The notes under the pieces: generated by a model | The model's input: the letters and a program-made list of their open reading frames with translations, nothing else | Told to the model about the DNA's origin: nothing | Databases searched by the model: none | In this document: positions 1 to 64,000 of the stretch, piece after piece | Layout: each line of letters begins with the position of its first letter | How positions within the stretch are numbered: position 1 is the stretch's first letter | From: Streptomyces sp. NBC_01233 | Lineage (GTDB): Bacteria > Actinomycetota > Actinomycetes > Streptomycetales > Streptomycetaceae | Length of the DNA: 64,000 nucleotides | Direction: 5' to 3' | Assembly (NCBI RefSeq): GCF_035989305.1 | Contig: NZ_CP108514.1 | Location: 930,001 to 994,000 of the forward strand | Position numbers and translations under genes: made by a program

Positions 1-59
1 AACACACTTCGAGGGCAAGGGGGCGCCGTGCACAGCGAGTTGGGGCCGTTGCTCCCTGC

Positions 60-1295
60 TCAGAGGCGGGCCGCGCGCCGCAGGAGCAGATTGCGCTCCT
101 GCGCGTTGCGCGTCAGCGAGGCCGCGCGCTCGAACTCCGCCCGGGCCTCCTGCGGCCGGCCGAGCCGCTCCAGCAGGTCGCCCCGTACGGACGGCAGCAA
201 GTGGTAGGTGCGCAGGGCCGGTTCCCGCGCCAGGGCGTCGACCAGCGGCAGGGCCGCCTCCGGCCCCTCGGCCATCGAGACCGCGACGGCCCGGTTGAGC
301 TCCACCACCGGCGAGGGGATCAGCTGGACGAGCCGCGCGTAGAGCGCGGCGATCCGCGGCCAGTCCGTGTCCTCGTAGCGGACGGCCGCCGCGTGGCATC
401 CGGCGATGGCGGCCTGGACGGAGTACGGGCCGTTCCCGGCGTGACCCAGGGCCCGGGCGCCGCGGGCGATGAGCATGCGGTTCCACCGGGCCCGGTTCTG
501 GTCGGCGAGCAGGACCGGTTCCCCGTCGGGGCCGGTGCGGGTGGCGATCCGGGACGCCTGGAACTCCAGCAGCGCGGCCAGGCCGTGCACCTCGGGTTCC
601 TGCGGCATCAGGCCGGCCAGGACGCGGGCCAGGCGCAGGGCGTCCTCGCAGAGGGCGGGGCGGACGAGGTCGTCCCCGGCGGTGGCCGAGTAGCCCTCGT
701 TGAAGATGAGGTAGATGACCTCCAGGACCGAGGAGAGCCGTGCGTCGCGGTCGGCGCCGTACGGGACCTCGAAGGGCACCCCGGCCTTGGCCAGGGTCCG
801 CTTCGCCCGGACGATGCGCTGGGCGACGGCGGGCTCGGCGGCGAGGAAGGCGCGGGCGATCTCCTGGGTCGTCAGCCCGCCCATCAGGCGCAGGGTGAGC
901 GCGATCCGGCCCTCGGTGGCCAGGACGGGGTGGCAGGAGGTGAAGATCAGGCGCAGCAGGTCGTCGTCGATGTCATCGGGGTCCGCCGGTTCGGCGGGCG
1001 GCGGCGCGTCCTCCAGGGTCCGGCCGACCTCGGCGAGCTTGCGCACGTAGGTCTCCTTGCGGCGGACGAGGTCGATGGCGCGGTGTTTGGCGGTGGCCGT
1101 GAGCCAGGCGCCCGGCCGGTCCGGGACGCCGGACTCCGGCCACTGTTCGAGGGCGGCGACCAGGGCGTCCTGGGCGATCTCCTCGGCGATGCCGACGTCC
1201 CGCACGATCCGGGCGACGCCGGCGATGATCCGCGCGGACTCGATCCTGAACACCGCTTCGACCGCTTGGGCCGCACTCACTGCCGTCACGGCCAC
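60..1295 (-). CDS. ECF-type RNA polymerase sigma factor (ECF42-like, C-terminal TPR-like extension)
   Basis: A 411-residue sigma-70 family protein that would direct RNA polymerase to a small regulon. Region 2 lies at about residues 20-85, including AEEIAQDALVAALEQW and the AKHRAIDLVRRK helix. Region 4 follows at about 115-170. The remaining ~230 residues form a helical extension (VIYLIFNEGYSA, then a TPR-like repeat ending in ERAASLTRNAQERNLL), as in the ECF42 group, so it is about twice the length of an ordinary ECF factor. There is no anti-sigma gene beside it. Directly upstream on the same strand is a DGPF/YCII protein, the usual ECF42 neighbour, and a matching promoter lies upstream of both. 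The family assignment is strong. The stimulus cannot be read from the sequence. Confidence 0.93.
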   Translation of the reverse strand: MAVTAVSAAQAVEAVFRIESARIIAGVARIVRDVGIAEEIAQDALVAALEQWPESGVPDRPGAWLTATAKHRAIDLVRRKETYVRKLAEVGRTLEDAPPPAEPADPDDIDDDLLRLIFTSCHPVLATEGRIALTLRLMGGLTTQEIARAFLAAEPAVAQRIVRAKRTLAKAGVPFEVPYGADRDARLSSVLEVIYLIFNEGYSATAGDDLVRPALCEDALRLARVLAGLMPQEPEVHGLAALLEFQASRIATRTGPDGEPVLLADQNRARWNRMLIARGARALGHAGNGPYSVQAAIAGCHAAAVRYEDTDWPRIAALYARLVQLIPSPVVELNRAVAVSMAEGPEAALPLVDALAREPALRTYHLLPSVRGDLLERLGRPQEARAEFERAASLTRNAQERNLLLRRAARL

Positions 1296-1348
1296 CCATC
1301 AGAGCAGCCGTGACGAGGCAGGGCAAACGCGGCGCGGACGCCACGGGA

Positions 1349-1708
1349 TCACATCTCCTCGATCTCCCGGACCTCGGCGCTGACGTTCCACTCGGCCGGG
1401 TGGATCTCGAGGAACCGCTTGGTCCACTCGATGGCCTCCGCCTTGTCCTTGCACTGGATGAGGGAGTAGCCGCCGACGACCTCCTTGGTCTCGGTGAACG
1501 GGCCGTCGGTGTAGCTGATCTTCCCGCCGGACCAGTTGACCCGGGTTCCCTCGGGGGTGTGCAGCAGTCCGGCCGTGTCGAGCATGACGCCGGCCTTGTT
1601 GATCTCCTCCATGTAGGCGCCCATGTTCTGCAGGAACTCGGGCGGGAACTCGGTGTCGGTGGTGAGCTCCTGCTCATTGATGCGGATCATCGTCAGGAAG
1701 CGCGGCAT
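1349..1708 (-). CDS. DGPF (YCII-related) domain protein, ECF42 partner
   Basis: A 119-residue YCII/DGPF-fold protein. It begins MPRFLTMIRINEQ and carries the diagnostic TDGPFTETKEVVGGY stretch, followed by a short helix that ends WTKRFLEIHP. An upstream in-frame start at 1753 would add 15 Arg/Pro-rich residues and is unlikely: the ATG at 1708 is preceded by a good ribosome site (GAGGAG, on the minus strand) and gives the family's normal start. The ECF42-type sigma gene begins 53 bp downstream on the same strand, so the two are probably co-transcribed. DGPF proteins are the conserved companions of ECF42 factors; their biochemical role is not established. Confidence 0.9.
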   Translation of the reverse strand: MPRFLTMIRINEQELTTDTEFPPEFLQNMGAYMEEINKAGVMLDTAGLLHTPEGTRVNWSGGKISYTDGPFTETKEVVGGYSLIQCKDKAEAIEWTKRFLEIHPAEWNVSAEVREIEEM

Positions 1709-1759
1709 GGTGACTCCTCGGTCGGGAGGGCGGGGACTCTCCCCGCCTCTCACCCCTGC

Positions 1760-1786
1760 GTCGAACGGGAGACACCCGGATCGACA
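1760..1786 (-). promoter_or_regulatory. ECF42-type autoregulatory promoter
   Basis: On the minus strand TGTCGA (1786-1781) is followed, after a 17-nt spacer, by CGAC (1763-1760). This agrees with the TGTCGA / CGA-type -35/-10 elements described for the ECF42 group. It sits about 50 bp before the DGPF start codon, so the sigma factor probably drives its own operon. Confidence 0.6.
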
Positions 1787-1833
1787 GCCTCCGGGAAATT
1801 CTTCGAAGATTTTCCGCGCACGGCCACCGGAGG

Positions 1834-2103
1834 TCAGCGGCTGTCACCCGTCCAGTCCCAGTGGCGCGGGTCCGCGGCGCGGCGGCGGTAGTGGGCGCGG
1901 CCGCCCGCTCCGTAGCGCCCTATCTCGGTGGGGAGCCTGGCTTCCTCGGCGAGCTGGGGCGCGCTCCAGCCGGTGATGTCCAGGAGGAGCCCGTCGAGCG
2001 GCCCGCCGACCAGTTCGCCGTAGACGTGGCCGGGGCGCGGGCCGGGGTCGGGGTCGTCGTGGTCGGCGCCGTAGACCCGGCGCCGGAGCATCCTGTCGTC
2101 CAT
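1834..2103 (-). CDS. Small conserved hypothetical protein
   Basis: An 89-residue acidic-to-basic soluble protein starting MDDRMLRRRVYGADHDD. Its middle part (VYGELVGGPLDGLLLDITGW) is of a type common in Streptomyces genomes; I know no function for it. It ends in a basic HYRRRAADPRHWDWTG segment. No signal peptide or membrane segment is visible. I chose the ATG at 2103 because upstream in-frame codons give a Ser/Arg-rich tail unlike the rest. It is divergent from the thioredoxin-like gene that starts 92 bp away, so the two share a short promoter region. Confidence 0.7.
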   Translation of the reverse strand: MDDRMLRRRVYGADHDDPDPGPRPGHVYGELVGGPLDGLLLDITGWSAPQLAEEARLPTEIGRYGAGGRAHYRRRAADPRHWDWTGDSR

Positions 2104-2194
2104 GCAGCTCAGCTTCACAGGCGCCACTGACAATGCGGCGATGATGGGGGACGCCCTCCCGATCGCGGGGGCGTACGAGCGAGGAGCGACACGC

Positions 2195-2533
2195 ATGGCA
2201 CGTCGGGTGCACCAGCCACTGGAGGACCAGGAGTTCGACTTCATCCTGTCGATGACGTCCGGGCCCGTTCTCGCCTACTTCTGCGGCACCTGGCCGAAGG
2301 CCGTCGAGGCCTGCCGCGCGATGGACGCGGTCGTCGGCGAACTGACCGAGGAGTACGGGACGCGGTTCACGGCCGTCCGCACCGACATGACCCGGTGCCC
2401 CGAGCCGACGAGGCGCTACGGGGTGACCGGAGCTCCGACGGCCGTGCTCATCAAGGACGGCGAGGCGGTCGCGAGCCAGGCCGGGCCGATGACGCGCGAG
2501 GAGTTCCGGGCCTTCCTGGACGCCAACCTCTGA
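2195..2533 (+). CDS. Thioredoxin-fold protein without the CxxC motif
   Basis: A 112-residue thioredoxin-fold protein. The first strand and helix read PVLAYFCGTWPKAVEAC, where an ordinary thioredoxin has a W-C-G-P-C centre. Here the two cysteines are far apart (C-x9-C), so the usual dithiol exchange is not possible. The cis-proline region (YGVTGAPTAVLIKDGE) and the C-terminal helix are normal. The start at 2195 has GAGGAG 8 nt upstream; the longer in-frame start at 2102 overlaps the divergent gene and is rejected. It could be a binding or chaperone-type thioredoxin relative. I infer the fold with good confidence but not the activity. Confidence 0.78.
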   Translation: MARRVHQPLEDQEFDFILSMTSGPVLAYFCGTWPKAVEACRAMDAVVGELTEEYGTRFTAVRTDMTRCPEPTRRYGVTGAPTAVLIKDGEAVASQAGPMTREEFRAFLDANL

Positions 2534-2536
2534 GGC

Positions 2537-3020
2537 TCAGAGCAGGGTGACGGCCTGCCGTTCCAGCCTCGGGGAGCGGTCCACCAGGGCGGCGCACTCG
2601 TCGAACAGGGAGCGCCGCCCGGCCGCGGCCGCCTCCGGGCCGCCCGGCGAGGTCGAGGACGTCCGCGTACGGCGGCCGGGGGGCGCCGAGGGGCGGCCCA
2701 CTCCCCGGCCCTTGCGGTGCCCGGACCAGGCCGTGCCGAACTCGGCCTCCGCGACGGCGTGCGGGGAGCCCGCTCCGTCGTCGACGCACAGGGTCCCGTC
2801 CCCGTCCCCGTACCCGGCGAGGACCACGGTGTGCGGTTCCGCGCCCGCCATCTCGCCGACGGCGCCCCCGGTGGCCGCGTGCCAGGGCAGCCCGGACCGG
2901 TCCACGGGCGGAACACCGGTCGTCCCCCGTCGAGGCCGGCGTACACCCGGCCCCAGCGGAGTTTCGGGCTCCGACCCCGCGGTGGCGTCCGGTGGCGAAG
3001 TCCTCGTGGAGGAGGGTCAC
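2537..3020 (-). pseudogene. Decayed gene, probably BtrH-N/DUF4872-like
   Basis: No single frame is open across this stretch, but consecutive pieces look coding. On the minus strand one frame gives VYAGLDGGRPVF. The next frame then gives SGLPWHAATGG, AEPHTVVLAGYGDGDG and EFGTAWSGHRKGR, and after a further shift, Arg/Pro-rich nonsense. The pattern (LDaGrP, then LPwh, then H-vvlaGY) resembles the butirosin BtrH N-terminal / DUF4872 family of Streptomyces. At least two frameshifts would be needed to join it. The family name is tentative; the reading as a gene remnant is firmer. The apparent start MTLLHEDF lies near 3020. Confidence 0.35.
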
Positions 3021-3064
3021 CCGGCCAGCGTGGGCGCGGGGTACGACAACGGACCGGGAAAGAC

Positions 3065-3086
3065 TTCCTGTACAGTTGTCCAGGAA
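3065..3086. promoter_or_regulatory. Putative TetR operator upstream of DUF1304-TetR
   Basis: An imperfect dyad: TTCCTGTACA (3065-3074), GT, TGTCCAGGAA (3077-3086). Nine of the ten positions in each arm pair. It lies 39 bp before the DUF1304 start codon, where a TetR repressor of the downstream gene would be expected to bind. Confidence 0.6.
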
Positions 3087-3124
3087 ATAGCGTCCCCATT
3101 CAGCCCCCAGAAGTGGAGGCGGCC

Positions 3125-3478
3125 ATGCACACGGTCGCTCAGATCCTGATCGGCCTCGTGGCCGCGCTGCACGTGTACTTCCTGGTCCTGGAGATGTTCC
3201 TGTGGGAGCGCCCGCCCGGCCGCGCGCTGTCCGGCTTCGACGCCGACACCGCCCGCCTCACCGCACCGCTCGCCGCCAACCAGGGCCTCTACAACGGCTT
3301 CCTGGCCGCCGGTCTGATCTGGTCGCTCGTCATCGACTCGCTCGCCACGCAGATCTTCTTCCTCGTCTGCGTGATCGTCGCCGGGGTGTACGGGGCCGCG
3401 ACCGCCAACCGCCGGATCCTCGTCGCCCAGGCCCTGCCCGGCGCCCTCGCCCTCGGCGCGGCGCTGCTGGCCGCGTGA
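3125..3478 (+). CDS. DUF1304 family membrane protein
   Basis: A 117-residue integral membrane protein with four predicted helices: AQILIGLVAALHVYFLVLEM, then about residues 50-70, 72-90 and 98-115. The family signature is visible in the first helix and in FLWERPPGRA and LAANQGLYNGFLA. GGAGG at 3115-3119 sets the ATG at 3125; a longer open frame upstream is non-coding. Its stop overlaps the GTG of the TetR gene (GTGA), so the two are translationally coupled. DUF1304 genes are often next to TetR or MarR regulators and respond to stress or small molecules. The substrate is unknown. Confidence 0.88.
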   Translation: MHTVAQILIGLVAALHVYFLVLEMFLWERPPGRALSGFDADTARLTAPLAANQGLYNGFLAAGLIWSLVIDSLATQIFFLVCVIVAGVYGAATANRRILVAQALPGALALGAALLAA

Positions 3479-4053
3479 GCCCGCAGGACCCGCGTACGGG
3501 CGACCCGCGCACGGCCCGGACGAAGGGGCGGCTGCGCGAGAGCCTGCTCGCGGAGTGCGCCACCACGCCGCTCGCGGAGGTCAGCGTCTCGGCGGTGGTC
3601 CGCCGGGCCGGCGTCGGCCGCGCCACGTTCTACCTGCACTACGAGGACCTCACCGCCCTCGCCGTCGACGCGTGCGCCGATGTGGTGCACGCGGCGGTCG
3701 ACGCCCTGCACGCCTGGCAGACCGGCCCCGCCGCGCTCCCCCCGGCCCGGCCCCCGGCGGCGCTGGCCGCCTTCCTCACGGCCGCGGCCGACCGGGCGCC
3801 GCTCTACCGCACCCTGCTCCTCCCGGGCGGTGGCGGCCCGCTCGGCGACCGCCTCCACCGGGAGCTGCGCGAACGCGCCCGCGCCGAGCGCGCGGCCGCG
3901 GGAGCCCCGCACCCGGACCTGGTCGCCTCGGCGGTGGCCGCCGCCTTCACCGGCGTCCTGGCGGACTGGCTGCACGGCGCCGGCCCGGCCGACCCGTCCG
4001 CCCTGGCGGACCACCTCTGGCGCCTGCTCCTGGCCCTCCACCGCGCCGGTTAG
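3475..4053 (+). CDS. TetR/AcrR family transcriptional regulator
   Basis: A 192-residue TetR-type regulator. The N-terminal helix-turn-helix is at about residues 15-60: LRESLLAECATT, then VSAVVRRAGVGRATFYLHYED, which contains the typical recognition helix ending in TFYLHY. The C-terminal ligand domain is Ala/Leu-rich and ends ALADHLWRLLLALHRAG. It starts at a GTG overlapping the DUF1304 stop by 4 nt, so both are made from one transcript. The likely operator is the dyad at 3065-3086, making this an autoregulated module. A strong hairpin terminator follows. The ligand is unknown. Confidence 0.9.
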   Translation: MSPQDPRTGDPRTARTKGRLRESLLAECATTPLAEVSVSAVVRRAGVGRATFYLHYEDLTALAVDACADVVHAAVDALHAWQTGPAALPPARPPAALAAFLTAAADRAPLYRTLLLPGGGGPLGDRLHRELRERARAERAAAGAPHPDLVASAVAAAFTGVLADWLHGAGPADPSALADHLWRLLLALHRAG

Positions 4054-4079
4054 CGGCACGGTCGGGGCCCCGGACGCAC

Positions 4080-4110
4080 GAGAGCCCCGCCGGCGACCGG
4101 CGGGGCTCTC
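4080..4110. terminator. Bidirectional intrinsic-type terminator
   Basis: A 14-bp GC-rich perfect stem, 4080-4093 pairing with 4097-4110, with a CGA loop. It has no clear T tract. It lies between the convergent TetR gene and cold-shock gene and can serve both. Confidence 0.8.
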
Positions 4111-4137
4111 CTCACGGGCGTGGCTCGTGAAGCGGCA

Positions 4138-4344
4138 CTACGAGAGGGGGACCACCTGCTCTGCCTGCGGGCCCTTGGGACCCTGGGTGACGTCGTACTC
4201 GACCTTCTGGTTCTCCTCCAGCGACTTGAAACCGGTGGTCGCGATAGCGGAGAAGTGCACGAACACGTCGGGGCCGCCGTCGTCCTGCTGGATGAAGCCG
4301 AACCCCTTCTCCGAGTTGAACCACTTCACGATGCCTGTTGCCAT
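4138..4344 (-). CDS. Cold-shock protein (CspA family)
   Basis: A 68-residue single cold-shock domain that binds single-stranded RNA/DNA and melts RNA structure. RNP1 (KGFGFI) and RNP2 (VFVHF) are intact at about residues 13-18 and 27-31, after the canonical [14 protein letters not shown] start. The length is normal for the family. The 5' region (4345-4542) is long and gene-free and contains a perfect 16-bp palindrome at 4375-4390. Cold-shock genes typically have long structured leaders, so post-transcriptional control is plausible. Confidence 0.97.
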
Positions 4345-4374
4345 CTGGCTGATCCTTCTCAACGTTCCACTGCG

Positions 4375-4390
4375 GGCCGCATATGCGGCC
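4375..4390. promoter_or_regulatory. Perfect 16-bp palindrome in the cold-shock gene leader
   Basis: GGCCGCATATGCGGCC is fully self-complementary and lies 31 bp upstream of the csp start codon. In RNA it could form a short hairpin or a dimer; in DNA it could be an operator. The rest of 4345-4542 shows no gene. Confidence 0.5.
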
Positions 4391-4542
4391 GTCTCGATCC
4401 TGCCCAACGGTCCCCGACAGCACACGCTGAACGCGGCCAACCGGGGCGCGGCGCGTATTCGAACTTCTGAGCGCCTTGTCCGTGAAAAGAGGGAGCAGCT
4501 CCTTCCGGAGGCCTTCCGGAAGCCCTTCGAGAGGGGACGGAC

Positions 4543-5119
4543 ATGGGCGGGTTCGCGACATTCGGGGTGCCGGACCGGGTGACCGGCACGGCGGCGGACG
4601 AGGCGCTCGGCCGGGCGAGACCGCGGCCTGGCGGCGCGACGGGACCTTCCAGGTCTCGGCGGACGCCGGACAGCGGGCGCGGACGCGGGAGGCGCCGGCG
4701 GCGAGCCGCCGGTTCTTCGCCCGGCCGCCGGCGCAGAAGACGGCGTACGTCAACGACACCTCGTACAGCGGGTACATCGCCTCCGGCGAGGAGGTCACGG
4801 CGGGCGAGCGGGACGCGTCGGAGATCTTCACCACCACCCCGGACCTGACGGCCGCACGGGGACTGCCCTGCCACGGCCGGTGCCCTGGCCCGATCCCGGC
4901 CACCGCGCGGCCATGGAGGCCTACCTCGCGGGGGTGGGCGCGCTCGGCGAGCGCCTGCTGCGGCTGGTGGCGCTCGGGCTGGGCCCCGGCCTCGGGCCGG
5001 GGCCGGCCGGCATCGACCGGCTCGCCGCCCTGACCCGCGGCGGCTGGCACCACATGCGGGTGCTGCGCTTCCCGGCCGCCTCGCGCACGCTGCTACTGCG
5101 GCTCGGCGCGGTCCGCTGA
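4543..5119 (+). pseudogene. Frameshifted, 3'-truncated 2-oxoglutarate/Fe(II) oxygenase (isopenicillin N synthase family)
   Basis: Pieces of one protein lie in three successive frames. The start [21 protein letters not shown] begins at 4543 with a good start context. The second frame then gives [31 protein letters not shown] and TSYSGYIASGEEVTAGE. From about 4880 the third frame gives PWPDPGHRAAMEAYLAGVGALGERLLRLVALGLG and TRGGWHHMRVLRFPA. This is the N-terminal half of an IPNS-like oxygenase. The sequence ends before the HxD...H iron-binding core, so catalysis is lost. Its end overlaps the HGxxPAAW gene on the other strand, which suggests a deletion joined the two. Confidence 0.8.
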
Positions 5120-5404
5120 CCCGGCAGCCCAGGCAGTCGGCGTGCCCCGTGCGGGCCACGGTGTCCCGGGTGCGCAGTCCCAGTCGCACTCCGGGCGGGG
5201 TCCGCTCGGCTTGCCCCATCCGGCGAGGTGCAGCAGCCAGGTGACGATCCCGGCCGCGGCGACGACGCCGAGGCCCGGCCAGATCCCGGGGGTCCAGGCC
5301 GCGCACACCGCGACGCCCGCTCCGGCGAAGCCCGGCAGGGCCAGGACGGTACCGGTCCAGCCGGCCACCGTGTGGCCGAGGTCGACGTGGCCGTGCGCGC
5401 TCAT
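5093..5404 (-). CDS. Small HGxxPAAW-like membrane protein
   Basis: A 103-residue protein starting MSAHGHVDLGHTVAGWTG, followed by two membrane segments at about residues 15-38 and 42-62 and a polar tail (PECDWDCAPG). The N-terminal HG motif before a hydrophobic helix is typical of a small actinobacterial membrane family. Function is unknown. Its 3' end overlaps the remnant oxygenase on the opposite strand, and the last ~20 residues (AAGSADRAEPQ) may be read-through added by that rearrangement. It is divergent from the MarR gene, with 86 bp between them. Confidence 0.7.
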   Translation of the reverse strand: MSAHGHVDLGHTVAGWTGTVLALPGFAGAGVAVCAAWTPGIWPGLGVVAAAGIVTWLLHLAGWGKPSGPRPECDWDCAPGTPWPARGTPTAWAAGSADRAEPQ

Positions 5405-5452
5405 GATTCTCCCTGGTCGAACGGTCGGCAGTAGGCTCGGAGAGAGGATTCG

Positions 5453-5470
5453 CTTATCTCACGAGCTAAG
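5453..5470. promoter_or_regulatory. Putative MarR operator
   Basis: CTTATCTCACGAGCTAAG is an inverted repeat (CTTATCTC / GAGCTAAG, 7 of 8 positions matching) between the divergent MarR and HGxxPAAW genes, 20 bp before the MarR start. It probably overlaps the MarR promoter. Confidence 0.55.
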
Positions 5471-5490
5471 TAACTCAGACGCTGAGGAGT

Positions 5491-5991
5491 ATGTGCGTGG
5501 AGGGCAAGCCCCGCCCCCCGGCCACGGCCGCGGAGGCGATGTCGCGCATGGACCAGTACGTCGCCCTGGGCATCGTCGGCCAGCAGGAGATGGCACAGCG
5601 CCTCGGGCTCAACGTCACCGACCTGACCTGCCTGGGCCACATCCTGGGAGCCGGGGACACCCCGCTGGCCGCCGGTGACCTCGCCGAGCTGGTGGACCTC
5701 ACGACCGGCGCCGTCACCGGGGTCCTCAACCGCCTCGAACGGGCCGGGTACGCGCGGCGCCGGCCCGACCCGTCCGACCGGCGCCGGGTACGGGTGGTGG
5801 CCGAGCCCGAGGCGGCAGCCCGGGTCGTCGCGGTCTACCAGCCGTTCCACGACCGTCTGGGCGCCCTGTTCGCCGACTACACCCCCGACGAGACCGCCGT
5901 GATCGCCGACTGGTTCGAGCGCGCCGCGGCCGAGGTCCGCGCCCACTGTGCACAGGTGCGCTCCGGGGAGCTGGACACCGGGGAGGCTTAG
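5491..5991 (+). CDS. MarR family transcriptional regulator
   Basis: A 166-residue winged-helix regulator of the MarR type. The DNA-binding domain covers about residues 45-110: LTCLGHILGAGDTPLAAGDLAELVDLTTGAVTGVLNRLERAGYARR, then the wing DPSDRRRVRV, which is the family hallmark. Dimerisation helices flank it at both ends. GAGGAG directly upstream supports the ATG at 5491. The operator-like dyad at 5453-5470 suggests autoregulation and control of the divergent small membrane gene. The inducing ligand is unknown. Confidence 0.92.
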   Translation: MCVEGKPRPPATAAEAMSRMDQYVALGIVGQQEMAQRLGLNVTDLTCLGHILGAGDTPLAAGDLAELVDLTTGAVTGVLNRLERAGYARRRPDPSDRRRVRVVAEPEAAARVVAVYQPFHDRLGALFADYTPDETAVIADWFERAAAEVRAHCAQVRSGELDTGEA

Positions 5992-6058
5992 CCGCCGCTG
6001 GTACCATGGGCGGTTGACCATCTTCTTCTCATCTGCTTCTTGCTTCGAAAGGTCCTGC

Positions 6059-7537
6059 ATGAGGAACCCGTCAGTTCACGGACGCTTCGGTGTGAAGGGC
6101 GGTGCCAAGGCCGGGGCCAAGTCCGGCGGCAAGACCCCCCGGAGCATCGGGCCGCAGGGCGAGTTCACGATGCACGAGCCGAAGGTGCCGGGGCTGGCGC
6201 CGGTGGACTCGTTCTCGGAGCTCGACCTGCCCCTTGAGCTGGTGACGACCATGGCCTCCCTGGAGGTCAAGGAGCCGTTCCCCATCCAGGCCGCGACGCT
6301 GCCGAACGCGCTGGCCGGCCGGGACGTCCTCGGCCGCGCGCGGACCGGCTCCGGCAAGACCCTGGCCTTCGGCCTGGCCCTGCTGGCGCGTACCGCGGGA
6401 CAGCAGGCGGACCCGAAGCGCCCGCTCGCGCTGGTCCTCGTACCGACGCGCGAGCTGGCGCAGCAGGTGACCGAGGCGCTGGAGCCGTACGCGGCGGCCC
6501 TGAAGCTGCGGATGGCCACCGTGGTCGGCGGCCTGTCCATCGGCCGGCAGGTGAGCTCCCTGCGCACCGGCGCCGAGGTCGTGGTGGCCACCCCCGGCCG
6601 CCTGAGCGACCTCGTCGGCCGGCGGGACGTGCACTTGGAGCGGGTGAAGATCACCGTGCTCGACGAGGCCGACCAGATGTGCGACATGGGCTTCATGCCG
6701 CAGGTCACGGAGATCCTGGACCAGGTGCACCACGCGGGGCAGCGGATGCTGTTCTCGGCGACCCTGGACCGCAACGTCGACCAGCTGGTGCGCGGCTACC
6801 TGAAGGACCCGGTCGCGCACTCCGTCGACCCGCAGGCGGGCGCGGTGACCACGATGGACCACCACGTGCTGCACATCCACGCGGCCGACAAGATCTCGGC
6901 GGCGACCGAGATCGCGGCCCGGGACAACCGGGTGCTGATGTTCCTCGACACCAAGCACGGGGTCGACCAGTTCGTGAAGCACCTGCGGGCCATGGGCGTA
7001 CGGGCGGAGGGGCTGCACAGCGGCAAGTCGCAGCCGCAGCGCACGCGGACGCTGGCCCAGTTCAAGACCGGGGCCGTCACCGTCCTGGTCGCCACCAACG
7101 TCGCGGCGCGCGGCATCCACATCGACGACCTCGACCTCGTGGTCAACGTGGACCCGCCCGCCGACCACAAGGACTATCTGCACCGGGGCGGCCGTACCGC
7201 CCGCGCGGGCGAGTCCGGCCGGGTCGTCACCCTCGTCACCCCGAACCAGCGCCGGGACATCGTCCGGCTGATGGCCGACGCCCGGATCCGGCCGACGATC
7301 ACGCAGGTCCGGTCCGGTGAGGCGGCGCTGAGCCGGATCACCGGCGCCAAGGCCGCACCCGGAGTGCCGCTGGCCGGCTCTGCGCCGACCGACGCCAAGG
7401 GCCGGCCCTCGGGGTCGGACCTCGGCTTCCGCGGCATCGGCACCCGGCCGGGGAAGGGCAAGGAGTCCCGCAAGACCGTGGAGGCCCGGCAGCAGGCCGA
7501 GGCCCGCCGCGCGGCCCGGGTGCGCCGGGGCGTCTGA
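6059..7537 (+). CDS. DEAD-box ATP-dependent RNA helicase
   Basis: A 492-residue helicase that unwinds RNA duplexes using ATP. The motifs appear in order: Q motif (FPIQAATLPNAL), Walker A ARTGSGKT (about residues 94-101), Ia PTRELAQQ, Ib TPGRL, DEAD at about 200, SAT, and in the second RecA domain VATNVAARGIHIDDLDLV and HRGGRTARAGESG. The N terminus (residues 1-35) is Gly/Lys-rich and the C-terminal ~60 residues are basic, both likely RNA-binding tails. I start at the ATG at 6059 with GAAAGG upstream; the frame is open further 5' but non-coding in character. Such helicases often act in cold adaptation and RNA turnover. Confidence 0.95.
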   Translation: MRNPSVHGRFGVKGGAKAGAKSGGKTPRSIGPQGEFTMHEPKVPGLAPVDSFSELDLPLELVTTMASLEVKEPFPIQAATLPNALAGRDVLGRARTGSGKTLAFGLALLARTAGQQADPKRPLALVLVPTRELAQQVTEALEPYAAALKLRMATVVGGLSIGRQVSSLRTGAEVVVATPGRLSDLVGRRDVHLERVKITVLDEADQMCDMGFMPQVTEILDQVHHAGQRMLFSATLDRNVDQLVRGYLKDPVAHSVDPQAGAVTTMDHHVLHIHAADKISAATEIAARDNRVLMFLDTKHGVDQFVKHLRAMGVRAEGLHSGKSQPQRTRTLAQFKTGAVTVLVATNVAARGIHIDDLDLVVNVDPPADHKDYLHRGGRTARAGESGRVVTLVTPNQRRDIVRLMADARIRPTITQVRSGEAALSRITGAKAAPGVPLAGSAPTDAKGRPSGSDLGFRGIGTRPGKGKESRKTVEARQQAEARRAARVRRGV

Positions 7538-7561
7538 CGGGCCGCGGCGCGGCCGGCCGTT

Positions 7562-8032
7562 TCAGAGGGCGGTCCGCCTACGGAGGCGGACCGCGGCGGC
7601 GGTGCGGACGCGGCCGGTGCGGCCGCTGGCGGCCAGCAGGCGCAGGGCCTCGTACGAGGTCAGGGACTGGGCGGCGGTGCGCTGGCACCAGTCGGAGGCC
7701 GCGGTGAGCTCCGCGGCGGACCAGGACTCGCCGCGGGTGATGGCCTTGAGCAGGACCCACTCCCGCAGCCGGCGCTCGGGGAAGGCCCGTCCGGCGAGCG
7801 CGGCGGCCATCGCCCGGGCCCAGGCGGGGAAGCCCTCGTCGGCGAGCAGCCGCGCCGCCCGGCGGTCGAGGTGGGTGACCACCGCGCTCTCCGCCATCAC
7901 CGGATCGGGGTCGCGCAGCACGGCGGCCACGGCCTCGGCCTCGGCGCTCCCGCCCGGCGCGACGGCCAGGGTCTCCAGGTGGCGGCCGTACCGCCAGTGC
8001 TCCGGGGGCGTGGCGGCATCGGAACGGCTCAT
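7562..8032 (-). CDS. Conserved hypothetical helical protein
   Basis: A 156-residue soluble protein starting MSRSDAATPPEHWRYGRHLE. It is nearly all helical and Ala/Arg-rich, with HEAT-like character (AVAAVLRDPDPVMAESAVVTHLD, RLREWVLLKAI). I do not recognise a named family. Its start overlaps the stop of the upstream 94-residue gene by 4 nt (ATGA), so they form a coupled pair. A convergent gap of only 24 bp separates its end from the helicase gene. Confidence 0.75.
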   Translation of the reverse strand: MSRSDAATPPEHWRYGRHLETLAVAPGGSAEAEAVAAVLRDPDPVMAESAVVTHLDRRAARLLADEGFPAWARAMAAALAGRAFPERRLREWVLLKAITRGESWSAAELTAASDWCQRTAAQSLTSYEALRLLAASGRTGRVRTAAAVRLRRRTAL

Positions 8033-8313
8033 CGGGCGACGCCTTCGCGTACGTGCCCGGCCCAGGCGCCGTCCGGCAGCGGCTCCCAGCCGACCTCCAC
8101 GGCCAGCCCGTGGTGATCCCGCGCGATGGCGGTCACGGTCGCGGTGGCGAGGGCCTTCGCCTGGTCGGCATCGACGACGGCCGGGTCCGCCCGGCCGCAG
8201 GCGACACCGACGATCGACTGCGCCCAGCCGTCCCTCACCGGCATGACCAGGACCCGCTCCGGCATGCCTATGGCAGGCCGCTGCTGCTTCTTCCCTCTCC
8301 CCATGGCACCCAT
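8029..8313 (-). CDS. Conserved hypothetical protein
   Basis: A 94-residue protein with a basic N terminus (GRGKKQQRP), followed by a compact alpha/beta stretch (ERVLVMPVRDGWAQSIVGVACG, ALATATVTAIARDHHGLAVEVGW). The start may be the ATG at 8313 or the one at 8304 (MGRGKKQQRP); neither has a strong ribosome site. It is translationally coupled to the downstream 156-residue gene. No family is recognised and no export signal is seen. Confidence 0.7.
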   Translation of the reverse strand: MGAMGRGKKQQRPAIGMPERVLVMPVRDGWAQSIVGVACGRADPAVVDADQAKALATATVTAIARDHHGLAVEVGWEPLPDGAWAGHVREGVAR

Positions 8314-8361
8314 TCCACACGACCGCCGTGAACGGCCGGTCGTCAGGGTGCCGTCAGGGCG

Positions 8362-9012
8362 TCATCGGCCCGCGGGGGCCAGCAGCAGGGACTCCGCGCC
8401 GACCGGGCGGTATCCGGCGGCCTGGAAGGCGCGGATGCTGCGCGCGTTGCCGGTGGCCTGCTGGGACCAGACGGGCTGCCCGTCGGGCACGAGGTGGCGG
8501 GCGGCGCGGGCCAGTTCCCGGCCCAGTCCCCGGTGCCGGACGTCCTCGTCCACTTCGATCGCCGTCTCCCAGCGGCCCGCGACGCCCCGGCCGAGGACGA
8601 GGACTCCCCCGTCGGCCGACCAGACCCGTACGTCGTCCCGGCGCTTCAGGGCCCGCCGCACGCGGGGGTGGTCGGGGTCGGCCATCTCCCGGAGCTCGAG
8701 CGGGGGTTCGCCGCGCAGCGGGCCCGCGACGGTGAGGAGGTCTATCGTGTCGGTGCTGCGTCCGGTGCGGTCCAGCAGGGCGGCCAGGAAACGGGCGTTC
8801 ATGGTGGCCGCGAGTGCGTCGCAGTCGAGGGCGTCGAGGGTGGACCGCACCCAGTCCGGGTCCTCGTCGGTGAACACCACGGAGTGCGCGGTGAAGGCGA
8901 TGACGCCCGCGTCGCGCCGGTTCTCCTGCGGGACCACGGTGGTGCCGCCGTCGGGGGGCGGGAACCGTCCCTCGGCCGCCGCGTCCAGGATCTCCGTGAG
9001 TGTGTGTCCCAT
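8362..9012 (-). CDS. GNAT family N-acetyltransferase
   Basis: A 216-residue protein with a C-terminal GNAT fold. The acetyl-CoA binding motif A is VDEDVRHRGLGRELARAARHL (the R-x-x-G-x-G/A loop is RHRGLG), followed by the motif B region NARSIRAFQAAGYRPVG. The N-terminal ~90 residues are a separate helical region (TLTEILDAAAEGRFP), which in similar Streptomyces proteins may bind the substrate. The acceptor substrate cannot be read. It stands alone between hypothetical genes on the same strand. Confidence 0.88.
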   Translation of the reverse strand: MGHTLTEILDAAAEGRFPPPDGGTTVVPQENRRDAGVIAFTAHSVVFTDEDPDWVRSTLDALDCDALAATMNARFLAALLDRTGRSTDTIDLLTVAGPLRGEPPLELREMADPDHPRVRRALKRRDDVRVWSADGGVLVLGRGVAGRWETAIEVDEDVRHRGLGRELARAARHLVPDGQPVWSQQATGNARSIRAFQAAGYRPVGAESLLLAPAGR

Positions 9013-9177
9013 GCCCGTCAGCCCTGCCGCTCGGGTGCCATGTCCGCGCTCCTGATCCGTGGTTGCTCCACATGATCTCAGGTGCGGGGTACGGGCCGGT
9101 CCGGCCGGGTACGGCGGAGAGCCGGGCGGCGCCGGACCGCGCAGGACGGCCGGGGGCCGGCTCTCCGCGTCGCGGGT

Positions 9178-9735
9178 TCAGTCCTCGCGCGTCCCGTGGT
9201 TCCGGCGGGTCTCGTGCGTCTCGTGGCCGCCGGCCCCCTGCCCGCCCTCGTGCTCCGGCTCGGGCAGCGGAGCCCCGGTCTCCAGCAGGGTCTTGAGGCT
9301 CGACGCGAGCATCGGCCAGGCCCGCCCGCACATGCCGATCAGGGTGCCGCCGGGCTCGAACCCCTCGTGCAGGACGGTCAGCCGTGCGAGGGTGTCGCCG
9401 ACCGGCTCGATCTCGTACGTCACCTTCGTGCGCCGCTCCTTGGCCAGTTCGGCCCGCAGCTCTTCGCCGATCCCGACCGAGGCCGCCCACTGCGGGCTGA
9501 AGGTGTGCCAGGTGTAGGAGAGCACGCGGTCCGGAATGCAGTCGAGGACCACCTGCTCGGGGTCGCTGGTGCGGGCCCCGCGCTCGACCCAGTCCATCGA
9601 CGAGCCCACCGCCCAGTCGGTCTCGAAGCTCAGGCCCCAGTACCGGCGGGTGAAGGCGGGGTCGGTGAGGGCCTGCCACACCCGGGCGGGATCGGCCTGG
9701 ATGTACAGCGTGTAGGTGATCGCACTGTCGCTCAT
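9178..9735 (-). CDS. SRPBCC/AHSA1-like protein
   Basis: A 185-residue START-like fold protein of the AHSA1 (activator of Hsp90 ATPase homologue 1) type. The family pattern is clear: YTLYIQADPARVWQALTDPAFTRRYWG, later VLSYTWHTFSP, TKVTYEIEPVGDTLARLTVLHEGF, ending AWPMLASSLKTLLETG. These proteins bind hydrophobic ligands in a deep cavity. A His/Glu-rich tail (GGHETHETRRNHGTRED) follows. The ATG at 9735 gives the normal family start; the longer frame upstream is Arg/Pro-rich. No ArsR partner gene is adjacent, although many such genes have one. Confidence 0.88.
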   Translation of the reverse strand: MSDSAITYTLYIQADPARVWQALTDPAFTRRYWGLSFETDWAVGSSMDWVERGARTSDPEQVVLDCIPDRVLSYTWHTFSPQWAASVGIGEELRAELAKERRTKVTYEIEPVGDTLARLTVLHEGFEPGGTLIGMCGRAWPMLASSLKTLLETGAPLPEPEHEGGQGAGGHETHETRRNHGTRED

Positions 9736-9821
9736 GGCCCCATGCTGCGGGACCGGGGACCGCGGACGCCGGATTTCCCGATCATGGCGGCGGCCGCGGC
9801 CGGGGCGGCCGCCCGCCCGCG

Positions 9822-10952
9822 TCACCAGCGCACGCCGTCCTCCGGGAGCTCCGTGGGCGGCGTGCGGGTGGGGACGGGGAGGGACAGACGGGCGCGGGCC
9901 TCGTGGACCGCCGCGAGTTCGTGTGCACCGGCCGGGCCCCAGTCGCTCAGTTCGCGGACCTGCTCGGGAGTGGCCAGCAGGCGGGCGTACGCCGGGTCCG
10001 GGGCCGGCGGGAGGCCGGTGAGGCGGGCCGCGGTGCGGGCGTGGGAGCCCTGAGCGGCGTGCCGGTAGCCGAGCGGGACGGCCCCCGTGGCCGGTCCGGC
10101 CGTCGGAGGCGGCAGATGGGCCGTACCGGTGGCCCTGGCGATCAGGAGCAGGACCCGGCCGTCGGGGCCGAACAGCCAGCCGCAGTGGTCCCGTACGGGC
10201 AGCTGCGCCGGCACCGGACCCGGGTGCCAGGTGCCGTGCAGCGGGGTCCGCCGGGTGCGGAGCACGCCGAGCCGGTCGAGGGCGGTCGGCGCGGTGGGGC
10301 GGCCGTCCTCCAGCAGGGCGGTGCCGGGGCCGTTGATGCGGGCGCGCAGGGCGGACAGGGCACGGCGGGCGTCACCCGCGTCCATCAGGGCGGGCAGGTC
10401 GGCGGGCTCGGCGAAGTGGATGCCGGTGATCTCCTGGGCCGGGAGGCGGACGGCGTCGATCCGCTCGGCGCTCCAGGTGCCGCCGTCGTAGACGTGCAGG
10501 ATCTCGCCGGGGAAGCGCATCTCGGGCGGGAAGCCGGGGGTGTCGGCCGGGATCCAGTCCACGGCCAGGCCGCGCGGGTAGCGGCCGTCGACGCCGAGCT
10601 CCTCGCGCAGCTCGCGGGCGGCGGCCGCGGAGGGTGCCTCGCCCGCGTCCACGGCTCCGCCGGGGAGCAGCCGGTCGGCACGGTAGTCGACGCTCTGGAC
10701 GAGGACCCGGCCGTCGGTGTCGGTGACGAGGACGACGGCCGCGGTCCACACGGCGGCGCGGGAGGCCCCGTACTCCTCGGGGGTCATCCAGGTCCCCGTC
10801 CGCTCGTGGTCGTCGGTCCCGGCCGGGCCGGTCCCGGCCGGGCCGTCGATCGCGGCCCCGTCGGTCTCCGCCGCGTCGGTCTCCGCACGGTCGATCGCGG
10901 CCCCGTCGGTCTCCGCACGGTCGATCGCGCCCTGGTCGGTCAGCTGCGGCAT
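9822..10952 (-). CDS. Nudix hydrolase with a repetitive N terminus and a second degenerate domain
   Basis: A 376-residue protein. The Nudix box is GGAVDAGEAPSAAAARELREELGV, reported in parts: GGAVDAGE at about residue 98 and RELREELGV some 15 residues later. It would hydrolyse a nucleoside diphosphate linked to some other group. A C-terminal part (HCGWLFGPDGRVLLLIARATG...) looks like a second, degenerate Nudix-like domain. Residues 1-50 are a low-complexity AIDRAETDGA-type repeat with no homology-like character. Translation may really begin at MTPEEYGASRAAV (start near 10787), in which case the repeat is leader. Substrate unknown. Confidence 0.85.
   Translation of the reverse strand: MPQLTDQGAIDRAETDGAAIDRAETDAAETDGAAIDGPAGTGPAGTDDHERTGTWMTPEEYGASRAAVWTAAVVLVTDTDGRVLVQSVDYRADRLLPGGAVDAGEAPSAAAARELREELGVDGRYPRGLAVDWIPADTPGFPPEMRFPGEILHVYDGGTWSAERIDAVRLPAQEITGIHFAEPADLPALMDAGDARRALSALRARINGPGTALLEDGRPTAPTALDRLGVLRTRRTPLHGTWHPGPVPAQLPVRDHCGWLFGPDGRVLLLIARATGTAHLPPPTAGPATGAVPLGYRHAAQGSHARTAARLTGLPPAPDPAYARLLATPEQVRELSDWGPAGAHELAAVHEARARLSLPVPTRTPPTELPEDGVRW
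10838..10935. repeat. Imperfect short repeats in the Nudix gene 5' end
   Basis: The units GTCGGTCTCCGC and CGGTCGATCGCG recur: CCCCGTCGGTCTCCGC appears twice, and ACGGTCGATCGCG at least twice. They encode AIDRAETDGA-like peptides if translated. Confidence 0.7.
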
Positions 10953-11188
10953 CGGACTCCGTTCACCGTGGGTGGACCTGCCGCCTGTGCAACAGCGGGC
11001 GCGGCCCCCGGGTTACGGCGACCCGCGCGCCTCGGCCCCCCGACTCCCGGCCCCCGCCCTTACCGCCCCCCTAGCTGCTTATTACCTGGTTATGTCGCCC
11101 TTGGTACCTTCCGCAGGCGGACTGGCGGCATGAAAACCGCCGGTCCGACCACGTCACCGCACTGGCCGGACCCAGGAGAGATCCCCAC

Positions 11189-11284
11189 ATGCGACGCGCT
11201 ACCCCCACGGGCACCCGGCCGGCGACCGGAAGGCGGCGGAGGGCGGCGGGCCCCGGCGGTGCGGCCGCCGGCGCGACAGCGTGA
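11189..11284 (+). CDS. 31-residue upstream ORF coupled to the DUF418 gene
   Basis: ATG at 11189 has AGGAGAG (11174-11180) at ideal spacing. It opens a 31-codon, Arg/Ala/Gly-rich frame whose TGA overlaps the GTG at 11281 (GTGA). The peptide has no recognisable content. It is either a leader ORF that brings ribosomes to the GTG by coupling, or the true N terminus separated by a frameshift. The 10953-11188 gap holds an AT-richer patch (11080-11105) that may contain the promoter. Confidence 0.4.
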   Translation: MRRATPTGTRPATGRRRRAAGPGGAAAGATA

Positions 11285-12510
11285 CGGGCGGCCGCAGCGG
11301 CGGGAGCGGCCGGCTGGCCGGGGTGGACGCCGTGCGCGGTCTCGCCGTCCTCGGCATGTTCGCCGTGCACGTCGGCCCCGGCCCGCGGCCCGAGGGCGCC
11401 GGTTACGTACTCGTCGCGGCCGACGGACGCGCCCCGGCCCTCTTCACGCTCCTCGCCGGTTTCTCCCTGGTCCTCGCCCAGCGCGGTCAGGACCCGGCGC
11501 GGCGGCCCGACGGCTGGGCTCGGCGCTGGCGTCCGCTGCTGATCCGGTGCGCCGTCCTGGCCGTACTCGGCCTGTTCCTGGCCTCGTTGTGGCCGGGGAT
11601 CCTGGTCATCCTGGCCTTCTTCGCCGTGTACTTCCTGGCGGCCGAGCCCTTCACCCGGCTGTCCACGCCGGTGCTCGCCGCAGTGGCGGGCGTCTCGGTG
11701 GTGGCGGGTCCGCTGCTGTCGTTCCTGCTGGGCCCGGTGTTCGGGTACGGGTCGTCCGGGCGTGGCCTGGTCCCGGAGGCCGCCGACCTGGCGAGCTGGT
11801 CCGGGCTGGGCACGGTGGTGTGCGAGCTGCTGCTCACCGGGGCGTATCCGCTGGCCACTTACTTCCCGTACGTCCTGGCCGGGATGGCCCTGGCCCGGCT
11901 GTGCGACGTGCGGGAGCGGGCCGTGGCCCGGAGGATGGCGGGGTGGGGCACGGCGGCCGCGGTCGCCGGATACGGCTCCGCCTGGCTCGCCGCCCACGTG
12001 TTCGGGGGCCGGCAGCGGCTGCTGGAGGCGATAACCGTCCACCACCCGCAGGCCCTGGCCGCCGCCGACCCCGTAGGGCAGGTGCTGAGCGGGCAGTTCG
12101 GCGCCGTGCCCAGCACCTCCTGGGACTGGCTGCTGGTGGCCGACCCGTACAGCCAGACCCCGCTGGAGACCCTCGGCAACGCAGGGGTGGGGTGCGCCCT
12201 GATCGGCCTGTGCGCGCTGGCCGCCCGGCACGCGTTGGGCGGGCGACTGCTGCGGCCGCTCACGGTGCTCGGGGCGATGGCGCTGAGTGCGTACGTGGTC
12301 CACGCGCTGGTGCTGGCCGGTCCGGCGCACGGCGCCGCCTCCTGGTCCTCCTGGCTCGCCTTCAGCGGCACGGCGCTGGCCCTGACGTGGGCCTGGCAGC
12401 GGTTCTGGGCCGGCAGCCCACTGCGCCGCGGCCCGCTGGAACACGCGCTGCGCCTGGCCACGGGGGCGGGGAGCCGCACGCTGCCCGGCGGCGCGGAGCG
12501 CGGGAGGTGA
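11281..12510 (+). CDS. DUF418-type polytopic membrane protein
   Basis: A 409-residue protein with about ten membrane segments. Its start region GRLAGVDAVRGLAVLGMFAVHVGP is the acyltransferase-like DUF1624/heparan-acetyltransferase pattern, and its C-terminal half (PLETLGNAGVGCALIGLCALAA, MALSAYVVHALVL) is DUF418-like. Streptomyces has many such proteins of unknown cargo. The start is uncertain: the GTG at 11281 overlaps a short upstream ORF with a much better ribosome site. A GC hairpin at 12532-12551 follows. Confidence 0.85.
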   Translation: MTGGRSGGSGRLAGVDAVRGLAVLGMFAVHVGPGPRPEGAGYVLVAADGRAPALFTLLAGFSLVLAQRGQDPARRPDGWARRWRPLLIRCAVLAVLGLFLASLWPGILVILAFFAVYFLAAEPFTRLSTPVLAAVAGVSVVAGPLLSFLLGPVFGYGSSGRGLVPEAADLASWSGLGTVVCELLLTGAYPLATYFPYVLAGMALARLCDVRERAVARRMAGWGTAAAVAGYGSAWLAAHVFGGRQRLLEAITVHHPQALAAADPVGQVLSGQFGAVPSTSWDWLLVADPYSQTPLETLGNAGVGCALIGLCALAARHALGGRLLRPLTVLGAMALSAYVVHALVLAGPAHGAASWSSWLAFSGTALALTWAWQRFWAGSPLRRGPLEHALRLATGAGSRTLPGGAERGR

Positions 12511-12531
12511 CCCGGGCATCGGGCTCCCGAG

Positions 12532-12551
12532 CCCCCCACCCCCGTGGGGGG
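12532..12551. terminator. GC hairpin downstream of the DUF418 gene
   Basis: CCCCCCAC (12532-12539) pairs perfectly with GTGGGGGG (12544-12551) across a CCCC loop, 21 bp past the stop codon. No T tract follows. Confidence 0.6.
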
Positions 12552-12756
12552 ACTCCGGCCGGGACCTCCCGTACTCCGTACCGCAGATGACTCCGTTTCA
12601 CGGGGTCACGTGCCGTCCGCACCGTGCGGGAACGATCACTACGCTAGGGAAGGGAGGGCACGTGGCCCATGGCAGCAGACGCCAGTTAGGGGACCGAACG
12701 CGCCAAGGGGGGACCTTGCACGCCGCGTTGGGGACCGCGGCCCCCACGCTCCTGCG

Positions 12757-12786
12757 ATGACCTGCTATTTCACCCTGGTCTATGCT
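12757..12786 (+). promoter_or_regulatory. Possible leaderless promoter of the AraC gene
   Basis: ATGACC (12757-12762), an 18-bp spacer, then TATGCT (12781-12786, fitting TAnnnT), 8 bp before the GTG start. With no ribosome site before that GTG, a leaderless transcript is plausible. Confidence 0.4.
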
Positions 12787-12794
12787 CGGCCGCT

Positions 12795-13892
12795 GTGGTC
12801 TCGAATGCGCACCAGGGGACGACCTCCTCCGCCCTCACCCGCCTGAACGTCAACGCCGCACGGCTGCTCGGGATACCTGCGGCCGGATACGCGCACCTGC
12901 CTGGTCTGGCACCCGAGCACCTCAACGACGACCTGTGCCGGCCGCCCACCCTCACGAGCATCCGCATCGCGGAACTGGCCACCGTCCACGCGCCCTGGAC
13001 CGAGGTGGCCCGGGTGATGACCCAGCAGTCGGACATCGGCAGCCTCGGGGTCTGGGACTACCTGTTCACGTCCGCGCCCACACCGCTCGAGGGGATGCGG
13101 GACGCCTCGGCCTACCTCGCCACCGTCGCCGACACCGGCACGGAGACCGCCCGGATATCCGAGGACGGCGACCAGGTCACCATCAGTCACCTCAACGAGG
13201 CCGACCTGGCCCACGAGGCGGCCTGCGCCGTCCGCGCCTGCGCGCTCGGCCTTTTCCATCGCCGTCTCGGCGAAGCCGCACAGCGGACCCTCGTGCCCGT
13301 CCGCGTCGCCCTGGCCGCCGAGGCACCCGCCCGGCACGACGCCCTGATCGAGCTCTACGGCACCCGCACCATCGAGTTCGAAGCCCCGGTCAGCTCGATC
13401 ACCTTCCGCACCACCGACCTGAACGCCCCCTCCCCGCACGCCCAGCCCGGCCTGTCGAGCGTGCTGCGAAGACACGCCGAGCAGACCCTCGCCACCGCCG
13501 TCCCGCTGCGCAACTGGCTGGACCTCTTCCGCGCCGCCCTGACCTCCCTCCACGACGGAGGCTCCCTGACCCTGCCCGCGGCGGCGGGGCGCATGGCCAT
13601 CAGCACGCGAACCCTGCAGCGCCGCCTCGACGAACACGGCACCACATGGAGCAACGAGGTCGAGACCGTACGCCGGGAACACATCACGCGGCTGCTCCAC
13701 GGCACGGACCTGAGCATCGACGCGATAGCCGCTCGAAGCGACTACGCCGACGCCCGCGCCCTGCGCCGGGCCGTCCAACGCTGGTACAGCACCACACCCG
13801 CCGCCCTGCGCCGCACCGGCCGTCCGCACGGCGGCGCGCGGACCGGCCAGGGGGGCGGGCCCGCTGAGCCGGGTACCGGCACTCGCGGGTGA
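12795..13892 (+). CDS. AraC family transcriptional regulator (arabinose-binding-type N domain)
   Basis: A 365-residue regulator of the OruR/QscR type. The N-terminal effector/dimerisation domain covers about residues 20-220 (LLGIPAAGYAHLPGL, LGVWDYLFTSAPTPLEGM). The C-terminal double helix-turn-helix is at 255-345: LPAAAGRMAISTRTLQRRLDEHGTTW, VRREHITRLLHGTDLSIDAIAARSDYADARALRRAVQRWYSTTP. It starts at GTG with no ribosome site. The C-terminal 25 residues are low-complexity Gly/Pro. It stands alone; no catabolic gene is adjacent, so its target is not evident. Confidence 0.9.
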   Translation: MVSNAHQGTTSSALTRLNVNAARLLGIPAAGYAHLPGLAPEHLNDDLCRPPTLTSIRIAELATVHAPWTEVARVMTQQSDIGSLGVWDYLFTSAPTPLEGMRDASAYLATVADTGTETARISEDGDQVTISHLNEADLAHEAACAVRACALGLFHRRLGEAAQRTLVPVRVALAAEAPARHDALIELYGTRTIEFEAPVSSITFRTTDLNAPSPHAQPGLSSVLRRHAEQTLATAVPLRNWLDLFRAALTSLHDGGSLTLPAAAGRMAISTRTLQRRLDEHGTTWSNEVETVRREHITRLLHGTDLSIDAIAARSDYADARALRRAVQRWYSTTPAALRRTGRPHGGARTGQGGGPAEPGTGTRG

Positions 13893-13906
13893 CGGGTCGG
13901 GCCCCT

Positions 13907-14256
13907 TCAGCGGTGCAGCAGCCGCATCCAGTCCTCCGGGACCCGGCCGGCCGGACCCGGCACCGGCTGGTCCGCGGGGTGGCCGCCCGGCGGCGTCAGC
14001 TCGGGTCCGGACTCGTACATCTCGTCGCGGCCGTAGTCCCAGAACCACTCTTCGCCCGGTTCGAAGCTCTGCACCAGGGGATGTCCGGTGGACTTCCAGT
14101 GGGCGGTGGCGTGCTGGGCGGGGGATGAGTCGCAGCAGCCGATGTGGCCGCACTGGGCGCAGCGCCGCAGGTGGAACCACCAGCCGCCCAGGGCGTCGCA
14201 GTCGGCGCAGCCGGTGCCGGCGGGCGGGACGCTCGGGTCGATCCCCTTGATGTCGG

Positions 14257-14260
<4 letters not shown>
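13907..14260 (-). CDS. UBP-type zinc finger protein
   Basis: A 117-residue protein built around a ubiquitin-protease-type zinc finger. Visible zinc ligands are GCADCDALGG, HLRRCAQCGHIGCCDSS, and the histidines in AQHATAHWKSTGHPLV. In eukaryotes this fold binds the C-terminal GG of ubiquitin. In actinobacteria its partner is unknown. It ends WMRLLHR. Its ATG overlaps the stop of the histidine kinase (ATGA), so it is the third gene of a coupled operon with the kinase and the REC-thioredoxin reductase-like fusion. Confidence 0.9.
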
Positions 14261-15794
<1,534 letters not shown>

Positions 15795-15798
<4 letters not shown>

Positions 15799-17471
15799 GA
15801 CTGCTCCAGGTACCGGTGGACGAGCATCACGGCCATGGCTCCCTCTCCGACGGCGGACGCGACGCGCTTCGCGGACCGGGCCCGCGCGTCGCCCGCCACG
15901 AACACGCCGGGAATGTTGGTCTCCAGGTGGTAGGGCGGCCGGTCCAGCGGCCACTCGGCAGGCGGCCTGCCGTCCGGCGTGAGGTCCGGCCCGGCCAGGA
16001 TGAAGCCGCGTTCGTCGCGCAGCACCGTGCCGTCCAGCCAGTCGGTCAGCGGGGCGGCGCCGATGAAGACGAACATCCACTGCGCGTCCACGAGTTCCGT
16101 CGCGCCGCTGTCCACGTCCCGCAGCACCAGCTGTTCCAGGTGCCCCTCGCCCTGCGCCGCCTCGACGACGGTCCGGGTGCGCACCGAGATGTTCGGCGCC
16201 TCCTGGATCTGCTGGATCAGGTAGTACGACATGGACGCGGCCAGGGACGCGCCGCGCACCAGCAGCGTCACCGACTTCGCACCGCGCGCCAGGTACATCG
16301 CGGCCTGCCCGGCGGAGTTGGCGCCGCCCACGATGTAGACGTCGTGCCCCTGGCAGGAGGCCGCCTCGGTGAGGGAGGAGCCGTAGTACACCCCGCGGCC
16401 CGTCAGGTCTTCGCAGCCCGGTGCCTGGAGCTGCCGGTACGACACGCCGGTCGCCAGGATGACGCTGTGCGCGGCGACGGACGAGCCGTCGGAGAAGCGG
16501 ACGACGCGCGCCGGGCCGTTGAGCTCCAGCCCGGTGACCTCGCGTGCGGTGAGGATCTCGGCTCCGAACCGGCCGGCCTGGCGGCGGGCGCGTTCCGTGA
16601 GCTGGGCGCCCGAGACGCCGTCGGGGAAGCCGAGGTAGTTCTCGATGCGGGAGCTCTGCCCGGCCTGCCCGCCGGTCGCCGACCGCTCGACCAGTACGGT
16701 CCGCAGTCCCTCGGAGGCTCCGTAGACGGCTGCGCCGAGCCCGGCCGGGCCGCCGCCGATCACGACGAGGTCGTAGAACTCGGCGGTCGGCGTCGTCGCG
16801 AGCCCCACGTGGGCGGCCAGGTCGGGCGCCTCCGGCTCGATCAGCACGGTGCAGTCCGGCGTGATCACCAGGGGGAGCCGCTGTGCGTCGGCCCCGGCCG
16901 CCTCCAGCAGCCGCAGTCCCTCGGGCTCGTCGCAGGAGTACCAGCGGTACGGCACCTGGTTGCGGGCCAGGAACTCGCGCACCTGCGAGGAGCGGGCCGA
17001 CCAGCGGTGTCCGACCACCTTGGTGGCGGGTACCGGCCGGTAGTCGCCGGCGCGCCAGGCGGCGAGCAGGTCGTCCACGACCGGGTAGAGCTTCTCCTCC
17101 GGCGGGTCCCAGGGCTTGAGCAGGTAGTGGTCGAGGTCGACGACGTTGATCGCGTCGATCGCCGCGTTGGTGTCGGCGTACGCGGTCAGCAGCACGCGCC
17201 GGGCGCCCGGGTACACGTTCAGGGCCTGTTCGAGGAACTCGATGCCGTTCATCTGCGGCATGCGGTAGTCGGCCAGGATCACGGCCACCAGGTCACCGCG
17301 CAGCTTCAGCTCGTGCAGTGCCTCCAGCGCGGATTCGCCGGACTCGGCGCGCACGATCCGGTACCCGGCGCCGTAGCGGCGCCGCAGGTCACGGGCGACG
17401 GCACGGGAGACTCCCGGATCGTCGTCCACGGTCAGGATGACGGTCCGCGCTGGGTCGGCGACCTCTGTCAT
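15795..17471 (-). CDS. Receiver domain-thioredoxin reductase-like FAD oxidoreductase fusion
   Basis: A 558-residue three-part protein. Residues 10-135 form a response-regulator receiver with Asp68 (VILADYRMP) and Lys119 (LLKP). Residues 150-225 look like a thioredoxin/glutaredoxin-fold linker. From about 232 a thioredoxin reductase-like module begins with the FAD loop GGGPAGLG and has the second nucleotide loop VGGANSAGQAAMYLARG, ending with GVFVAGDARARSAKRVASAVGEGA. The redox CxxC normally found before the NAD(P) loop is absent; only Cys373 remains there (EAASCQG). So it may oxidise or reduce something other than a thioredoxin. First gene of the operon with the cNMP kinase and zinc finger. 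Confidence 0.93.
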
Positions 17472-17664
17472 ACGTCTCCCACGACGGCCTGGACCGGCGG
17501 CGCGGCGAGCGCCCGCCCCGGCTCCCGCCCATCGTATGTTCGATCGTCCGGGTTCGCTCCGGGACGCCGCGGCGCGTGCCCTCCCGGTGCACGCCGAGTC
17601 GCCGGGGTCACTCGACCGTGTGATGGGTTCGGCTGGCTCGGCGCCGGTGCGGCAGGGTGGGCGG

Positions 17665-18141
17665 ATGCAGCTGCGCCGGGCCCTGCCCCTGACCCTTGCC
17701 GCGCTCGTCACGGCCACCGGATGCGTGACGGTGCGTCCCGCCGGCCTGCCGGACGTGCCGCGGCCGGTGCCCGCGGCGGTCCGTGCGGAACCCCGGCAAC
17801 CGACGCCTCTCGCCCTGCCGTTGGGGCCCCTGCCGGCGGTGTCCGAGCCCGCCCCGGTGGCGCCGGAGCCCGAGCGGGCGCCCGCGCCGGTCCCGGTGCC
17901 GGTACCTGCCTCGGCACCGCAGCAGCCGCACCGGATCGGGCCCGCACGCCCTGCGAAACCGCCGAAGCCGGCGAGGTCCGCCAAGCCCGCCGTCCCGGCC
18001 AAGCCGCGCAAGCGCCCGCCCGCAGCCGCGAAGTCCCGGCCCGCGGCGCAGCGCACGTACGACATGGCCCCCCTGTGCGAGGCGGCCCGGGGAAGGGTCC
18101 CGCCGTCCATCGTGGGCCTGTGCCGCCAGGGGGTCCCTTGA
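17665..18141 (+). CDS. Putative lipoprotein, paralogue of the one at 29508
   Basis: A 158-residue exported protein. MQLRRALPLTLAALVTATGC gives a short signal peptide and a lipobox-like A-T-G-C. A Pro/Ala/Lys-rich region follows, typical of cell-wall spanning linkers, and then a conserved C terminus, LCEAARGRVPPSIVGLC. The start is fixed by the paralogue at 29508, which shares the same first residues, PTPLALPLG in the middle, and LCxAAxGxVPPSxVxLC at the end. No function is known. It is divergent from the REC-FAD operon. Confidence 0.72.
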   Translation: MQLRRALPLTLAALVTATGCVTVRPAGLPDVPRPVPAAVRAEPRQPTPLALPLGPLPAVSEPAPVAPEPERAPAPVPVPVPASAPQQPHRIGPARPAKPPKPARSAKPAVPAKPRKRPPAAAKSRPAAQRTYDMAPLCEAARGRVPPSIVGLCRQGVP

Positions 18142-18265
18142 CGATCAGGCCGGATCATCCGACTGGCCCCGGCCCGGCTGCCGGGCGGCGGCGGGCCGGT
18201 TCGCTTGGATGGGCCGGACGGGCCCGACCGGGGCTCCGTACAGCCCTCCACCCCAGGGAGTCGCC

Positions 18266-18925
18266 ATGGCGAAGATCGCCCTCTTCGGCGCCACCGGCAC
18301 CATCGGAACCCAGGTGCTGCGCGAAGCACTCCGGCGCGGCCACGAGTTCACGGCGGTCGTACGCGATCCCGCGAAACTCGCGGACCCGGGCGGCGGGGCC
18401 ACGGCGGTGGTGCGCGGCGACGTGCTGGACCCGGCGTCCGTGGCCGGGGCGGTGGCCGGGCACGACGTGGTGATCAGCGCCTTCGGTCCCGGCCCCGGCG
18501 ATCCCTCCACCCTCTTGACCGCCGCGAAGTCGCTGATCGGCGGGGTGCGTTCGCTCGGCCCGGATGCGCCCCGGCCGCGGGTGGTCGTCGTCGGCGGGGC
18601 GGGCTCGCTGCGCACCCCCGGCGGCCCGCTGGTCTGGGACCAGGCGGGCATCCCGGCGCCCGTGCTGGCCCTCATGCACGCCCACGGGGACGCCCTGGAC
18701 TTCCTGCGGACGGTGCCCGTGGAGGAGGTCCGCTGGACCTGCCTGAGCCCGGCCGCGCAGATCGCTCCGGGCGAGCGCACGGGCACGTACCGGCTGGGGA
18801 TCGACGACCTGGTCGTCGACGACGAGGGCCTCAGCCGGATCTCCACGGAGGACTACGCCGTCGCCCTGCTCGACGAGATCGAGCTCGACGCGCACGCGGG
18901 CCGGCGGTTCACCCTCGGCTACTGA
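18266..18925 (+). CDS. NAD(P)H-binding SDR-like protein (YwnB/BVR-B type)
   Basis: A 219-residue atypical short-chain dehydrogenase fold. The dinucleotide loop is FGATGTIGTQVLREALRRGHE at residues 6-26. The later landmarks are VVRGDVLDPASVAGAVAGHDVVISA, VVVVGGAGSLR and the C-terminal ISTEDYAVALLDEIE, the pattern of NAD(P)H-binding/NmrA-like proteins. The YxxxK catalytic pair is not obvious, so it may be a redox sensor or a flavin/biliverdin-type reductase. AGGGAG at 18255-18260 supports the start. Confidence 0.88.
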   Translation: MAKIALFGATGTIGTQVLREALRRGHEFTAVVRDPAKLADPGGGATAVVRGDVLDPASVAGAVAGHDVVISAFGPGPGDPSTLLTAAKSLIGGVRSLGPDAPRPRVVVVGGAGSLRTPGGPLVWDQAGIPAPVLALMHAHGDALDFLRTVPVEEVRWTCLSPAAQIAPGERTGTYRLGIDDLVVDDEGLSRISTEDYAVALLDEIELDAHAGRRFTLGY

Positions 18926-19027
18926 GCACCCCGAAGGCCAGGGCTCCCCCGCGGGGTTAATGGGTGGATGCGTCTGCTCCGGATACCTACAGTGACGAGG
19001 CACCACGTCGTCGAGCAGGAGCGGATC

Positions 19028-20836
19028 ATGCGCACCCACTATCCCCGTACGCCGCACCTGCCCTGGTCCCCCGGGGCCTCGGCGGACAACGTCCGGACCG
19101 TCGGGCTGGAGGGGCTGGCGGGGCGCGAGGTGGTGGTGACGGAGAAGCTCGACGGGGAGAACACCACCCTGTACGCGGACGGCCTGCACGCCCGCTCCCT
19201 CGATTCGGCACACCATCCCTCGCGGGCTTGGGTCAAGGGGCTCCAGGGCAGGATCGGCCCGGGGATTCCGGCCGGCCGGCGGGTGTGCGGGGAGAACCTG
19301 TACGCGCGGCACTCGATCCCGTACGAGGATCTGGACGGCTGGTTCTACGGGTTCTCGGTGTGGGACGGGGAGCACTGCCTGGACTGGGACCGGACCGTAC
19401 GGTTCCTGCGCGGCCTCGGGGTGCCCACGCCGCGCGTGCTGTGGCGGGGCACCTTCGACGAACGTGCACTGCGCAAGCTGAAGCTCGACACCGCGCGGGA
19501 GGAGGGGTACGTCGTGCGGACGGCGGCCGGTTTCGCGCGCGAGGACTTCGGGCGGTGCGTGGCCAAGTGGGTGCGGGGCGGGCACGTGCAGACCGGTACG
19601 CACTGGATGTTCGCCGAGGTCGTGCCCAACGGGCTCGGGCCGGCGGCCCCGTTGTGGGCGGTGCGCTCGGGAGCCGAACCGGACGTGGCGGGGCTGACCG
19701 CTGCCGTCGGGGCGGGCACGGCCCGTGCCGCCGGTGTGGATGAGCCCGCCCCTGACGTGGCCGATGACGTGGCCGAAGTCGCCGCGCGGATCGACGGGGC
19801 GGGGCGGACCGGCGAGGACCGGCTGGCCGCAGTGCTGGCCGCCCTGCTGCGGTGCGAGCCGCGCGGCCGGATCGCGGCGCGGCTCGCGGCGGGCCCGGCC
19901 GGGATGGGACTCGCCCGCCGGGTCGGCGACCTGGTGGGGCTGTACCCGTACCTGCAGCGGCCGTTCCCCGACGCGGACCGGCGGGCCGGGCTGGTCCGGA
20001 TGGCCATGGCGGCCGATCTCGGGGTGCTGCACGCGCTCGCCGGGGCGCTGGCCGAGGGGCCGGAGGCGCGGGAGTCCGTGGAGTGGTCCGCGCTGTGGGC
20101 CGACGAGGCGGGGCTGCTCGGCGGCCGGGATCCGCTGGGTGCCTTGCGGGCCGCGCTGCGGGAGCCCTTCGCCGGGCTGGACGCGGACGCGGCCGACCGT
20201 TGCTGGGCGGAGGCCCGGCGGGCGTTCGGGCAGGGGCGGATCGCGGCGGCGCGCCTCGGCTGGGGTCCGGGGGTCAGCTGCGTCGTGGTCGAGGAGGCGG
20301 TGGCGGCGACCTGGCAGTGGCGCGACGGAACGTTTCCTCGGCTGGTGCAGCTGAGCGGACCCTCGGGCAGCGGGAAGAGCACCTTCGCCCGCGGCCTGCC
20401 CGGCGTGGACGCGTACATCAGTCTCGACGACCTGCGCACCGCCCGGGGTTCCCGTGCGGACCAGCGGGCCAACGCGGACGTGCTGGGCAAGGGCCTGGAC
20501 CGCCTCGACGCCGCCCTGGCCCGGGGCGGGACGGTGGTGTGGGACGCCACCTCGCTCACCGACCAGCAGCGCGGCCTGGCCGGCTCGGTCGCGCGGCGCC
20601 GCGACGCGCTGGTCACCCACGCCGTGGTGCTGGTCGACGAGCCGGAGCTGCGGCGCCGCAACGCCGTGCGCCCGCATCCGGTGCCGGAGCAGGTGCTGAC
20701 CTCCCAGCTGCACCGCTTCAGTCCCCCGTACGCCGGTCGGGCGCACCGTACGTGGTACATCGGTGCGGGCGGGGACGTGGAGGACGCGGCGGGCGGCCTG
20801 ACCGACGGCCCGGACACGATCTGCGGGGAGATCTGA
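19028..20836 (+). CDS. RNA ligase-polynucleotide kinase fusion (RNA repair)
   Basis: A 602-residue protein with two enzymatic halves. The N-terminal half is an ATP-dependent RNA ligase: nucleotidyl-accepting Lys40 in [12 protein letters not shown] (motif I KxDG), motif III-like [10 protein letters not shown], motif IV EGYVVR at about 159, and motif V CVAKWVR at about 178. The middle (200-430) is helical. The C-terminal half is a P-loop kinase with Walker [10 protein letters not shown] at about 443-451, followed by [12 protein letters not shown] and [12 protein letters not shown], like bacterial polynucleotide kinases. It would phosphorylate 5'-OH ends and join them. AGGAG lies 6 nt before the ATG. 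Its stop overlaps the next gene's ATG (TGATG). Confidence 0.93.
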
Positions 20837-23760
20837 TGCGTACCAGTGAGCAGCTCTACCACCAGGTCCGCTGGGATCCGCGGTTCGATCCGGCGCGGTT
20901 CGTGCTCGGCCTGCTCCAGCGCGGGGCCGCGCCGAAGCGGGTTCCGCTGCCCTCCTTCGTGCCCGGCGGCGACATCCCCTGGCACCGGGTGCTGTTCGTC
21001 GAGGCGGACGGCGAACTGGTCTGGGACCGGGCCACGGGTGTGGACCGGATCGATGCCACCGCGGCGGGGCGGGTCCGCGATCCGCGCCTGCTGCGGGCCC
21101 CGTTCTTCACCGCGCGGACCCCGTACGCGTGGGACCCGGCGGGCGGTGGCGCCTGGCGGCCCGCGCAGGCCCCGCCCCGCGGTGCGGCCGCGGGTTCCGC
21201 GCCGGTGCGGCTGCTGACCTGGAACACGCTCTGGGACCGGTACGACGCCCCGCGCATCGCCACCGCCCGGCGCAGGCCGTTGCTGCTGGCCGATCTGGCG
21301 GCCGCCGACGCCGATGTCATCGCGTTGCAGGAGGTCGAGCCCGAACTCCTCTCGATGCTGCTGGCGGCGCCGTGGGTGCGGGCCGGGTACGCCCTCGGCA
21401 CGGATCCCGGCGGCCGGGACGTCACCGAGTGCGGACTGCTGGTGCTGAGCCGGCTGCCGGTGCGGGAGGCGGGAATGCACCTGCTCGGCCCGCACAAGGC
21501 GGTCACCGCCGTGACGGTGGACACCGCGGCCGGCCCTCTGGTCGCCGCCGCCACCCACCTGACCAGCGACCACACCGAGAACGGGCATCTTTGGCGGGAC
21601 GCCGAACTGGCCCGGCTCGCGGAGGGCCTGGCCGGCATCGAAGCCGCCGTGGCACTGCTGGGCGACTTCAACGACGGCCGCCACGGGGCCGAGGGGCCCG
21701 CGGCCGCACTCGGCATGCGGGACGCCTGGAGCGAGGTGCACGGGGCGGCGGACGGTACGCCGACCTTCGACCCGGTGGCCAATCCGCTGGCCGCGGTGGG
21801 CTCGATGTCCGGGCGCGCGGCGCGGCTGGACCGGATCCTGCTGGGGGCCACGGGGGCGCGGGTGACACGTGCGGCGCTGCGCGGCGACGTGCCCGCCGAG
21901 GAGGGGCTGTTCATCTCCGACCACTTCGGTGTGGAGGCGACGTTGGAGTTCGGGGCGCCCGGCGGCGGGCCGGCGCGGCTCGACGTACCGGCGACCGCTC
22001 GGACGGCGGTGGCGTGGCTGCCGCCGCGGCTGCCGGAGGCGGTGCGGGAGGTGCGCCGCAAGCACGACCCGCAGGCCGCCCGCTGGCCCGCGCACGTGAA
22101 CCTGCTCTTCGGCTTCGTGCCGGAGTCCTCCTTCGACGAGGCCCTGCCGCTGCTGGCCGAAGTGGCCGCCGGGACGGGGCCCTTCGAGGCACGGCTGGAG
22201 GGCGTGCACAGCTTCGGGCACCGCGAGGACGCCACCGTCTGGCTGGACCCGGCGGCGGCCGGCGACGCGCCGTGGCAGGAGCTTCGGCGCGCCCTGACGG
22301 AGCGGTTCCCGGGCTGCCGGGGGCGCGCCGAGGGGTACACCCCGCACCTGACGCTGGGGCGCAGCCAGGACCCCCAGCGGGCGCTCGCGGAGTTCACGGC
22401 CCGGCTCGGCGGAGGGGTCTGCTCGCGGGTCGGGGAGCTGGCGGTGCTCTCGCGGCGAGGGGACGGACCGATGCGGGTCCGGGCGACGGTGGCTCTGGGG
22501 ACGGGCGAGGTGCGCTGGGAGCCGGAGCCGGAGCCCGGGCACGAGCGCGTCCGCGAGCCCGGCCCGGTGGCGCCGCACGGCCACGCCGGGTCGGTCCTCG
22601 CCCGCGTCCGGGCCGCCTTGGGCGGGGCGCAGGTGCACCTGGCCGGATCCCGCCGGATGGGCTGCGCGCTGCCGGGTGCCGACCTGGATCTGGTGGCGGC
22701 GCTGCCCGGGGCGGCCGGTGTCACCGGAGTACGGGACCGGCTGGCTGCTGCCCTGCCGGAGGCCGGGCCGCTGCGCGAGGTGACCGGGGCGCGGGTGCCG
22801 GGTCTGCGGTTCCGCGTCGGGGCGCTGTCCGTGGACCTGGTGGCGGTGGCCACCGGCGGCCTGGACCCCGCGCACGCGGTGGCACGGCGGGCGGAGCTGG
22901 GTGAGGCGGCCGCGGTCGCGCTGAGCGCGGTGAGCGACGCGGATGGCGTACGGGAACGGGTGGGCGCGGAGCATGCCGCCTTCGCCCGGCTGGCGCGGGA
23001 GGTGAAGGCGTGGGCGCGGGCCCGCGGGTTGGACGCGGCCCCGTTCGGCGGGCTGCCGGGGCTCGCCTGGGCGGTCCTGGCGGCGCGTACGGTCCAGGAG
23101 GCCGGGGCGCTGGCCCCGGACGCCCTGCTGCGGGAGTTCTTCGGCCGGTGGGCCGCCTGGGACTGGCGGGAGCCGGTCGGGCTGTCGCCGTCGGCCGCGG
23201 CCACGGCGGGCGGGCCGGATCCGGTCACGGTGCTGACGCCCTCGGAGCCGGTGCGCAGTTGCACCGCCCAGGTGGGACCGGGCCTGCGGGACCTGCTGGT
23301 CCAGGAGTTGTACCGGGCCTGGGAACTGCTGGAGGCCGGGCCGGACGGCGCCGGCCGGGCCGTGGTGACCCCGCCGCCGCTGCACCGCCGGCACGCGGCC
23401 TGGGCGGTGGTGACCGTACGCACGTCCGACGGGGAGTTCGAGGAGGTCCTGGGCCGGGTGCGGGGGCGGTTGCGGGCGCTGCTCGGCGCCCTGGAGGAGG
23501 CCGGTGTCACGGATGCGCACGCCTGGCCGCGCCCCTTCGAGTCCGGCGCGGGCCTCGCCCGCTACGCGATCGGCCTCGGCTCCGCCCCGCCGGACGCGGC
23601 GGCGTTGGCCGCGCTGGGCGGCCCGTGGCGGGCCGGCCTGCCGGGGGTCGAGGTCACCCGGGCGGCCTGCGGCGAGGTGCCGGACCTGACCTGGCCCGGC
23701 CCGGCCTCGTGCCTGCGGGGGCGCCGTCAGACCTCGATGACGATCTTCCCCGCCGTGTGA
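20836..23760 (+). CDS. Multidomain RNA-end processing protein: MJ1316 domain, EEP, 2H phosphoesterase, poly(A)-polymerase-like nucleotidyltransferase
   Basis: A 974-residue protein. Residues 1-75 match the MJ1316/DUF504 RNA cyclic-end recognition domain ([31 protein letters not shown]). Residues ~125-365 are an EEP-family phosphatase/nuclease ([45 protein letters not shown]). Residues ~405-530 are a 2H (LigT-type) phosphoesterase with HVN at ~420 and HLTLGR at ~500. From ~600 a nucleotidyltransferase has GSRRMGC and the DLDLV acidic pair, followed by a poly(A)-polymerase-like helical region. All predicted activities act on RNA ends. Start codon overlaps the ligase-kinase stop. Its last 34 bp overlap a convergent gene. 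Confidence 0.9.
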
Positions 23761-24677
23761 CCGCCCTGGCTCAGCTCGAAGGCCGCTGCCAGCTCGGCCA
23801 GCGGGAAGGTCTTGGCGACCGGCACCTTCAGCTGTCCGCTGTCGGCGAGCCGGCCCAGTTCGGCAAGGTCGCTGCCGACCGGGCGGACCCAGATCCACTC
23901 GCCGCCCGATCCGAGCACGCTGGGGTCGGCGATGGAGGCGTGCCGGCCGTCGTCGTGCAGCACTTCCCGGGTGACACCGCCGACGCCGCCCACGAAGTCC
24001 GCGACGACGGTGGGCCCGTCGGGCACGAGGGCGCGGACACGGTCGGCGAGGCCGTCTCCGTACTCGACGGGTTCGCCGCCGAGTTCGCGCACCCGGTCGT
24101 GGTTGCGCGGGGAGGCGGTGCCGATGACGCGGGCACCGAGCGCGCGGGCGATCTGCACGCCGAGGGAGCCGACACCGCCCGCGGCGCCGTGGATGAGGAC
24201 CGTGTCGTCCTTGCCGGTGCCGAGGCGGGTGAGCAGCTGGTAGGCGGTGAGCCCGGCCAGCGGGAGCCCGGCGGCCTCGGCCCAGCTCAGTGAGGAGGGC
24301 TTGTGCGCGAGGGCGCGTACGGGCACGGTGACGAACTCGGCGAAGGTGCCGCCGTGCACGTAGTCCTTGCGGGCGTAGGCGATGACCTCGTCGCCCTCGG
24401 CGTACTCGGGGACGTCGATGCCGACCCGCTCGACGGTGCCGGCCACGTCCCAGCCGGGGATCACCGGGTAGACGACGTCCATCAGGGCGTCGAGCCCGCC
24501 CGACATGATCTTCCAGTCGACGGGGTTGACCGCGGCGTACTTCACCCGGACGAGCACCTCGCCGGGGCCGCACTTGGGCACCGGCAGCCGGATCTCGGAG
24601 AGCACCTCCGTCCCGCCGTACGTCTCGTACGCCATCGCCCGCATGGTTTCCTGGCTGCTCCGGCCCGACTGGGACAT
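23727..24677 (-). CDS. NADP-dependent quinone oxidoreductase-like protein (zinc-free MDR family)
   Basis: A 316-residue medium-chain reductase. N-terminal GroES-like part: [44 protein letters not shown]. Rossmann part: [29 protein letters not shown]. The structural and catalytic zinc ligands of true alcohol dehydrogenases are missing, as in quinone reductases and YhdH/QOR proteins. It ends [16 protein letters not shown] 8 nt upstream supports the ATG at 24677; ATG at 24644 is an alternative. It interrupts the RNA-repair island on the opposite strand and has no obvious link to it. Confidence 0.92.
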
Positions 24678-24799
24678 GTACCCGACCTCTCCGTGTGCTG
24701 GTGGACCCGCCCCCGGTCCATCCCACCATGCACGCCGCGCCCACCCCACGATGCGGGGCGAACGCGGCGCGGCGCGTCCCGGGCCGGCGGAGCGGCACG

Positions 24800-24926
24800 G
24801 CCGGTCGGGCATCGCCGTCAGGAGCGGCCGGTCACACCTGGGCGGTCGGGCCGGGCCGGTCCGGCGGGGCCCGTCACCCGGGGCCGGTCCGGGTCCGGTC
24901 GCTTGGAGCCGGTCCGGCGGGTCCGG
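24800..24926. repeat. CCGGTCCGG-rich low-complexity spacer
   Basis: The motif CCGGTCCGGCGGG occurs twice, with related GGCCGGTCCGG and CCGGTCACRC units between. This is the whole gap between the HD gene and the quinone-reductase gene (24678-24926). Several overlapping hairpins are possible, so it may act as a terminator for the leftward HD-ligase pair. Confidence 0.55.
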
Positions 24927-25523
24927 TCACGCGTGCACCGGAAAGGCGGCCTGGAAGTCGAGCCGCCCGTCCGCCCCCTCGGCGATCCGCCCGAGCACCC
25001 CGTCCAGCTCCAAGTACGCCTCCCAGCGCTCGGCGCCGGTCGCCCCGGCGAGGCGGCCCACCACGAGGTCCTCCAGGTCCTGGACCCGCTTGCCCTTCCA
25101 CACCTTGTCCGCGAGGCTGACCAGCAACTCCTCGGTGGTCACCCCGTCTTCGCCCCACGCGGCGTGCGTCGCGGCGAACCGGGCCTGCTGCTCGGTGAAC
25201 CCGTGAGCCAGCAGCAGTTCCCGCCCCGCCGGCTCGTGCTCGGAGCCCGGCCCGCCGAGTTCGGCCGTGTGCACGGTCTTCCCGATGTCGTGGGTGGCCG
25301 CCCCGAAGAGCACCGCCTCCCGGTCGAACGCCAGGCCCGGGCAGTGCCCCGCCAGCCGGTCGGCCAGCTCGTACGCGACGTCGTGCACGAGCCGCAGGTG
25401 TGCGGCCAGCCGGGGCGGGGCGGCCAGCTCGCGCAACAGTGCGGACACGGTGGGCGGAAGGGGCCGCAGCGGCGGATCCCCCGGGGTGTCGAGCGCCCTC
25501 GACAAGGCATCGGTCCGGGACAT
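24927..25523 (-). CDS. HD-domain phosphohydrolase, partner of the adjacent RNA ligase
   Basis: A 198-residue HD-superfamily protein. Metal ligands visible are His47 in LRLVHDVAYELADRL, the His78-Asp79 doublet in ATHDIGKT, a His in HEPAG or THAAWGED, and Asp in SLADKVWKG. HD proteins remove phosphates from nucleotides or nucleic-acid ends. It lies 27 bp downstream of the second RNA ligase, on the same strand, and in Deinococcus the related ligase is co-operonic with an HD-polynucleotide kinase. I infer a role in cleaning RNA 3' ends. A nucleotide or second-messenger substrate is also possible. Confidence 0.85.
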   Translation of the reverse strand: MSRTDALSRALDTPGDPPLRPLPPTVSALLRELAAPPRLAAHLRLVHDVAYELADRLAGHCPGLAFDREAVLFGAATHDIGKTVHTAELGGPGSEHEPAGRELLLAHGFTEQQARFAATHAAWGEDGVTTEELLVSLADKVWKGKRVQDLEDLVVGRLAGATGAERWEAYLELDGVLGRIAEGADGRLDFQAAFPVHA

Positions 25524-25550
25524 CGGATCATCCTAGGAAGGGCTGGACGA

Positions 25551-26627
25551 TCACTCGTACTCGGTGCCGCCCTTGCGGGTCAGGTAGGCCGGGCTGACCG
25601 CCTTGGCGATGGCCCGGCCGCCGACGACCGGACTGTAGCGCTCCGCCGACGGGCGGATCACGACGCCCTCGCGCAGGTGCACGGCCCGCCCGGACACGGT
25701 TTCGCGGCCGCTCGCGAGCTCCAGCACCGTGTCGAGGCCGTACGGGCCCTCGTACAGCCGTGGCACCAGCGGCAGTTCCCCGTCCGTCAGGACGGCGGCC
25801 GGGTCCAGCCAGCGCACCTGCCCGTCGATTTCGGCGGACACGTCGAAGACGGCGTACCCGGGTGGCGTGTCGGCGGTGCGCACGTCGGTCCCGTAGGCCA
25901 GGTCCTGGACGCCCGCGCCGTACACCTCGGCGAAGATCCCGACCCGGGTGGCGCCGAGCCGGGCGGCCAGGGCCGCCGCGACGGCCGGCACGCCGTGGCC
26001 GCGTACGGCCCGCCAGTAGAGGTTGCGCTCGTCCTCCTTGAGCGCCAGCCCCTTCGAGCCGAAGCCCTTGGAGGAGACGATGGACCGCTCCTCCTGGACC
26101 ACGTACGTGAACAGGCAGGCGGTGCCGTGCAGTTTCTCCGTGAGGACGACCTGCTCGCCCGGCTCGAAGATGTGCGGGTAGCGCTGGAGGTTCTCGATGT
26201 CGACCCACGGCATCAGGTCGGCGGCCGCTTCGACGTCGCCGTTCATCGTCGTGGGGATGGGCGGGGACCATTTGGTGATGCCGAGCAGCTCCGCGAAGTC
26301 CGTGCCCTCCTTGGCCGCCTGTACGAGGTCGACGTCGGCGAGCGCGCGCGGCCGGCACACCAGGCCCTGCGAGAGTTCGCCGCGCAGCCGGACCGCCTTG
26401 ACCCGGTCGGCGGAGCCGCCGGCGAGCCGCCCGGTGAGGCCGAGCTCCTCGATCAGTCCGGCGGGCAGCACGGCCTGTTCGGGTATGTAGAGCGCGAACT
26501 CGCCGGTCCGGTAGGCGCCCTTGGCGATCACGGCGCGGTACAGGCCCACTTGGGCCAGCTCCAGCGCGTCGGCGTTCGGGTGCTCGTGGACGGTCAGCTC
26601 TTCGGCGGTGACTCTCAAAGTCGACAT
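25551..26627 (-). CDS. RNA ligase, Rnl2/Deinococcus DraRnl-like
   Basis: A 358-residue ATP-dependent RNA ligase. Residues 1-120 form an N-terminal OB-like domain (LTVHEHPNADALELAQVGLYRAVI). Motif I is TEKLHGTACLF with nucleotidyl-accepting Lys165; the K-x-H-G form is that of Rnl2-type ligases rather than DNA ligases. Then come IFAEVYGAGVQDLAYG (motif III), REGVVIRPSAE (motif IV) and AIAKAVSPAYL (motif V). Such ligases seal 3'-OH/5'-phosphate breaks, often templated. The ATG has a GGAG nearby. It is transcribed with the HD gene downstream and divergently from the SDR gene. Confidence 0.93.
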   Translation of the reverse strand: MSTLRVTAEELTVHEHPNADALELAQVGLYRAVIAKGAYRTGEFALYIPEQAVLPAGLIEELGLTGRLAGGSADRVKAVRLRGELSQGLVCRPRALADVDLVQAAKEGTDFAELLGITKWSPPIPTTMNGDVEAAADLMPWVDIENLQRYPHIFEPGEQVVLTEKLHGTACLFTYVVQEERSIVSSKGFGSKGLALKEDERNLYWRAVRGHGVPAVAAALAARLGATRVGIFAEVYGAGVQDLAYGTDVRTADTPPGYAVFDVSAEIDGQVRWLDPAAVLTDGELPLVPRLYEGPYGLDTVLELASGRETVSGRAVHLREGVVIRPSAERYSPVVGGRAIAKAVSPAYLTRKGGTEYE

Positions 26628-26713
26628 GGAGGGCTCCTGCAGTCGTCAGGGACACGGACGACGTGCCGGTCCTGCGGCGGCGCGTCGGTGACGATCACTC
26701 TCCGGTCAGCATT

Positions 26714-26730
26714 TTTGCTGGTCCAGCGAA
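26714..26730. promoter_or_regulatory. Dyad in the RNA ligase/SDR divergent promoter region
   Basis: TTTGCTGG (26714-26721), T, CCAGCGAA (26723-26730), 7 of 8 pairs. It sits in an AT-rich pocket (26710-26745) of an otherwise GC-rich 206-bp divergent region, so it is a candidate operator for one or both genes. Confidence 0.4.
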
Positions 26731-26762
26731 TATCACGGTGTTAGCCTGCCGCACCGCGCGCT

Positions 26763-26820
26763 CTGTTCCGACACCCGCTGTTCCGACACCCGCTGTTCCG
26801 ACATCCCTGTTCCACCGTCC
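26763..26820. repeat. 15-bp tandem repeat in the SDR gene leader
   Basis: CTGTTCCGACACCCG occurs at 26763-26777 and 26778-26792, then CTGTTCCGACATCC (26793-26806) and a divergent fourth copy, CTGTTCCACCGTCC (26807-26820). The array ends 2 bp before the AGGAGG ribosome site. Confidence 0.95.
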
Positions 26821-26833
26821 GCAGGAGGCTCCC

Positions 26834-27580
26834 GTGGCACGACGCCGTCCGGTCACCGTCGTCACCGGCGGCAGCAGGGGCGTCGGTGCGGCGACCGCTC
26901 TGCGGCTGGCCGCCGACGGGCACGACCTGGCACTGGGATACGCCCGCGACGAGGCGGCCGCCGAGGCCGTCGCCGAGCGCGTACGGGCCACCGGGGCCCG
27001 CTGTGTGACCGTACGCGGCGACACCTCCGAGGACTGCGCCGTCGAGCGGCTCTTCGACATCGCCGGCGCCGGACTCGGCACGCCGACGGGCCTGGTCAAC
27101 AACGCCGGGGTGACCGGCCCGCTGGGCCGGCTCGCCGACGCCCGGACCGAGGACCTGCGGCGGGTGGTCGAGGTGAACCTCCTCGGGTACCTGCTGTGCT
27201 GCCGCCGGGCCGCCCGGGACATGGCGGAGTCGGGCGGCGGGGCGATCGTGAACGTCTCCTCGGCGGCCGCCACCCTCGGCAGCCCCGGGGACTACGTGCA
27301 CTACGCGGCGACCAAGGCGGCCACCGACGCGCTGACCGTGGGCCTCGCCAAGGAACTCGGCCCGGACGGGATCCGGGTCAACGCCGTGGCGCCCGGCATC
27401 ATCGAGACCGGCATGCACGCGGCGATGGGTGATCCCGACCGCCCGGCGCGGGCGGCGGCCGGGATCCCGCTCGGGCGGCCCGGCCGGCCCGAGGAGATCG
27501 CCGGGGCCATCGCCTGGCTGCTGTCCCCGGAGGCCTCGTACACGACGGGAACCGTGCTGCGGGTCTCCGGCGGCCGCTGA
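26834..27580 (+). CDS. Short-chain dehydrogenase/reductase (FabG-like)
   Basis: A 248-residue classical SDR. The cofactor loop is TGGSRGVGAATALRLAADGHD (TGxxxGxG form). NNAGVTG follows, then the catalytic serine in VNVSSAAATLGS and the Tyr-x-x-x-Lys pair in YAATKAATDAL. The C terminus, ASYTTGTVLRVSGGR, is typical of FabG-type reductases. AGGAGG at 26823-26828 is an ideal ribosome site for the GTG start. It sits next to an RNA ligase promoter, with no pathway neighbours to suggest a substrate. Confidence 0.95.
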   Translation: MARRRPVTVVTGGSRGVGAATALRLAADGHDLALGYARDEAAAEAVAERVRATGARCVTVRGDTSEDCAVERLFDIAGAGLGTPTGLVNNAGVTGPLGRLADARTEDLRRVVEVNLLGYLLCCRRAARDMAESGGGAIVNVSSAAATLGSPGDYVHYAATKAATDALTVGLAKELGPDGIRVNAVAPGIIETGMHAAMGDPDRPARAAAGIPLGRPGRPEEIAGAIAWLLSPEASYTTGTVLRVSGGR

Positions 27581-27590
27581 TCCCCCGGAG

Positions 27591-27621
27591 GCCGCCGGAG
27601 GCCCGGCAGGGGCCCGGCGGC
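27591..27621. terminator. Bidirectional hairpin between SDR and peptidoglycan-binding genes
   Basis: Two stacked stems, 27591-27597 with 27615-27621 and 27600-27604 with 27610-27614, lie between convergent stop codons. Confidence 0.65.
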
Positions 27622-27623
27622 GG

Positions 27624-28364
27624 CTAGCTCATCGCCGCCTGTGTGGCGGGGCCGTAGACGCCCTGCGGGTCTCCCTTGACGGACCGGTCGCGCTGGAGCT
27701 GGCTGACACCGCGCTTGGTCTGGCCGTCGTAGACGCCGGTGACGGAGACGTACGTGAACCCCTGCCCGTAGAGCATCTCCTGCAGGGCGCTGACCTCCGG
27801 CCCCTTGTCCCCCATCCGCAGGGTCACGTAGCCGGCCGACGGTCGCGGCGGCGACGCGCTCGACGAGGGATCCGCGTCCTCGCCCGCGGTCGTGGGAGGT
27901 TCCGTCGTCGGGGCGGCCGAGGGCGCCCCGGACCGTGCGGACGCGGTCGTCCGGGGTTCCCCGGTGACGTCGGCGTCCGGGCTGCCTGCCGGGAGCGCCG
28001 GCAGGGACAGCTCGGGCGGCGGGCCGGCCCGGGGCGGTTCCGGCTCGGGCCCGCTCAGCAGGAGCACCAGGGCGCCGACCACGCCGAGCGCGAGCAGGCT
28101 GCCCACGGCCAGCGGAAGCCGGCTGCGGCTCCCGGAGGCCGCGGCATCGCGAACGGCGTCGCGGGCATCGGCGCGCGCCGGGGCGGGGAGTGCGTCGGGG
28201 CCATCGGCCTGTGGGCCGCGCGCCGGTCCGGGGAAGGCGAGGGGTCCGGTCTGCGGCCAGGCGGACGCCGTCGACAGCGGCGGTCGGCCCGAGGAGGCGA
28301 CGTACGGGCGTACGAGCAGGTGGTCGTCGGGGACGAGCCCGCTCTCATCAGGGTGCTGGGACAT
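27624..28364 (-). CDS. Membrane-anchored peptidoglycan-binding domain protein
   Basis: A 246-residue protein. The cytoplasmic N-terminal ~75 residues (MSQHPDESGLVPDDHLLVRPYV) are followed by one membrane helix (LPLAVGSLLALGVVGALVLLLSG) at about 80-102. A Pro/Ser/Thr-rich linker comes next, then a C-terminal peptidoglycan-binding (PG_binding_1) repeat: VTLRMGDKGPEVSALQEMLYGQGF, VTGVYDGQTKRGVSQLQRDR, VYGPATQAAMS. It would attach to the cell wall from outside the membrane. ATG at 28364 is the first in-frame one with a sensible N terminus. Confidence 0.85.
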   Translation of the reverse strand: MSQHPDESGLVPDDHLLVRPYVASSGRPPLSTASAWPQTGPLAFPGPARGPQADGPDALPAPARADARDAVRDAAASGSRSRLPLAVGSLLALGVVGALVLLLSGPEPEPPRAGPPPELSLPALPAGSPDADVTGEPRTTASARSGAPSAAPTTEPPTTAGEDADPSSSASPPRPSAGYVTLRMGDKGPEVSALQEMLYGQGFTYVSVTGVYDGQTKRGVSQLQRDRSVKGDPQGVYGPATQAAMS

Positions 28365-28628
28365 GGTGGTCTCCCCGGCAGGGACGGGGGCCGGCGCGGC
28401 GGTGCGGCGCCGGCCCCCACCCGGCCGGTCAGGCTCTGCGCCGCCGGGCGGCGGGAGCCAGGGGCACACCGGCGGCGGGGACGCCGCGGGTGCCGAGTGC
28501 CGGAGAACCGCCGGTCGCGGCCGGGACGAGCGATGAGCATACAAATATGGACATCTGACGTATCTCCGAAGTGCGGCTCAAGCGGTGGCTCTTGATCGGC
28601 GCACTCTGTCCATCCGGCAGGGTCCGGG

Positions 28629-29155
28629 TCAAGCCGGGTGTCCGGTATCCGTCTTTTCATCCCGTCTGTCGGTGCGGCGGACCGCCGTCGCCCAGACGGT
28701 GCAGGCGGCGGCGAGCATCAGGGCGGCTCCGCCGAGCGGGGCGGCGGGGGCGGCGATGCCGTCGACGGCGAGGCCTCCGAACAGCGCGCCCGCGGCTATG
28801 GCGAGGTTGAACACAGCCACCATGAGTGAGGAAGCCGCCTCGGGCGCCTCCGGGGCCGCCTTGGTCATCCAGCCCTGCACGCTCACCGAGACCCCGCCGT
28901 ACGCGAGCCCCCAGGCGAGCAGCAGCGTGGTCCCGGCGACGGGTCCCGGGAGGACCGCGATGAGCGCGAGGATCACGGTGAGGCAGGCGCTGACCACGAG
29001 CAGCGTCCGGTACGCGTCGCGCGCCCCGGCCAGGAAGTTGCCCGCGACACCGGCGACGCCGTAGCCGAGCAGGAGCGTGCTCACGTATCCGGCGTCGATG
29101 CCGGATACGTCCTGCAGGATCGGCCGGACGAAGGTGTAGGCGGCGAACTGCCCCG
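28629..29155 (-). pseudogene. C-terminal half of an MFS (DHA1) transporter
   Basis: Coding character starts abruptly near 29155 with GQFAAYTFVRPILQDVSG, which in DHA1 drug transporters is the start of membrane helix 7. It then continues through STLLLGYGVAGVAGNFLAG, TTLLLAWGLAYGGVS and AIAAGALFGGLAVDGIA to a normal C terminus with six further hydrophobic segments. The N-terminal six helices and start codon are absent. Beyond 29155 only Arg/Pro-rich non-coding sequence is found. The apparent GTG start at 29084 lies inside the protein. This is a deletion remnant that cannot make a working transporter. Confidence 0.8.
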
Positions 29156-29507
29156 GGCACGGGTCCGCGCCCCGGCGCGGATCCGCGCCCCCGGTCGCAG
29201 CTGCTCCCCGGTCCGGACCGGGCCGCGGGCAGGGATGCGGCCGCGGGAGGGGGTGTGGGACGGGCCGTGGGATCCGGGGGCGGCGTGGGGTTGCCGGGCG
29301 CGGCGGCTGAGGTCATGGACGGGCACTCCGTACGGGCGTTCGGCGGGCAGGACGCGGCGGCGCGGGGTTCCGGAGGTCGCGCCTCCCCCGTCACCCGCAC
29401 TGCCGTTCCAATTTCCCACACGCCCCGACGGCAACCACGGGGGCGGTGTCACCCGGACGCGTGAGGCGGGGAACCGGGCGGGCCGCACCGTGCGGCAAGC
29501 TGGTCGG
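29156..29507. other. Gene-free region between an MFS remnant and a lipoprotein gene
   Basis: I find no convincing gene on either strand. It contains GC-rich sequence (29156-29330), the breakpoint side of the MFS deletion, and the promoter-proximal segment of the lipoprotein gene, whose last 25 bp (CCGTGCGGCAAGCTGGTCGG region) resemble those before the paralogue at 17665. Confidence 0.5.
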
Positions 29508-29936
29508 ATGCAGTTACGCCGGGCCGTGCCCCTCTCCCTCGTCGCGCTCCTCGCGAGCGCCGGCTGTGTCTCCGTCGCACCGCAGGATGCGGCTCAGGTC
29601 CCCGTACGCGGTTCCGTACCGCCCGCCGACGCGCCCGAGCTCCCCACACCTCTGGCGCTGCCCCTGGGGAAGCTGCCCACGACCGCCGGGCACGACCCGG
29701 ACGCGGCCCCGGAGCCGGAGCAGGACCCCGGCCCGGAGCCCGCGCCGTCCCCCGATCGGGCCCGTGCCAAGGCGACGCCGCCCCGGCGGGCCCGTGTGCC
29801 CGGGCCCGCGACCGCGCACCCGCATCCACGCCGGCGGCCGGCCCCGCCGCCCCGCATGGACGAGCTGTGCGCGGCCGCGGACGGGGTCGTACCGCCGTCC
29901 ATGGTCGACCTGTGTCTGCGGCAGTACGGCCGCTGA
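29508..29936 (+). CDS. Putative lipoprotein, paralogue of the one at 17665
   Basis: A 142-residue exported protein beginning MQLRRAVPLSLVALLASAGC: a short signal peptide and a good lipobox (A-S-A-G-C). A Pro/Ala/Glu/Arg-rich linker follows. The C terminus is MDELCAAADGVVPPSMVDLCLRQ, matching the paralogue's LCEAARGRVPPSIVGLC. PTPLALPLGKLP is also shared. The short upstream match (GTGCGGCA...TGG.CGG) suggests a shared promoter or start-site design. Function unknown. Confidence 0.75.
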   Translation: MQLRRAVPLSLVALLASAGCVSVAPQDAAQVPVRGSVPPADAPELPTPLALPLGKLPTTAGHDPDAAPEPEQDPGPEPAPSPDRARAKATPPRRARVPGPATAHPHPRRRPAPPPRMDELCAAADGVVPPSMVDLCLRQYGR

Positions 29937-29960
29937 CCGTCTCCGCTCCGGGTGCGACGC

Positions 29961-29991
29961 TTGACCCTCCCCCTGTGTCAGACCTTGTAGT
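29961..29991 (+). promoter_or_regulatory. MerR-type promoter with a long spacer
   Basis: TTGACC (29961-29966) and TTGTAG (29985-29990) are separated by 18 bp, or 19 bp if TGTAGT is taken as the -10 box. The spacer contains a CTGTGTCAG element that could pair with the TTGAC half as an operator. It lies 11 bp before the MerR start codon. Confidence 0.5.
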
Positions 29992-30001
29992 GGAGCACGT
30001 C

Positions 30002-30841
30002 ATGTTCACCATCGGAGACTTCGCCAAACACGGCCGGGTGTCGGTCCGCATGCTGCGTCACTACGACGCCCTCGGACTGCTGCGCCCGGCGCGTGTCGAC
30101 CCGTTCACCGGCTACCGCTTCTACGAGGCCGGGCAGCTCGCCCGCCTCAACCGTGTCATCGCGCTCAAGGAACTCGGCTTCAGCCTCGACGAGGTGGGGA
30201 CGATCCTCGGCGAGCGGGTGGGCGCGGAGGAGCTGCGCGGCATGCTGCGGCTGCGGCGGGTGGAGCTGGAGGCGGCCATGGCCGCCGCAGCGGCCCGGCT
30301 GGTCCAGGTCGAGGCGAGGCTCCGGACCATCGAGAACGAGGGAACCATGCCTGCCGACGACATCGTCGTGAAGAGCCTTCCGCCCGTCCGGCTCGCCGAG
30401 CTGACCGGGACGGCCGGGAGTTACGAACCGCAGGACATCGGGCCGGTCATCGGGCCGCTCTACGACGAGCTGTGCCGCCGGATCGAGGAGGCCGGGGTCG
30501 TGCCGACCGGTCCCGGCACCGCCTACTACGAGGACGCGCCGGGCGCGGACTCCGGAACGGCGGTCCTGGTCCACGCCGGTCTGCCGGTGGCGGCCTCGGT
30601 GCGCGCCGAGGATCTCGGGGGCGCGGTGCGGATCGTCACGCTGCCCGGCGTGGAGCGGGCCGCGACCGTGGTGCACCGGGGCTCGATGGACGGCGTACTG
30701 CCGACCTCGCAGGCCCTGGCCCGGTGGATCGACGCGCACGGCCACCGCTCGGCGGGGTACGCGCGGGAACTGACCCTCTCCTGCCCGCAGGACCCGGACC
30801 AGTGGGTCACCGAACTCCAGGAGCCCCTCGCCACACCCTGA
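30002..30841 (+). CDS. MerR family regulator with GyrI-like ligand domain
   Basis: A 279-residue regulator. The MerR DNA-binding domain is at the start: FTIGDFAKHGRVSVRMLRHYDALGLLRPARVDPFTGYRFYEAGQLARLNRVIALKELGFSLDEVG (quoted as separate parts: VRMLRHYDALGLL, GYRFYEAGQL, KELGFSLDEV). A coiled-coil of about 30 residues follows, then from ~125 a GyrI-like/SOUL effector-binding domain (VVKSLPPVRLAELTG, GTAYYEDAPG) that would bind a small molecule or antibiotic, as in BmrR-type regulators. No transporter is adjacent; the MFS remnant upstream is a possible lost target. Confidence 0.93.
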   Translation: MFTIGDFAKHGRVSVRMLRHYDALGLLRPARVDPFTGYRFYEAGQLARLNRVIALKELGFSLDEVGTILGERVGAEELRGMLRLRRVELEAAMAAAAARLVQVEARLRTIENEGTMPADDIVVKSLPPVRLAELTGTAGSYEPQDIGPVIGPLYDELCRRIEEAGVVPTGPGTAYYEDAPGADSGTAVLVHAGLPVAASVRAEDLGGAVRIVTLPGVERAATVVHRGSMDGVLPTSQALARWIDAHGHRSAGYARELTLSCPQDPDQWVTELQEPLATP

Positions 30842-30853
30842 CGCCCGGAGGCG

Positions 30854-31150
30854 TCAAGGGCGACGGCCGCAGACGTGGGCGCACCGGCGCGCGGTGTCAC
30901 GCCGCACCGTACGGAACGTGCGCAGGGTGCTGTGGCCGCGCCGCTTCCACTCGCCCCGCGGCAGGGCGGCCCGCTGGCCGCCGCCCGCGATCAGGGCGTT
31001 GACCGGGGTCATCGGGTCGGCGGCCATCGCCTTGGCGAACAGGACGCCGACGACGAGCGGGACCAGCACCACGACCAGGGCCGAGCCTGCGGTGGTCACG
31101 TGCTGCATGCGCGGGCGGACGGTCGCGCTGCGCGGGGCGTCGGAAGTCAT
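30854..31150 (-). CDS. Small single-pass membrane protein
   Basis: A 98-residue protein with one clear membrane helix (AGSALVVVLVPLVVGVLFAKAMA, residues 22-44). Before it is a basic N terminus (MTSDAPRSATVRPRM) and after it an Arg-rich tail (RGHSTLRTFRTVRRDTARR). No family recognised. It is convergent with the MerR gene (12 bp gap) and divergent from the 31315 gene. ATG at 31150 gives a plausible start. Confidence 0.6.
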   Translation of the reverse strand: MTSDAPRSATVRPRMQHVTTAGSALVVVLVPLVVGVLFAKAMAADPMTPVNALIAGGGQRAALPRGEWKRRGHSTLRTFRTVRRDTARRCAHVCGRRP

Positions 31151-31314
31151 GACCCCATTCGACCAGCGGCGGCCCGGCGGGGAATCGGGGCGGATACTCA
31201 GGCCGTTGGGCGCAACATACTCAGACGTGCCCATCGGGCCCCACCGGGCCCATCGGCCGGACGGCTGCGACGGGCTCGACGGGCGGGGCACGAGAACGGG
31301 GAGGGTGTGGGGCG

Positions 31315-31776
31315 ATGACGGTACCCGGGCAGGGCTTCGAGGCCGCGACCGGCGACGGCCCGGAGGTGCCGCCCGGCCGGCGGGAGGCGGAGCTGCGCAC
31401 GGCGTACGAGGGGCTGCTGCAGATCCGTCGTCTGGTCAACGGCTCGGCGGGCGCGTCGGTTCCCGCGCCGTGGGAGGTGCGGCAGCCGCCACGCGCGGTG
31501 GCCCTCGTACTGGAGGCTGCGGGGATCACTCCGTCGGCAGTGGACGCGCAGGGCCGGCGTACGCGCACGGGCTACCGCGTCGCCGCCGCGCCGGAGCCCG
31601 GGCGGGTCGAGGTGACCTGGCTCGGGCCCCCGGGCGGCGGCGCGGCCGAGGAGGAGCAGGAGCGGCTGACGGCCTGCGCCGCCGTGCTGGAACGGCTGGG
31701 CTGGGTCTGCCTCCTCTACCGGGGCCCGCGCCGGCGCCGCTTCCTGGAGGTGGAGCCCCCCGTGGCCGCCCCTTAG
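31315..31776 (+). CDS. Conserved hypothetical soluble protein
   Basis: A 153-residue protein with an N-terminal helical part (ELRTAYEGLLQIRRLVNGSA) and a C-terminal alpha/beta part containing GYRVAAAPEPGRVEVTWLG and ERLTACAAVLERLGWVCLLYRGPRRRRFLEV. It resembles small Streptomyces proteins of unknown role. The next gene (TPR) starts 9 bp downstream, so the two are co-transcribed. Confidence 0.75.
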   Translation: MTVPGQGFEAATGDGPEVPPGRREAELRTAYEGLLQIRRLVNGSAGASVPAPWEVRQPPRAVALVLEAAGITPSAVDAQGRRTRTGYRVAAAPEPGRVEVTWLGPPGGGAAEEEQERLTACAAVLERLGWVCLLYRGPRRRRFLEVEPPVAAP

Positions 31777-31785
31777 GCTGCGGCC

Positions 31786-33138
31786 ATGGACTCCGTCGAA
31801 CTCGACCGCCGGACCCGGATGCACGAGGAGTGCGTGCCGCCGGATCTCGTCGACCGTCTCCTCGCCCTCGGGCACGCCGACTTGGTACGCGCACAGGCCC
31901 TGGCGGAGGACGGCGACTGGTTCTGCGCCCACGCCTGGGCGCGTCTCCTCGCGGACCGGGGCCGACTGGAGGAGGCCCTCGCGGTACTGGCCCCGTACGT
32001 CGGTACCGGCTGGTGGACGGCGGCCTCGGAGGCCGCCCGGCTGCTGGACGCCGGGGGCCGGGGCGAGGAGGCCATCGCCCTCGTCCGCCCCTTCGCCCGG
32101 GACGGCGAACGGTTCGCGCTGCGCGACCTGGCGCTCCTCCTGGCCCGGCACGGACAGGGCGACGAGGCCTACGAGCTGCTCCTCCCCCACGTCGCCGACT
32201 GGTTCCTGGCCGAGCCCCTCGTCGAGGTGGGCATCGGACTGGGCCGGGGCGAGGAGGTCGCGGCGCTGCTGGAGGCCCGCATCGCATCCGGGACATCGTG
32301 CGCGCGGTGCGGCAGCCGGGAATGCGGCGAGCGGTACCGGGAGCCGTTCCACGCGGTGAAGCTGCTGGCGTCCGTTCGCGAGCGGCAGGGCCGTACGGAC
32401 GAGGCCGTCGCGCTGCTGCGCTCCTACGACTCCACGCCGGTCGACAACCGCGACCCGCTGGCCGAACTGCTGGTGCGGCACGGCCGGATCGACGAGCTGC
32501 GCGCGTACGCGGCGGACGAGGACTGGCCCCGAGCCGTCCGTCACCTGGCGGAGTTCCTGGAGGCCCGCGGCGACGTGGCGGGCGCGGTCGAGGTGTACCG
32601 GGAGCACGCGGAGCGCTACTGGTGGTACGCCCCGGCCCTGCTCGCGGAGCTGCTGGCCCGGCACGGGCGGAGCGCCGAAGCCATCGAGGTGGTGCGCGCG
32701 CTGAACAGCGCCGAGGACTGCACCGTCGACCTGCTGTGCCGGCTGTTCGCCGCCGAGGGCCGCGCCGAGGAGGGCCTCGCCCACCTGGACGCCCTCAAGG
32801 CCCGGCGGGGCAAGGAGGAGTGGGAGCTGTTCCGGCTGAGGGGACCTCTCCTGGCGGCCTGCGGGGGGCTGGACGAGGCGGTGCGGGAGTCCCTCGCGCA
32901 CCCGGAGGGCCGGAGCCGGTACGCGCTGGAAGACCTGGCCCACCTGCTGGCGGGCGCAGGACGCCCGGAGGAGGCCGTCGCCCTCCTGGAGGAGGACCGG
33001 CTGGAACACCAACAGGCCCTCGGCCCGCTGCTGGTGGAGCTGGGCCGGGTCGAGGAGGCCGTCGCGCTGCTGCGAACACCGCGCCCCGCCGTCCCGTTGC
33101 CGGAGCCCGTGGGCTACAGCGACTGTCCCCCCTTCTGA
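31786..33138 (+). CDS. TPR-repeat protein
   Basis: A 450-residue all-helical repeat protein. Repeats of about 34 residues have the pattern ...LLADRGRLEEALAVLAPY..., LLARHGQGDEAYELLLPHV, LLARHGRSAEAIEVVRAL, LFAAEGRAEEGLAHLDAL, LLAGAGRPEEAVALLEED and a final VELGRVEEAVALLR. One insertion, residues ~165-180, carries a Cys cluster (SCARCGSRECGERY) that could bind a metal. It is likely a protein-interaction scaffold. No enzymatic domain is seen. Confidence 0.85.
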   Translation: MDSVELDRRTRMHEECVPPDLVDRLLALGHADLVRAQALAEDGDWFCAHAWARLLADRGRLEEALAVLAPYVGTGWWTAASEAARLLDAGGRGEEAIALVRPFARDGERFALRDLALLLARHGQGDEAYELLLPHVADWFLAEPLVEVGIGLGRGEEVAALLEARIASGTSCARCGSRECGERYREPFHAVKLLASVRERQGRTDEAVALLRSYDSTPVDNRDPLAELLVRHGRIDELRAYAADEDWPRAVRHLAEFLEARGDVAGAVEVYREHAERYWWYAPALLAELLARHGRSAEAIEVVRALNSAEDCTVDLLCRLFAAEGRAEEGLAHLDALKARRGKEEWELFRLRGPLLAACGGLDEAVRESLAHPEGRSRYALEDLAHLLAGAGRPEEAVALLEEDRLEHQQALGPLLVELGRVEEAVALLRTPRPAVPLPEPVGYSDCPPF

Positions 33139-33237
33139 GGCCCGTTTCCGCCGTGCACGGCCGCCGCCCGGGCGGGGCTGAGCGGGTCGGGGAGAAATCC
33201 GGTGGCCGGGAACGCCCCGCGCCGGGACACTCACCCG

Positions 33238-33388
33238 ATGGGCATGCTCGACACGCAGGCGGACCGTATCGGCCGGGGCGAGACCGTGGAATTCCGGCTG
33301 CGGGCTGCGCCCGACCGGGCGGCGCCAGGACGGCGAGGTCCGCTGGGAGTCCGGCGGCGGCCGGGCCGGGCGCCTCAGCTCAGGGTGA
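33238..33388 (+). pseudogene. Possible remnant of an S24/LexA-like peptidase or regulator
   Basis: From ATG at 33238 the frame reads MGMLDTQADRIGRGETVEFR, which is like the start of small Streptomyces S24-type proteins (…GETVEFRPRG…). It then turns Arg/Pro-rich, and a second frame continues with QDGEVRWESGGGRAGRLS and stops at 33388. A deletion or frameshift between the two would explain this. Very short evidence; the family is tentative. No other gene is seen in 33139-33374. Confidence 0.3.
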
Positions 33389-33878
33389 GCAGGACGACGT
33401 CCACCTCTTCACCACGGGCCCGCGCGAAATCGCGCTCGCGGCCGGTGACGGTGAACCCGCACTTCTCCAACACGCGGATCGAGCCCGCGTTGTCGGCCAC
33501 CGCCCCGGCATGCAGCGGGCGGGTGTCCTCCAGCCGGATCAGCTCGGCCAGCGCCCGGGTGGCGATCCCCCGCCCCCAGTGCTCGCGGCCGATCACGTAC
33601 GTCACCTCGCGCTCCTCGGGCGGCCCGAAGACGGCGGCGTGCCCGACCACCACCCGGTCGGCCAGCACCGTACGCAGCGTCACCTCGGGGTCGTGGCGCA
33701 CCTTCGCCCAGTGCGCGTCGAAGAGGCCCCGATCGTAGTGGTACTTCCTGGTGATCGCCGCCATGTACTGGAGCCCCGGGTCCGTCAACTGCACCCAGAA
33801 CACACCGAGATCGCTGTCCACCGTCTTCCGCAGCTCGACCTTCACGTGCGCTCCCCCCAGCCCCGGCCGTTCGATCAC
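33375..33878 (-). CDS. GNAT family N-acetyltransferase (RimJ/RimL-like)
   Basis: A 167-residue acetyltransferase. The motif A loop is VIGREHWGRGIATRALAELIRLE (the R/G-x-G-x-A loop WGRGIA), followed by HAGAVADNAGSIRVLEKCGFTVTGRERDF, the pattern of side-chain or N-terminal acetylators such as RimJ. YMAAITRKYHYDRGLFDAHWAK lies in the acceptor-site part. It is separated by only 9 bp from the WYL regulator downstream on the same strand. Substrate unknown. Confidence 0.9.
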   Translation of the reverse strand: MIERPGLGGAHVKVELRKTVDSDLGVFWVQLTDPGLQYMAAITRKYHYDRGLFDAHWAKVRHDPEVTLRTVLADRVVVGHAAVFGPPEEREVTYVIGREHWGRGIATRALAELIRLEDTRPLHAGAVADNAGSIRVLEKCGFTVTGRERDFARARGEEVDVVLLTLS

Positions 33879-33887
33879 GACGCCACC

Positions 33888-34862
33888 TTACGTCGCGGGT
33901 CGGGCGTAGCGTCCGGCCAGCGTGGCCACCGTTTCGGCGAGGGCGCGGCGCAGTTCGGGCGGGCCGAGCACCTCGGCCTCCCCGCCCAACCGGAGCAGGT
34001 CGCCGACGGCGATCGCCTCCGACTCGACGGGCAGGAGCACCCGGACCCAGCCGTCCGCGTCGGTCGGCCCGGCGTCGGCGAGTGCCCGGCTGCCCGCCGC
34101 CCCGAACTGCATGGGCAGCAGCCGCTGTCCGCGCGGGGACAGGCGCAGCTCCGCGGTCTGCTGGTGGAGTACGGCGTCCAGGCGGCTGGTGGACTCCTGC
34201 CAGTACGCGGCGAGTTCGAAACCGGCGGGCCGTTCGAAGCCCTCCGCCGCGGTGTCCACGGCCAGGAACCGGGCGACCCGGTAGGTCCGTACGGCGTCCT
34301 CGACCCCGGCCACCAGGTACCAGATGCCGCCCTTGAGGACGAGTCCGAGCGGGTGCAGCTCGCGCCGCACCTCGCCGCGCCAGCGGCGGTAGTGGGTGCG
34401 CAGGACGCGCTGGTCCCACACGGCCTGGGCGATCTGCGCGAGGTGCGGGACGGGGTCGGCCTCCCGGAACCAGGCGGGCGCGTCGAGGTGGAAGCGGTCC
34501 TGGACCCGCCGGGCCCGTCCGGCGAGTGCGGCGGGCAGCGCGGCCTGGAGCTTCAGCTGGGCGGCGGCCAGGTCGGCGCCGAGGCCGAGTTCCTGTGCGG
34601 GTCCGGGGGCGCCGGCCAGGAAGAGGGAGCCGGCCTGGGCGTCGGTGAGACCGGTGAGGCGGGTGCGGTAGCCCTCGGCCAGCCGGTACCCGCCGGCCGG
34701 TCCGCGGTCGGCGAGGACGGGGACGCCGGAGGCGCCGAGGGCCTCGACGTCCCGGTAGACCGTGCGCAAGGACACCTCCAGCTCGGCGGCGAGCTCGGGC
34801 GCGGTCATCCGGCCGCGGTTCTGTAGCAGCAGGAGCAGGGAGAGGAGCCGGTCGGCGCGCAT
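33888..34862 (-). CDS. WYL-domain transcriptional regulator (YafY/DeoR-type HTH)
   Basis: A 324-residue regulator. The N-terminal winged helix is MRADRLLSLLLLLQNRGRMTAPELAAELEVSLRTVYRDVEAL (in parts: ADRLLSLLLLLQNRG, LEVSLRTVYRDVEALG). It is followed by VPVLADRGPAGGYRL. The WYL domain is at about 150-230 (ILR-type: THYRRWRGEVRRELHPLGLVLKGGIWYLVAG). WYL domains sense nucleic acid or nucleotide signals. The perfect 31-bp dyad at 34877-34907, 15 bp upstream of its start, is the probable operator, and the divergent DUF3224 gene is the likely target. Confidence 0.92.
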   Translation of the reverse strand: MRADRLLSLLLLLQNRGRMTAPELAAELEVSLRTVYRDVEALGASGVPVLADRGPAGGYRLAEGYRTRLTGLTDAQAGSLFLAGAPGPAQELGLGADLAAAQLKLQAALPAALAGRARRVQDRFHLDAPAWFREADPVPHLAQIAQAVWDQRVLRTHYRRWRGEVRRELHPLGLVLKGGIWYLVAGVEDAVRTYRVARFLAVDTAAEGFERPAGFELAAYWQESTSRLDAVLHQQTAELRLSPRGQRLLPMQFGAAGSRALADAGPTDADGWVRVLLPVESEAIAVGDLLRLGGEAEVLGPPELRRALAETVATLAGRYARPAT

Positions 34863-34876
34863 GGATCCCATTGTCC

Positions 34877-34907
34877 GCCGTACCTGACAGAAGGTGTCAG
34901 GTACGGC
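34877..34907. promoter_or_regulatory. Perfect 31-bp dyad, WYL regulator operator
   Basis: GCCGTACCTGACA (34877-34889) and its exact complement TGTCAGGTACGGC (34895-34907) flank GAAGG. It lies between the WYL gene and the divergent DUF3224 gene, 15 bp from the former's start and 70 bp from the latter's. Confidence 0.85.
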
Positions 34908-34977
34908 TGCCAGCCTGGGCACAGCCTGATGAACCGCCGGGCGGAGCAGACCGTCCCGGCCGGCCGAGAGGAAAGCC

Positions 34978-35388
34978 ATGCCCACGCCCGTAGAGACCGG
35001 TGGCCGCTTCACCTTCGCCAACTGGGAGGAGAACCCCGTCGGATCCACGGAGGCCGTCCCGCGGCTCGCCCATGCCCGTGTCACCAATGCCTTCACCGGT
35101 GGGATCGAGGCCGCCGAGACCGCGTGCGACTACACGATCGCCTACACGGGGGAGAACGTCGGCAGCTACAGCGGCATGGAACTGCTGACCGGCAGCGTCG
35201 ACGGCCGCAAGGGCGGCTTCGTCCTGGAGGAACGCGGCACCTTCGATGCCGGCGGCACCGTCTGCCACTTCGAGGTGGTCCCCGGCTCCGCCACCGGAGA
35301 CCTCGCCGGACTGACGGGCTCCGGAGGCTTCACCTACCGCCACGGCGATTCCTCCGTCGCCTACTCCTTCACCTACGACCTGACCTGA
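34978..35388 (+). CDS. DUF3224 family protein
   Basis: A 136-residue protein of the DUF3224 family, a beta-barrel of lipocalin/allene-oxide-cyclase type. Clear landmarks: FTFANWEENPVGS, ARVTNAFTGGIEAAETACDYTIAY, SYSGMELLTGSVDGRKGGFVLEERGTFD, FEVVPGSATGDLAGLTGSGGFTYRHG. No signal peptide. GAGAGGAAAGCC precedes the ATG, giving a good ribosome site. Divergent from the WYL regulator across a strong operator. Role unknown; in Streptomyces this pair recurs. Confidence 0.92.
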   Translation: MPTPVETGGRFTFANWEENPVGSTEAVPRLAHARVTNAFTGGIEAAETACDYTIAYTGENVGSYSGMELLTGSVDGRKGGFVLEERGTFDAGGTVCHFEVVPGSATGDLAGLTGSGGFTYRHGDSSVAYSFTYDLT

Positions 35389-35487
35389 GGACCGGGCGCA
35401 GCACGGTCCCGGGCGGGGCCACGCCGTCGTGCCGCAGAACGCGCCCGACCTGCCGCAGCCAGGGTGGTCCGCCGACCCGTTGCCCGC

Positions 35488-35934
35488 CTACGCCGGCCCC
35501 TCGGGGACGGGGGCCGGCGTAGGCGGGGCCTCCCAGTTCTCGGGGATCAGCGGCGTCGGCATCAACAGGGCGAAGATGCCCGCGACCAGGGTCTCGACGA
35601 GGGCGATCGGGCTGAGCAGCACCGTGGCCCAGAGCGGCAGCGTCAGCGCCGCCATCGTCAGCCCCAGCCGGGCCCGGAACGCATCCACGGGCATCCGAAC
35701 GTGCCCCAGGCCCGCACAGACCGCCAGCAGCATCGTCACGGCGCCGCCCGTGCCCAGCACCACCAGGGCGAATCCCGCGAAGTCCACGAAGGAAGGGCCC
35801 GTAACGCCCAGGACCGGCTCGGCCGCCGGGTACGCGACGAGCCACACGGCCATGTGCACCCCGCAGTACAACGCGAGCATGCGCCCCATCCTCCGCAACA
35901 CCCGCCCGATCCCGGGACCACTTCCGGCGTCCAT
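35488..35934 (-). CDS. Four-helix membrane protein under a TTGAAC palindrome
   Basis: A 148-residue polytopic membrane protein with four hydrophobic segments: MLALYCGVHMAVWLVAYPAA, FAGFALVVLGTGGAVTMLLAVCA, LTMAALTLPLWATVLLSPIAL, and VETLVAGIFALLM. The tail is Pro-rich (PTPAPVPEGPA). The promoter region carries ATTGAACGTGTTCAAT, and CATAAT on the minus strand next to it looks like a -10 box. So the gene is probably repressed by a TetR-like regulator, which is not nearby. No family recognised. Confidence 0.72.
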   Translation of the reverse strand: MDAGSGPGIGRVLRRMGRMLALYCGVHMAVWLVAYPAAEPVLGVTGPSFVDFAGFALVVLGTGGAVTMLLAVCAGLGHVRMPVDAFRARLGLTMAALTLPLWATVLLSPIALVETLVAGIFALLMPTPLIPENWEAPPTPAPVPEGPA

Positions 35935-35947
35935 GCGCCCCCCATCG

Positions 35948-35963
35948 ATTGAACGTGTTCAAT
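35948..35963. promoter_or_regulatory. ATTGAACGTGTTCAAT operator without an adjacent regulator
   Basis: A 7-bp perfect inverted repeat (ATTGAAC / GTTCAAT) around GT. It overlaps the -10-like CATAAT on the minus strand and lies 13 bp upstream of the membrane gene's ATG. Confidence 0.75.
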
Positions 35964-36011
35964 TATGGGAATCGTAGCACCTGCCAGGACGACCCCGGAT
36001 CCCTGAAACAC

Positions 36012-36046
36012 CCCCGGGCCGACGGTCGTTGACCGTCGGCCCGGGG
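36012..36046. terminator. Strong 16-bp stem terminator
   Basis: 36012-36027 pairs perfectly with 36031-36046 around a GTT loop. It lies downstream of the phospholipase D gene (minus strand), whose stop is 86 bp away. No clear T tract. Confidence 0.8.
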
Positions 36047-36131
36047 CATGCCGCAGGGTGCTGTCGCCCCCCTGGGTGGTTCTTGCGGAGCAGACCTGGA
36101 GGAGGCCATGCCCCCTGGCGCAGGAAGGCCG

Positions 36132-37739
36132 TCAGCCCTGGCAGAGGCCGCGGGCGTAGTCGTACGTCGCGGTGGCCTGGGAGTACCGCCACTGCGGGTC
36201 CAGCAGGTCGCTCTTCAGCTGTCCGGCCGCCGCCGGGCTCTCTACGACGTAACCGAAGTCCTGCAGCCAGGACGGGTACAGGTTCTTGGAGCCGATGTAG
36301 AAGGCCGATCCGTCGACGGAGACCAGCTTGTGGTGCTGGGCGTACGGCTTGCCGTCCGCCCAGGTCGGCTGATCGGAAGCACGGAACGTCGCCAGCTGGA
36401 GGTTCTCGCACAGGGCCGTCCGCGCCCGGCCGCCGTCACCGGTCAGGGCCGTCACCCGGCCGCGCAGGGCGTCGCTCACCTCGGAGAGCGACTTGATCTG
36501 CGAGTAGCCGCCGCTGCCGATGGTGCCGCGGTTCGCCGGGTCGCTCACGACGATGCGGACCTTCACCCCGGAGACGAGCTTCGCGGCGAGGGCGTCGTAG
36601 AGGCGTACGTCGTAGCGGGGCAGCGGCGGGCACGTGGCGTGCACGTCCTGCTGGGAGATCTCGATGTGCGAGGTCGCGCTGGAGACCAGGGCGCGCAGGG
36701 CGCTCTCCTCCGGGTTGACGGTGTCGTAGTCCCGGTCGGCGTTCGTCCTGTCGTACACCCCGATCCCGCACCTGGTGTCGCCGGCCGTGGGCAGGACCGG
36801 GCGGAAGGCCGAGGTGGGGTCACTCTGGCGGATGCCCACGCCGAGCCCTCCGACGGCGAGCGCGGGCACGTTCCCCCCGCCTTCCGGGGAGGCGGGCCGG
36901 GGCAGGGAGGGCATGCAGTCCGCGCCGGGCGAGGCGGCGAACCAGACCGAGCTCCAGCTGCTCTTGTTGCGGCAGGTCCAGTCCCAGAGGGAGTCCAGGT
37001 AGCGTCCCGCGGAGCCCGCGGCGGGCCCGGACAGCGCGAGGTCGACGTCGCTCACCGGGTGGGAGGTCTCGAGGTAGTCGTCCTTCCAGCTGTTGATGCC
37101 GCCGGTGATCACCGAACTGCCGTCCACCACGACCAGCTTGGAGTGGTTCCAGGAGAAGGCGGTCTTCGAGGTGGTCATCGAGGCCACGTTGAGCGTGATG
37201 TTGCCCGAGGCGGCGGGGCCGAGCTTCGCGAGCAGTTCGTCGCGGTACGACGACGGGATCACCGTGGAGTGGTAGATGGGCGCGGCGCCGACCAGGATCC
37301 GCACCTTCAGCCGGTTGCCCTTCTGGGCGGATTCCCTGAGGCCCGCGACGATCGCCTCCTGGTAGCCGCCGTTGGGGAAGGGCGCCAGCGTCGATATGTC
37401 CACCGTTTCCCGGGCGCCGGCGATGTCCTGGCGCATCTTCTCCAGGAGACGGCGGGATCCGGGCCGGTCGGTGCACGTGGCGTCGCCCCAGCAGCCGGGC
37501 GTCTGGAGGAGCCAGTCGGCGCCGCCGGGGGTGGAGGAGCCGAGCCGGTTGCCGGAGGTGCGTTCCCATACCGAGCCCTCCAGGCCCGGGGAGACCTGAC
37601 GCAGGGTCTGCTCGACCGAGTCCAGGTGCGGTGTGGGCGCGTCCGCGGCAGACGCGGGGGCGGTGGCGCCGAGGAGGGAGAAGCCGAGCGCGAGGGCCGA
37701 GGTGGAGACGAGGGCCGTCGTACGGACGGTGCGTGCCAA
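36132..37739 (-). CDS. Secreted phospholipase D
   Basis: A 535-residue extracellular enzyme that hydrolyses or transphosphatidylates phospholipids. The N-terminal ~32 residues are a Sec signal peptide ([27 protein letters not shown]). Two HKD motifs make the active site: [20 protein letters not shown] (first, at about 200) and [19 protein letters not shown] (second, at about 470). Each HxK is followed by a serine in place of the typical spacing, as in Streptomyces PLDs. The length is typical of the Streptomyces family. It is followed by a strong terminator. Confidence 0.95.
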
Positions 37740-37905
37740 TGTGGTTCCTTGACTGGGGGGTGGCTCTGGCCGGGAGCGTGGTCGGCCACACCTCCGACCT
37801 TGATCAACTCCCGCAAGTTACCAGCACGTAGCCCTCTGTTCACCCGCCTCGGGCGAGTTCCGGCCACCCGAAGCCGAACCGCCCGCCGACCGCCCGGCCC
37901 CCGGG

Positions 37906-38771
37906 TCAGAGCGGCGGCGAGTCCGTCATCAGGGAGGCGAACCAGGCGTTGTACGCGACCCGGCGGGGACAGCCGGCGGCGGAACGCGGAGTGGCCCGGC
38001 AGCCATCGGGGCGGCGCTCACCGTGGCCGTCGCCTCCTCGGCGCGCGGGCTCCGGGCCGAGGGCGGCGGACACCTGGGCGAGTCGGCAGTCGGGCAGCGC
38101 GTCCCGGTTGGCCGGATTGCGGAAGGAGTGCTTGCCGTCATCTGCCTGGACCCCGTGGGTGCCGGTGGTCCACCGGGCGGGGCCGGCCATCCCCTGGTGG
38201 CGCAGCACGGACGCGGCGAGCCGGCCCGGCTGTGCGGCGCCGAGGCGGTCGCGCAGGCAGGCAGCGAGCCGTTTCCCGGCGTCCGCCGGCAGGTCGGTGT
38301 CCCCGAGCGCGGGCAGCAGGAGGAGCAACCGGGTGCCGGGGTCGGTGGTGGTGCCGCCGGGCAGGCCGTTGTCGGCGGTGCGGACCAGCTCGGGCCAGGA
38401 CAGGCCCGGGCCCCGCCAGTGGCCGGCATCGCGGGCGAGGACTTCCGCGTCGTCCCATTCGGGGTGGTGAGCCACGTAGTCGACACCGGCGTCGTCGTCG
38501 GCGTTCTCGTACACGACGTGCAGGCGGAGTCCGCCCGCCACGGGAACGGTGAACACGGGCCCGTCCTCTGCGGCCCACAACCGACGTGCGAAGGCCCGGG
38601 AGGCGACCGGGCGTAGGGCCCGAGCCAGGAGCGGGGCGCCCTGCCCCGCAGACACGCGCTCAGGTGCTCCCACCAGAACAGCTGCTCGTCGAGGAGTTCC
38701 GGACGGTGGGCGAAGGGCCGACTGTCGTGGACGGACAGGCGGGCCGGATGCAGATCGGGGCGCAAGGACAC
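37906..38771 (-). pseudogene. Frameshifted hypothetical gene, paralogue of 40259-40981
   Basis: The N-terminal part is in one frame from GTG at 38771: LSVHDSRPFAHRPELLDEQLFWWEHLSA. The reading must then change frame near 38640 to APLLARALRPVASRAFARRLWAAEDGPVFTVPVAGGLRLHVVYENADDDAGVDYVAHHPEWDDAEVLA and on to TWPELVRTADNGLPGG, ending ...FASLMTDSPPL. The same order (FW..L.MC; W.VFRVPA.DG; GIDYLL; LTWHELVRLAD; LLLVLPLL.D.D) is present in the gene at 40259-40981. A single frameshift disables it, or it is a sequencing error. Family and function unknown. Confidence 0.72.
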
Positions 38772-38908
38772 CCCACATTGTGCAGGGCGGCACTCGCCCG
38801 GAAGGGCCGGCCGGCGCAGATCCTCAGGCTCTCCGCCACGACCCGACCGTGTTGATCGCCGCGATGAACGAATGACTGCGGGACGCCCCTGGCTGCGATC
38901 ACGCGACG

Positions 38909-39097
38909 GTGAACGTCCGGGATCTCGACGTAAAGCCGCTGATCGCCCGCCGGGGCACCAGGCATGACGCGGGACTCGGCGCCCAACGCCGGGTCGTGGA
39001 GCGAGCATTCGCCCACGTGCACCGCTTCCGCCGCCTGCGGATCCGCTGGGAGATACGCGATGACATCCACGAAGCCTTCCTCGCCCTCTCCCGGTAG
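38909..39097 (+). mobile_element. IS5-type transposase C-terminal remnant
   Basis: A 62-codon fragment reads RRGTRHDAGLGAQRRVVERAFAHVHRFRRLRIRWEIRDDIHEAFLALSR. Broken down: RRGTRHDAGLG, VVERAFAHVHRFRRLRIRWE and DIHEAFLAL match the last part of IS5-family DDE transposases (VVERTFAWLHQFRRLRIRYE type, with the catalytic E in VVERAF). The N-terminal two-thirds, the stop-proximal Leu-Ala-Cys stretch and the terminal inverted repeats are missing. The element is dead. GTG at 38909 is not a functional start. Confidence 0.85.
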
Positions 39098-39144
39098 GAG
39101 TGTCAGGACTGGAACGGCTTGCGTTGACGGCCCGGCGGCCGACG

Positions 39145-39891
39145 TCAGGTTGGCTTGCGCCACACGGAGATGTGCTTCGCACAGTCCTGGGTGAACGGCG
39201 CCCCGTCCCAGCCCGCGACGCGACGTTCCAGCTCGAGCCCGGCGATCCGTGCCATCAGGTCGAGCTCTGCCGGCCAGGCGTAGCGGTGCCGGGAGTTGTC
39301 GCGGCGGTAGCGGCCGTCGTCGTCGTCGCCGTCGCGGGTGAAGTGGTGCGAGACGAGAATCTGCTCGACGAGGTCGAAGGTGTCGAAGCCGAGATGCCCT
39401 TCGGAGACGTCGAAGGGCACCGCGACCTGCCCGGGCGGCAGGAAGCGCAGCGGCGGCACGCCGAGCTCGATGACGAACCGGCCGCCGGGCGACAGGTGAC
39501 GTGCGGCGTTGCGGAAGCACTCGACCTGCTCGTCCTGCGTGAGCAGGTTCGTGATGGTGTTGTAGACGAGATAGACCAGGGTGAACTCGCCGGGAACGAC
39601 GGTGGTGGCCATGTCCCCGATGACTACCGGGAGCATGTCCTCGTCGATCTTGCGCCGCAGCACCGCTGCCATGTGCTCGGACAGTTCGATGCCCACGACC
39701 GGCACGCCGCGTTCCCGGAGCGGGACGCCCACTCGTCCGGTCCCGATGGCGAACTCCAGCGCCCGGCCGTCTCCGACGAGCTCGGCGAGGAAGGCGAGAG
39801 TCGGTCCGAGGACGGCGGCCGAGGACGTCTCGGCCTCCTCGGCGTCGTAGCGGTCGGCGGTCGCACGGGTCCACAGCTCACTGCTCGTCAC
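39145..39891 (-). CDS. SAM-dependent class I methyltransferase
   Basis: A 248-residue Rossmann-fold methyltransferase. The SAM loop (motif I) is ALEFAIGTGRVGVPL; motif II is VVGIELSEHMAAVLR, and a later VYNTITNLLTQDEQVECFRNAARHL carries the D/N-helix typical of the family. The first residues VTSSELWTRATADRYDAEEA match Streptomyces homologues, so I take the GTG at 39891; an upstream in-frame GTG at 39945 adds 18 residues. Substrate unknown. It lies between two dead genes and looks intact. Confidence 0.85.
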   Translation of the reverse strand: MTSSELWTRATADRYDAEEAETSSAAVLGPTLAFLAELVGDGRALEFAIGTGRVGVPLRERGVPVVGIELSEHMAAVLRRKIDEDMLPVVIGDMATTVVPGEFTLVYLVYNTITNLLTQDEQVECFRNAARHLSPGGRFVIELGVPPLRFLPPGQVAVPFDVSEGHLGFDTFDLVEQILVSHHFTRDGDDDDGRYRRDNSRHRYAWPAELDLMARIAGLELERRVAGWDGAPFTQDCAKHISVWRKPT

Positions 39892-40104
39892 GGGCGGCCA
39901 CTTTGCCGGGTACCGAGGGGCACTGTCGACGCATTTACCTTCCACCGGCTCCGATCACACGGTTCGGGGCGCACGGTCACGGCAGTGGTGCGGTCGTTCT
40001 CCTCGGCGCAGCGTGCACCGCCCACAGCTCGTCGTCGACTTCCCGTGGCTTCGGCCGAGTGAAGCCGTCTCGGCATGCCACAAGATCAGATAGCGTGCGC
40101 GGCT

Positions 40105-40422
40105 ATGGGTGAGCTGATCGTGATCAGGCACGGCCAGACCGAGTGGAGCCTGTCGGGACAGCACGCGGGCCGGACCGACGTTCCGCTGACCGGCGTGGGC
40201 GAGGCTGCGGCCAGGGCTCTTGCTCCGAGGCTGGCCCGCCGCCGTCTCGTCGCCGTCCTCAGCAGCCCGCTGAGCCGCGCCATGCGGACGGCCGAGCTGG
40301 CCGGCCTGACCGGCGCCAAGCCCGATCCATGCTGGAGCAGCGGCGTCGGCCCGTCTCCTGGCTGCCGCTCAGCGGCGACCCCCATGTGGGATCGTGTCGC
40401 GATCCTCTCGTCAGGCGGGTGA
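40105..40422 (+). pseudogene. Truncated histidine phosphatase (phosphoglycerate mutase-like)
   Basis: It starts correctly: MGELIVIRHGQTEWSLSGQHAGRTDVPLTGVGEAAARALAPRL, with the catalytic RHGQTEW. It continues to SSPLSRAMRTAELAGLT at about residue 72. Homology then ends near 40325: the sequence AKPDPCWSSGVGPSPGC is not phosphatase, and the second catalytic His region is absent. The 3' part of this region belongs to the oppositely oriented gene at 40259-40981. Two genes have been fused 3' to 3', most likely by a deletion. Non-functional. Confidence 0.75.
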
Positions 40423-40981
40423 GCAGGTGCTCCACGGTGTGAGGGGCGGCGTTCCGCGGCACCCCGGCCGAAGTCAGGGCGGAGCCGAGCCTTGCCGGCG
40501 CTTCCTCCGGCACGTCCGGATCCGTCAGGAGGGGAAGGACCAGCAGGAGGCGGGCGGCCGTGTCCTCGACGCCTTCGGCGCCGGGGGGCGGGGTATCGGC
40601 GAGGCGGACCAGTTCGTGCCAGGTCAGCCCGGTCCCCGAGAGGTCTCCTTCCCAGCTGGCGATCTGCTGGGCGTGAGCCCCGCCTGGACGGGTGAGGAGG
40701 TAGTCGATGCCGTACTCGCCGACCATGTTGCGGAAGATCACCACAGCTCCGGAACCGTCTTCGGCCGGCACCCGGAACACGGGCCAGCGTTCGGGATCGA
40801 AGAGGACCTCGGACATGGCATCGGTATCGGCGCCGTCATCGCCGAACCACTCCGGGACAGGATGCGCGGCACTCGACCCATCGGCGCACATCTCCAGGAG
40901 GTAGTTCGACCAGAAGCCGCGGCGCGTCAGCAGTGACTCGCCCGCAACCAGAGGGCCGTCGTCGTATCCCTTGATCAGCAC
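40259..40981 (-). CDS. Hypothetical protein, truncated paralogue of 37906-38771
   Basis: A 240-codon frame from GTG at 40981: VLIKGYDDGPLVAGESLLTRRGFWSNYLLEMCADG. Middle landmarks are PVFRVPAEDGSGAVVIFRNM, GIDYLLTRPGG, LTWHELVRLADTP and LLLVLPLLTDPDVPEEAP. They match the frameshifted paralogue at 38 kb. After about residue 187 (THTVEHLLTRLTRGSRH) the sequence becomes Arg/Ser-rich and antisense to the histidine phosphatase, so the true C terminus is probably lost. Possibly still translated; function unknown. Confidence 0.6.
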   Translation of the reverse strand: MLIKGYDDGPLVAGESLLTRRGFWSNYLLEMCADGSSAAHPVPEWFGDDGADTDAMSEVLFDPERWPVFRVPAEDGSGAVVIFRNMVGEYGIDYLLTRPGGAHAQQIASWEGDLSGTGLTWHELVRLADTPPPGAEGVEDTAARLLLVLPLLTDPDVPEEAPARLGSALTSAGVPRNAAPHTVEHLLTRLTRGSRHDPTWGSPLSGSQETGRRRCSSMDRAWRRSGRPARPSAWRGSAGC

Positions 40982-41120
40982 CCCTGGATCCTGTCACCAG
41001 CCACTGACACGGTCGATCCGGGATCAGTACGCGCCGGGTGAACATTCGGTCCGCGTCGCGATGAGTATGGGCTCCGCCGCCGGTCTACCCTTCAGACCCA
41101 TCGCCCCGAAGGAGCGGCAG

Positions 41121-41723
41121 ATGACGCATCCGACGACTCTCGACCTCGGACCACAGGCCCGGATCGTGGCCCGTCTCGCGGCAGGTGTACCGGACGCCCG
41201 GCTCGCCGACCCGACGCCCTGCCCCGAGTACGCGGTCAGCGTCCTGCTGCATCACCTCACGGGCCTCGCCGTCGCCTTCCGCGACGCCGCCCGCAAGGAC
41301 CTGGGCCCCACGACCGACACGGCTCCCGACCCGGCCGCGTCCTCCCTGCCCGCCGACTGGCGCGAGGAACTGCCCCGGGTCCTCGGCGAGCTGGCCGAGG
41401 CCTGGAGGGATCCTGCCGCCTGGACCGGTATGACCCGCGCGGGCGGCGTGGACCTACCCGGTGAAATCGCGGGTGCGGTGGCTGCCGACGAACTGGTTGT
41501 TCATGGCTGGGACCTGGCCCGGGCCACCGGCCAGGAGTACGCACCGGACCAGGCCGCGCTGCGCGCCTCGCATGCGTTCCTCCTGGCGGCCGCCGAGGAC
41601 GAGAGCCGCGGCGGGGGCATCTTCGGCCCCGTCGTGCCTGTACCCGACGACGCCCCGCTACTGGACCGGGCAGTCGGGCTGAGCGGGCGCGATCCGGGTT
41701 GGACGCCTCCGACGTCCCCATGA
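41121..41723 (+). CDS. TIGR03086-type protein (DinB-like, maleylpyruvate isomerase N-fold)
   Basis: A 200-residue four-helix DinB-fold protein. Metal-binding histidines are likely in VSVLLHHLTGLAVAF and in VVHGWDLARATGQEY; the middle reads DLPGEIAGAVAADELVVHG, the TIGR03086 pattern. Related proteins use mycothiol or bind a divalent metal. GAAGGAG at 41107-41113 supports the ATG at 41121 and rejects the longer frame upstream. It is single and followed by a transposase remnant. Confidence 0.88.
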   Translation: MTHPTTLDLGPQARIVARLAAGVPDARLADPTPCPEYAVSVLLHHLTGLAVAFRDAARKDLGPTTDTAPDPAASSLPADWREELPRVLGELAEAWRDPAAWTGMTRAGGVDLPGEIAGAVAADELVVHGWDLARATGQEYAPDQAALRASHAFLLAAAEDESRGGGIFGPVVPVPDDAPLLDRAVGLSGRDPGWTPPTSP

Positions 41724-41908
41724 CAGAGGCCATCGTGTGTGGCGCTTCTTGTACCGCTGCTCGTCGAACACGGGTGGCCGCCCGCCTCCGCACGAGCCCG
41801 TGCGGAGGCGGGCGGCAACGCACGTCGGCGCTCAGGTGCAGCTTGCCGGTGAACCCGCCGCACGAGCGGCCCAGGCCCTCACCGCCCGCGGCGGCCCAGT
41901 AGCGCGCA
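41724..41908 (-). mobile_element. Remnant of an IS5-type transposase with an internal deletion
   Basis: On the minus strand, 41905-41824 reads AAAGGEGLGRSCGGFTGKLHLSADVRC, which is the GRSxGGFTTKLHLSADxRC block of DDE transposases. After a perfect 18-bp stem hairpin (41777-41816) a second block in another frame gives PVFDEQRYKKRHTMAS, like the later FDxxRYKKRHTVER block. The intervening ~100 residues are gone. The element is dead and lacks terminal repeats. Confidence 0.8.
41777..41816. terminator. Perfect 18-bp stem hairpin inside the transposase remnant
   Basis: 41777-41794 pairs with 41799-41816, loop AGCC. It lies 54 bp downstream of the TIGR03086 stop and can serve as its terminator. 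Confidence 0.7.
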
Positions 41909-42219
41909 TCTGGACCTGCCTCGGGCGGGCGGCGACCACTGGCGGGTGCTGGCGGGTGCTGGCGGGTGCTGGCGATGGTGGGATTCCCGGAGGGAGACGG
42001 CTGCCCCCGGGCGCTCGCCGAAGGCCAGGCCGACGCCGGGGCGGCGAAAAGCCTGGCGCGCGGGGCCGACGGGACCGGGTAACGTCTTTGTCATGTTCTT
42101 CCAGACACAGATTTACGAGTGAGAGCGTGAGGGGCCCCTGCTGACGTCCTTCGACATCACCGCACCCGTCCCCCACCGATGAATCCGTAGATCACTTCAC
42201 ATCACCACCGGGAGAACCC
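41909..42219. other. Gene-free region with a 10-bp tandem repeat
   Basis: No gene is seen. GGCGGGTGCT is repeated at 41941-41950, 41951-41960 and 41961-41970, with a partial fourth copy starting at 41971. Further on, an AT-richer patch (42090-42125) may be the promoter of the DUF6243 gene. Confidence 0.6.
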
Positions 42220-42435
42220 GTGACCGACAGCAAGAACATCAACAACCCCGTGGGTCAGGGCGGCGGCCAGCGCAAGAAGCTGTCCCGCGCCGAACGGCAG
42301 AACAACGGTCCGCACCGCAACCTCGACCGCCGGGGTGCAGCCGACCAGAAGGCGGAGCTGGTGCGCAAGATGCGCGAGAAGGCCGGCGCAGCTGAGGGCG
42401 CCGGGCAGGCGGGCGACGACACCGCACAGAGCTGA
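42220..42435 (+). CDS. DUF6243 family small protein
   Basis: A 71-residue basic protein: TDSKNINNPVGQGGGQRKKLSRAERQNNGPHRNLDRRGAADQKAELVRKMREKAGA (parts: NNPVGQGGGQRKKLSRAERQ, AELVRKMREK). It is unstructured at the start and helical at the end, matching the DUF6243 type found across Streptomyces. GTG at 42220 has GGGAG 5 nt upstream. Function unknown; the Lys/Arg content suggests nucleic-acid contact. Confidence 0.8.
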   Translation: MTDSKNINNPVGQGGGQRKKLSRAERQNNGPHRNLDRRGAADQKAELVRKMREKAGAAEGAGQAGDDTAQS

Positions 42436-42663
42436 CGCACAGCCGCCGCAGGGCGGCACCGCACGGGGCAGCCGCAGATTCGGCAGCCCCGTCACCGCCA
42501 CCACGCCGAGCCGCACCAGCAGCTCAGCGCGTTACCGTGCCCAGCCCGGGCGACACCGCATCTGAGGGCCGTCCCGCAGGTCACTGCGCCCACTGATGGA
42601 AGCAGACTCCCGCCCGTCCGTCGGGCCACCACCCATGCCGGACCATGAGAGGGGCAGTGCGGG

Positions 42664-43857
42664 TCAGGCGTGGGGTCCCACCGTGACCTTGCCGAGCGTG
42701 AGGTGCGCAGTTCCCTCGAACAGGGCGCCCGTACGTGCCACCTGTTCGTCCAGTGCACGGCGGTTGGCCGCGTTCAGTCGGGCCACCGGTTCCACGGTGA
42801 GCGCGATGCGGCGGCCCGTACGTCGCTGGTGCCAGACACCGGCGACCGTGCCGTCGACCAGGAGGACGGGGTAGTTGCCGGCCTGGCCGCCGGCCAGGGC
42901 CCGGGTGGCCGCAGAGCCGGAGAAGAACAGTTCGCGGGGGCGGCAGGCGACGACGTACGCGTCGAAGTAGGGCAGCAGTCTCAGGCCACGCGCGGGTTCG
43001 TCCGGGAAGGCGGTGTCGCCGGCGGCGACCCATGCGCGGCCGGGCGCACAGGCCACGGCCTCGATGCGGTCCTTCTCGGCGAGGGAGGCGAAGAGCGCGG
43101 CGGCCCAGCCCTTGGGGGCGGCGAGCCAGGCGGCGAAGTCTTCGGCGGTGGCGGGTCCGTAGGCGCGCAGGTAGCGGTTCACCAGCTCGTGCAGCGAGCG
43201 GGCGGGAGAGGCAGGGGCGCAGTCGGGATTGGTGTACGTGACCTTGCGGCCCCGATCGCGGCCGAACGCCAGCACTCCGCGCTGCGCGGCGGTGTGCGTG
43301 ACCTGGCGCCAGCGCGGCCACAGCGTCTGGAAGGCGGGCATGACCGGGTCCGCGGCCCAGGAACCGGTCCGTGCCACGATCGCCTCGGTGAGCTCGTCCA
43401 CCGTCAGTTCGGCGCCGGTGAGCGCGTCGGCGATCGCTGCGAGCACCTCGTCCGTCTGGGCCGCCGTCATCCGGGCTTCTGGGCTCAAGGTGCTGGGGCG
43501 GGCGGGCAGAGCGGAGAGGGCCCCGGTCCACCAGGGCAGGTCCTGGGCAGGCAGCAGATGGATGGTGCCGCGCGGCCCGAAGGTCTTGACCAGCGCGGCC
43601 GGTCGCCCTCCCGGGCCCTGCCCGCGGGCCGGACCGGGTCCGCCGGTCAGCGCGTCGCGTACGTCGGTGCGGGTCGCGCCGTCCAGGCGCAGCGCGATGG
43701 AGAGTTCCGCCGCGGACATCACCTGGGCGTGTGCGCCGAGCATCCGCCCGGCGATGTCGGCGGGCGAGGTACCGGCGGTCGTGGCAGGGGTGAGGAGTCC
43801 TTGCCGGTCCATCCGGCGGGCGTTCGCGGCGGTCCAGGACACCGGGATCGACTGCAT
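42664..43857 (-). CDS. Winged-helix DNA-binding protein of the AlkZ-like (HTH_42) family
   Basis: A 397-residue protein of the winged-helix repeat family (PF06224, tandem winged helices). Landmarks: ARRMDRQGLLTPA, GRMLGAHAQVMSAAELSIALRL, VKTFGPRGTIHLLPAQDLPWW, LRAYGPATAEDFAAWL, PRELFFSGSAATRALAGGQAGNYPVLLVDGTVAGVWHQRR. AlkZ/YcaQ members are DNA glycosylases that open interstrand cross-links and use a Q-x-Q motif; I cannot see it here, so glycosylase activity is not assured. Length typical. Single gene. Confidence 0.85.
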   Translation of the reverse strand: MQSIPVSWTAANARRMDRQGLLTPATTAGTSPADIAGRMLGAHAQVMSAAELSIALRLDGATRTDVRDALTGGPGPARGQGPGGRPAALVKTFGPRGTIHLLPAQDLPWWTGALSALPARPSTLSPEARMTAAQTDEVLAAIADALTGAELTVDELTEAIVARTGSWAADPVMPAFQTLWPRWRQVTHTAAQRGVLAFGRDRGRKVTYTNPDCAPASPARSLHELVNRYLRAYGPATAEDFAAWLAAPKGWAAALFASLAEKDRIEAVACAPGRAWVAAGDTAFPDEPARGLRLLPYFDAYVVACRPRELFFSGSAATRALAGGQAGNYPVLLVDGTVAGVWHQRRTGRRIALTVEPVARLNAANRRALDEQVARTGALFEGTAHLTLGKVTVGPHA

Positions 43858-44045
43858 GGGGCCACGCTACGTCTCGCCGGGCAGGACCGGGGCCGGCAGC
43901 GCACCGAATGCCGCCGCGCGGCGGGGCGCCTGACGCCTCATCCGGGTGGAGTCTTTCCTCCTGTCGGGGATCGCTACTGGTCACATGGGGTGAAAGGATC
44001 GCGTGGCTCGTTTCCCGGCACCGGGTGGGAAGCGTTGATGGGGAT

Positions 44046-44471
44046 GTGAGTACCTCAAACACCGCCCCGATACTGCCCGCCGCTCTCGCGCCCCTGGCCC
44101 TTCCCACCGTGCACGACTCGGGCGCTGACACCGCGCCCTGCGGCATAGTCGTCCACTCCTGCACCACCCTCGGCGCCACTCTGGTCGTCGGCCTCAGCGG
44201 GGAGATCGACCACTTCAGTGCCGCCCCGCTGCGGACGCTCCTGGCCTCGGCGGCCGACGACGGCTACACCGGCCTGGTACTGGACGCCTCCCGCGTCACC
44301 TTCGCCGACTCCGCCTTCCTGGCCGTCCTCGAATGGTGGCCCCGGCACGGACGCCGCCTCAGGCTCGCGAACCGCTCCCGGGCCGTGGAACGCCTCCTGC
44401 ACGCGGCCGCCGCGGCGACGCAGCAGCCGGCCCAGACTGTCGTCTCACTGACGGCGCAGGCGACGTTATGA
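44046..44471 (+). CDS. STAS-domain (anti-anti-sigma-like) protein
   Basis: A 141-residue protein. After ~35 unstructured residues, the STAS fold runs from GATLVVGLSGEIDHFSAAPLRTLLASA to LVLDASRVTFADSAFLAVLEWWPRHGRRLRLANRS. The phosphorylatable serine is in ADSAFL, as in SpoIIAA-type regulators. Streptomyces has many such proteins acting on SigB/SigF-type switches; no partner is adjacent. GTG at 44046 is the best in-frame start, with a weak ribosome site. Its stop overlaps the start of the next small gene (ATGA). Confidence 0.82.
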   Translation: MSTSNTAPILPAALAPLALPTVHDSGADTAPCGIVVHSCTTLGATLVVGLSGEIDHFSAAPLRTLLASAADDGYTGLVLDASRVTFADSAFLAVLEWWPRHGRRLRLANRSRAVERLLHAAAAATQQPAQTVVSLTAQATL

Positions 44472-44638
44472 CGTTCATACTCCTGACCTGCACTCCGATG
44501 CTCGCGGCAGTCCTCCTGCTGTACGGGGACCGCTGTGAGCCGCGGAACCGCCGCCCTACCCAGCCACCTCCGATCACACCTCCCAGAACCCTGATCCACT
44601 GCCCCCTGGCGCCCCCGGTCTTCGGCGCGATGGCGTAA
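44468..44638 (+). CDS. 56-residue membrane peptide coupled to the STAS gene
   Basis: ATG at 44468 overlaps the STAS stop by 4 nt. The product begins MTFILLTCTPMLAAVLLLYGDRC, a clear membrane helix, then a Pro-rich tail. It has no recognisable family. Coupled translation is the main support. Confidence 0.5.
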   Translation: MTFILLTCTPMLAAVLLLYGDRCEPRNRRPTQPPPITPPRTLIHCPLAPPVFGAMA

Positions 44639-44700
44639 CCCCGGTCAGGGGGGCCCGCGATGGCCGCGGGTCCCCCTGCGGGCTGGGCAATTGCCTCCGG

Positions 44701-44916
44701 TCAGCCGAAGCTTCGCCTGCGGTCCCCGGTCTGCTGCGGTGGGATGTGGCGCAGCCGGCGGGGGCGACGCCGGCTCCGACCGGTCCTGCGTGCGTCCTCA
44801 TCACGGGACCGGGCTGCGCCTTGGTCGGATTCCTCGGGCGCCACCGCCGGGGCGAGCGTGATCGCAGCGATGACCGCCGTCACCACGACGAGGATGATTC
44901 CGATGCTCACGGACAT
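44701..44916 (-). CDS. Small membrane protein with an Arg-rich tail
   Basis: A 71-residue product: MSVSIGIILVVVTAVIAAITLAPAVA is a membrane helix, followed by an acidic-then-basic tail ([20 protein letters not shown]). AAAGG lies 9 nt before the ATG on the minus strand. It could be a genuine small membrane protein. The Arg-rich tail is the weak point. Confidence 0.5.
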   Translation of the reverse strand: MSVSIGIILVVVTAVIAAITLAPAVAPEESDQGAARSRDEDARRTGRSRRRPRRLRHIPPQQTGDRRRSFG

Positions 44917-45104
44917 GATTCCCGCCTTTCGCCTTGACCCAATTCTCTTGTAGCTACTCAGCGTTTCCCATGTGAGGCGTGATAAACACGTTGAGTGATG
45001 TTTGGCTTGGATCGACCCGCCGGCGAAGTCCCCTGGCGGTCGCCGACATCCGCAGGAACAGAGTCAGAACTGTCTTTCATGCCGCTCACATTGCCCGCAC
45101 CGCT

Positions 45105-45344
45105 TCAGGAGCGCCGATGCACCTCGTGCAGATCGCCGTGCGTATCCGGGCGCCATCGTGTGCCCCTGTTGTCGGTGAAGCAGGCGACGGGCATGTCCAG
45201 GGTGTCCGGCCGCTCAGGGAGAGGCTCCAACAAGAAGACGTACGGCTCGCGGCTCTCGTTGCCGAACACCGCACGCCAGACGCCTGCCTCATCGAGCCGC
45301 GCCCTGCAAGTGACCTCATGACGGGCGCCGTAACGCCCGTCCAC
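45105..45344 (-). CDS. Short hypothetical protein
   Basis: A 79-codon frame from GTG at 45344: VDGRYGARHEVTCRARLDEAGVWRAVFGNESREPYVFLLEPLPERPDTLDMPVACFTDN (parts: EVTCRARLDEAGVWRAVFGN, YVFLLEPLPE). Its amino-acid composition is protein-like, with aromatic residues and mixed charge. I do not recognise a family. The 5' end is uncertain. The 44917-45104 gap before it holds nothing clear. Confidence 0.45.
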   Translation of the reverse strand: MDGRYGARHEVTCRARLDEAGVWRAVFGNESREPYVFLLEPLPERPDTLDMPVACFTDNRGTRWRPDTHGDLHEVHRRS

Positions 45345-45412
45345 CGCATCCCGCCGCGGGCCGTGCCATGCGGCTCCGCGGACCGGCAGTACGGTCCGGC
45401 TGGTGGGCGTCC

Positions 45413-45455
45413 CCGCGCCCTCACCTCCTCCCGCCCGGGAGGGGAGAGGGCGCGG
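45413..45455. terminator. Two-step stem terminator after the binding-protein gene
   Basis: CCGCGCCCTC (45413-45422) pairs with GAGGGCGCGG (45446-45455), with an inner CTCCC (45428-45432) / GGGAG (45437-45441) stem. It is 9 bp beyond the opuAC-like stop on the minus strand. Confidence 0.8.
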
Positions 45456-45463
45456 AGGGGTCG

Positions 45464-46459
45464 TCACTGCACCCAGGGCTTCCACACGTTCTCGTTGCGC
45501 TCCACCCACTTCTTCGCCGCCTGCTCCGGCGACAGCTTCTCCTCGGCGATCATCAGGGACACCTCGTTCTGCTGCGCCTTGGTCCAGTGGAGCTTCTTCA
45601 GGAAGTCGGCCGCCTTTCCGCCCGACTCCGCGAAGCGCGTGTTCAGGTACTTCTGCAGCGGTGTGTGCGGGTAGGCGCAGGCCACCTTCTGCGGATCGTC
45701 CGCGCAGCCCTCGGTGTACTCGGGGAGCTTCACCTCGGTCATCGGGACGCGTTCGAAGAGCCATTGCGGCTCGTACCAGTACGTCAGGAAGGGCTTGTGC
45801 TCCTTGGCGAACTGCTTGATCTGGGTGATCTGGGCCGCCTCGGAGCCGGCGAAGACCACTTCGAAGTCCAGGCCCAGGTTCTTCACCAGTGCCTTGTCGT
45901 TCGTGATGTAGGACGGGGAGCCGTCCATCAGTTGGCCCTTGCCGCGGCTCTCGGGGGTGCGGAGCTGGTCGGCGTACTTGTCGAGGTTCTTCCAGTCGGT
46001 GACGTCGGGGTGGGCCTCGGCGAAGTACGTGGGCACGAACCAGCTGATGTGGCCCGTCACTCCCAGGTCCCCGCCGGGGGTGATGGTCTTCTTGCCCTCT
46101 ACGTACCGCTTCTCCTGTTCGGGGTGGCCCCAGTCCTCCAGGATGGCGTCGACGCGGCCCTGGCTGAGGGCGTCCCACGCGGGGACCTCGTCGACCTGGA
46201 CGGTGTCCACCCGGTAGCCCAGCTCGTGTTCGAGGAGGTAGGCGGCGACGGCGGTGTTCGCCTGGGCGCCGACCCACGACTGGACGGAGAGGGTGACGGT
46301 CTTCGCGCCCTGTGCGGCGGCGTACGGGGAGGACTGGCGGGTCATGTCGGCGGCCCCGCAGCCGGTGAGGACGGCGAGTCCGGTCGCGGCGGCGAGGACG
46401 GCCGCGCTGCGCCGGCGGCCGAGAAGCGGGCCGAGGGCCCGGTGGTGTGCGTCGCGCAT
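45464..46459 (-). CDS. Glycine betaine/choline ABC transporter substrate-binding lipoprotein
   Basis: A 331-residue OpuAC-type periplasm-equivalent receptor. Signal peptide with lipobox LTGC at about residue 34. The aromatic cage that holds the quaternary ammonium group is visible in QSWVGAQ, LEDWGHPE, HISWFVPTYF and YWYEPQWLFERV. The protein would capture betaine or choline and deliver it to the double permease encoded just upstream (1-bp gap). Last gene of a five-gene operon with choline oxidation enzymes. Confidence 0.95.
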   Translation of the reverse strand: MRDAHHRALGPLLGRRRSAAVLAAATGLAVLTGCGAADMTRQSSPYAAAQGAKTVTLSVQSWVGAQANTAVAAYLLEHELGYRVDTVQVDEVPAWDALSQGRVDAILEDWGHPEQEKRYVEGKKTITPGGDLGVTGHISWFVPTYFAEAHPDVTDWKNLDKYADQLRTPESRGKGQLMDGSPSYITNDKALVKNLGLDFEVVFAGSEAAQITQIKQFAKEHKPFLTYWYEPQWLFERVPMTEVKLPEYTEGCADDPQKVACAYPHTPLQKYLNTRFAESGGKAADFLKKLHWTKAQQNEVSLMIAEEKLSPEQAAKKWVERNENVWKPWVQ

Positions 46460-46460
46460 G

Positions 46461-48533
46461 TCAGGCCTCCTTCGAAGGCTGGGTGACGCGGTCGAGGAGC
46501 AGGCCGAGGCAGACGATCGCGGCGCCGGCCACCAGGCCGGTGGCCAGGTCGCCCTGCGCGAGGCCGAGGACGACGTCGTAGCCGAGCGCGCCGCCGCCGA
46601 CCAGGCCGCCGATGATGACGACGGCGAGGACCAGTACCACGGCCTGGTTGACGGCCAGGAGCAACGCAGGCCGGGCCAGGGGCAGTTGGACCTGTCGCAG
46701 CAACTGTGAGCGGGTCGCGCCGAGCGAGCGGGCGGATTCCACGACGGTGGGGTCCACCTCGCGCAGGCCCTGGACGGTGATCCGGACGACGGCCGGGAGC
46801 GCGTACACCACCGCGGCCGCGGCGGCGGGTGCGCGGCCGACGCCGAACAGCGCGACCACGGGAATGAGGTAGACGAACTGCGGCAGGGTCTGGCACACGT
46901 CGAGGACGGGCCTCAGCAGCCGCTCGGCCCGGACGCTGCGGGCCGCGCCCACGGCGATCGCGAAGCCGAGTACGAGCGTGACCGCCACGGCGGCCAGGAC
47001 CTGGGAGAGCGTGTCCAGGGAGGCTTCCCACACACCGAGCACTCCGACGGCGCCCAGGGCGAGGACCGCGGTGAGTGCGGTGCGCCAGGTGCCGGCCAGG
47101 AGGGCGAGCGCACAGGCCACGAGCAGGAGCAGCCACCAGGGAGCGGCTTGGAGCCCGCTGCGCAGCGGGTCGAGGATCCAGCCGGTGAAACGGGCGGCCC
47201 AGTCGGCGGTGCCGCCGACGACGGGTACGCCGGAGTAGAGGTGGTCGGTCATCCAGGCGACGGCCGCGTTCACGGGGGCGGCCAGGGAGACGGTCCAGGA
47301 CTCGGGCCACAGGGAGCTGCCGGCGATGCGGCCGGCGACCGCGGCGGCCACGGCCGCGAGGAGGGTGAGCAGGCGGCCGTACCAGCCGGAGAACACCCGG
47401 CGCAGCAGGTGCTGTTCGTGAGCGGGTACGGGGTCGGCGCCGATGCGGCGGCCGGCGGCGTCGGCGGTGCGGTCCAGTACCACGGCGAGCAGCACGATCG
47501 GGATGTCGGCGGCCAGGGCCGCGCCGACGTCCACGGAGGCGAGGGCCTGGTAGACGCGGTCGCCGAGGCCGCCGGCGCCGATCACGGAGGCGATGACGGC
47601 CATGGACAGGCCCGTCATGATGGCCTGGTTGACGCCGAGCAGGAGCTGTCGGCGCGCGAGCGGGAGACGGGCTGTCAGCAGCCGCTGGCGGCCGGTGGCG
47701 CCGAGCGAGGCGGCGGCTTCCATGACGCCCGCGTCCGCTTCGCGCAGGCCGAGGGCGGTGAGGCGGGCCATGGGCGGGGCGGCGTAGACCACGGTGGCGA
47801 GGACGGCGGCGGGCACGCCGATGCCGAAGACCAGCACCATCGGCAGCAGGTACGCGAAGGCCGGCAGGATCTGCATGGTGTCGAGTACGGGGCGCAGCAT
47901 GCGGTCGGCGCGCGGGGAGAGCCCCGCGGCGAGGCCCAGCAGGGCGCCGAGTACGACGGAGGCGGCGACGGCGACGACCATCAGCGCGAGGGTCTGCATG
48001 GTCGGCACCCACATGCCGAGCAGTCCGCAGGCGGCGAAGGCGGCGGCGCAGGTCAGGGCGAGCCGGATGCCGGCGAGTCGCCAGGCGACCAGGGCGGCCA
48101 GGGCGGTGACCCCGGTCCATCCGGCGGCGAGGAGAACCACGTACACGGCGCGGACGGACACCACGACGGCGTTGCTGACGTGGCCGAAGAAGTAGAGGAA
48201 CAGCCAGTGGCTGTCGCGGTGGTCGATGATCCAGTCGCCGGCGCGGCCGAGCGGGCCGGACAGGTCGACGGCCAGGGCCGCGGGCCAGCTGCCGGCGCCC
48301 GGGAAGGCCACGGCGAGCGGGATCAGCAGGGCGGCGGCGACGCCCATCGGGAGGAGGAGTCCGCGGCGCCCGGCGAGGCCGGGCAGGGCTCTGCGGGGGC
48401 GGTCCCGCGGAGCGGGCGCGGTGCGGGAGGGACGCGGGCCGGCGGACCGTCCGGAGGTCCGCGGGGCCTGCGCGGGGGCGGCGCCGCGGGGGTCGGGCGG
48501 GGTGTGGGTCGGGGTCGCGGTCACGCGCACCAC
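46461..48533 (-). CDS. Glycine betaine/choline ABC transporter permease, two fused domains
   Basis: A 690-residue protein that carries two OpuAB-like permease domains in one chain. The first EAA loop region is ADAGVMEAAASLGATGRQRLL at about 270; the second is VDPTVVESARSLGATRSQLLRQVQLP at about 595. Each domain has a six-helix core (NQAIMTGLSMAVIASVIGAGGLG; NQAVVLVLAVVIIGGLVGGGALG). So one polypeptide forms the whole channel of the transporter. The N-terminal 60 residues are Pro/Arg-rich and may be over-extended. Partner genes on either side belong to the same operon. Confidence 0.94.
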   Translation of the reverse strand: MVRVTATPTHTPPDPRGAAPAQAPRTSGRSAGPRPSRTAPAPRDRPRRALPGLAGRRGLLLPMGVAAALLIPLAVAFPGAGSWPAALAVDLSGPLGRAGDWIIDHRDSHWLFLYFFGHVSNAVVVSVRAVYVVLLAAGWTGVTALAALVAWRLAGIRLALTCAAAFAACGLLGMWVPTMQTLALMVVAVAASVVLGALLGLAAGLSPRADRMLRPVLDTMQILPAFAYLLPMVLVFGIGVPAAVLATVVYAAPPMARLTALGLREADAGVMEAAASLGATGRQRLLTARLPLARRQLLLGVNQAIMTGLSMAVIASVIGAGGLGDRVYQALASVDVGAALAADIPIVLLAVVLDRTADAAGRRIGADPVPAHEQHLLRRVFSGWYGRLLTLLAAVAAAVAGRIAGSSLWPESWTVSLAAPVNAAVAWMTDHLYSGVPVVGGTADWAARFTGWILDPLRSGLQAAPWWLLLLVACALALLAGTWRTALTAVLALGAVGVLGVWEASLDTLSQVLAAVAVTLVLGFAIAVGAARSVRAERLLRPVLDVCQTLPQFVYLIPVVALFGVGRAPAAAAAVVYALPAVVRITVQGLREVDPTVVESARSLGATRSQLLRQVQLPLARPALLLAVNQAVVLVLAVVIIGGLVGGGALGYDVVLGLAQGDLATGLVAGAAIVCLGLLLDRVTQPSKEA

Positions 48534-48576
48534 CTCCGGGCGTCGGGAACGGGGACCTGGGGACGGGCCGGGCAGG

Positions 48577-49692
48577 TCATGCCGCCACCCCCCGTCCGGC
48601 TGCGGCCGGGAGCCCGGCCACGACGGCGAGCAGCCCCGCGTCGTCCACGACGCCCAGGCAGCGGCCGCGGTCGACCACGCGGGCCGGACCGCCGCTGAGG
48701 GCGACGGCTTGGATGGCCTCGGCCACGGTGGTGGCGGGGGCCAGCGCGGGTCCCTGTTCGGCCTCGCCGGCAGCGGCGGGGCGCATCGCGGTGCGGACGG
48801 TGAGCACCTGTTCGCGCGGGACGTCGCGGACGAAGTCCCGTACGTAGTCGTCGGCGGGCGAGCCGACGATCTCCTCGGGCGTGCCGAGCTGGACGATGCG
48901 GCCGTCGCGCATCAGCGCGATCCGGTCGCCCAGGCGCAGGGCCTCGGCGAGGTCGTGGGTGATGAAGACCATGGTGCGGCCCTCTTCGTGGTGGAGGCGG
49001 GCGACCTCCTCCTGCATCTCGCGCCGGATGAGGGGGTCGAGGGCGCTGAACGGCTCGTCGAACAGGAGCACTTCGGGGTCGGCGGCGAGGGCGCGGGCCA
49101 GGCCGACGCGCTGCTGCTGGCCGCCCGAGAGCTGGCCGGGGCGCCGGTCCTCCAGTCCTTCGAGGCCGACCTTGGCGACGAGCTCGGCGGCCTTGTGCCG
49201 GCGGTCGCCGCGGCCGACTCCCTGGATCTCCAGTCCGTACGCCACGTTGTCGAGGACGGTGCGGTGCGGGAGCAGGCCGAAGTGCTGGAAGACCATGGCG
49301 GCGCGGTGGCGGCGCAGGGCGCGCAGCCGGGTGGCGTCCATGGCGAGGACGTCCTCGCCGTCGATGGCCAGGCTTCCGGCGGTGGGCTCGATGAGCCGGG
49401 TCAGACAGCGTACGAGGGTGGACTTGCCGGAGCCGGACAGGCCCATCACGACGAAGACCTCGCCCTTGCGGACGTCGAAGGTGACATCGCGGACGGCGGC
49501 GGTGCAGCCGGTGCGCTCGCGCAGTTCGGCGGCGGACAGGTCGGAGTCGGCGGAGCCGGGGACCTTCGCGGCGGCCTTGTCGGGACCGAAGACCTTCCAG
49601 AGGCCGTCCACGGAGAAGACGGGGGACGCGGCCGGATCGGTGGCGGGGCCGGCGGAGGCGGCGGGGGTAGCGGATGCGGCGGGGGTGGTCAT
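48577..49692 (-). CDS. Glycine betaine/choline ABC transporter ATP-binding protein with CBS-like tail
   Basis: A 371-residue ATPase of the OpuAA/ProV type. Walker A is [16 protein letters not shown] loop [14 protein letters not shown], signature [15 protein letters not shown], Walker [14 protein letters not shown], switch His in [11 protein letters not shown]. The N-terminal ~60 residues contain a ProV-like segment ([16 protein letters not shown]). The C-terminal ~85 residues look like a CBS-type regulatory tail, which in OpuA senses ionic strength. Start overlaps the stop of the upstream GMC gene by 4 nt. Confidence 0.95.
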
Positions 49693-51272
49693 CGGTTACC
49701 ACCGTCCCGGGCGAGCAGTTCGGCAGCCTTTTCGCCGACCATGAGCACTCCGATCATCGGGTTGACCGCGGGCATCGTCGGGAAGACGGAGGCGTCCGCG
49801 ATGCGGATCCCCTCGAGCCCGCGGATCTTCAGGTCCGGGCCCACGACGGCCGCAGGGTCGTCGGCGGCACCCATCCGGCAGGTGCCGGCCGGGTGGTAGA
49901 CGGTGTGCGCGACGGAGCGGGCGTACGCGCTCAGCTCCTCGTCGCCGGTGATCTCCGGGCCGGGGCACACCTCGCGACCCAGCCAGCCGGCGAGCGGCTG
50001 CGTCGCGGCGATCTCGCGGGCGATCTTGATGCCGTCCACCAGGGTCCGGCCGTCGTAGTCGTCCTCGTCCGTGAAGTAGCGGAAGTCCAGGGCCGGTTTC
50101 ACCTCGGGGTCCGCGCTGGTCAGGTAGAGCCGGCCGCGGCTGCGCGGCTTGGGGATGTTGGGGGTCATCGACACTCCGTGCGCGGGGCGCTCGTAGCCGA
50201 TGCGCTCGGGGTTGTCGGTGAAGGGGACCTGGTAGAAGTGGAACATCAGGTCGGGCCCCGCGGAGTCGGGGTCGCGCCGGACGAACAGGCCCGCGTCGCT
50301 GTCCATCGCGGAGTTCTCCGGTATCGGGCCGTCGGTCTCCCAGACGATCACCGACTCGGGGTGGTCGAGCAGGTTCTCCCCGACCCCGGGCAGGTCGTGC
50401 ACCGGCGGGATGCCGAGGGCCTCCAGGTCCGCGCGCGGGCCGATGCCCGAGTGCAGCAGCAGCCGCGGGGTGTCCACGGCGCCGGCGCACACCAGGACCT
50501 CGCGGCGTGCGGTGACCAGGGACTGCGTGCCGTCCGCGGCCCGTACGCGGACTCCGCGCGCCCGGGTGCCGTCGAGTTCCAGGCGGTGGGCCCAGGTCTC
50601 CAGGAGGATCCGGAGGTTGGGGCGTTCGTCCATGACGGGGTGGAGGTAGGCCACCGACGCGGAGGAGCGCTTGTTGTCCTCGGGGTGGTAGGCGAGGTCG
50701 AAGAAGCCGGCGCCCTCGTGGAAGGGCTTCCGGTTGAACCCCTCGATGCGCGGCACGCCCAGGGCGGTCTGCGCGGAGTCGACGAAGTCGCGCGCGATGG
50801 CGTTGCGGTCCTTCTCGGCCACCGGGACGATGTTGTTGAGGAGCCTGTCGAAGTACGGGTCCATGGCGGCCGCGCCCCAGCCCTCGGCTCCCGACTGCTC
50901 CCACTCGTCCCAGTCGGACGGGAGCGGTTTGAAGGCGATCAGGGTGTTGTGCGACGAGCAGCCGCCGAGGACGCGGGCGCGGCTGTGGCGGATGTGCGAA
51001 TTGCCGCGGGGCTGCTCGGTGGTCGGGTAGTCGTAGTCGAGCTCGCCGCCGAGCAGGCCCATCCAGCGGCGCAGGGTGAGCACGTCGGGGCGGTCGACGT
51101 CGCTGGGGCCGCCCTCGATGACGGCGACGGTGACGTCCGGGTCCTCGGTCAGGCGGGAGGCGATCACCGAGCCGGCGGTGCCGCCGCCGACGACGACGTA
51201 GTCGTACTCCTGCACCTGCTGCTGCTCCGCGGGGGCGGGGGTGTACGTATGCGTGGGGGTGGGGATGGTCAC
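49689..51272 (-). CDS. betA: Choline dehydrogenase-like GMC oxidoreductase
   Basis: A 527-residue FAD enzyme of the GMC family, which would oxidise choline to betaine aldehyde. FAD loop: [21 protein letters not shown] at about residue 23. GMC signatures: [22 protein letters not shown] and later [20 protein letters not shown]. Catalytic His: [15 protein letters not shown] (the second His-x-Asn/His segment). C-terminal [27 protein letters not shown]. Followed by the ABC ATPase (ATGA overlap) and preceded by betaine aldehyde dehydrogenase 15 bp upstream. Substrate choline is inferred from operon context. Confidence 0.92.
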
Positions 51273-51287
51273 GGCTCTGCTCCTCCT

Positions 51288-52772
51288 TCAGCCCGCGAAC
51301 CAGCGCACGGGGCGCGGGGCGAGGTTCTGGTACACGTGCTTGGTCTCGCGGTACTCGGCCAGGCCCGACGGGCCCAGTTCCCGCCCGGTGCCGGACTTGC
51401 CGAAACCGCCCCACTCGGCTTGCGGGAGGTAGGGGTGGAAGTCGTTGATCCAGACGGTGCCGTGGCGCAGCCGGCCCGCCACGCGACGGCCGCGGCCCGG
51501 GTCGGAGGTCCACACCGCGCCGGCGAGGCCGTACTCGGTGTCGTTGGCGAGTGCGACGGCCTCGGCCTCGGTGCGGAAGGTCTCGACGGTCAGGACCGGC
51601 CCGAAGACCTCTTCCCGTACGACGCGCATCCCCCGGTGGCAGCGGTCCAGCACGGTCGGCCGGTAGAAGTACCCGGGCCCGTCGGGCCGCTTGCCTCCGG
51701 AGCAGAGCACGGCTCCCTCGGAGAGGGCGGAGGCCACGTACTCCTCGGTGCGTTCGCGCTGGCCGGCGGACACCAGCGGTCCGCACTCCACGCCCGGGTC
51801 GGTGCCGCGGCCGAGGCGGATCCGGTCGGCCCTGCGGGCGAGTTCGGCGACGAAGCGCTCGGCGACGCTCTCCTCGACGATGAGCCGGGAACCGGCGGAG
51901 CAGACCTGGCCGCTGTGCATGAAGGCGGCGTTGAGGGCCTGGTCGACGGCGGTGTCGAAGCCCTCCTCGGTGGTGCAGGCGTCGGCGAAGACGACGTTGG
52001 GGTTCTTGCCGCCGAGTTCGAGGGCGACCTTCTTGACGGAGTCGGCGGCCGCACGCATCACCTTCGTACCGCTGGCGAGACCGCCGGTGAAGGAGACGAG
52101 GTCGACGTCGGGGTGGGCGGAGAGGCGCGCGCCGACGGGGTCGCCGGGTCCGGTGACCAGGTTCGCGACGCCGGTCGGCAGTCCGGCCTCCGCCAGCAGG
52201 CCGATGAGGGCCACCGTGGACAGCGGGGTGATCTCGCTGGGCTTGAGCACGAAGGTGTTGCCCGCGGCGAGGGCAGGGGCGATCTTCCAGGAGGCTTGGA
52301 GGAGCGGGTAGTTCCACGGGGTGATCAGGGCACAGACCCCGACGGGCTCGTGGACGACGACGCTGTGGACGTCGGGGGTACCGGCGTCGACCACCCGGCC
52401 GGGGCTCTCGCCGGCGACGAGGTCGGCGAAGTAGCGGAAGGCGTCTGCGACGCAGTCCACGTCCACGCGGCCCTCTTCCAGGGTCTTGCCCGCGTCGCGG
52501 CTCTCCAGCAGCCCGAGGCGTTCGCGGTCGCGGTGGAGCAGGTCGGCGGTGCGGCGCAGGAGCGCGGCCCGCTCCAGGACGGGGGTCTGGGGCCACTCCC
52601 CGCCGTCGAAGGCCGCGCGGGCGGCACTGACGGCCGCGTCGGTGTCCGCGATGCCGCCCTCGGCGACGACGGCGAGGACCGTGGCGTCCGCCGGGTCGAG
52701 GACCTCTCGGGTGGCTCCTGATACCGCGGAACGCCAGGTCCCGGCGATGTGGATGGTCGTCTGTTCGGACAC
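51288..52772 (-). CDS. betB: Betaine-aldehyde dehydrogenase
   Basis: A 494-residue NAD(P)-dependent aldehyde dehydrogenase that would convert betaine aldehyde to glycine betaine. Visible features: the NAD site ITPWNYPLLQASWKIAPALAAGN, the general-base Glu in KVALELGGKNPNVVFADA, and the catalytic Cys in HSGQVCSAGSRL. C-terminal GTVWINDFHPYLPQAEWGGFGKSGTGRELG. I place the start at GTG 52772, which has GGAGG 10 nt upstream, rather than at 52799. First gene of the choline-betaine operon. Confidence 0.93.
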   Translation of the reverse strand: MSEQTTIHIAGTWRSAVSGATREVLDPADATVLAVVAEGGIADTDAAVSAARAAFDGGEWPQTPVLERAALLRRTADLLHRDRERLGLLESRDAGKTLEEGRVDVDCVADAFRYFADLVAGESPGRVVDAGTPDVHSVVVHEPVGVCALITPWNYPLLQASWKIAPALAAGNTFVLKPSEITPLSTVALIGLLAEAGLPTGVANLVTGPGDPVGARLSAHPDVDLVSFTGGLASGTKVMRAAADSVKKVALELGGKNPNVVFADACTTEEGFDTAVDQALNAAFMHSGQVCSAGSRLIVEESVAERFVAELARRADRIRLGRGTDPGVECGPLVSAGQRERTEEYVASALSEGAVLCSGGKRPDGPGYFYRPTVLDRCHRGMRVVREEVFGPVLTVETFRTEAEAVALANDTEYGLAGAVWTSDPGRGRRVAGRLRHGTVWINDFHPYLPQAEWGGFGKSGTGRELGPSGLAEYRETKHVYQNLAPRPVRWFAG

Positions 52773-52875
52773 GACGCGCTGTACCTCCGATTCCGGCACC
52801 GCGGCCTACCCGCGGTGGTGCTGCTCGTGCGCGCTTGCCCCGGTCTGCGGAAGCCATGTCCCGTACGTCACCGGA

Positions 52876-52895
52876 AGTGACGGGAGTCACTCCCG
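52876..52895. promoter_or_regulatory. Overlapping dyads upstream of the betaine operon
   Basis: AGTGAC-GGGA-GTCACT (52876-52891) overlaps CGGGAGT-C-ACTCCCG (52881-52895). Both are perfect apart from their centres. They lie about 105 bp upstream of betB, in a position typical for a TetR/BetI-like or GntR operator. A further hairpin (CGCTCC TTG GGAGCG, 52934-52948) follows. Confidence 0.5.
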
Positions 52896-53194
52896 GTCGC
52901 CCCCGAGAAATAGGGGACAAATATGGGCATTTACGCTCCTTGGGAGCGACGGCTGCGTCAGCGCGGCGCGCGGCGGTCAACCCCCTGCTCGGGTCGACCG
53001 CCGCGACCGACCCTGCGCATTGCCGGCACTCTCGCGGGCCGCAGAAGCGGCAACGTCACCAGCAGTCGCACGCCAGAGCGGAAGTGCGCATCCGCGTGCG
53101 AGGAAACGGCAGGAGCGCCTGTTACAGGACGCTAAATCCATTCGGCGCACAGCGCGGGGCATGGCGTGAATGAACTGGTTATGTGGCCGAATCC

Positions 53195-53218
53195 CCCTTG
53201 CTTCGACCAATGCAAGGG
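53195..53218. terminator. CCCTTGC/GCAAGGG dyad
   Basis: CCCTTGC (53195-53201) pairs with GCAAGGG (53212-53218) around a 10-base loop. Possibly a terminator or an operator; it precedes the TTGACA promoter by 38 bp. Confidence 0.4.
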
Positions 53219-53255
53219 CCGCGCCCCGCCCTGCCCCGTTTCCGTCAACCAGACC

Positions 53256-53297
53256 TTGACACTTGCCTCTTACAAGCGAGAGTTACGGACATGTCCG
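53256..53297 (+). promoter_or_regulatory. Rightward promoter and CGGACATGTCCG palindrome before the LTD gene
   Basis: TTGACA (53256-53261), an 18-bp spacer, then GAGTTA (53280-53285) gives a moderate promoter. CGGACATGTCCG (53286-53297), a perfect 12-bp palindrome, falls directly at the expected transcription start. The leader to the start codon is about 150 nt. Confidence 0.5.
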
Positions 53298-53442
53298 CAT
53301 TGAGAAACACACATCACGAGTTGTGGCGGTTGGCGATGGTCCGGGCCAGAGTGTGACTCCTCGGCAGGACGCCGGGAACCGCACGGAGCCCGCCCGGCTC
53401 GTACAACGCCGGGTCGGGCTGACTGTTCAAGGAGCCATCTGC

Positions 53443-53964
53443 ATGTCTGCTTCTCTCGCCACCCGCCGCCTTCTCGCCGCGGCCCTGGCCGCCGGCGCCC
53501 TGGTCGGCGCGGCCGCCGTCCCGGCCGCGGCCCACGACGACGACCGGCACGGCCACCACGGCCGGCACGCCTCGATCGTCATCGGCGACGTCCAGCACGA
53601 AAGCCGCGGCCGCGGCCGCGACAACCGCGCCCTGAACCGCGAATGGGTCGAGGTGAAGAACACCGGCCGCAACGCCGTCAACCTCCGCGGATTCACCCTC
53701 ACCGACCAGGACGGCAACCGCTACCGCTTCAACCACCTGCGCCTGGACGGCCACTCCAGCGTCAAGGTCCACACCGGCGACGGACGCGACACCCACCGCG
53801 ACGTCTACCAGGACCGCCGCCACCAGATCTGGGACGAGCGCGACACCGCCACCCTCCCGACGACCGCGGACGCGTCATCGACACCGAGAGCTGGGGCCGC
53901 CGCGGACACCACGACAACCACCGCCGCTGACCCGGACCGGCAGCCACGGCATCGGGAACTGTGA
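53443..53964 (+). CDS. Secreted lamin-tail-domain protein with a frameshifted end
   Basis: A 173-residue exported protein. The signal peptide is RRLLAAALAAGALVGAAAVPAAAHDDD. The lamin-tail domain follows: NREWVEVKNTGRNAVNLRGFTLTDQDGNRYRF, HSSVKVHTGDGRDT. The last ~35 residues (ADASSTPRAGAAADTTTTTAADPD) are not family-like. In another frame, from about 53855, the sequence continues DDRGRVIDTESWGRRGHHDNHRR and stops at 53930, which is the normal ending. So a single indel at ~53850-53860, or a sequencing error, has altered the C terminus. ATG at 53443 is the family start. Confidence 0.82.
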   Translation: MSASLATRRLLAAALAAGALVGAAAVPAAAHDDDRHGHHGRHASIVIGDVQHESRGRGRDNRALNREWVEVKNTGRNAVNLRGFTLTDQDGNRYRFNHLRLDGHSSVKVHTGDGRDTHRDVYQDRRHQIWDERDTATLPTTADASSTPRAGAAADTTTTTAADPDRQPRHREL

Positions 53965-54099
53965 ACTGCCGGCCACCCACAACGCGTGCCGCGGCAACCA
54001 GCCGCGGCACGCCACCCCCCACACCCGGGCCCGCCCGACCGCCCGAACCGCCCCCCGCCCGAATCGCAGCAGCGCATCCGTCCACACCTGGAGGTTCAC

Positions 54100-54396
54100 G
54101 TGGAGTCCTGGCAGTGTCCCCCGTCAGCGGTCACGGTCCCTCAGCCAGCCCTCGACCCCTACCGCTTCCCCGGCGCCGACACGGTCGACGCCGTGCCCAG
54201 TGGGGCGCGGCCGACCGGTCCACGCCGAACCCGGCCCCTGCAGCCCTCGGACCGGCGGCGCTTGGAACTCCACGCCGCGCTGACCACCGCCGGCGTTCCA
54301 CCCACCCCCGGTGACCTGGAAGCCATCCACACCCTGTCCGCACTCGACGACACGACCAACGCGGCCCTCTTGCGATGGATCACCGCCGACTACTGA
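54100..54396 (+). CDS. Hypothetical protein
   Basis: A 98-residue protein starting at GTG with GGAGG 5 nt upstream: MESWQCPPSAVTVPQPALDPYRFPG, then a helical C-terminal half, LELHAALTTAGVPPTPGDLEAIHTLSALDDTTNAALLRWI. I do not recognise a named family. Its end overlaps the stop of the convergent YihY gene by 7 bp. Confidence 0.7.
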   Translation: MESWQCPPSAVTVPQPALDPYRFPGADTVDAVPSGARPTGPRRTRPLQPSDRRRLELHAALTTAGVPPTPGDLEAIHTLSALDDTTNAALLRWITADY

Positions 54397-55301
54397 GCCC
54401 GCTGCCGGATGCCGCGCGGGCCGCCGGCCCCCCGTGACCGTTCGGCGTTGAACTGGGCCCCGGTGAGCAGCGCCAGATTGGCGAACCAGAGCCAGACGAC
54501 GAAGACCACGATGCCGGCCAGCGAACCGTAGAGACGGCCGTACGTGTCCAGCTCCGTGTAGAGCGTGAAGAGCCCCGAGGCGGCCAGCCAGAGCAGGGCC
54601 GCCAGTATGCCGCCGGGCAGGCCCTGACGGGCGCCCCGGCTCTGGGACGGGCCGGTGCGGAAGAGCACCAGCACCAGGAGGGTGACGACCACGAGGAGCA
54701 GGGGCCAGCGCAGGAGCGCGATGGTGTCCGGGCCTCCTCCGGCGGCCCGTGCGGCCCATCGGGCCGGCGGCCCGGACATGACCAGCCCCGCGGCGCCGAC
54801 GACGAGCAGGGACAGCAGCAGCGCGGCATTGATGAGCAGCGTGTGGGCCGCACGAAGCGGACGTCGCGTATCGGGCACCCGGTGCATCGTGTGCAGGGCG
54901 CGGCGGAAGACCGCCAGGTAACTGCACGCCGACCACAGCGCACTCACCACACCGCTGAACAGCAGGGCCCACATCGACGAGTGTTCGGCCGAGAGGCCGC
55001 CCAGCGCGTCACGGAGCACCTGCGCCGATTGCGCAGGCGCGTACGCGGTGAGGTCTGCGATCAGCCGGTCCCTCGTCGCCCCGCCCAGCAGCCCCACGAG
55101 GGAGACGGCGATGACGAGCGCGGGCAGCAGCGCCAGTAGTGCGTAGTAGGTGAGGGCGGCGGCGTGGTCGGCGAGATGGTCCGTCCAGACGCGGACGGCT
55201 GTACTCCGCAGTGCGGCGCGGGTGCGCGCCGCGAGGGCGGTGGCAGTGGCGGTGGCGGGAGGACCGCCTCGACGTGGTGCGGTGCGGGGGATGTCGGTCA
55301 C
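54390..55301 (-). CDS. YihY/BrkB family membrane protein
   Basis: A 303-residue polytopic protein with six membrane helices. Landmarks: HAAALTYYALLALLPALVIAVSLVG, WALLFSGVVSALWSACSYLAVFRRAL, LRWPLLLVVVTLLVLVLFRTGP, GGILAALLWLAASGLFTLYTELDTYGRLYGSLAGIVVFVVWLWFANLALLTGAQFNAE. The last segment is the family's best conserved. I start at the GTG at 55301; the longer frame upstream is Pro/Arg-rich. YihY proteins are inner-membrane proteins of uncertain function. Confidence 0.88.
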   Translation of the reverse strand: MTDIPRTAPRRGGPPATATATALAARTRAALRSTAVRVWTDHLADHAAALTYYALLALLPALVIAVSLVGLLGGATRDRLIADLTAYAPAQSAQVLRDALGGLSAEHSSMWALLFSGVVSALWSACSYLAVFRRALHTMHRVPDTRRPLRAAHTLLINAALLLSLLVVGAAGLVMSGPPARWAARAAGGGPDTIALLRWPLLLVVVTLLVLVLFRTGPSQSRGARQGLPGGILAALLWLAASGLFTLYTELDTYGRLYGSLAGIVVFVVWLWFANLALLTGAQFNAERSRGAGGPRGIRQRAQ

Positions 55302-55410
55302 GCCGTGCAGGTGCCCTGCGGGCCCGGGCCCATGCGCCCGTGAGGTCCGCGCATCCGCGGTCCGGTGCGGCGGGAGTCGGCGTACTTCGACCCGGCCCCT
55401 CACCGGCAAA

Positions 55411-55440
55411 GGGGCGCGGGCCACGACGGCCCGCGCTCCC
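55411..55440. terminator. Intrinsic-type terminator for the LamG gene
   Basis: GCGCGGGCC (55414-55422) and GGCCCGCGC (55428-55436) form a perfect 9-bp stem with an ACGAC loop. On the minus strand it is followed by CCTTTG. It is 27 bp beyond the gene's stop. Confidence 0.75.
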
Positions 55441-55462
55441 TCGCTTTCGGCCAGTGTTCAGG

Positions 55463-58195
55463 TCATGGTGCGCCGAACGTCAGTGTCAGCTGCGGTGTGC
55501 CCTCGTTGGCCTGCGCCTCGGAGGACCACAGCCACAGGGCGTCCGCACCGGTGCTGCTCAGTGCCAGGCCGTATTCGCCGCCGAGCGCCGCCGCGACGGT
55601 CGCGGTGGTGAGCGCGGTGGTGTGCACCGCGCTGCCGTCCGGGATGCCCGCGAAGCTGCCCAGCGCCGGGCTGCCCAGGGCGGGGCGGTTGTTGTACGTG
55701 GTCCCGCCCTCGCTCCACGACCCGGTGACCGGGACGACCGAGACGGTGTCCGTCGTACCGGCGCCGCTCATGGTGCTGGTCTTCACGCTGAGGGTCGCCG
55801 ACTTCAAGGCCGTGCCCGCGGGTGCGGCGGGCAGGTCGAAGCGCAGGTAGCTCGCGTAGAAGGAGGTGCCGCGCACCGCGAGCGAGCCCGAGGTCCCGTA
55901 GTTGGTGGCGGGCGCGCCCGCGTTGGCGTACGTGTCCTCCGCGGCGGTGACCTGGACGACCGAGTCGGCCGGGGCGGTGGCGAGGGCGTAGTGGTTCTGC
56001 ACCTGCGCTGCGCTCAGGACGGTCGGGTAGACGGCGGTCTCGTCGAGCCGGCCCGCCCAGTACTCGCTCGTCGGGCGGTCGGGCCAGCCGCCGAGGCTGT
56101 CGCCGCCGGCGTGCCAGTAGCCGGAGAAGTTCTCGTGCGTGGTGACGTTCAGGGTGCCCTTCTGGACGCCGTCCACGTACAGGGTCATCCCGCCGGGGCC
56201 CTGGCTCGCGACGACGTGGTGCCACTGGTTGTCGTTGTACGCGCCGCTGGTGGTGACGGTGCGGGTGGCTCCGGTGTAGACGCCGTAGACCAGCCGGCCG
56301 TCGTTGGTCATGTAGATGTGCTTGTCGTACTGATTGCTGCCGCGTGCCTGGTTGTTCCCGAAGCCGAGGAGCTTGCCGCCCCGGGTGGTGTTCGTCTTAA
56401 ACCAGGTCTCGATGGTGTAGGTGCTGCCCACCGTCTGTCGCTTGTCCGCGTACACCCGGGTGTCCGTGCCGTTGAAGCCGATCGCCGTGCTCGCGCCGGA
56501 GACCGCGCCGGGCGCCTGCCGCAGGGCCGGGGCGTTCAGGTGCACGCCGCTCTGGTTGCCGGCGGCCGAGGAGTCGGCGACGAAGGGCAGGGCCGACTCG
56601 TCGTAGCGCCAGTACTGCTGGGCTCCGTCGGCGCGGACCTGGTGGGGGTAGCCGTCCACTTGGGCCGGGACGGTCACGCTCGCCGTCGAGGACGGCGCGC
56701 TGGTGTTGCCGGCCGCGTCGGTGGCCGTCACCCGGTACGTGTAGGACTGGCCGGCCGCCGCGGTGGTGTCGGTCCAGGAGGCCTGCGGGCGCTTGAAGAA
56801 CAGCGAGTCGGCGGTGACCGTGGCGATCGGCGTGGCCGCGCCGTTGCGGTAGATCCTGTAGGTCAGGGCGCTGTCGTCCAGGTCGAGGCTGGTGCGCCAG
56901 CGCACCTGGACCTCGCCGGGCTTGAAGCTGACCGCGCTCGCGACGGGCACGGTGGGCGCGCCCGTGTCCCCGGTGGAGGCGAAGCGCGTCAGGCTCTGCT
57001 GCGCCGCCCCGTTGACGGTGGTGAACTCCCCGCCGACCCACAGGTACTGGACGCCGCCCTTGGAGCCGACCGTCATCACGCGCGGGCCGATGCCCTCGCC
57101 GATGCCGTCGTTGGTGTCGGGGGCCCAGCCCAGCTTGCCGGTGCCGCTGGTGGGCTGGGCGAGCAGGTGGTGGCGCTGGCCGTCGGGGAACTCGCCGACG
57201 CTGGAGCAGTCGTGTGCGTGCGAGGCGCTGTAGAGCACGCTCTGGTACGGCAGCACGGCCTGGGTGGCGCCGAGGCAGGTGTCGCGCCAGCGCTGGCCGA
57301 AGTCACCGAGGTTGAGCGCGATCCGGCCGTCGAAGACGCCTCCGCCCGTCCCCTCGTTGGCGGTGTAGAAACCGGTCGCATCGGTGGCGATGTCCTTGAC
57401 GACGGAGTTGGTCTCGATGAAACCGGCGTACGTCTTGGTGAGCGCCCCGCTCGTCGCGTCGACGACGGCCAGCGCGTGCGTGTTGGCGCCGTTGACGGTG
57501 AAGAAGTCTCCGCCGAGGACCACGCTGTTGCCGTCCGGGGTGACCTCGACGGCGCGCCCGGGCTCGTCGGCGTCGGCGGTGAAGGGCTTGAGTGCCCCGT
57601 CGGCCGCGCCGACGGCGCCGAAGCGTTCGCGCGGTCGGCCGGCGACGCTGAGGAAGTCACCGCCCGCGTAGACGGTGTCGCCGGTGACGGCGAGGGCGCG
57701 GACGGTGGCCGCGAAGGCCGGGCGGAAGCCGGCCTTCACCGTGCAGCTCGCCACGTCGATGGCGGCGAGGCTGGACACGGCCGTGCCGTTGACGGCGCCG
57801 AAGTAGCCGCCCGCGTACAGGGTCGTCTTGTCCGGGGAGAGGGCGAGCGCGCGGACCGTGGCGGTGCCGGAGGCGACGGTGAAGGACAGTTTGCAGGAGG
57901 TCGGGGCGCCGGTCGCGGCGTCGAGCGCCACGAAGTTCACGGCCGGCTGCTCGCTGCCAGCGCCGCCCGCGGGCGGGCGCACGGTGGAGAAGGTGCCGCC
58001 GGCGAAGACCTGGCCGCCCGCCTCGGCGAGGGCCCAGACGACACCGTTGGGCTGCCAGGTCGACAGCGGGTCGGCGGTGAAGGCGACGGGCGGGGTGACG
58101 GCCGCCGCTTGGGGGACGAGGCCGAGGCCCAGCCCTGCGCCGGTTCCGGCCAGGAACAGGGCGAGAGCGGCCGCCAGCCTTCTGGTTCTACGCAT
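55463..58195 (-). CDS. Large secreted protein with beta-propeller-like, FN3, LamG and DNRLRE domains
   Basis: A 910-residue extracellular protein. Signal peptide ~1-32 (LAAALALFLAGTGAGLGLGLVPQAAA). Residues ~45-440 contain repeats of VFAGGTFSTV, LYAGGYFGAVNG, VYAGGDFLSVAG, VVLGGDFFTVNG, LWVGGEFTTVNG, i.e. a propeller-like array. A fibronectin III-type domain (WRTSLDLDDSALTYRIYRNG) follows at ~450-530, then a LamG/concanavalin-like domain (YTIETWFKTNTTRGGKLLGFGN, WHHVVASQGPGGMTLYVDG), and a DNRLRE-type C-terminal domain (SYLRFDLPAAPAGTALKSATLSVKT, WSEGGTTYNNRPALG). It probably binds polysaccharide. No catalytic site was found. Confidence 0.88.
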   Translation of the reverse strand: MRRTRRLAAALALFLAGTGAGLGLGLVPQAAAVTPPVAFTADPLSTWQPNGVVWALAEAGGQVFAGGTFSTVRPPAGGAGSEQPAVNFVALDAATGAPTSCKLSFTVASGTATVRALALSPDKTTLYAGGYFGAVNGTAVSSLAAIDVASCTVKAGFRPAFAATVRALAVTGDTVYAGGDFLSVAGRPRERFGAVGAADGALKPFTADADEPGRAVEVTPDGNSVVLGGDFFTVNGANTHALAVVDATSGALTKTYAGFIETNSVVKDIATDATGFYTANEGTGGGVFDGRIALNLGDFGQRWRDTCLGATQAVLPYQSVLYSASHAHDCSSVGEFPDGQRHHLLAQPTSGTGKLGWAPDTNDGIGEGIGPRVMTVGSKGGVQYLWVGGEFTTVNGAAQQSLTRFASTGDTGAPTVPVASAVSFKPGEVQVRWRTSLDLDDSALTYRIYRNGAATPIATVTADSLFFKRPQASWTDTTAAAGQSYTYRVTATDAAGNTSAPSSTASVTVPAQVDGYPHQVRADGAQQYWRYDESALPFVADSSAAGNQSGVHLNAPALRQAPGAVSGASTAIGFNGTDTRVYADKRQTVGSTYTIETWFKTNTTRGGKLLGFGNNQARGSNQYDKHIYMTNDGRLVYGVYTGATRTVTTSGAYNDNQWHHVVASQGPGGMTLYVDGVQKGTLNVTTHENFSGYWHAGGDSLGGWPDRPTSEYWAGRLDETAVYPTVLSAAQVQNHYALATAPADSVVQVTAAEDTYANAGAPATNYGTSGSLAVRGTSFYASYLRFDLPAAPAGTALKSATLSVKTSTMSGAGTTDTVSVVPVTGSWSEGGTTYNNRPALGSPALGSFAGIPDGSAVHTTALTTATVAAALGGEYGLALSSTGADALWLWSSEAQANEGTPQLTLTFGAP

Positions 58196-58380
58196 GAACC
58201 CCCCAGTTCGGTGTGCGGTGCGGCCGTGTGGCGCGGCCGGGTGAGTCATGGCCGGAAGCCGCCGAACAGCAGTCCACAACCATGCGTACGGGCGAACCCT
58301 AGGGCGATTCCGCGCTCGGTTCATCCCACTTGGCACATCGGATGCCACATCGCGCCGGTACCTCCGCTCGGGCCCCGCCG

Positions 58381-59004
58381 TCAGGCGCGGGGCTTGGCGC
58401 GGACGTGCATCCGCTCCCCCTGCCGCCCGAAGAGGCTGAGGATCTCCACGGGCCGCCCGTCCGCGCTGGTGAACCAGTGGGGCAGCCGGGTGTCGAACTC
58501 GGCGGCCTCGCCGGGGCCGAGGACGAGGTCGTGGTCGGCGAGGACGAGCCGCAGCCGGCCGTCGAGCACGTACAGCCACTCGTAGCCCTCGTGCGTACGC
58601 GGATCCGGCTCGGCGCCCCGGTCGGGGATCAGCATCTTGAAGGCCTGCAGGGGGCCCATGCTCCGGGTGAGCGGGACGGCCGTACCGCCGTTCGGCATGG
58701 CGCGGGGCGTCAGCCTCACCCGGGGGTCACCCACCTCGGGGGCGCCCACCAGGTCGTCCAGCGGCACGCGGTACGCACTGGCGAGCGGAAGCAGCAGCTC
58801 CAGGCTGGGGCGGCGCTGTCCGGACTCCAGCCGGGAGAGGGTGCTCTTCGAGATGCCGGTCGTCTCGGAGAGCGCGGCCAGGGTGAGGCCTCGCTGGGCG
58901 CGCAGCCGTCGGAGCCGTGGGGCGACCTCGTCGAGGACCGCCTGGTGGGGCGCCGGCTTGTCCGTGCGGTCGTTCTCCATGTGGCCGTTGCGGTCGTTCT
59001 CCAT
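58381..59004 (-). CDS. XRE-family regulator with C-terminal cupin
   Basis: A 207-residue regulator. The Cro/CI-type HTH is LRRLRAQRGLTLAALSETTGISKSTLSRLESGQRRPSLELLLPLA (parts: TLAALSETTGISKSTLSRLE). The cupin (about 110-200) has HEGYEWLYVLDGRLRLVLADHDLVLGPGEAAEFDTRLPHWF and would bind a small ligand. Two in-frame starts, 59004 and 58980, are produced by a 24-bp duplication. It is divergent from the MFS gene and probably represses it through the dyad at 59035-59050. Confidence 0.9.
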   Translation of the reverse strand: MENDRNGHMENDRTDKPAPHQAVLDEVAPRLRRLRAQRGLTLAALSETTGISKSTLSRLESGQRRPSLELLLPLASAYRVPLDDLVGAPEVGDPRVRLTPRAMPNGGTAVPLTRSMGPLQAFKMLIPDRGAEPDPRTHEGYEWLYVLDGRLRLVLADHDLVLGPGEAAEFDTRLPHWFTSADGRPVEILSLFGRQGERMHVRAKPRA

Positions 59005-59007
59005 GTG
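58966..59007. repeat. 24-bp tandem duplication over the XRE start codon
   Basis: GCGGTCGTTCTCCATGTG occurs at 58966-58983 and again at 58990-59007, period 24 bp. Each copy carries the ATG (on the minus strand) and encodes MENDR. Confidence 0.95.
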
Positions 59008-59034
59008 CCCATTCCACTCCGCCGTCCCGGAAAC

Positions 59035-59050
59035 GGCAACAAGGTTTGCC
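59035..59050. promoter_or_regulatory. GGCAA-N6-TTGCC dyad between XRE and MFS genes
   Basis: GGCAA (59035-59039) and TTGCC (59046-59050) face each other in the 78-bp divergent region. It is a candidate XRE operator controlling the MFS gene. Confidence 0.5.
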
Positions 59051-59082
59051 GCTGCGGTGCCGGGCCGCACACGCTCCCCGGC

Positions 59083-60567
59083 ATGAGCCCACACAGTGAT
59101 TCCGGACCCGGACACGTACAGCAGGCGGACACCGCCACCGCCCCCGAGGCCACGGCCGACGCCGGGCGGCGGGCGCCGGCGGTCCGTTGGGTGCTGGCCG
59201 GCCTGTCGCTCTCGATGCTGCTGTCCTCACTCGGCACCAGCATCGCGAACGTCGGCCTGCCGACCCTGGCGCAGGCGTTCTCGGCCTCGTTCCAGCAGGT
59301 CCAGTGGATCGTCCTCGCCTACCTGCTCGCCATCACCACCCTCATCGTCGGCGTCGGCCGGCTCGGTGACCTGGTCGGCCGCCGCCGGCTGCTCCTGGGC
59401 GGGATCCTGCTCTTCACCGCGGCCTCGGTCGCCTGCGGCGCCGCGCCCACGCTCTGGCTGCTGATCGCCGCGCGGGCGGTGCAGGGGCTCGGCGCGGCCG
59501 TCATGATGGCCCTCACGATGGCCTTCGTCGGGGAGGCGGTCCCGAAGGCGCGGACCGGCAGCGCCATGGGGCTGCTCGGCACGATGTCCGCGGTCGGCAC
59601 CGCTCTGGGCCCTTCGCTGGGCGGCGCCCTGATCGCCGGTCCCGGCTGGCGGGCGATCTTCTTCGTCAACGTGCCGCTGGGCGTCCTGACGTTCGTCCTC
59701 GCCCACCGCCACCTGCCCGTCGACCGGCAGAGGAGCGGGGCCGCCCGGCCCCGCTTCGACCGGCTGGGGACCCTCCTGCTCGCGCTCACGCTCGCGGCCT
59801 ACGCACTGGCCGTGACCATCGGCCACGGCCGGTTCGGCCCGGTCAACCTCGCCCTGCTGCTGGCCGCCGCCCTGGGCGTCGCCCTGTTCGTACGCACCGA
59901 GGCGCGAGCGGCGTCACCGCTGATCCGGGGGACGGTGTTCCGTGATCCCGTGCTGCGCGCGGGCCTCACCACGAGCGCGCTCGTCTCGACGGTGGTGATG
60001 GCGACGCTGGTGGTCGGGCCGTTCTACCTCTCCCGGACGCTCGGGCTCGACGCGGTCCTCGTCGGGCTGGTGCTGTCGACCGGTCCACTCGTCGCCGCGC
60101 TGACCGGGGTGCCGGCCGGCCGCATCGTGGACCGCTTCGGCGCCCCGCGCACGACCGCCGCCGGACTCACCGCGACGGCGGCCGGTGCCCTCGCCCTGTC
60201 CTTGACCCGGGAGACCTCAGGCGTGCTCGGCTACGTCGCGCCCCTCGCGGTCGTCACCGCCGGGTACGCGGTGTTCCAGACGGCCAACAACACCGCCGTC
60301 ATGGCGGACGTCCGGCCCGATCAGCGGGGCGTCGTCTCCGGCATGCTCAACCTCTCGCGCAACCTCGGGCTCGTCACCGGTGCGTCCGTCATGGGCGCCG
60401 TGTTCGCGCTCGCGTCGGCGACGACCGACGTCACCACCGCGGGCCCGCAGGCCGTCGCCACCGGCATGCGGGTCACGTTCGCGGTCGCGGCGGTACTGGT
60501 CCTCCTCGCACTCGCCGTCGCCCTGGCGGGGCGCCCGAAGGAGGACGGGCCGCGGGGCGGGTGCTGA
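59083..60567 (+). CDS. MFS drug/proton antiporter (DHA2 family)
   Basis: A 494-residue transporter with 14 predicted helices. Motif A between helices 2 and 3 is GRLGDLVGRRRLLLGG. Motif C in helix 5 (GTMSAVGTALGPSLGGALI) marks an exporter. The C-terminal half includes NNTAVMADVRPDQRGVVSGMLNLSRNLGLVTG. Length typical of DHA2 multidrug pumps. Start at ATG 59083; the upstream open frame is antisense to the XRE gene. Divergent from an XRE-cupin regulator, suggesting induction by its own substrate. Confidence 0.93.
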   Translation: MSPHSDSGPGHVQQADTATAPEATADAGRRAPAVRWVLAGLSLSMLLSSLGTSIANVGLPTLAQAFSASFQQVQWIVLAYLLAITTLIVGVGRLGDLVGRRRLLLGGILLFTAASVACGAAPTLWLLIAARAVQGLGAAVMMALTMAFVGEAVPKARTGSAMGLLGTMSAVGTALGPSLGGALIAGPGWRAIFFVNVPLGVLTFVLAHRHLPVDRQRSGAARPRFDRLGTLLLALTLAAYALAVTIGHGRFGPVNLALLLAAALGVALFVRTEARAASPLIRGTVFRDPVLRAGLTTSALVSTVVMATLVVGPFYLSRTLGLDAVLVGLVLSTGPLVAALTGVPAGRIVDRFGAPRTTAAGLTATAAGALALSLTRETSGVLGYVAPLAVVTAGYAVFQTANNTAVMADVRPDQRGVVSGMLNLSRNLGLVTGASVMGAVFALASATTDVTTAGPQAVATGMRVTFAVAAVLVLLALAVALAGRPKEDGPRGGC

Positions 60568-60680
60568 AAGCCCGCCCCGCCGGGAGTCACGCAGGGTCAC
60601 CCTGTGGAAACGGCCCCGCGCGGGCCCGCGCGCCTCTACCGTGCCCTGAGGTGATGGGCACGGCACCGGAGGTGGGGCGG

Positions 60681-60983
60681 ATGGACGAAGACGAGGACAT
60701 GCGGCTGGCGGGGATGACACCGGAGATCTCCCGCCGCACCCTCACCATGCTGCGCGGCCTCGCGGGCCTGGAGCCGCCCGAGCAGGTCCCGGAGGACGCC
60801 ATGGTCGTCGCCGACGCCATTCTGGCCGAGCACGGCACGGACGGGCTCCGGGTGCTGGTGATGACGCTGGCGGCCTGGGCGACGGCCCAGATCGAGAACG
60901 TCGCCGAGCTCAGCGGGCGCAGCCACGAGGCGGTGCTGGACGCCATGGAACTGGCCTGCCTGGAGGCGAATGCCGAGGAGTAG
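60681..60983 (+). CDS. Small conserved helical protein
   Basis: A 100-residue helical protein: MDEDEDMRLAGMTPEISRRTLTMLRGLAGL, EDAMVVADAILAEHGTDGLRVLVMTLAAWATAQIENVAELSGRSHEAVLDAMELACLEANAEE (parts: DGLRVLVMTLAAWATAQIEN, HEAVLDAMELACLEAN). GGAGGTGGGG lies just before the ATG at 60681. No membrane segment. Function not recognised; the acidic Met-rich N terminus is unusual. Confidence 0.78.
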   Translation: MDEDEDMRLAGMTPEISRRTLTMLRGLAGLEPPEQVPEDAMVVADAILAEHGTDGLRVLVMTLAAWATAQIENVAELSGRSHEAVLDAMELACLEANAEE

Positions 60984-61126
60984 GCCGTCTCTTCCGGTCC
61001 CGGAGGAGCGGGTTCTGCATACGGCCCGGAAGAAAGACGGTCCGGGCCGGCCGGGATCGGGCGGGCGTCGGCGACACTGGGAGAGCAGGAGCGTCGCCGG
61101 GGGGTCGTTCGTGATCGGAGGCCGTC

Positions 61127-61588
61127 GTGAGCACACCTTCCCCCATCCGCATCGCTGCCGTCCTGTCCACGGAGCACCGCGGACGGCTGATGTCCCAGGC
61201 CCGTGAGGTCAATTTCCCTGAGAACGCGCGGATCTTCGACGAAGGCAACCGCGCGGAATCCTTCTGGATCGTGCGCTCCGGCACGGTGACCCTGGAGGTT
61301 CCCGTGGCCGGCCGCCGGCCCGCGGCCGTGGAGAACCTCGGCCCCGGTGAGCTGGTGGGCTGGTCCTGGCTGTTCCCGCCGTACGTGTGGCAGCTCGGTG
61401 CGGAGGCGATGACGCCGGTGCGCGCGTACGAGTTCGACGCCGCGGCCGTGCGGATGATGATGGACGCCGATCCCGCCTTCGGGTCCGCGATCGGGCACTG
61501 GGTCGGGCGCGTACTCGCGATGCGCCTGCAGCAGACCCGCATCCGGCTGCTCGATCTGTACGCCCCGCGTCTGAGCGCCACCGGCTAG
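61127..61588 (+). CDS. Cyclic-nucleotide-binding domain protein
   Basis: A 153-residue stand-alone cNMP (CAP_ED) fold: EVNFPENARIFDEGNRAESFWIVRSGTVTLEVP, ENLGPGELVGWSWLF, VRAYEFDAAAVRMMMDADPAFGSAIGHWV. It has no DNA-binding helix, so it is not a Crp-type regulator. The phosphate-binding cassette arginine is not conserved in an obvious way, so ligand binding is uncertain. The start is a GTG at 61127. Single gene; such proteins in Streptomyces often sit beside kinases or transporters, but none is here. Confidence 0.88.
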   Translation: MSTPSPIRIAAVLSTEHRGRLMSQAREVNFPENARIFDEGNRAESFWIVRSGTVTLEVPVAGRRPAAVENLGPGELVGWSWLFPPYVWQLGAEAMTPVRAYEFDAAAVRMMMDADPAFGSAIGHWVGRVLAMRLQQTRIRLLDLYAPRLSATG

Positions 61589-61707
61589 ACCGGCCGTTCG
61601 GGCCACCGGACCTCGGCATCGGACCTCGCCGTCGGCGGTGCCGGCGTCCCGGTGCGGCGGTCCGGTCCCGAATGGCCGGTCGACGGGCGCCCGCGCACGA
61701 TGGAAGG

Positions 61708-62505
61708 GTGCGAAGCGAGGCTCACGGCACGGGCAGCGGACCGGTGTCCGGATTCCTGGAGAACCCGGTCGTCGGGATGGCTCCGTGGATCGTCTTCTCC
61801 CTGCTGGTCGGACCGGGACGCTTCGAGCTCGCGGTCGGGATCGCCCTGGCGGCGGCCGTCACCCTGGTCGTCGTGAGCCACGTGGTCAACCGGGGCAGCT
61901 CCTGGAAGCTGCTGGAAGTGGCCGACGTGGTGTTCTTCGCCGCGCTGACCGTCATCGGCGCCCTGGCGAGCGAGGGCACCCTGCGCTGGCTGGAGACGTA
62001 CGCGGGCGAGGTCGCGAACATCACCCTCGCCGTGATCGCCTTCGGCTCCATGGCCGTGGGGATGCCCTTCACCATCCAGTACGCCCGCGAGCAGGTCGAT
62101 CCGGCCCTGTGGCACACCCCCGGCTTCGTCCGGACCAACTACGTGATCACGGCGGTGTGGGGACTCGCCTTCCTGGTGGCGGCCGTCGCGGGCGCGTACG
62201 GCGACCTGGTCCTGCACAACCCGGACAACATCTGGACCGGCTGGATCATCCAGATCCTGGCCATCGTCGCCGCGGTCCGCTTCACCGTCTGGTACCCGGA
62301 CGTGGTCCGGGCCCGCGCCGCGCGCGAGGCGAGTGGCCAGGGCCCCGAACCGCTCCGCCTGGCAGGGCTGCTGCTGCCCCTGGCCGGGTTGCTGGTGCCG
62401 ATCGGGATCGCCGTCCTCGTCTTCGACGGCAACGTGTGGTGGCTCGGTGTGGCCCTGATCGTGGCCGGCGGGCTCCTGACGAAGGCACTCCAGTCGCAGA
62501 ACTGA
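61708..62505 (+). CDS. Polytopic membrane protein of unknown function
   Basis: A 265-residue protein with eight or nine hydrophobic segments: NPVVGMAPWIVFSLLVGPGRFELAVGIALAAAVTLVV, VADVVFFAALTVIGAL, EVANITLAVIAFGSMAVGMPFTIQYAREQVDP, TNYVITAVWGLAFLVAAVAGAYGDL, IWTGWIIQILAIVAAVRF, LLLPLAGLLVPIGIAVLVF. The start is GTG at 61708; GTG at 61744 (VSGFLENPVV) is an alternative. Its family is conserved in actinobacteria, and I know no function. Confidence 0.8.
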   Translation: MRSEAHGTGSGPVSGFLENPVVGMAPWIVFSLLVGPGRFELAVGIALAAAVTLVVVSHVVNRGSSWKLLEVADVVFFAALTVIGALASEGTLRWLETYAGEVANITLAVIAFGSMAVGMPFTIQYAREQVDPALWHTPGFVRTNYVITAVWGLAFLVAAVAGAYGDLVLHNPDNIWTGWIIQILAIVAAVRFTVWYPDVVRARAAREASGQGPEPLRLAGLLLPLAGLLVPIGIAVLVFDGNVWWLGVALIVAGGLLTKALQSQN

Positions 62506-62706
62506 GCCTGGCCGCCCGTCGCGTCGGGCTTTCGGGACCGACCCCACGGCAACTCCCCCTGGCTCAGGGCGGTAGCGTAGGGACGACATAAAACCAGGGG
62601 CGGGTATGTGTCGGTGTGATCCGATCCGTGCCGCCCGTCGCCGGCCGCGATGTCACCGCCTGGCTGTTGGTTGCGTCTCACCCTCTGAGCAAGGAGCTCC
62701 GCACGC

Positions 62707-63492
62707 ATGTCCATACCACCGCAGCCGCCGTCGTCCCCTCAGCCGTACCCGCCGTCGGGACCGTACGGGCAGCCGGCGCAACCCGGGCCGTACGGTGGCC
62801 CGCAGGGCTGGCCGGGACAGCCGCCGATGATGTCGCAGAAGACCAACACGCTGGCCATCGTCGCGTTCGCCATGTCGATCCTCTGCGGGCTGCCGCTGGT
62901 CCCGCTGATCCTCGGCATCATCGCCCTCTCCCAGATCCGCAACCGGGGTGAGAAGGGCAAGGGCCTGGCCGTCGCGGCCATCGTCATCCACAGCCTGGCC
63001 ATCGCGTTCTACGGGGTCCTGCTGGTCCTCGGGCTGACCGGGGCGCTGGACGACACCCCGCCGAAGCGCGACACCACTGGCCAGGTCACCGGATCGGGCT
63101 CCAGCAAGGTGCAGGACATCCGCAAGGGGGACTGCTTCAACACGGGCGGCGATCTGGCGGAGTACCAGGACGAGGACGGCGGCCAGGCCGGCTACTCGGT
63201 GAGCATCGTGCCGTGCGACCAGGCTCACGAGGGTGAGGCGTACGCCGTCCTCAACCTGGACGACGGCGCTTACCCGGGCACGGAGAAGGTCGTCAAGATC
63301 GCCGAGGAGAAGTGCTCCGGTACGGCGCTCACCGACTACGTGGGCAAGAACGCGAAGGTCTCGGACAAGCTGGAGGTCTTCTACTACTACCCGCAGCCCA
63401 GCACCTGGACGTTCGGCGACCGCGAGGTCACCTGCTTCGTGGGCGACCCCAGCGGCGCGAGCACGGGCTCGATCCGCTCCGCCGGTTCCTGA
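62707..63492 (+). CDS. DUF4190/septum-formation-domain membrane protein
   Basis: A 261-residue protein. The N-terminal 40 residues are Pro/Gly/Tyr-rich (PPSSPQPYPPSGPYGQPAQPG). Two membrane helices of the DUF4190 pattern follow: TLAIVAFAMSILCGLPLVPLILGIIALSQI and GLAVAAIVIHSLAIAFYGVLLVLGL. The extracellular C-terminal domain (VQDIRKGDCFNTGG, VSIVPCDQAHEGEAYAVLNLDDG, EVTCFVGDPSG) resembles the septum-formation/DUF4352-like domain, with four cysteines. A role at the envelope is likely. Weak ribosome site; ATG at 62707 fits the Pro-rich start. Confidence 0.85.
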   Translation: MSIPPQPPSSPQPYPPSGPYGQPAQPGPYGGPQGWPGQPPMMSQKTNTLAIVAFAMSILCGLPLVPLILGIIALSQIRNRGEKGKGLAVAAIVIHSLAIAFYGVLLVLGLTGALDDTPPKRDTTGQVTGSGSSKVQDIRKGDCFNTGGDLAEYQDEDGGQAGYSVSIVPCDQAHEGEAYAVLNLDDGAYPGTEKVVKIAEEKCSGTALTDYVGKNAKVSDKLEVFYYYPQPSTWTFGDREVTCFVGDPSGASTGSIRSAGS

Positions 63493-63516
63493 GCCGCTGC
63501 CTCCGGCCCGATCGGC

Positions 63517-64000
63517 CTAGTCCCGTGCGCCGGCCGACTCGGCCGGCCGGCGCCGCAGGACCAGCGCGGCCGGGGTGACGGCCGAGACGACCGCGACGGC
63601 CGCGCAGGCGCCGACCGTCGCGCCGAGGACGTCCCACGGGATCACGATGCCGCTCGGGACGTCCAGGAGCCCGAGGGCCCACCGGATTCCGGCCAGGTTC
63701 AGGACGGCGACGAGGGAGCCGACGACCGCGCCGACGAGGACGACCAGCAGGGACTCCCCCGCCACCAGGCGGAGCACCTGCCACCGGGTGGCGCCGGCCA
63801 GGCGCAGTGCCGCGAGTTCGCGGGCCCGGCCGGTGGTGGCCATCACGAGGGTGTTGGCGAGTGCGATGCCGGTGTAGAGCAGGGCGATGCCGATGACCAG
63901 CAGGAAGCCCAGCCGGGTGGTGCGCTTGGTGTCGGGGTGACTGGCGGCCACCCACTGGTCCTTGGTCAGGGCCCGGCCCCCGGACCGCCGCGCCGCCTCG
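63517..64000 (-). CDS. FtsX-like ABC permease (3' end only; continues beyond the window)
   Basis: The last ~161 residues of a large permease: GRALTKDQWVAASHPDTKRTTRLGFLLVIGIALLYTGIALANTLVMATTGRARELAALRLAGATRWQVLRLVAGESLLVVLVGAVVGSLVAVLNLAG (seen in parts: RLGFLLVIGIALLYTGIALA, GATRWQVLRLVAGESLLVV). The pattern is that of MacB/FtsX-type transporters, with the conserved G-A-T-x-x-Q-v-L loop. The start lies to the right of the window. It has no partner gene in view. Confidence 0.88.
   Translation of the reverse strand, partial: EAARRSGGRALTKDQWVAASHPDTKRTTRLGFLLVIGIALLYTGIALANTLVMATTGRARELAALRLAGATRWQVLRLVAGESLLVVLVGAVVGSLVAVLNLAGIRWALGLLDVPSGIVIPWDVLGATVGACAAVAVVSAVTPAALVLRRRPAESAGARD

Follow-up and report, generated by a model that had tools for sequence, protein, structure and literature searches.

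Several predicted RNA-repair genes lie close together at positions 19028-26627 of a DNA stretch from Streptomyces sp. NBC_01233, which raises the question of which of them belong to one functional unit. A sequence-only reading had proposed an island of two cooperating gene pairs, each with its own RNA ligase. The window analyzed here is the whole stretch of 64,000 nucleotides (contig NZ_CP108514.1, positions 930,001 to 994,000), in which the following features were located.

19028-20836, plus strand: LigKin, a ligase-kinase of 602 aa
19124..19573, plus strand: ligase domain of LigKin (PF09414), with motif I KLDGEN (K40-L-D-G)
20342..20728, plus strand: polynucleotide-kinase domain of LigKin (AAA_33), with P-loop GPSGSGKS
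20836-23760, plus strand: FOUR, an MJ1316-EEP-2H-poly(A)-polymerase-like nucleotidyltransferase (NTase) protein of 974 aa
20836..21030, plus strand: MJ1316 domain of FOUR (PF04457; 64.6 vs a cut-off of 26.3 bits), predicted to recognize cyclic 3' ends of RNA
21214..21924, plus strand: EEP domain of FOUR (endonuclease/exonuclease/phosphatase fold; Exo_endo_phos 60.3 vs 24.5)
22021..22464, plus strand: 2H phosphoesterase domain of FOUR (2_5_RNA_ligase2 118 vs 27; His420, His504)
22612..23547, plus strand: poly(A)-polymerase-like nucleotidyltransferase domain of FOUR (PAP_central, PF04928; 39.5 vs 27.1)
about 23727-24812, minus strand: zinc-type alcohol dehydrogenase / quinone reductase, a neighbor outside the repair unit
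24927-25523, minus strand: HD-domain protein (HD 34.2 vs a curated cut-off of 22)
25551-26627, minus strand: second RNA ligase, DRB0094 family (TIGR02306), with motif I KLHG

Every protein and domain that the sequence-only reading had named was found at its place by ORF calls and profile searches, the latter returning the expected families with all scores above curated cut-offs. The proposed spacings also held, as the LigKin stop and FOUR start codons overlap by one base and 27 bp separate the HD gene from the second ligase on the minus strand. The alcohol dehydrogenase gene lies between both gene pairs and overlaps the 3' end of FOUR. The idea of a heal-and-seal unit was likewise supported, since each step, from 5' phosphorylation and 3'-end processing to nucleotide addition and ligation, has a candidate here. 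LigKin scored 111.3 against RNA_ligase and 74.1 against AAA_33 (cut-off 27 in both cases), and its C-terminus belongs to the polynucleotide kinases by fold and P-loop, while its helical middle (about residues 204-430) matched no Pfam family. The bacterial Pnkp model TIGR04075 reached 33 bits vs a cut-off of 750, the match being confined to LigKin residues 439-561.

Active-site-type residues were invariant or nearly so in alignments of 34 LigKin and 36 FOUR rows, and we take the catalytic identity of the aligned residues from their families. The conserved EEP residues are N130, E166, H241, D277, N279, D362 and H363, seven positions that presumably correspond to the active-site-type positions of that fold; they were intact in the 134 loci assigned to the full class with LigKin, a figure in which named and unnamed loci overlap. 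The conserved NTase residues are G604, S605, D616, D618 and D667; with the PAP central domain and intact G-S...D-x-D...D residues the domain shows the features of a canonical poly(A) polymerase, and its sequence matched poly(A) polymerase gamma (E 2e-18). Among 150 LigKin proteins compared (gapped positions not counted), a single one, L142 of genome G340, departed at the tested positions and had lost kinase P-loop residues. In genome G012, LigKin is split in two places 2.8 Mb apart, one with the kinase half and FOUR (L122) and the other with the ligase half (L123), as if a rearrangement or an assembly join had fallen within the gene.

The arrangement was then compared across actinobacteria using 80 named loci kept from 242 confirmed FOUR relatives, some copies being cut by contig ends. 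LigKin lay directly upstream of FOUR in 78 of these 80 fetched loci, with gaps of -14 to +50 nt, and other ORFs stood upstream of FOUR in the two exceptions (L041 and L084). The true unit is thus a tightly coupled two-gene operon, LigKin-FOUR. As a candidate third conserved partner, ORFs within 7 kb of the 80 loci were clustered; the 22 clusters listed gave clade-local neighborhoods, two in number (the dehydrogenase and the S10 operon), and synteny of close relatives, so that no such partner was accepted. Other actinobacterial families have the full four-domain form as well. On the conjugative plasmid AP018209.1 of Calothrix brevissima there is a distant FOUR (28.6% identity, 89% of the query covered), with no ligase annotated within 9 kb. 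No FOUR relative was found in phage records and none was confirmed in viral contigs; the ligase part of LigKin shares 39-52% identity with ligases of jumbo phages in the 20 records listed of 30, and no match in the phage collection covered 80% of LigKin.

It might be asked whether such an operon serves normal RNA maturation, by tailing and joining, as an accessory of translation and not in damage repair. In 15 of the 80 loci (L025, L034, L042, L044, L048, L050, L051, L053, L054, L062, L067, L075, L081, L082 and L083) rpsJ and the S10 ribosomal-protein operon lie 0.5-5 kb from LigKin-FOUR in divergent orientation, which would fit such a role, as would the lack of any defense family among the window neighbors examined and of any well-fitting PADLOC model (at 0.01 neither FOUR nor the second ligase had a hit, and those of LigKin and the HD protein were marginal). 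However, the S10-linked loci all fall within one clade of 18, whose remaining three members sit at contig starts, and one relocation into this core translation locus is therefore sufficient to explain them. The patchy occurrence of MJ1316, found in 108 of 392 Streptomyces genomes (112 places; 28/101 in an earlier sample) and in 2/246 genomes drawn across the phylum, also speaks against a maturation role, which we regard as quite improbable. The link to ribotoxins and phage that the sequence-only reading had mentioned is an idea from the literature. Of eight stretches scanned in the surroundings, two matched nothing and six matched families (histidine-kinase-type ATPase, redox, SDR, peptidoglycan-binding, MerR and transporter, the last below its cut-off). 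At window positions 13907-18329 (minus strand), a cNMP-binding, histidine-kinase-type protein adjoins a fusion of response regulator and pyridine-nucleotide reductase.

The 112 MJ1316 places in the 392 Streptomyces genomes, with flanks read at 111 besides the window, form a natural series of domain deletions. LigKin was adjacent at 72 of them (window included), comprising 56 full forms, 13 without 2H, two cut by contig ends, and L122, which has the kinase half of LigKin only beside FOUR and was counted as full from its own reading; L136 and L137 were placed by hand in the 2H-less class because only 7 residues separate their EEP and NTase domains. LigKin was absent at 39 places, namely 36 MJ1316-2H genes, one MJ1316 fragment, L125 and L126, and the remaining place lies at a contig edge. 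Both EEP and NTase were gone in 37 of the 39 places without LigKin. The other two are L125, full and with intact tested EEP residues and NTase changes D618N and D667G, and L126, a truncated MJ1316-EEP with N130D, E166D and H241L. At the 71 fetched places with LigKin, EEP residues were intact in 69/69 and NTase residues in 69/69 readable rows, two being unreadable in each case. In the named set, L041 and L084, both without LigKin, have intact EEP residues and damage in the NTase alone; the unnamed sample shares loci with this set (L084 and L125 look alike and sit on contigs of equal length), and the two are not summed. Since L125, L041 and L084 retain an intact EEP without LigKin, the link between EEP and LigKin is imperfect. 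EEP and NTase nevertheless seem to serve the ligase-kinase, and, as they are almost always kept only with LigKin, they probably serve ligation.

The 2H domain behaves differently: it is dispensable for ligation in LigKin loci, and MJ1316-2H seems able to exist alone. Two or more other 2H-family places were present in each of 12 genomes searched among the 13 with a 2H deletion, and 2H work could therefore be done in trans. In the 101-genome sample, the six MJ1316-2H genomes as well as G058 and G085 were without a PF09414 match as strong as that of LigKin (110 bits or more). A partner for MJ1316-2H was also sought around 36 loci, in most cases with flanks of 2-3 kb, and was rejected, the top clusters being that gene and frames overlapping it. 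Three genomes (G368, G465 and G566) carry an MJ1316-2H gene in addition to a four-domain gene with LigKin, the four-domain copy of G465 being L188, which is apparently interrupted inside 2H. Genome G546 has two equal-scoring MJ1316-2H genes (L232 and L233), one toward each end of the chromosome and about 94 kb from it; they probably belong to terminal inverted repeats.

On a tree of the MJ1316 and 2H columns, three changes between the full and the MJ1316-2H form were needed, all three forced by supported branches; on a tree without 2H columns, three changes in 2H presence were needed and two were forced. Both trees come from quick searches and were rooted at the midpoint. We infer that the changes were losses rather than gains and that the full form is ancestral, because other actinobacterial families and a cyanobacterium have it too. 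These natural deletions predict that EEP, NTase and the ligase-kinase are needed jointly and that 2H is separable.

We consider it reasonably likely (probability about 0.6) that LigKin-FOUR is a two-protein RNA end-healing-and-sealing system, a reading based on the operon, on the domains, whose active-site-type residues are intact, and on the way in which EEP and NTase depend on LigKin in evolution. MJ1316 would first bind an RNA 3' end bearing a 2',3'-cyclic phosphate, the kind of end it is described as recognizing (PMC6514570). EEP, aided by the dispensable 2H, would then convert this end to a plain hydroxyl, as is done by ANGEL2, a eukaryotic EEP protein that hydrolyzes 2'- and 2',3'-cyclic phosphates in vitro and whose phosphatase activity is required before polyadenylation in mitochondria (PMC9525292). 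The poly(A)-polymerase-like domain might optionally add one or more nucleotides, for example ones lost at the break. Judging from family membership, the kinase half of LigKin would phosphorylate the 5'-OH and its ligase half would seal with ATP. The locus would thus offer a compact bacterial RNA-repair unit that can be put to the test, in which two proteins supply a candidate for every step. If EEP is the 3'-end healer, this enzyme type would differ from the HAD phosphatases named for phage repair (PMC7824862).

As a more specific and tentative proposal, FOUR may be a bacterial one-chain "read-heal-extend" machine, in which EEP acts as a 2',3'-cyclic/2'-phosphatase (the counterpart of ANGEL2) feeding the NTase and the partner LigKin, and loss of LigKin leaves an MJ1316-2H protein with a separate job on cyclic-phosphate RNA. 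Structurally, the EEP domain is nearest to TDP2, with no CCR4/ANGEL structure on top, so its activity could be that of an exonuclease or be directed at a different kind of end; searching by sequence with EEP on its own produced no useful match. EEP might be no phosphatase and instead remove a blocked terminal nucleotide as a 3' exonuclease, after which the NTase would restore that nucleotide before sealing. This trimming scheme is rather unlikely, as it does not by itself explain MJ1316 and 2H, whose predicted role concerns cyclic-phosphate ends, and an enzyme of poly(A)-polymerase type lacks a template from which a particular base could be restored.

The second ligase scored 66.8 against RNA_ligase (cut-off 27) and 434 against TIGR02306 (cut-off 151), with K-L-H-G present. 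Both ligases match the same Pfam family, PF09414, each with a motif-I lysine, and the description of the two as chemically distinct is therefore unsupported. If the two pairs acted together as one double system, they should be found together, and at genome level this does occur: 48 genomes hold both LigKin and a DRB0094 ligase. TIGR02306 was above cut-off in 157/392 Streptomyces genomes (163 genomes match it, six being assigned below cut-off by inference from E-values), and the ligase was commoner with LigKin (48/73 genomes, one of the 73 at a contig edge) than in the others (109/319; Fisher p 1e-6, phylogeny not controlled). It was also present in 25/35 MJ1316-2H genomes (p 1e-4, phylogeny again not controlled). 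Linkage is kept over spacings of 4-24 kb in one clade. However, in the 36 co-holding genomes with both genes on the same contig (in the other 12 of the 48 they lie on different contigs, with no measurable distance), 20 have them within 30 kb and 16 have them about 1.4 Mb or more apart. The 20 close-linked genomes comprise 18 in a supported 22-row clade (window counted), G547 as the next branch, and G465 separately, whose sequence is too short for the tree but shares 95% identity with L180 of that clade. In the named set of 80 loci, the DRB0094 ligase was a neighbor in 11, which together with the window fall within a 23-row clade. A MerR-regulator neighbor was shared by 21/30 DRB0094-ligase loci (L104 included) and is absent from the window copy, so the place beside LigKin is not the usual one for this ligase. 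The HD gene adjoined the ligase in 3/30 loci (window included, 1.5-kb flanks) and in 2 of the 11 named loci, so this pair did not prove to be a conserved unit; only some close relatives have the two genes side by side, and the HD protein is at most an accessory. A double system is thus very unlikely, and the proposed island found no support as a general unit: what is conserved is LigKin-FOUR, and the gene for the DRB0094 ligase stands apart from it, being close to the operon only within or next to a single Streptomyces clade.

MJ1316-containing RNA-repair systems were reportedly described by Burroughs and Aravind in 2016, and these are said to unite ligase, kinase, NTase, end-processing and MJ1316 components in one neighborhood, much like LigKin-FOUR; the domain-loss series comes from the present analysis. 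A literature search yielded no description that we recognized as the LigKin-FOUR operon among the matches listed. The fungal and plant tRNA ligase Trl1 has ligase, kinase and CPD (2H) on one chain. LigKin resembles it in carrying ligase then kinase on one chain, with a 2H-type enzyme supplied by the partner FOUR, but here 2H is on a separate, second protein and dispensable, and EEP, MJ1316 and NTase are added, so that the Trl1 layout is not reproduced. The Trl1 structure 9r3w was matched by LigKin in Foldseek (E 3e-4), but with an rmsd of 16.6 over the whole chain. Trl1-type tRNA ligases need a 2'-phosphate at the 3' end. A gene of the KptA family, whose enzyme removes RNA 2'-phosphates, occurs elsewhere in the NBC_01233 genome, and sealing over a 2'-phosphate might therefore also take place. 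Metazoan LENG9 consists of MJ1316 plus 2H, the same two domains as the reduced MJ1316-2H proteins (such as L131); these differ in being bacterial and in falling into three groups that the tree places among the four-domain forms. ORF260 of Xanthomonas phage XacN1, one of the jumbo-phage RNA ligases, corresponds to the ligase part alone, unlike LigKin. The repair logic described for jumbo phages is the same, with ligase, kinase, 2H, phosphatase and NTase (PMC7824862). Compared with the bacterial Pnkp/Hen1 and Pnkp1-Rnl-Hen1 complexes (PMC4411300), LigKin and FOUR have no matched methyltransferase or Pnkp phosphatase domain.

No tRNA or structured RNA was found in the window, Rfam models did not reach gathering score anywhere in 17500-28000, and tRNA calls were made in 4/60 scanned loci. 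RtcB had its sole match in the genome at C1:5352223, 4.4 Mb from the locus, and none in the locus. A third RNA_ligase-family match of the same genome lies at C1:267976-268576 (minus strand) in two reading pieces (L003/L004), and many Streptomyces have weak PF09414 hits of a similar kind, in open frames about 500-650 aa long.
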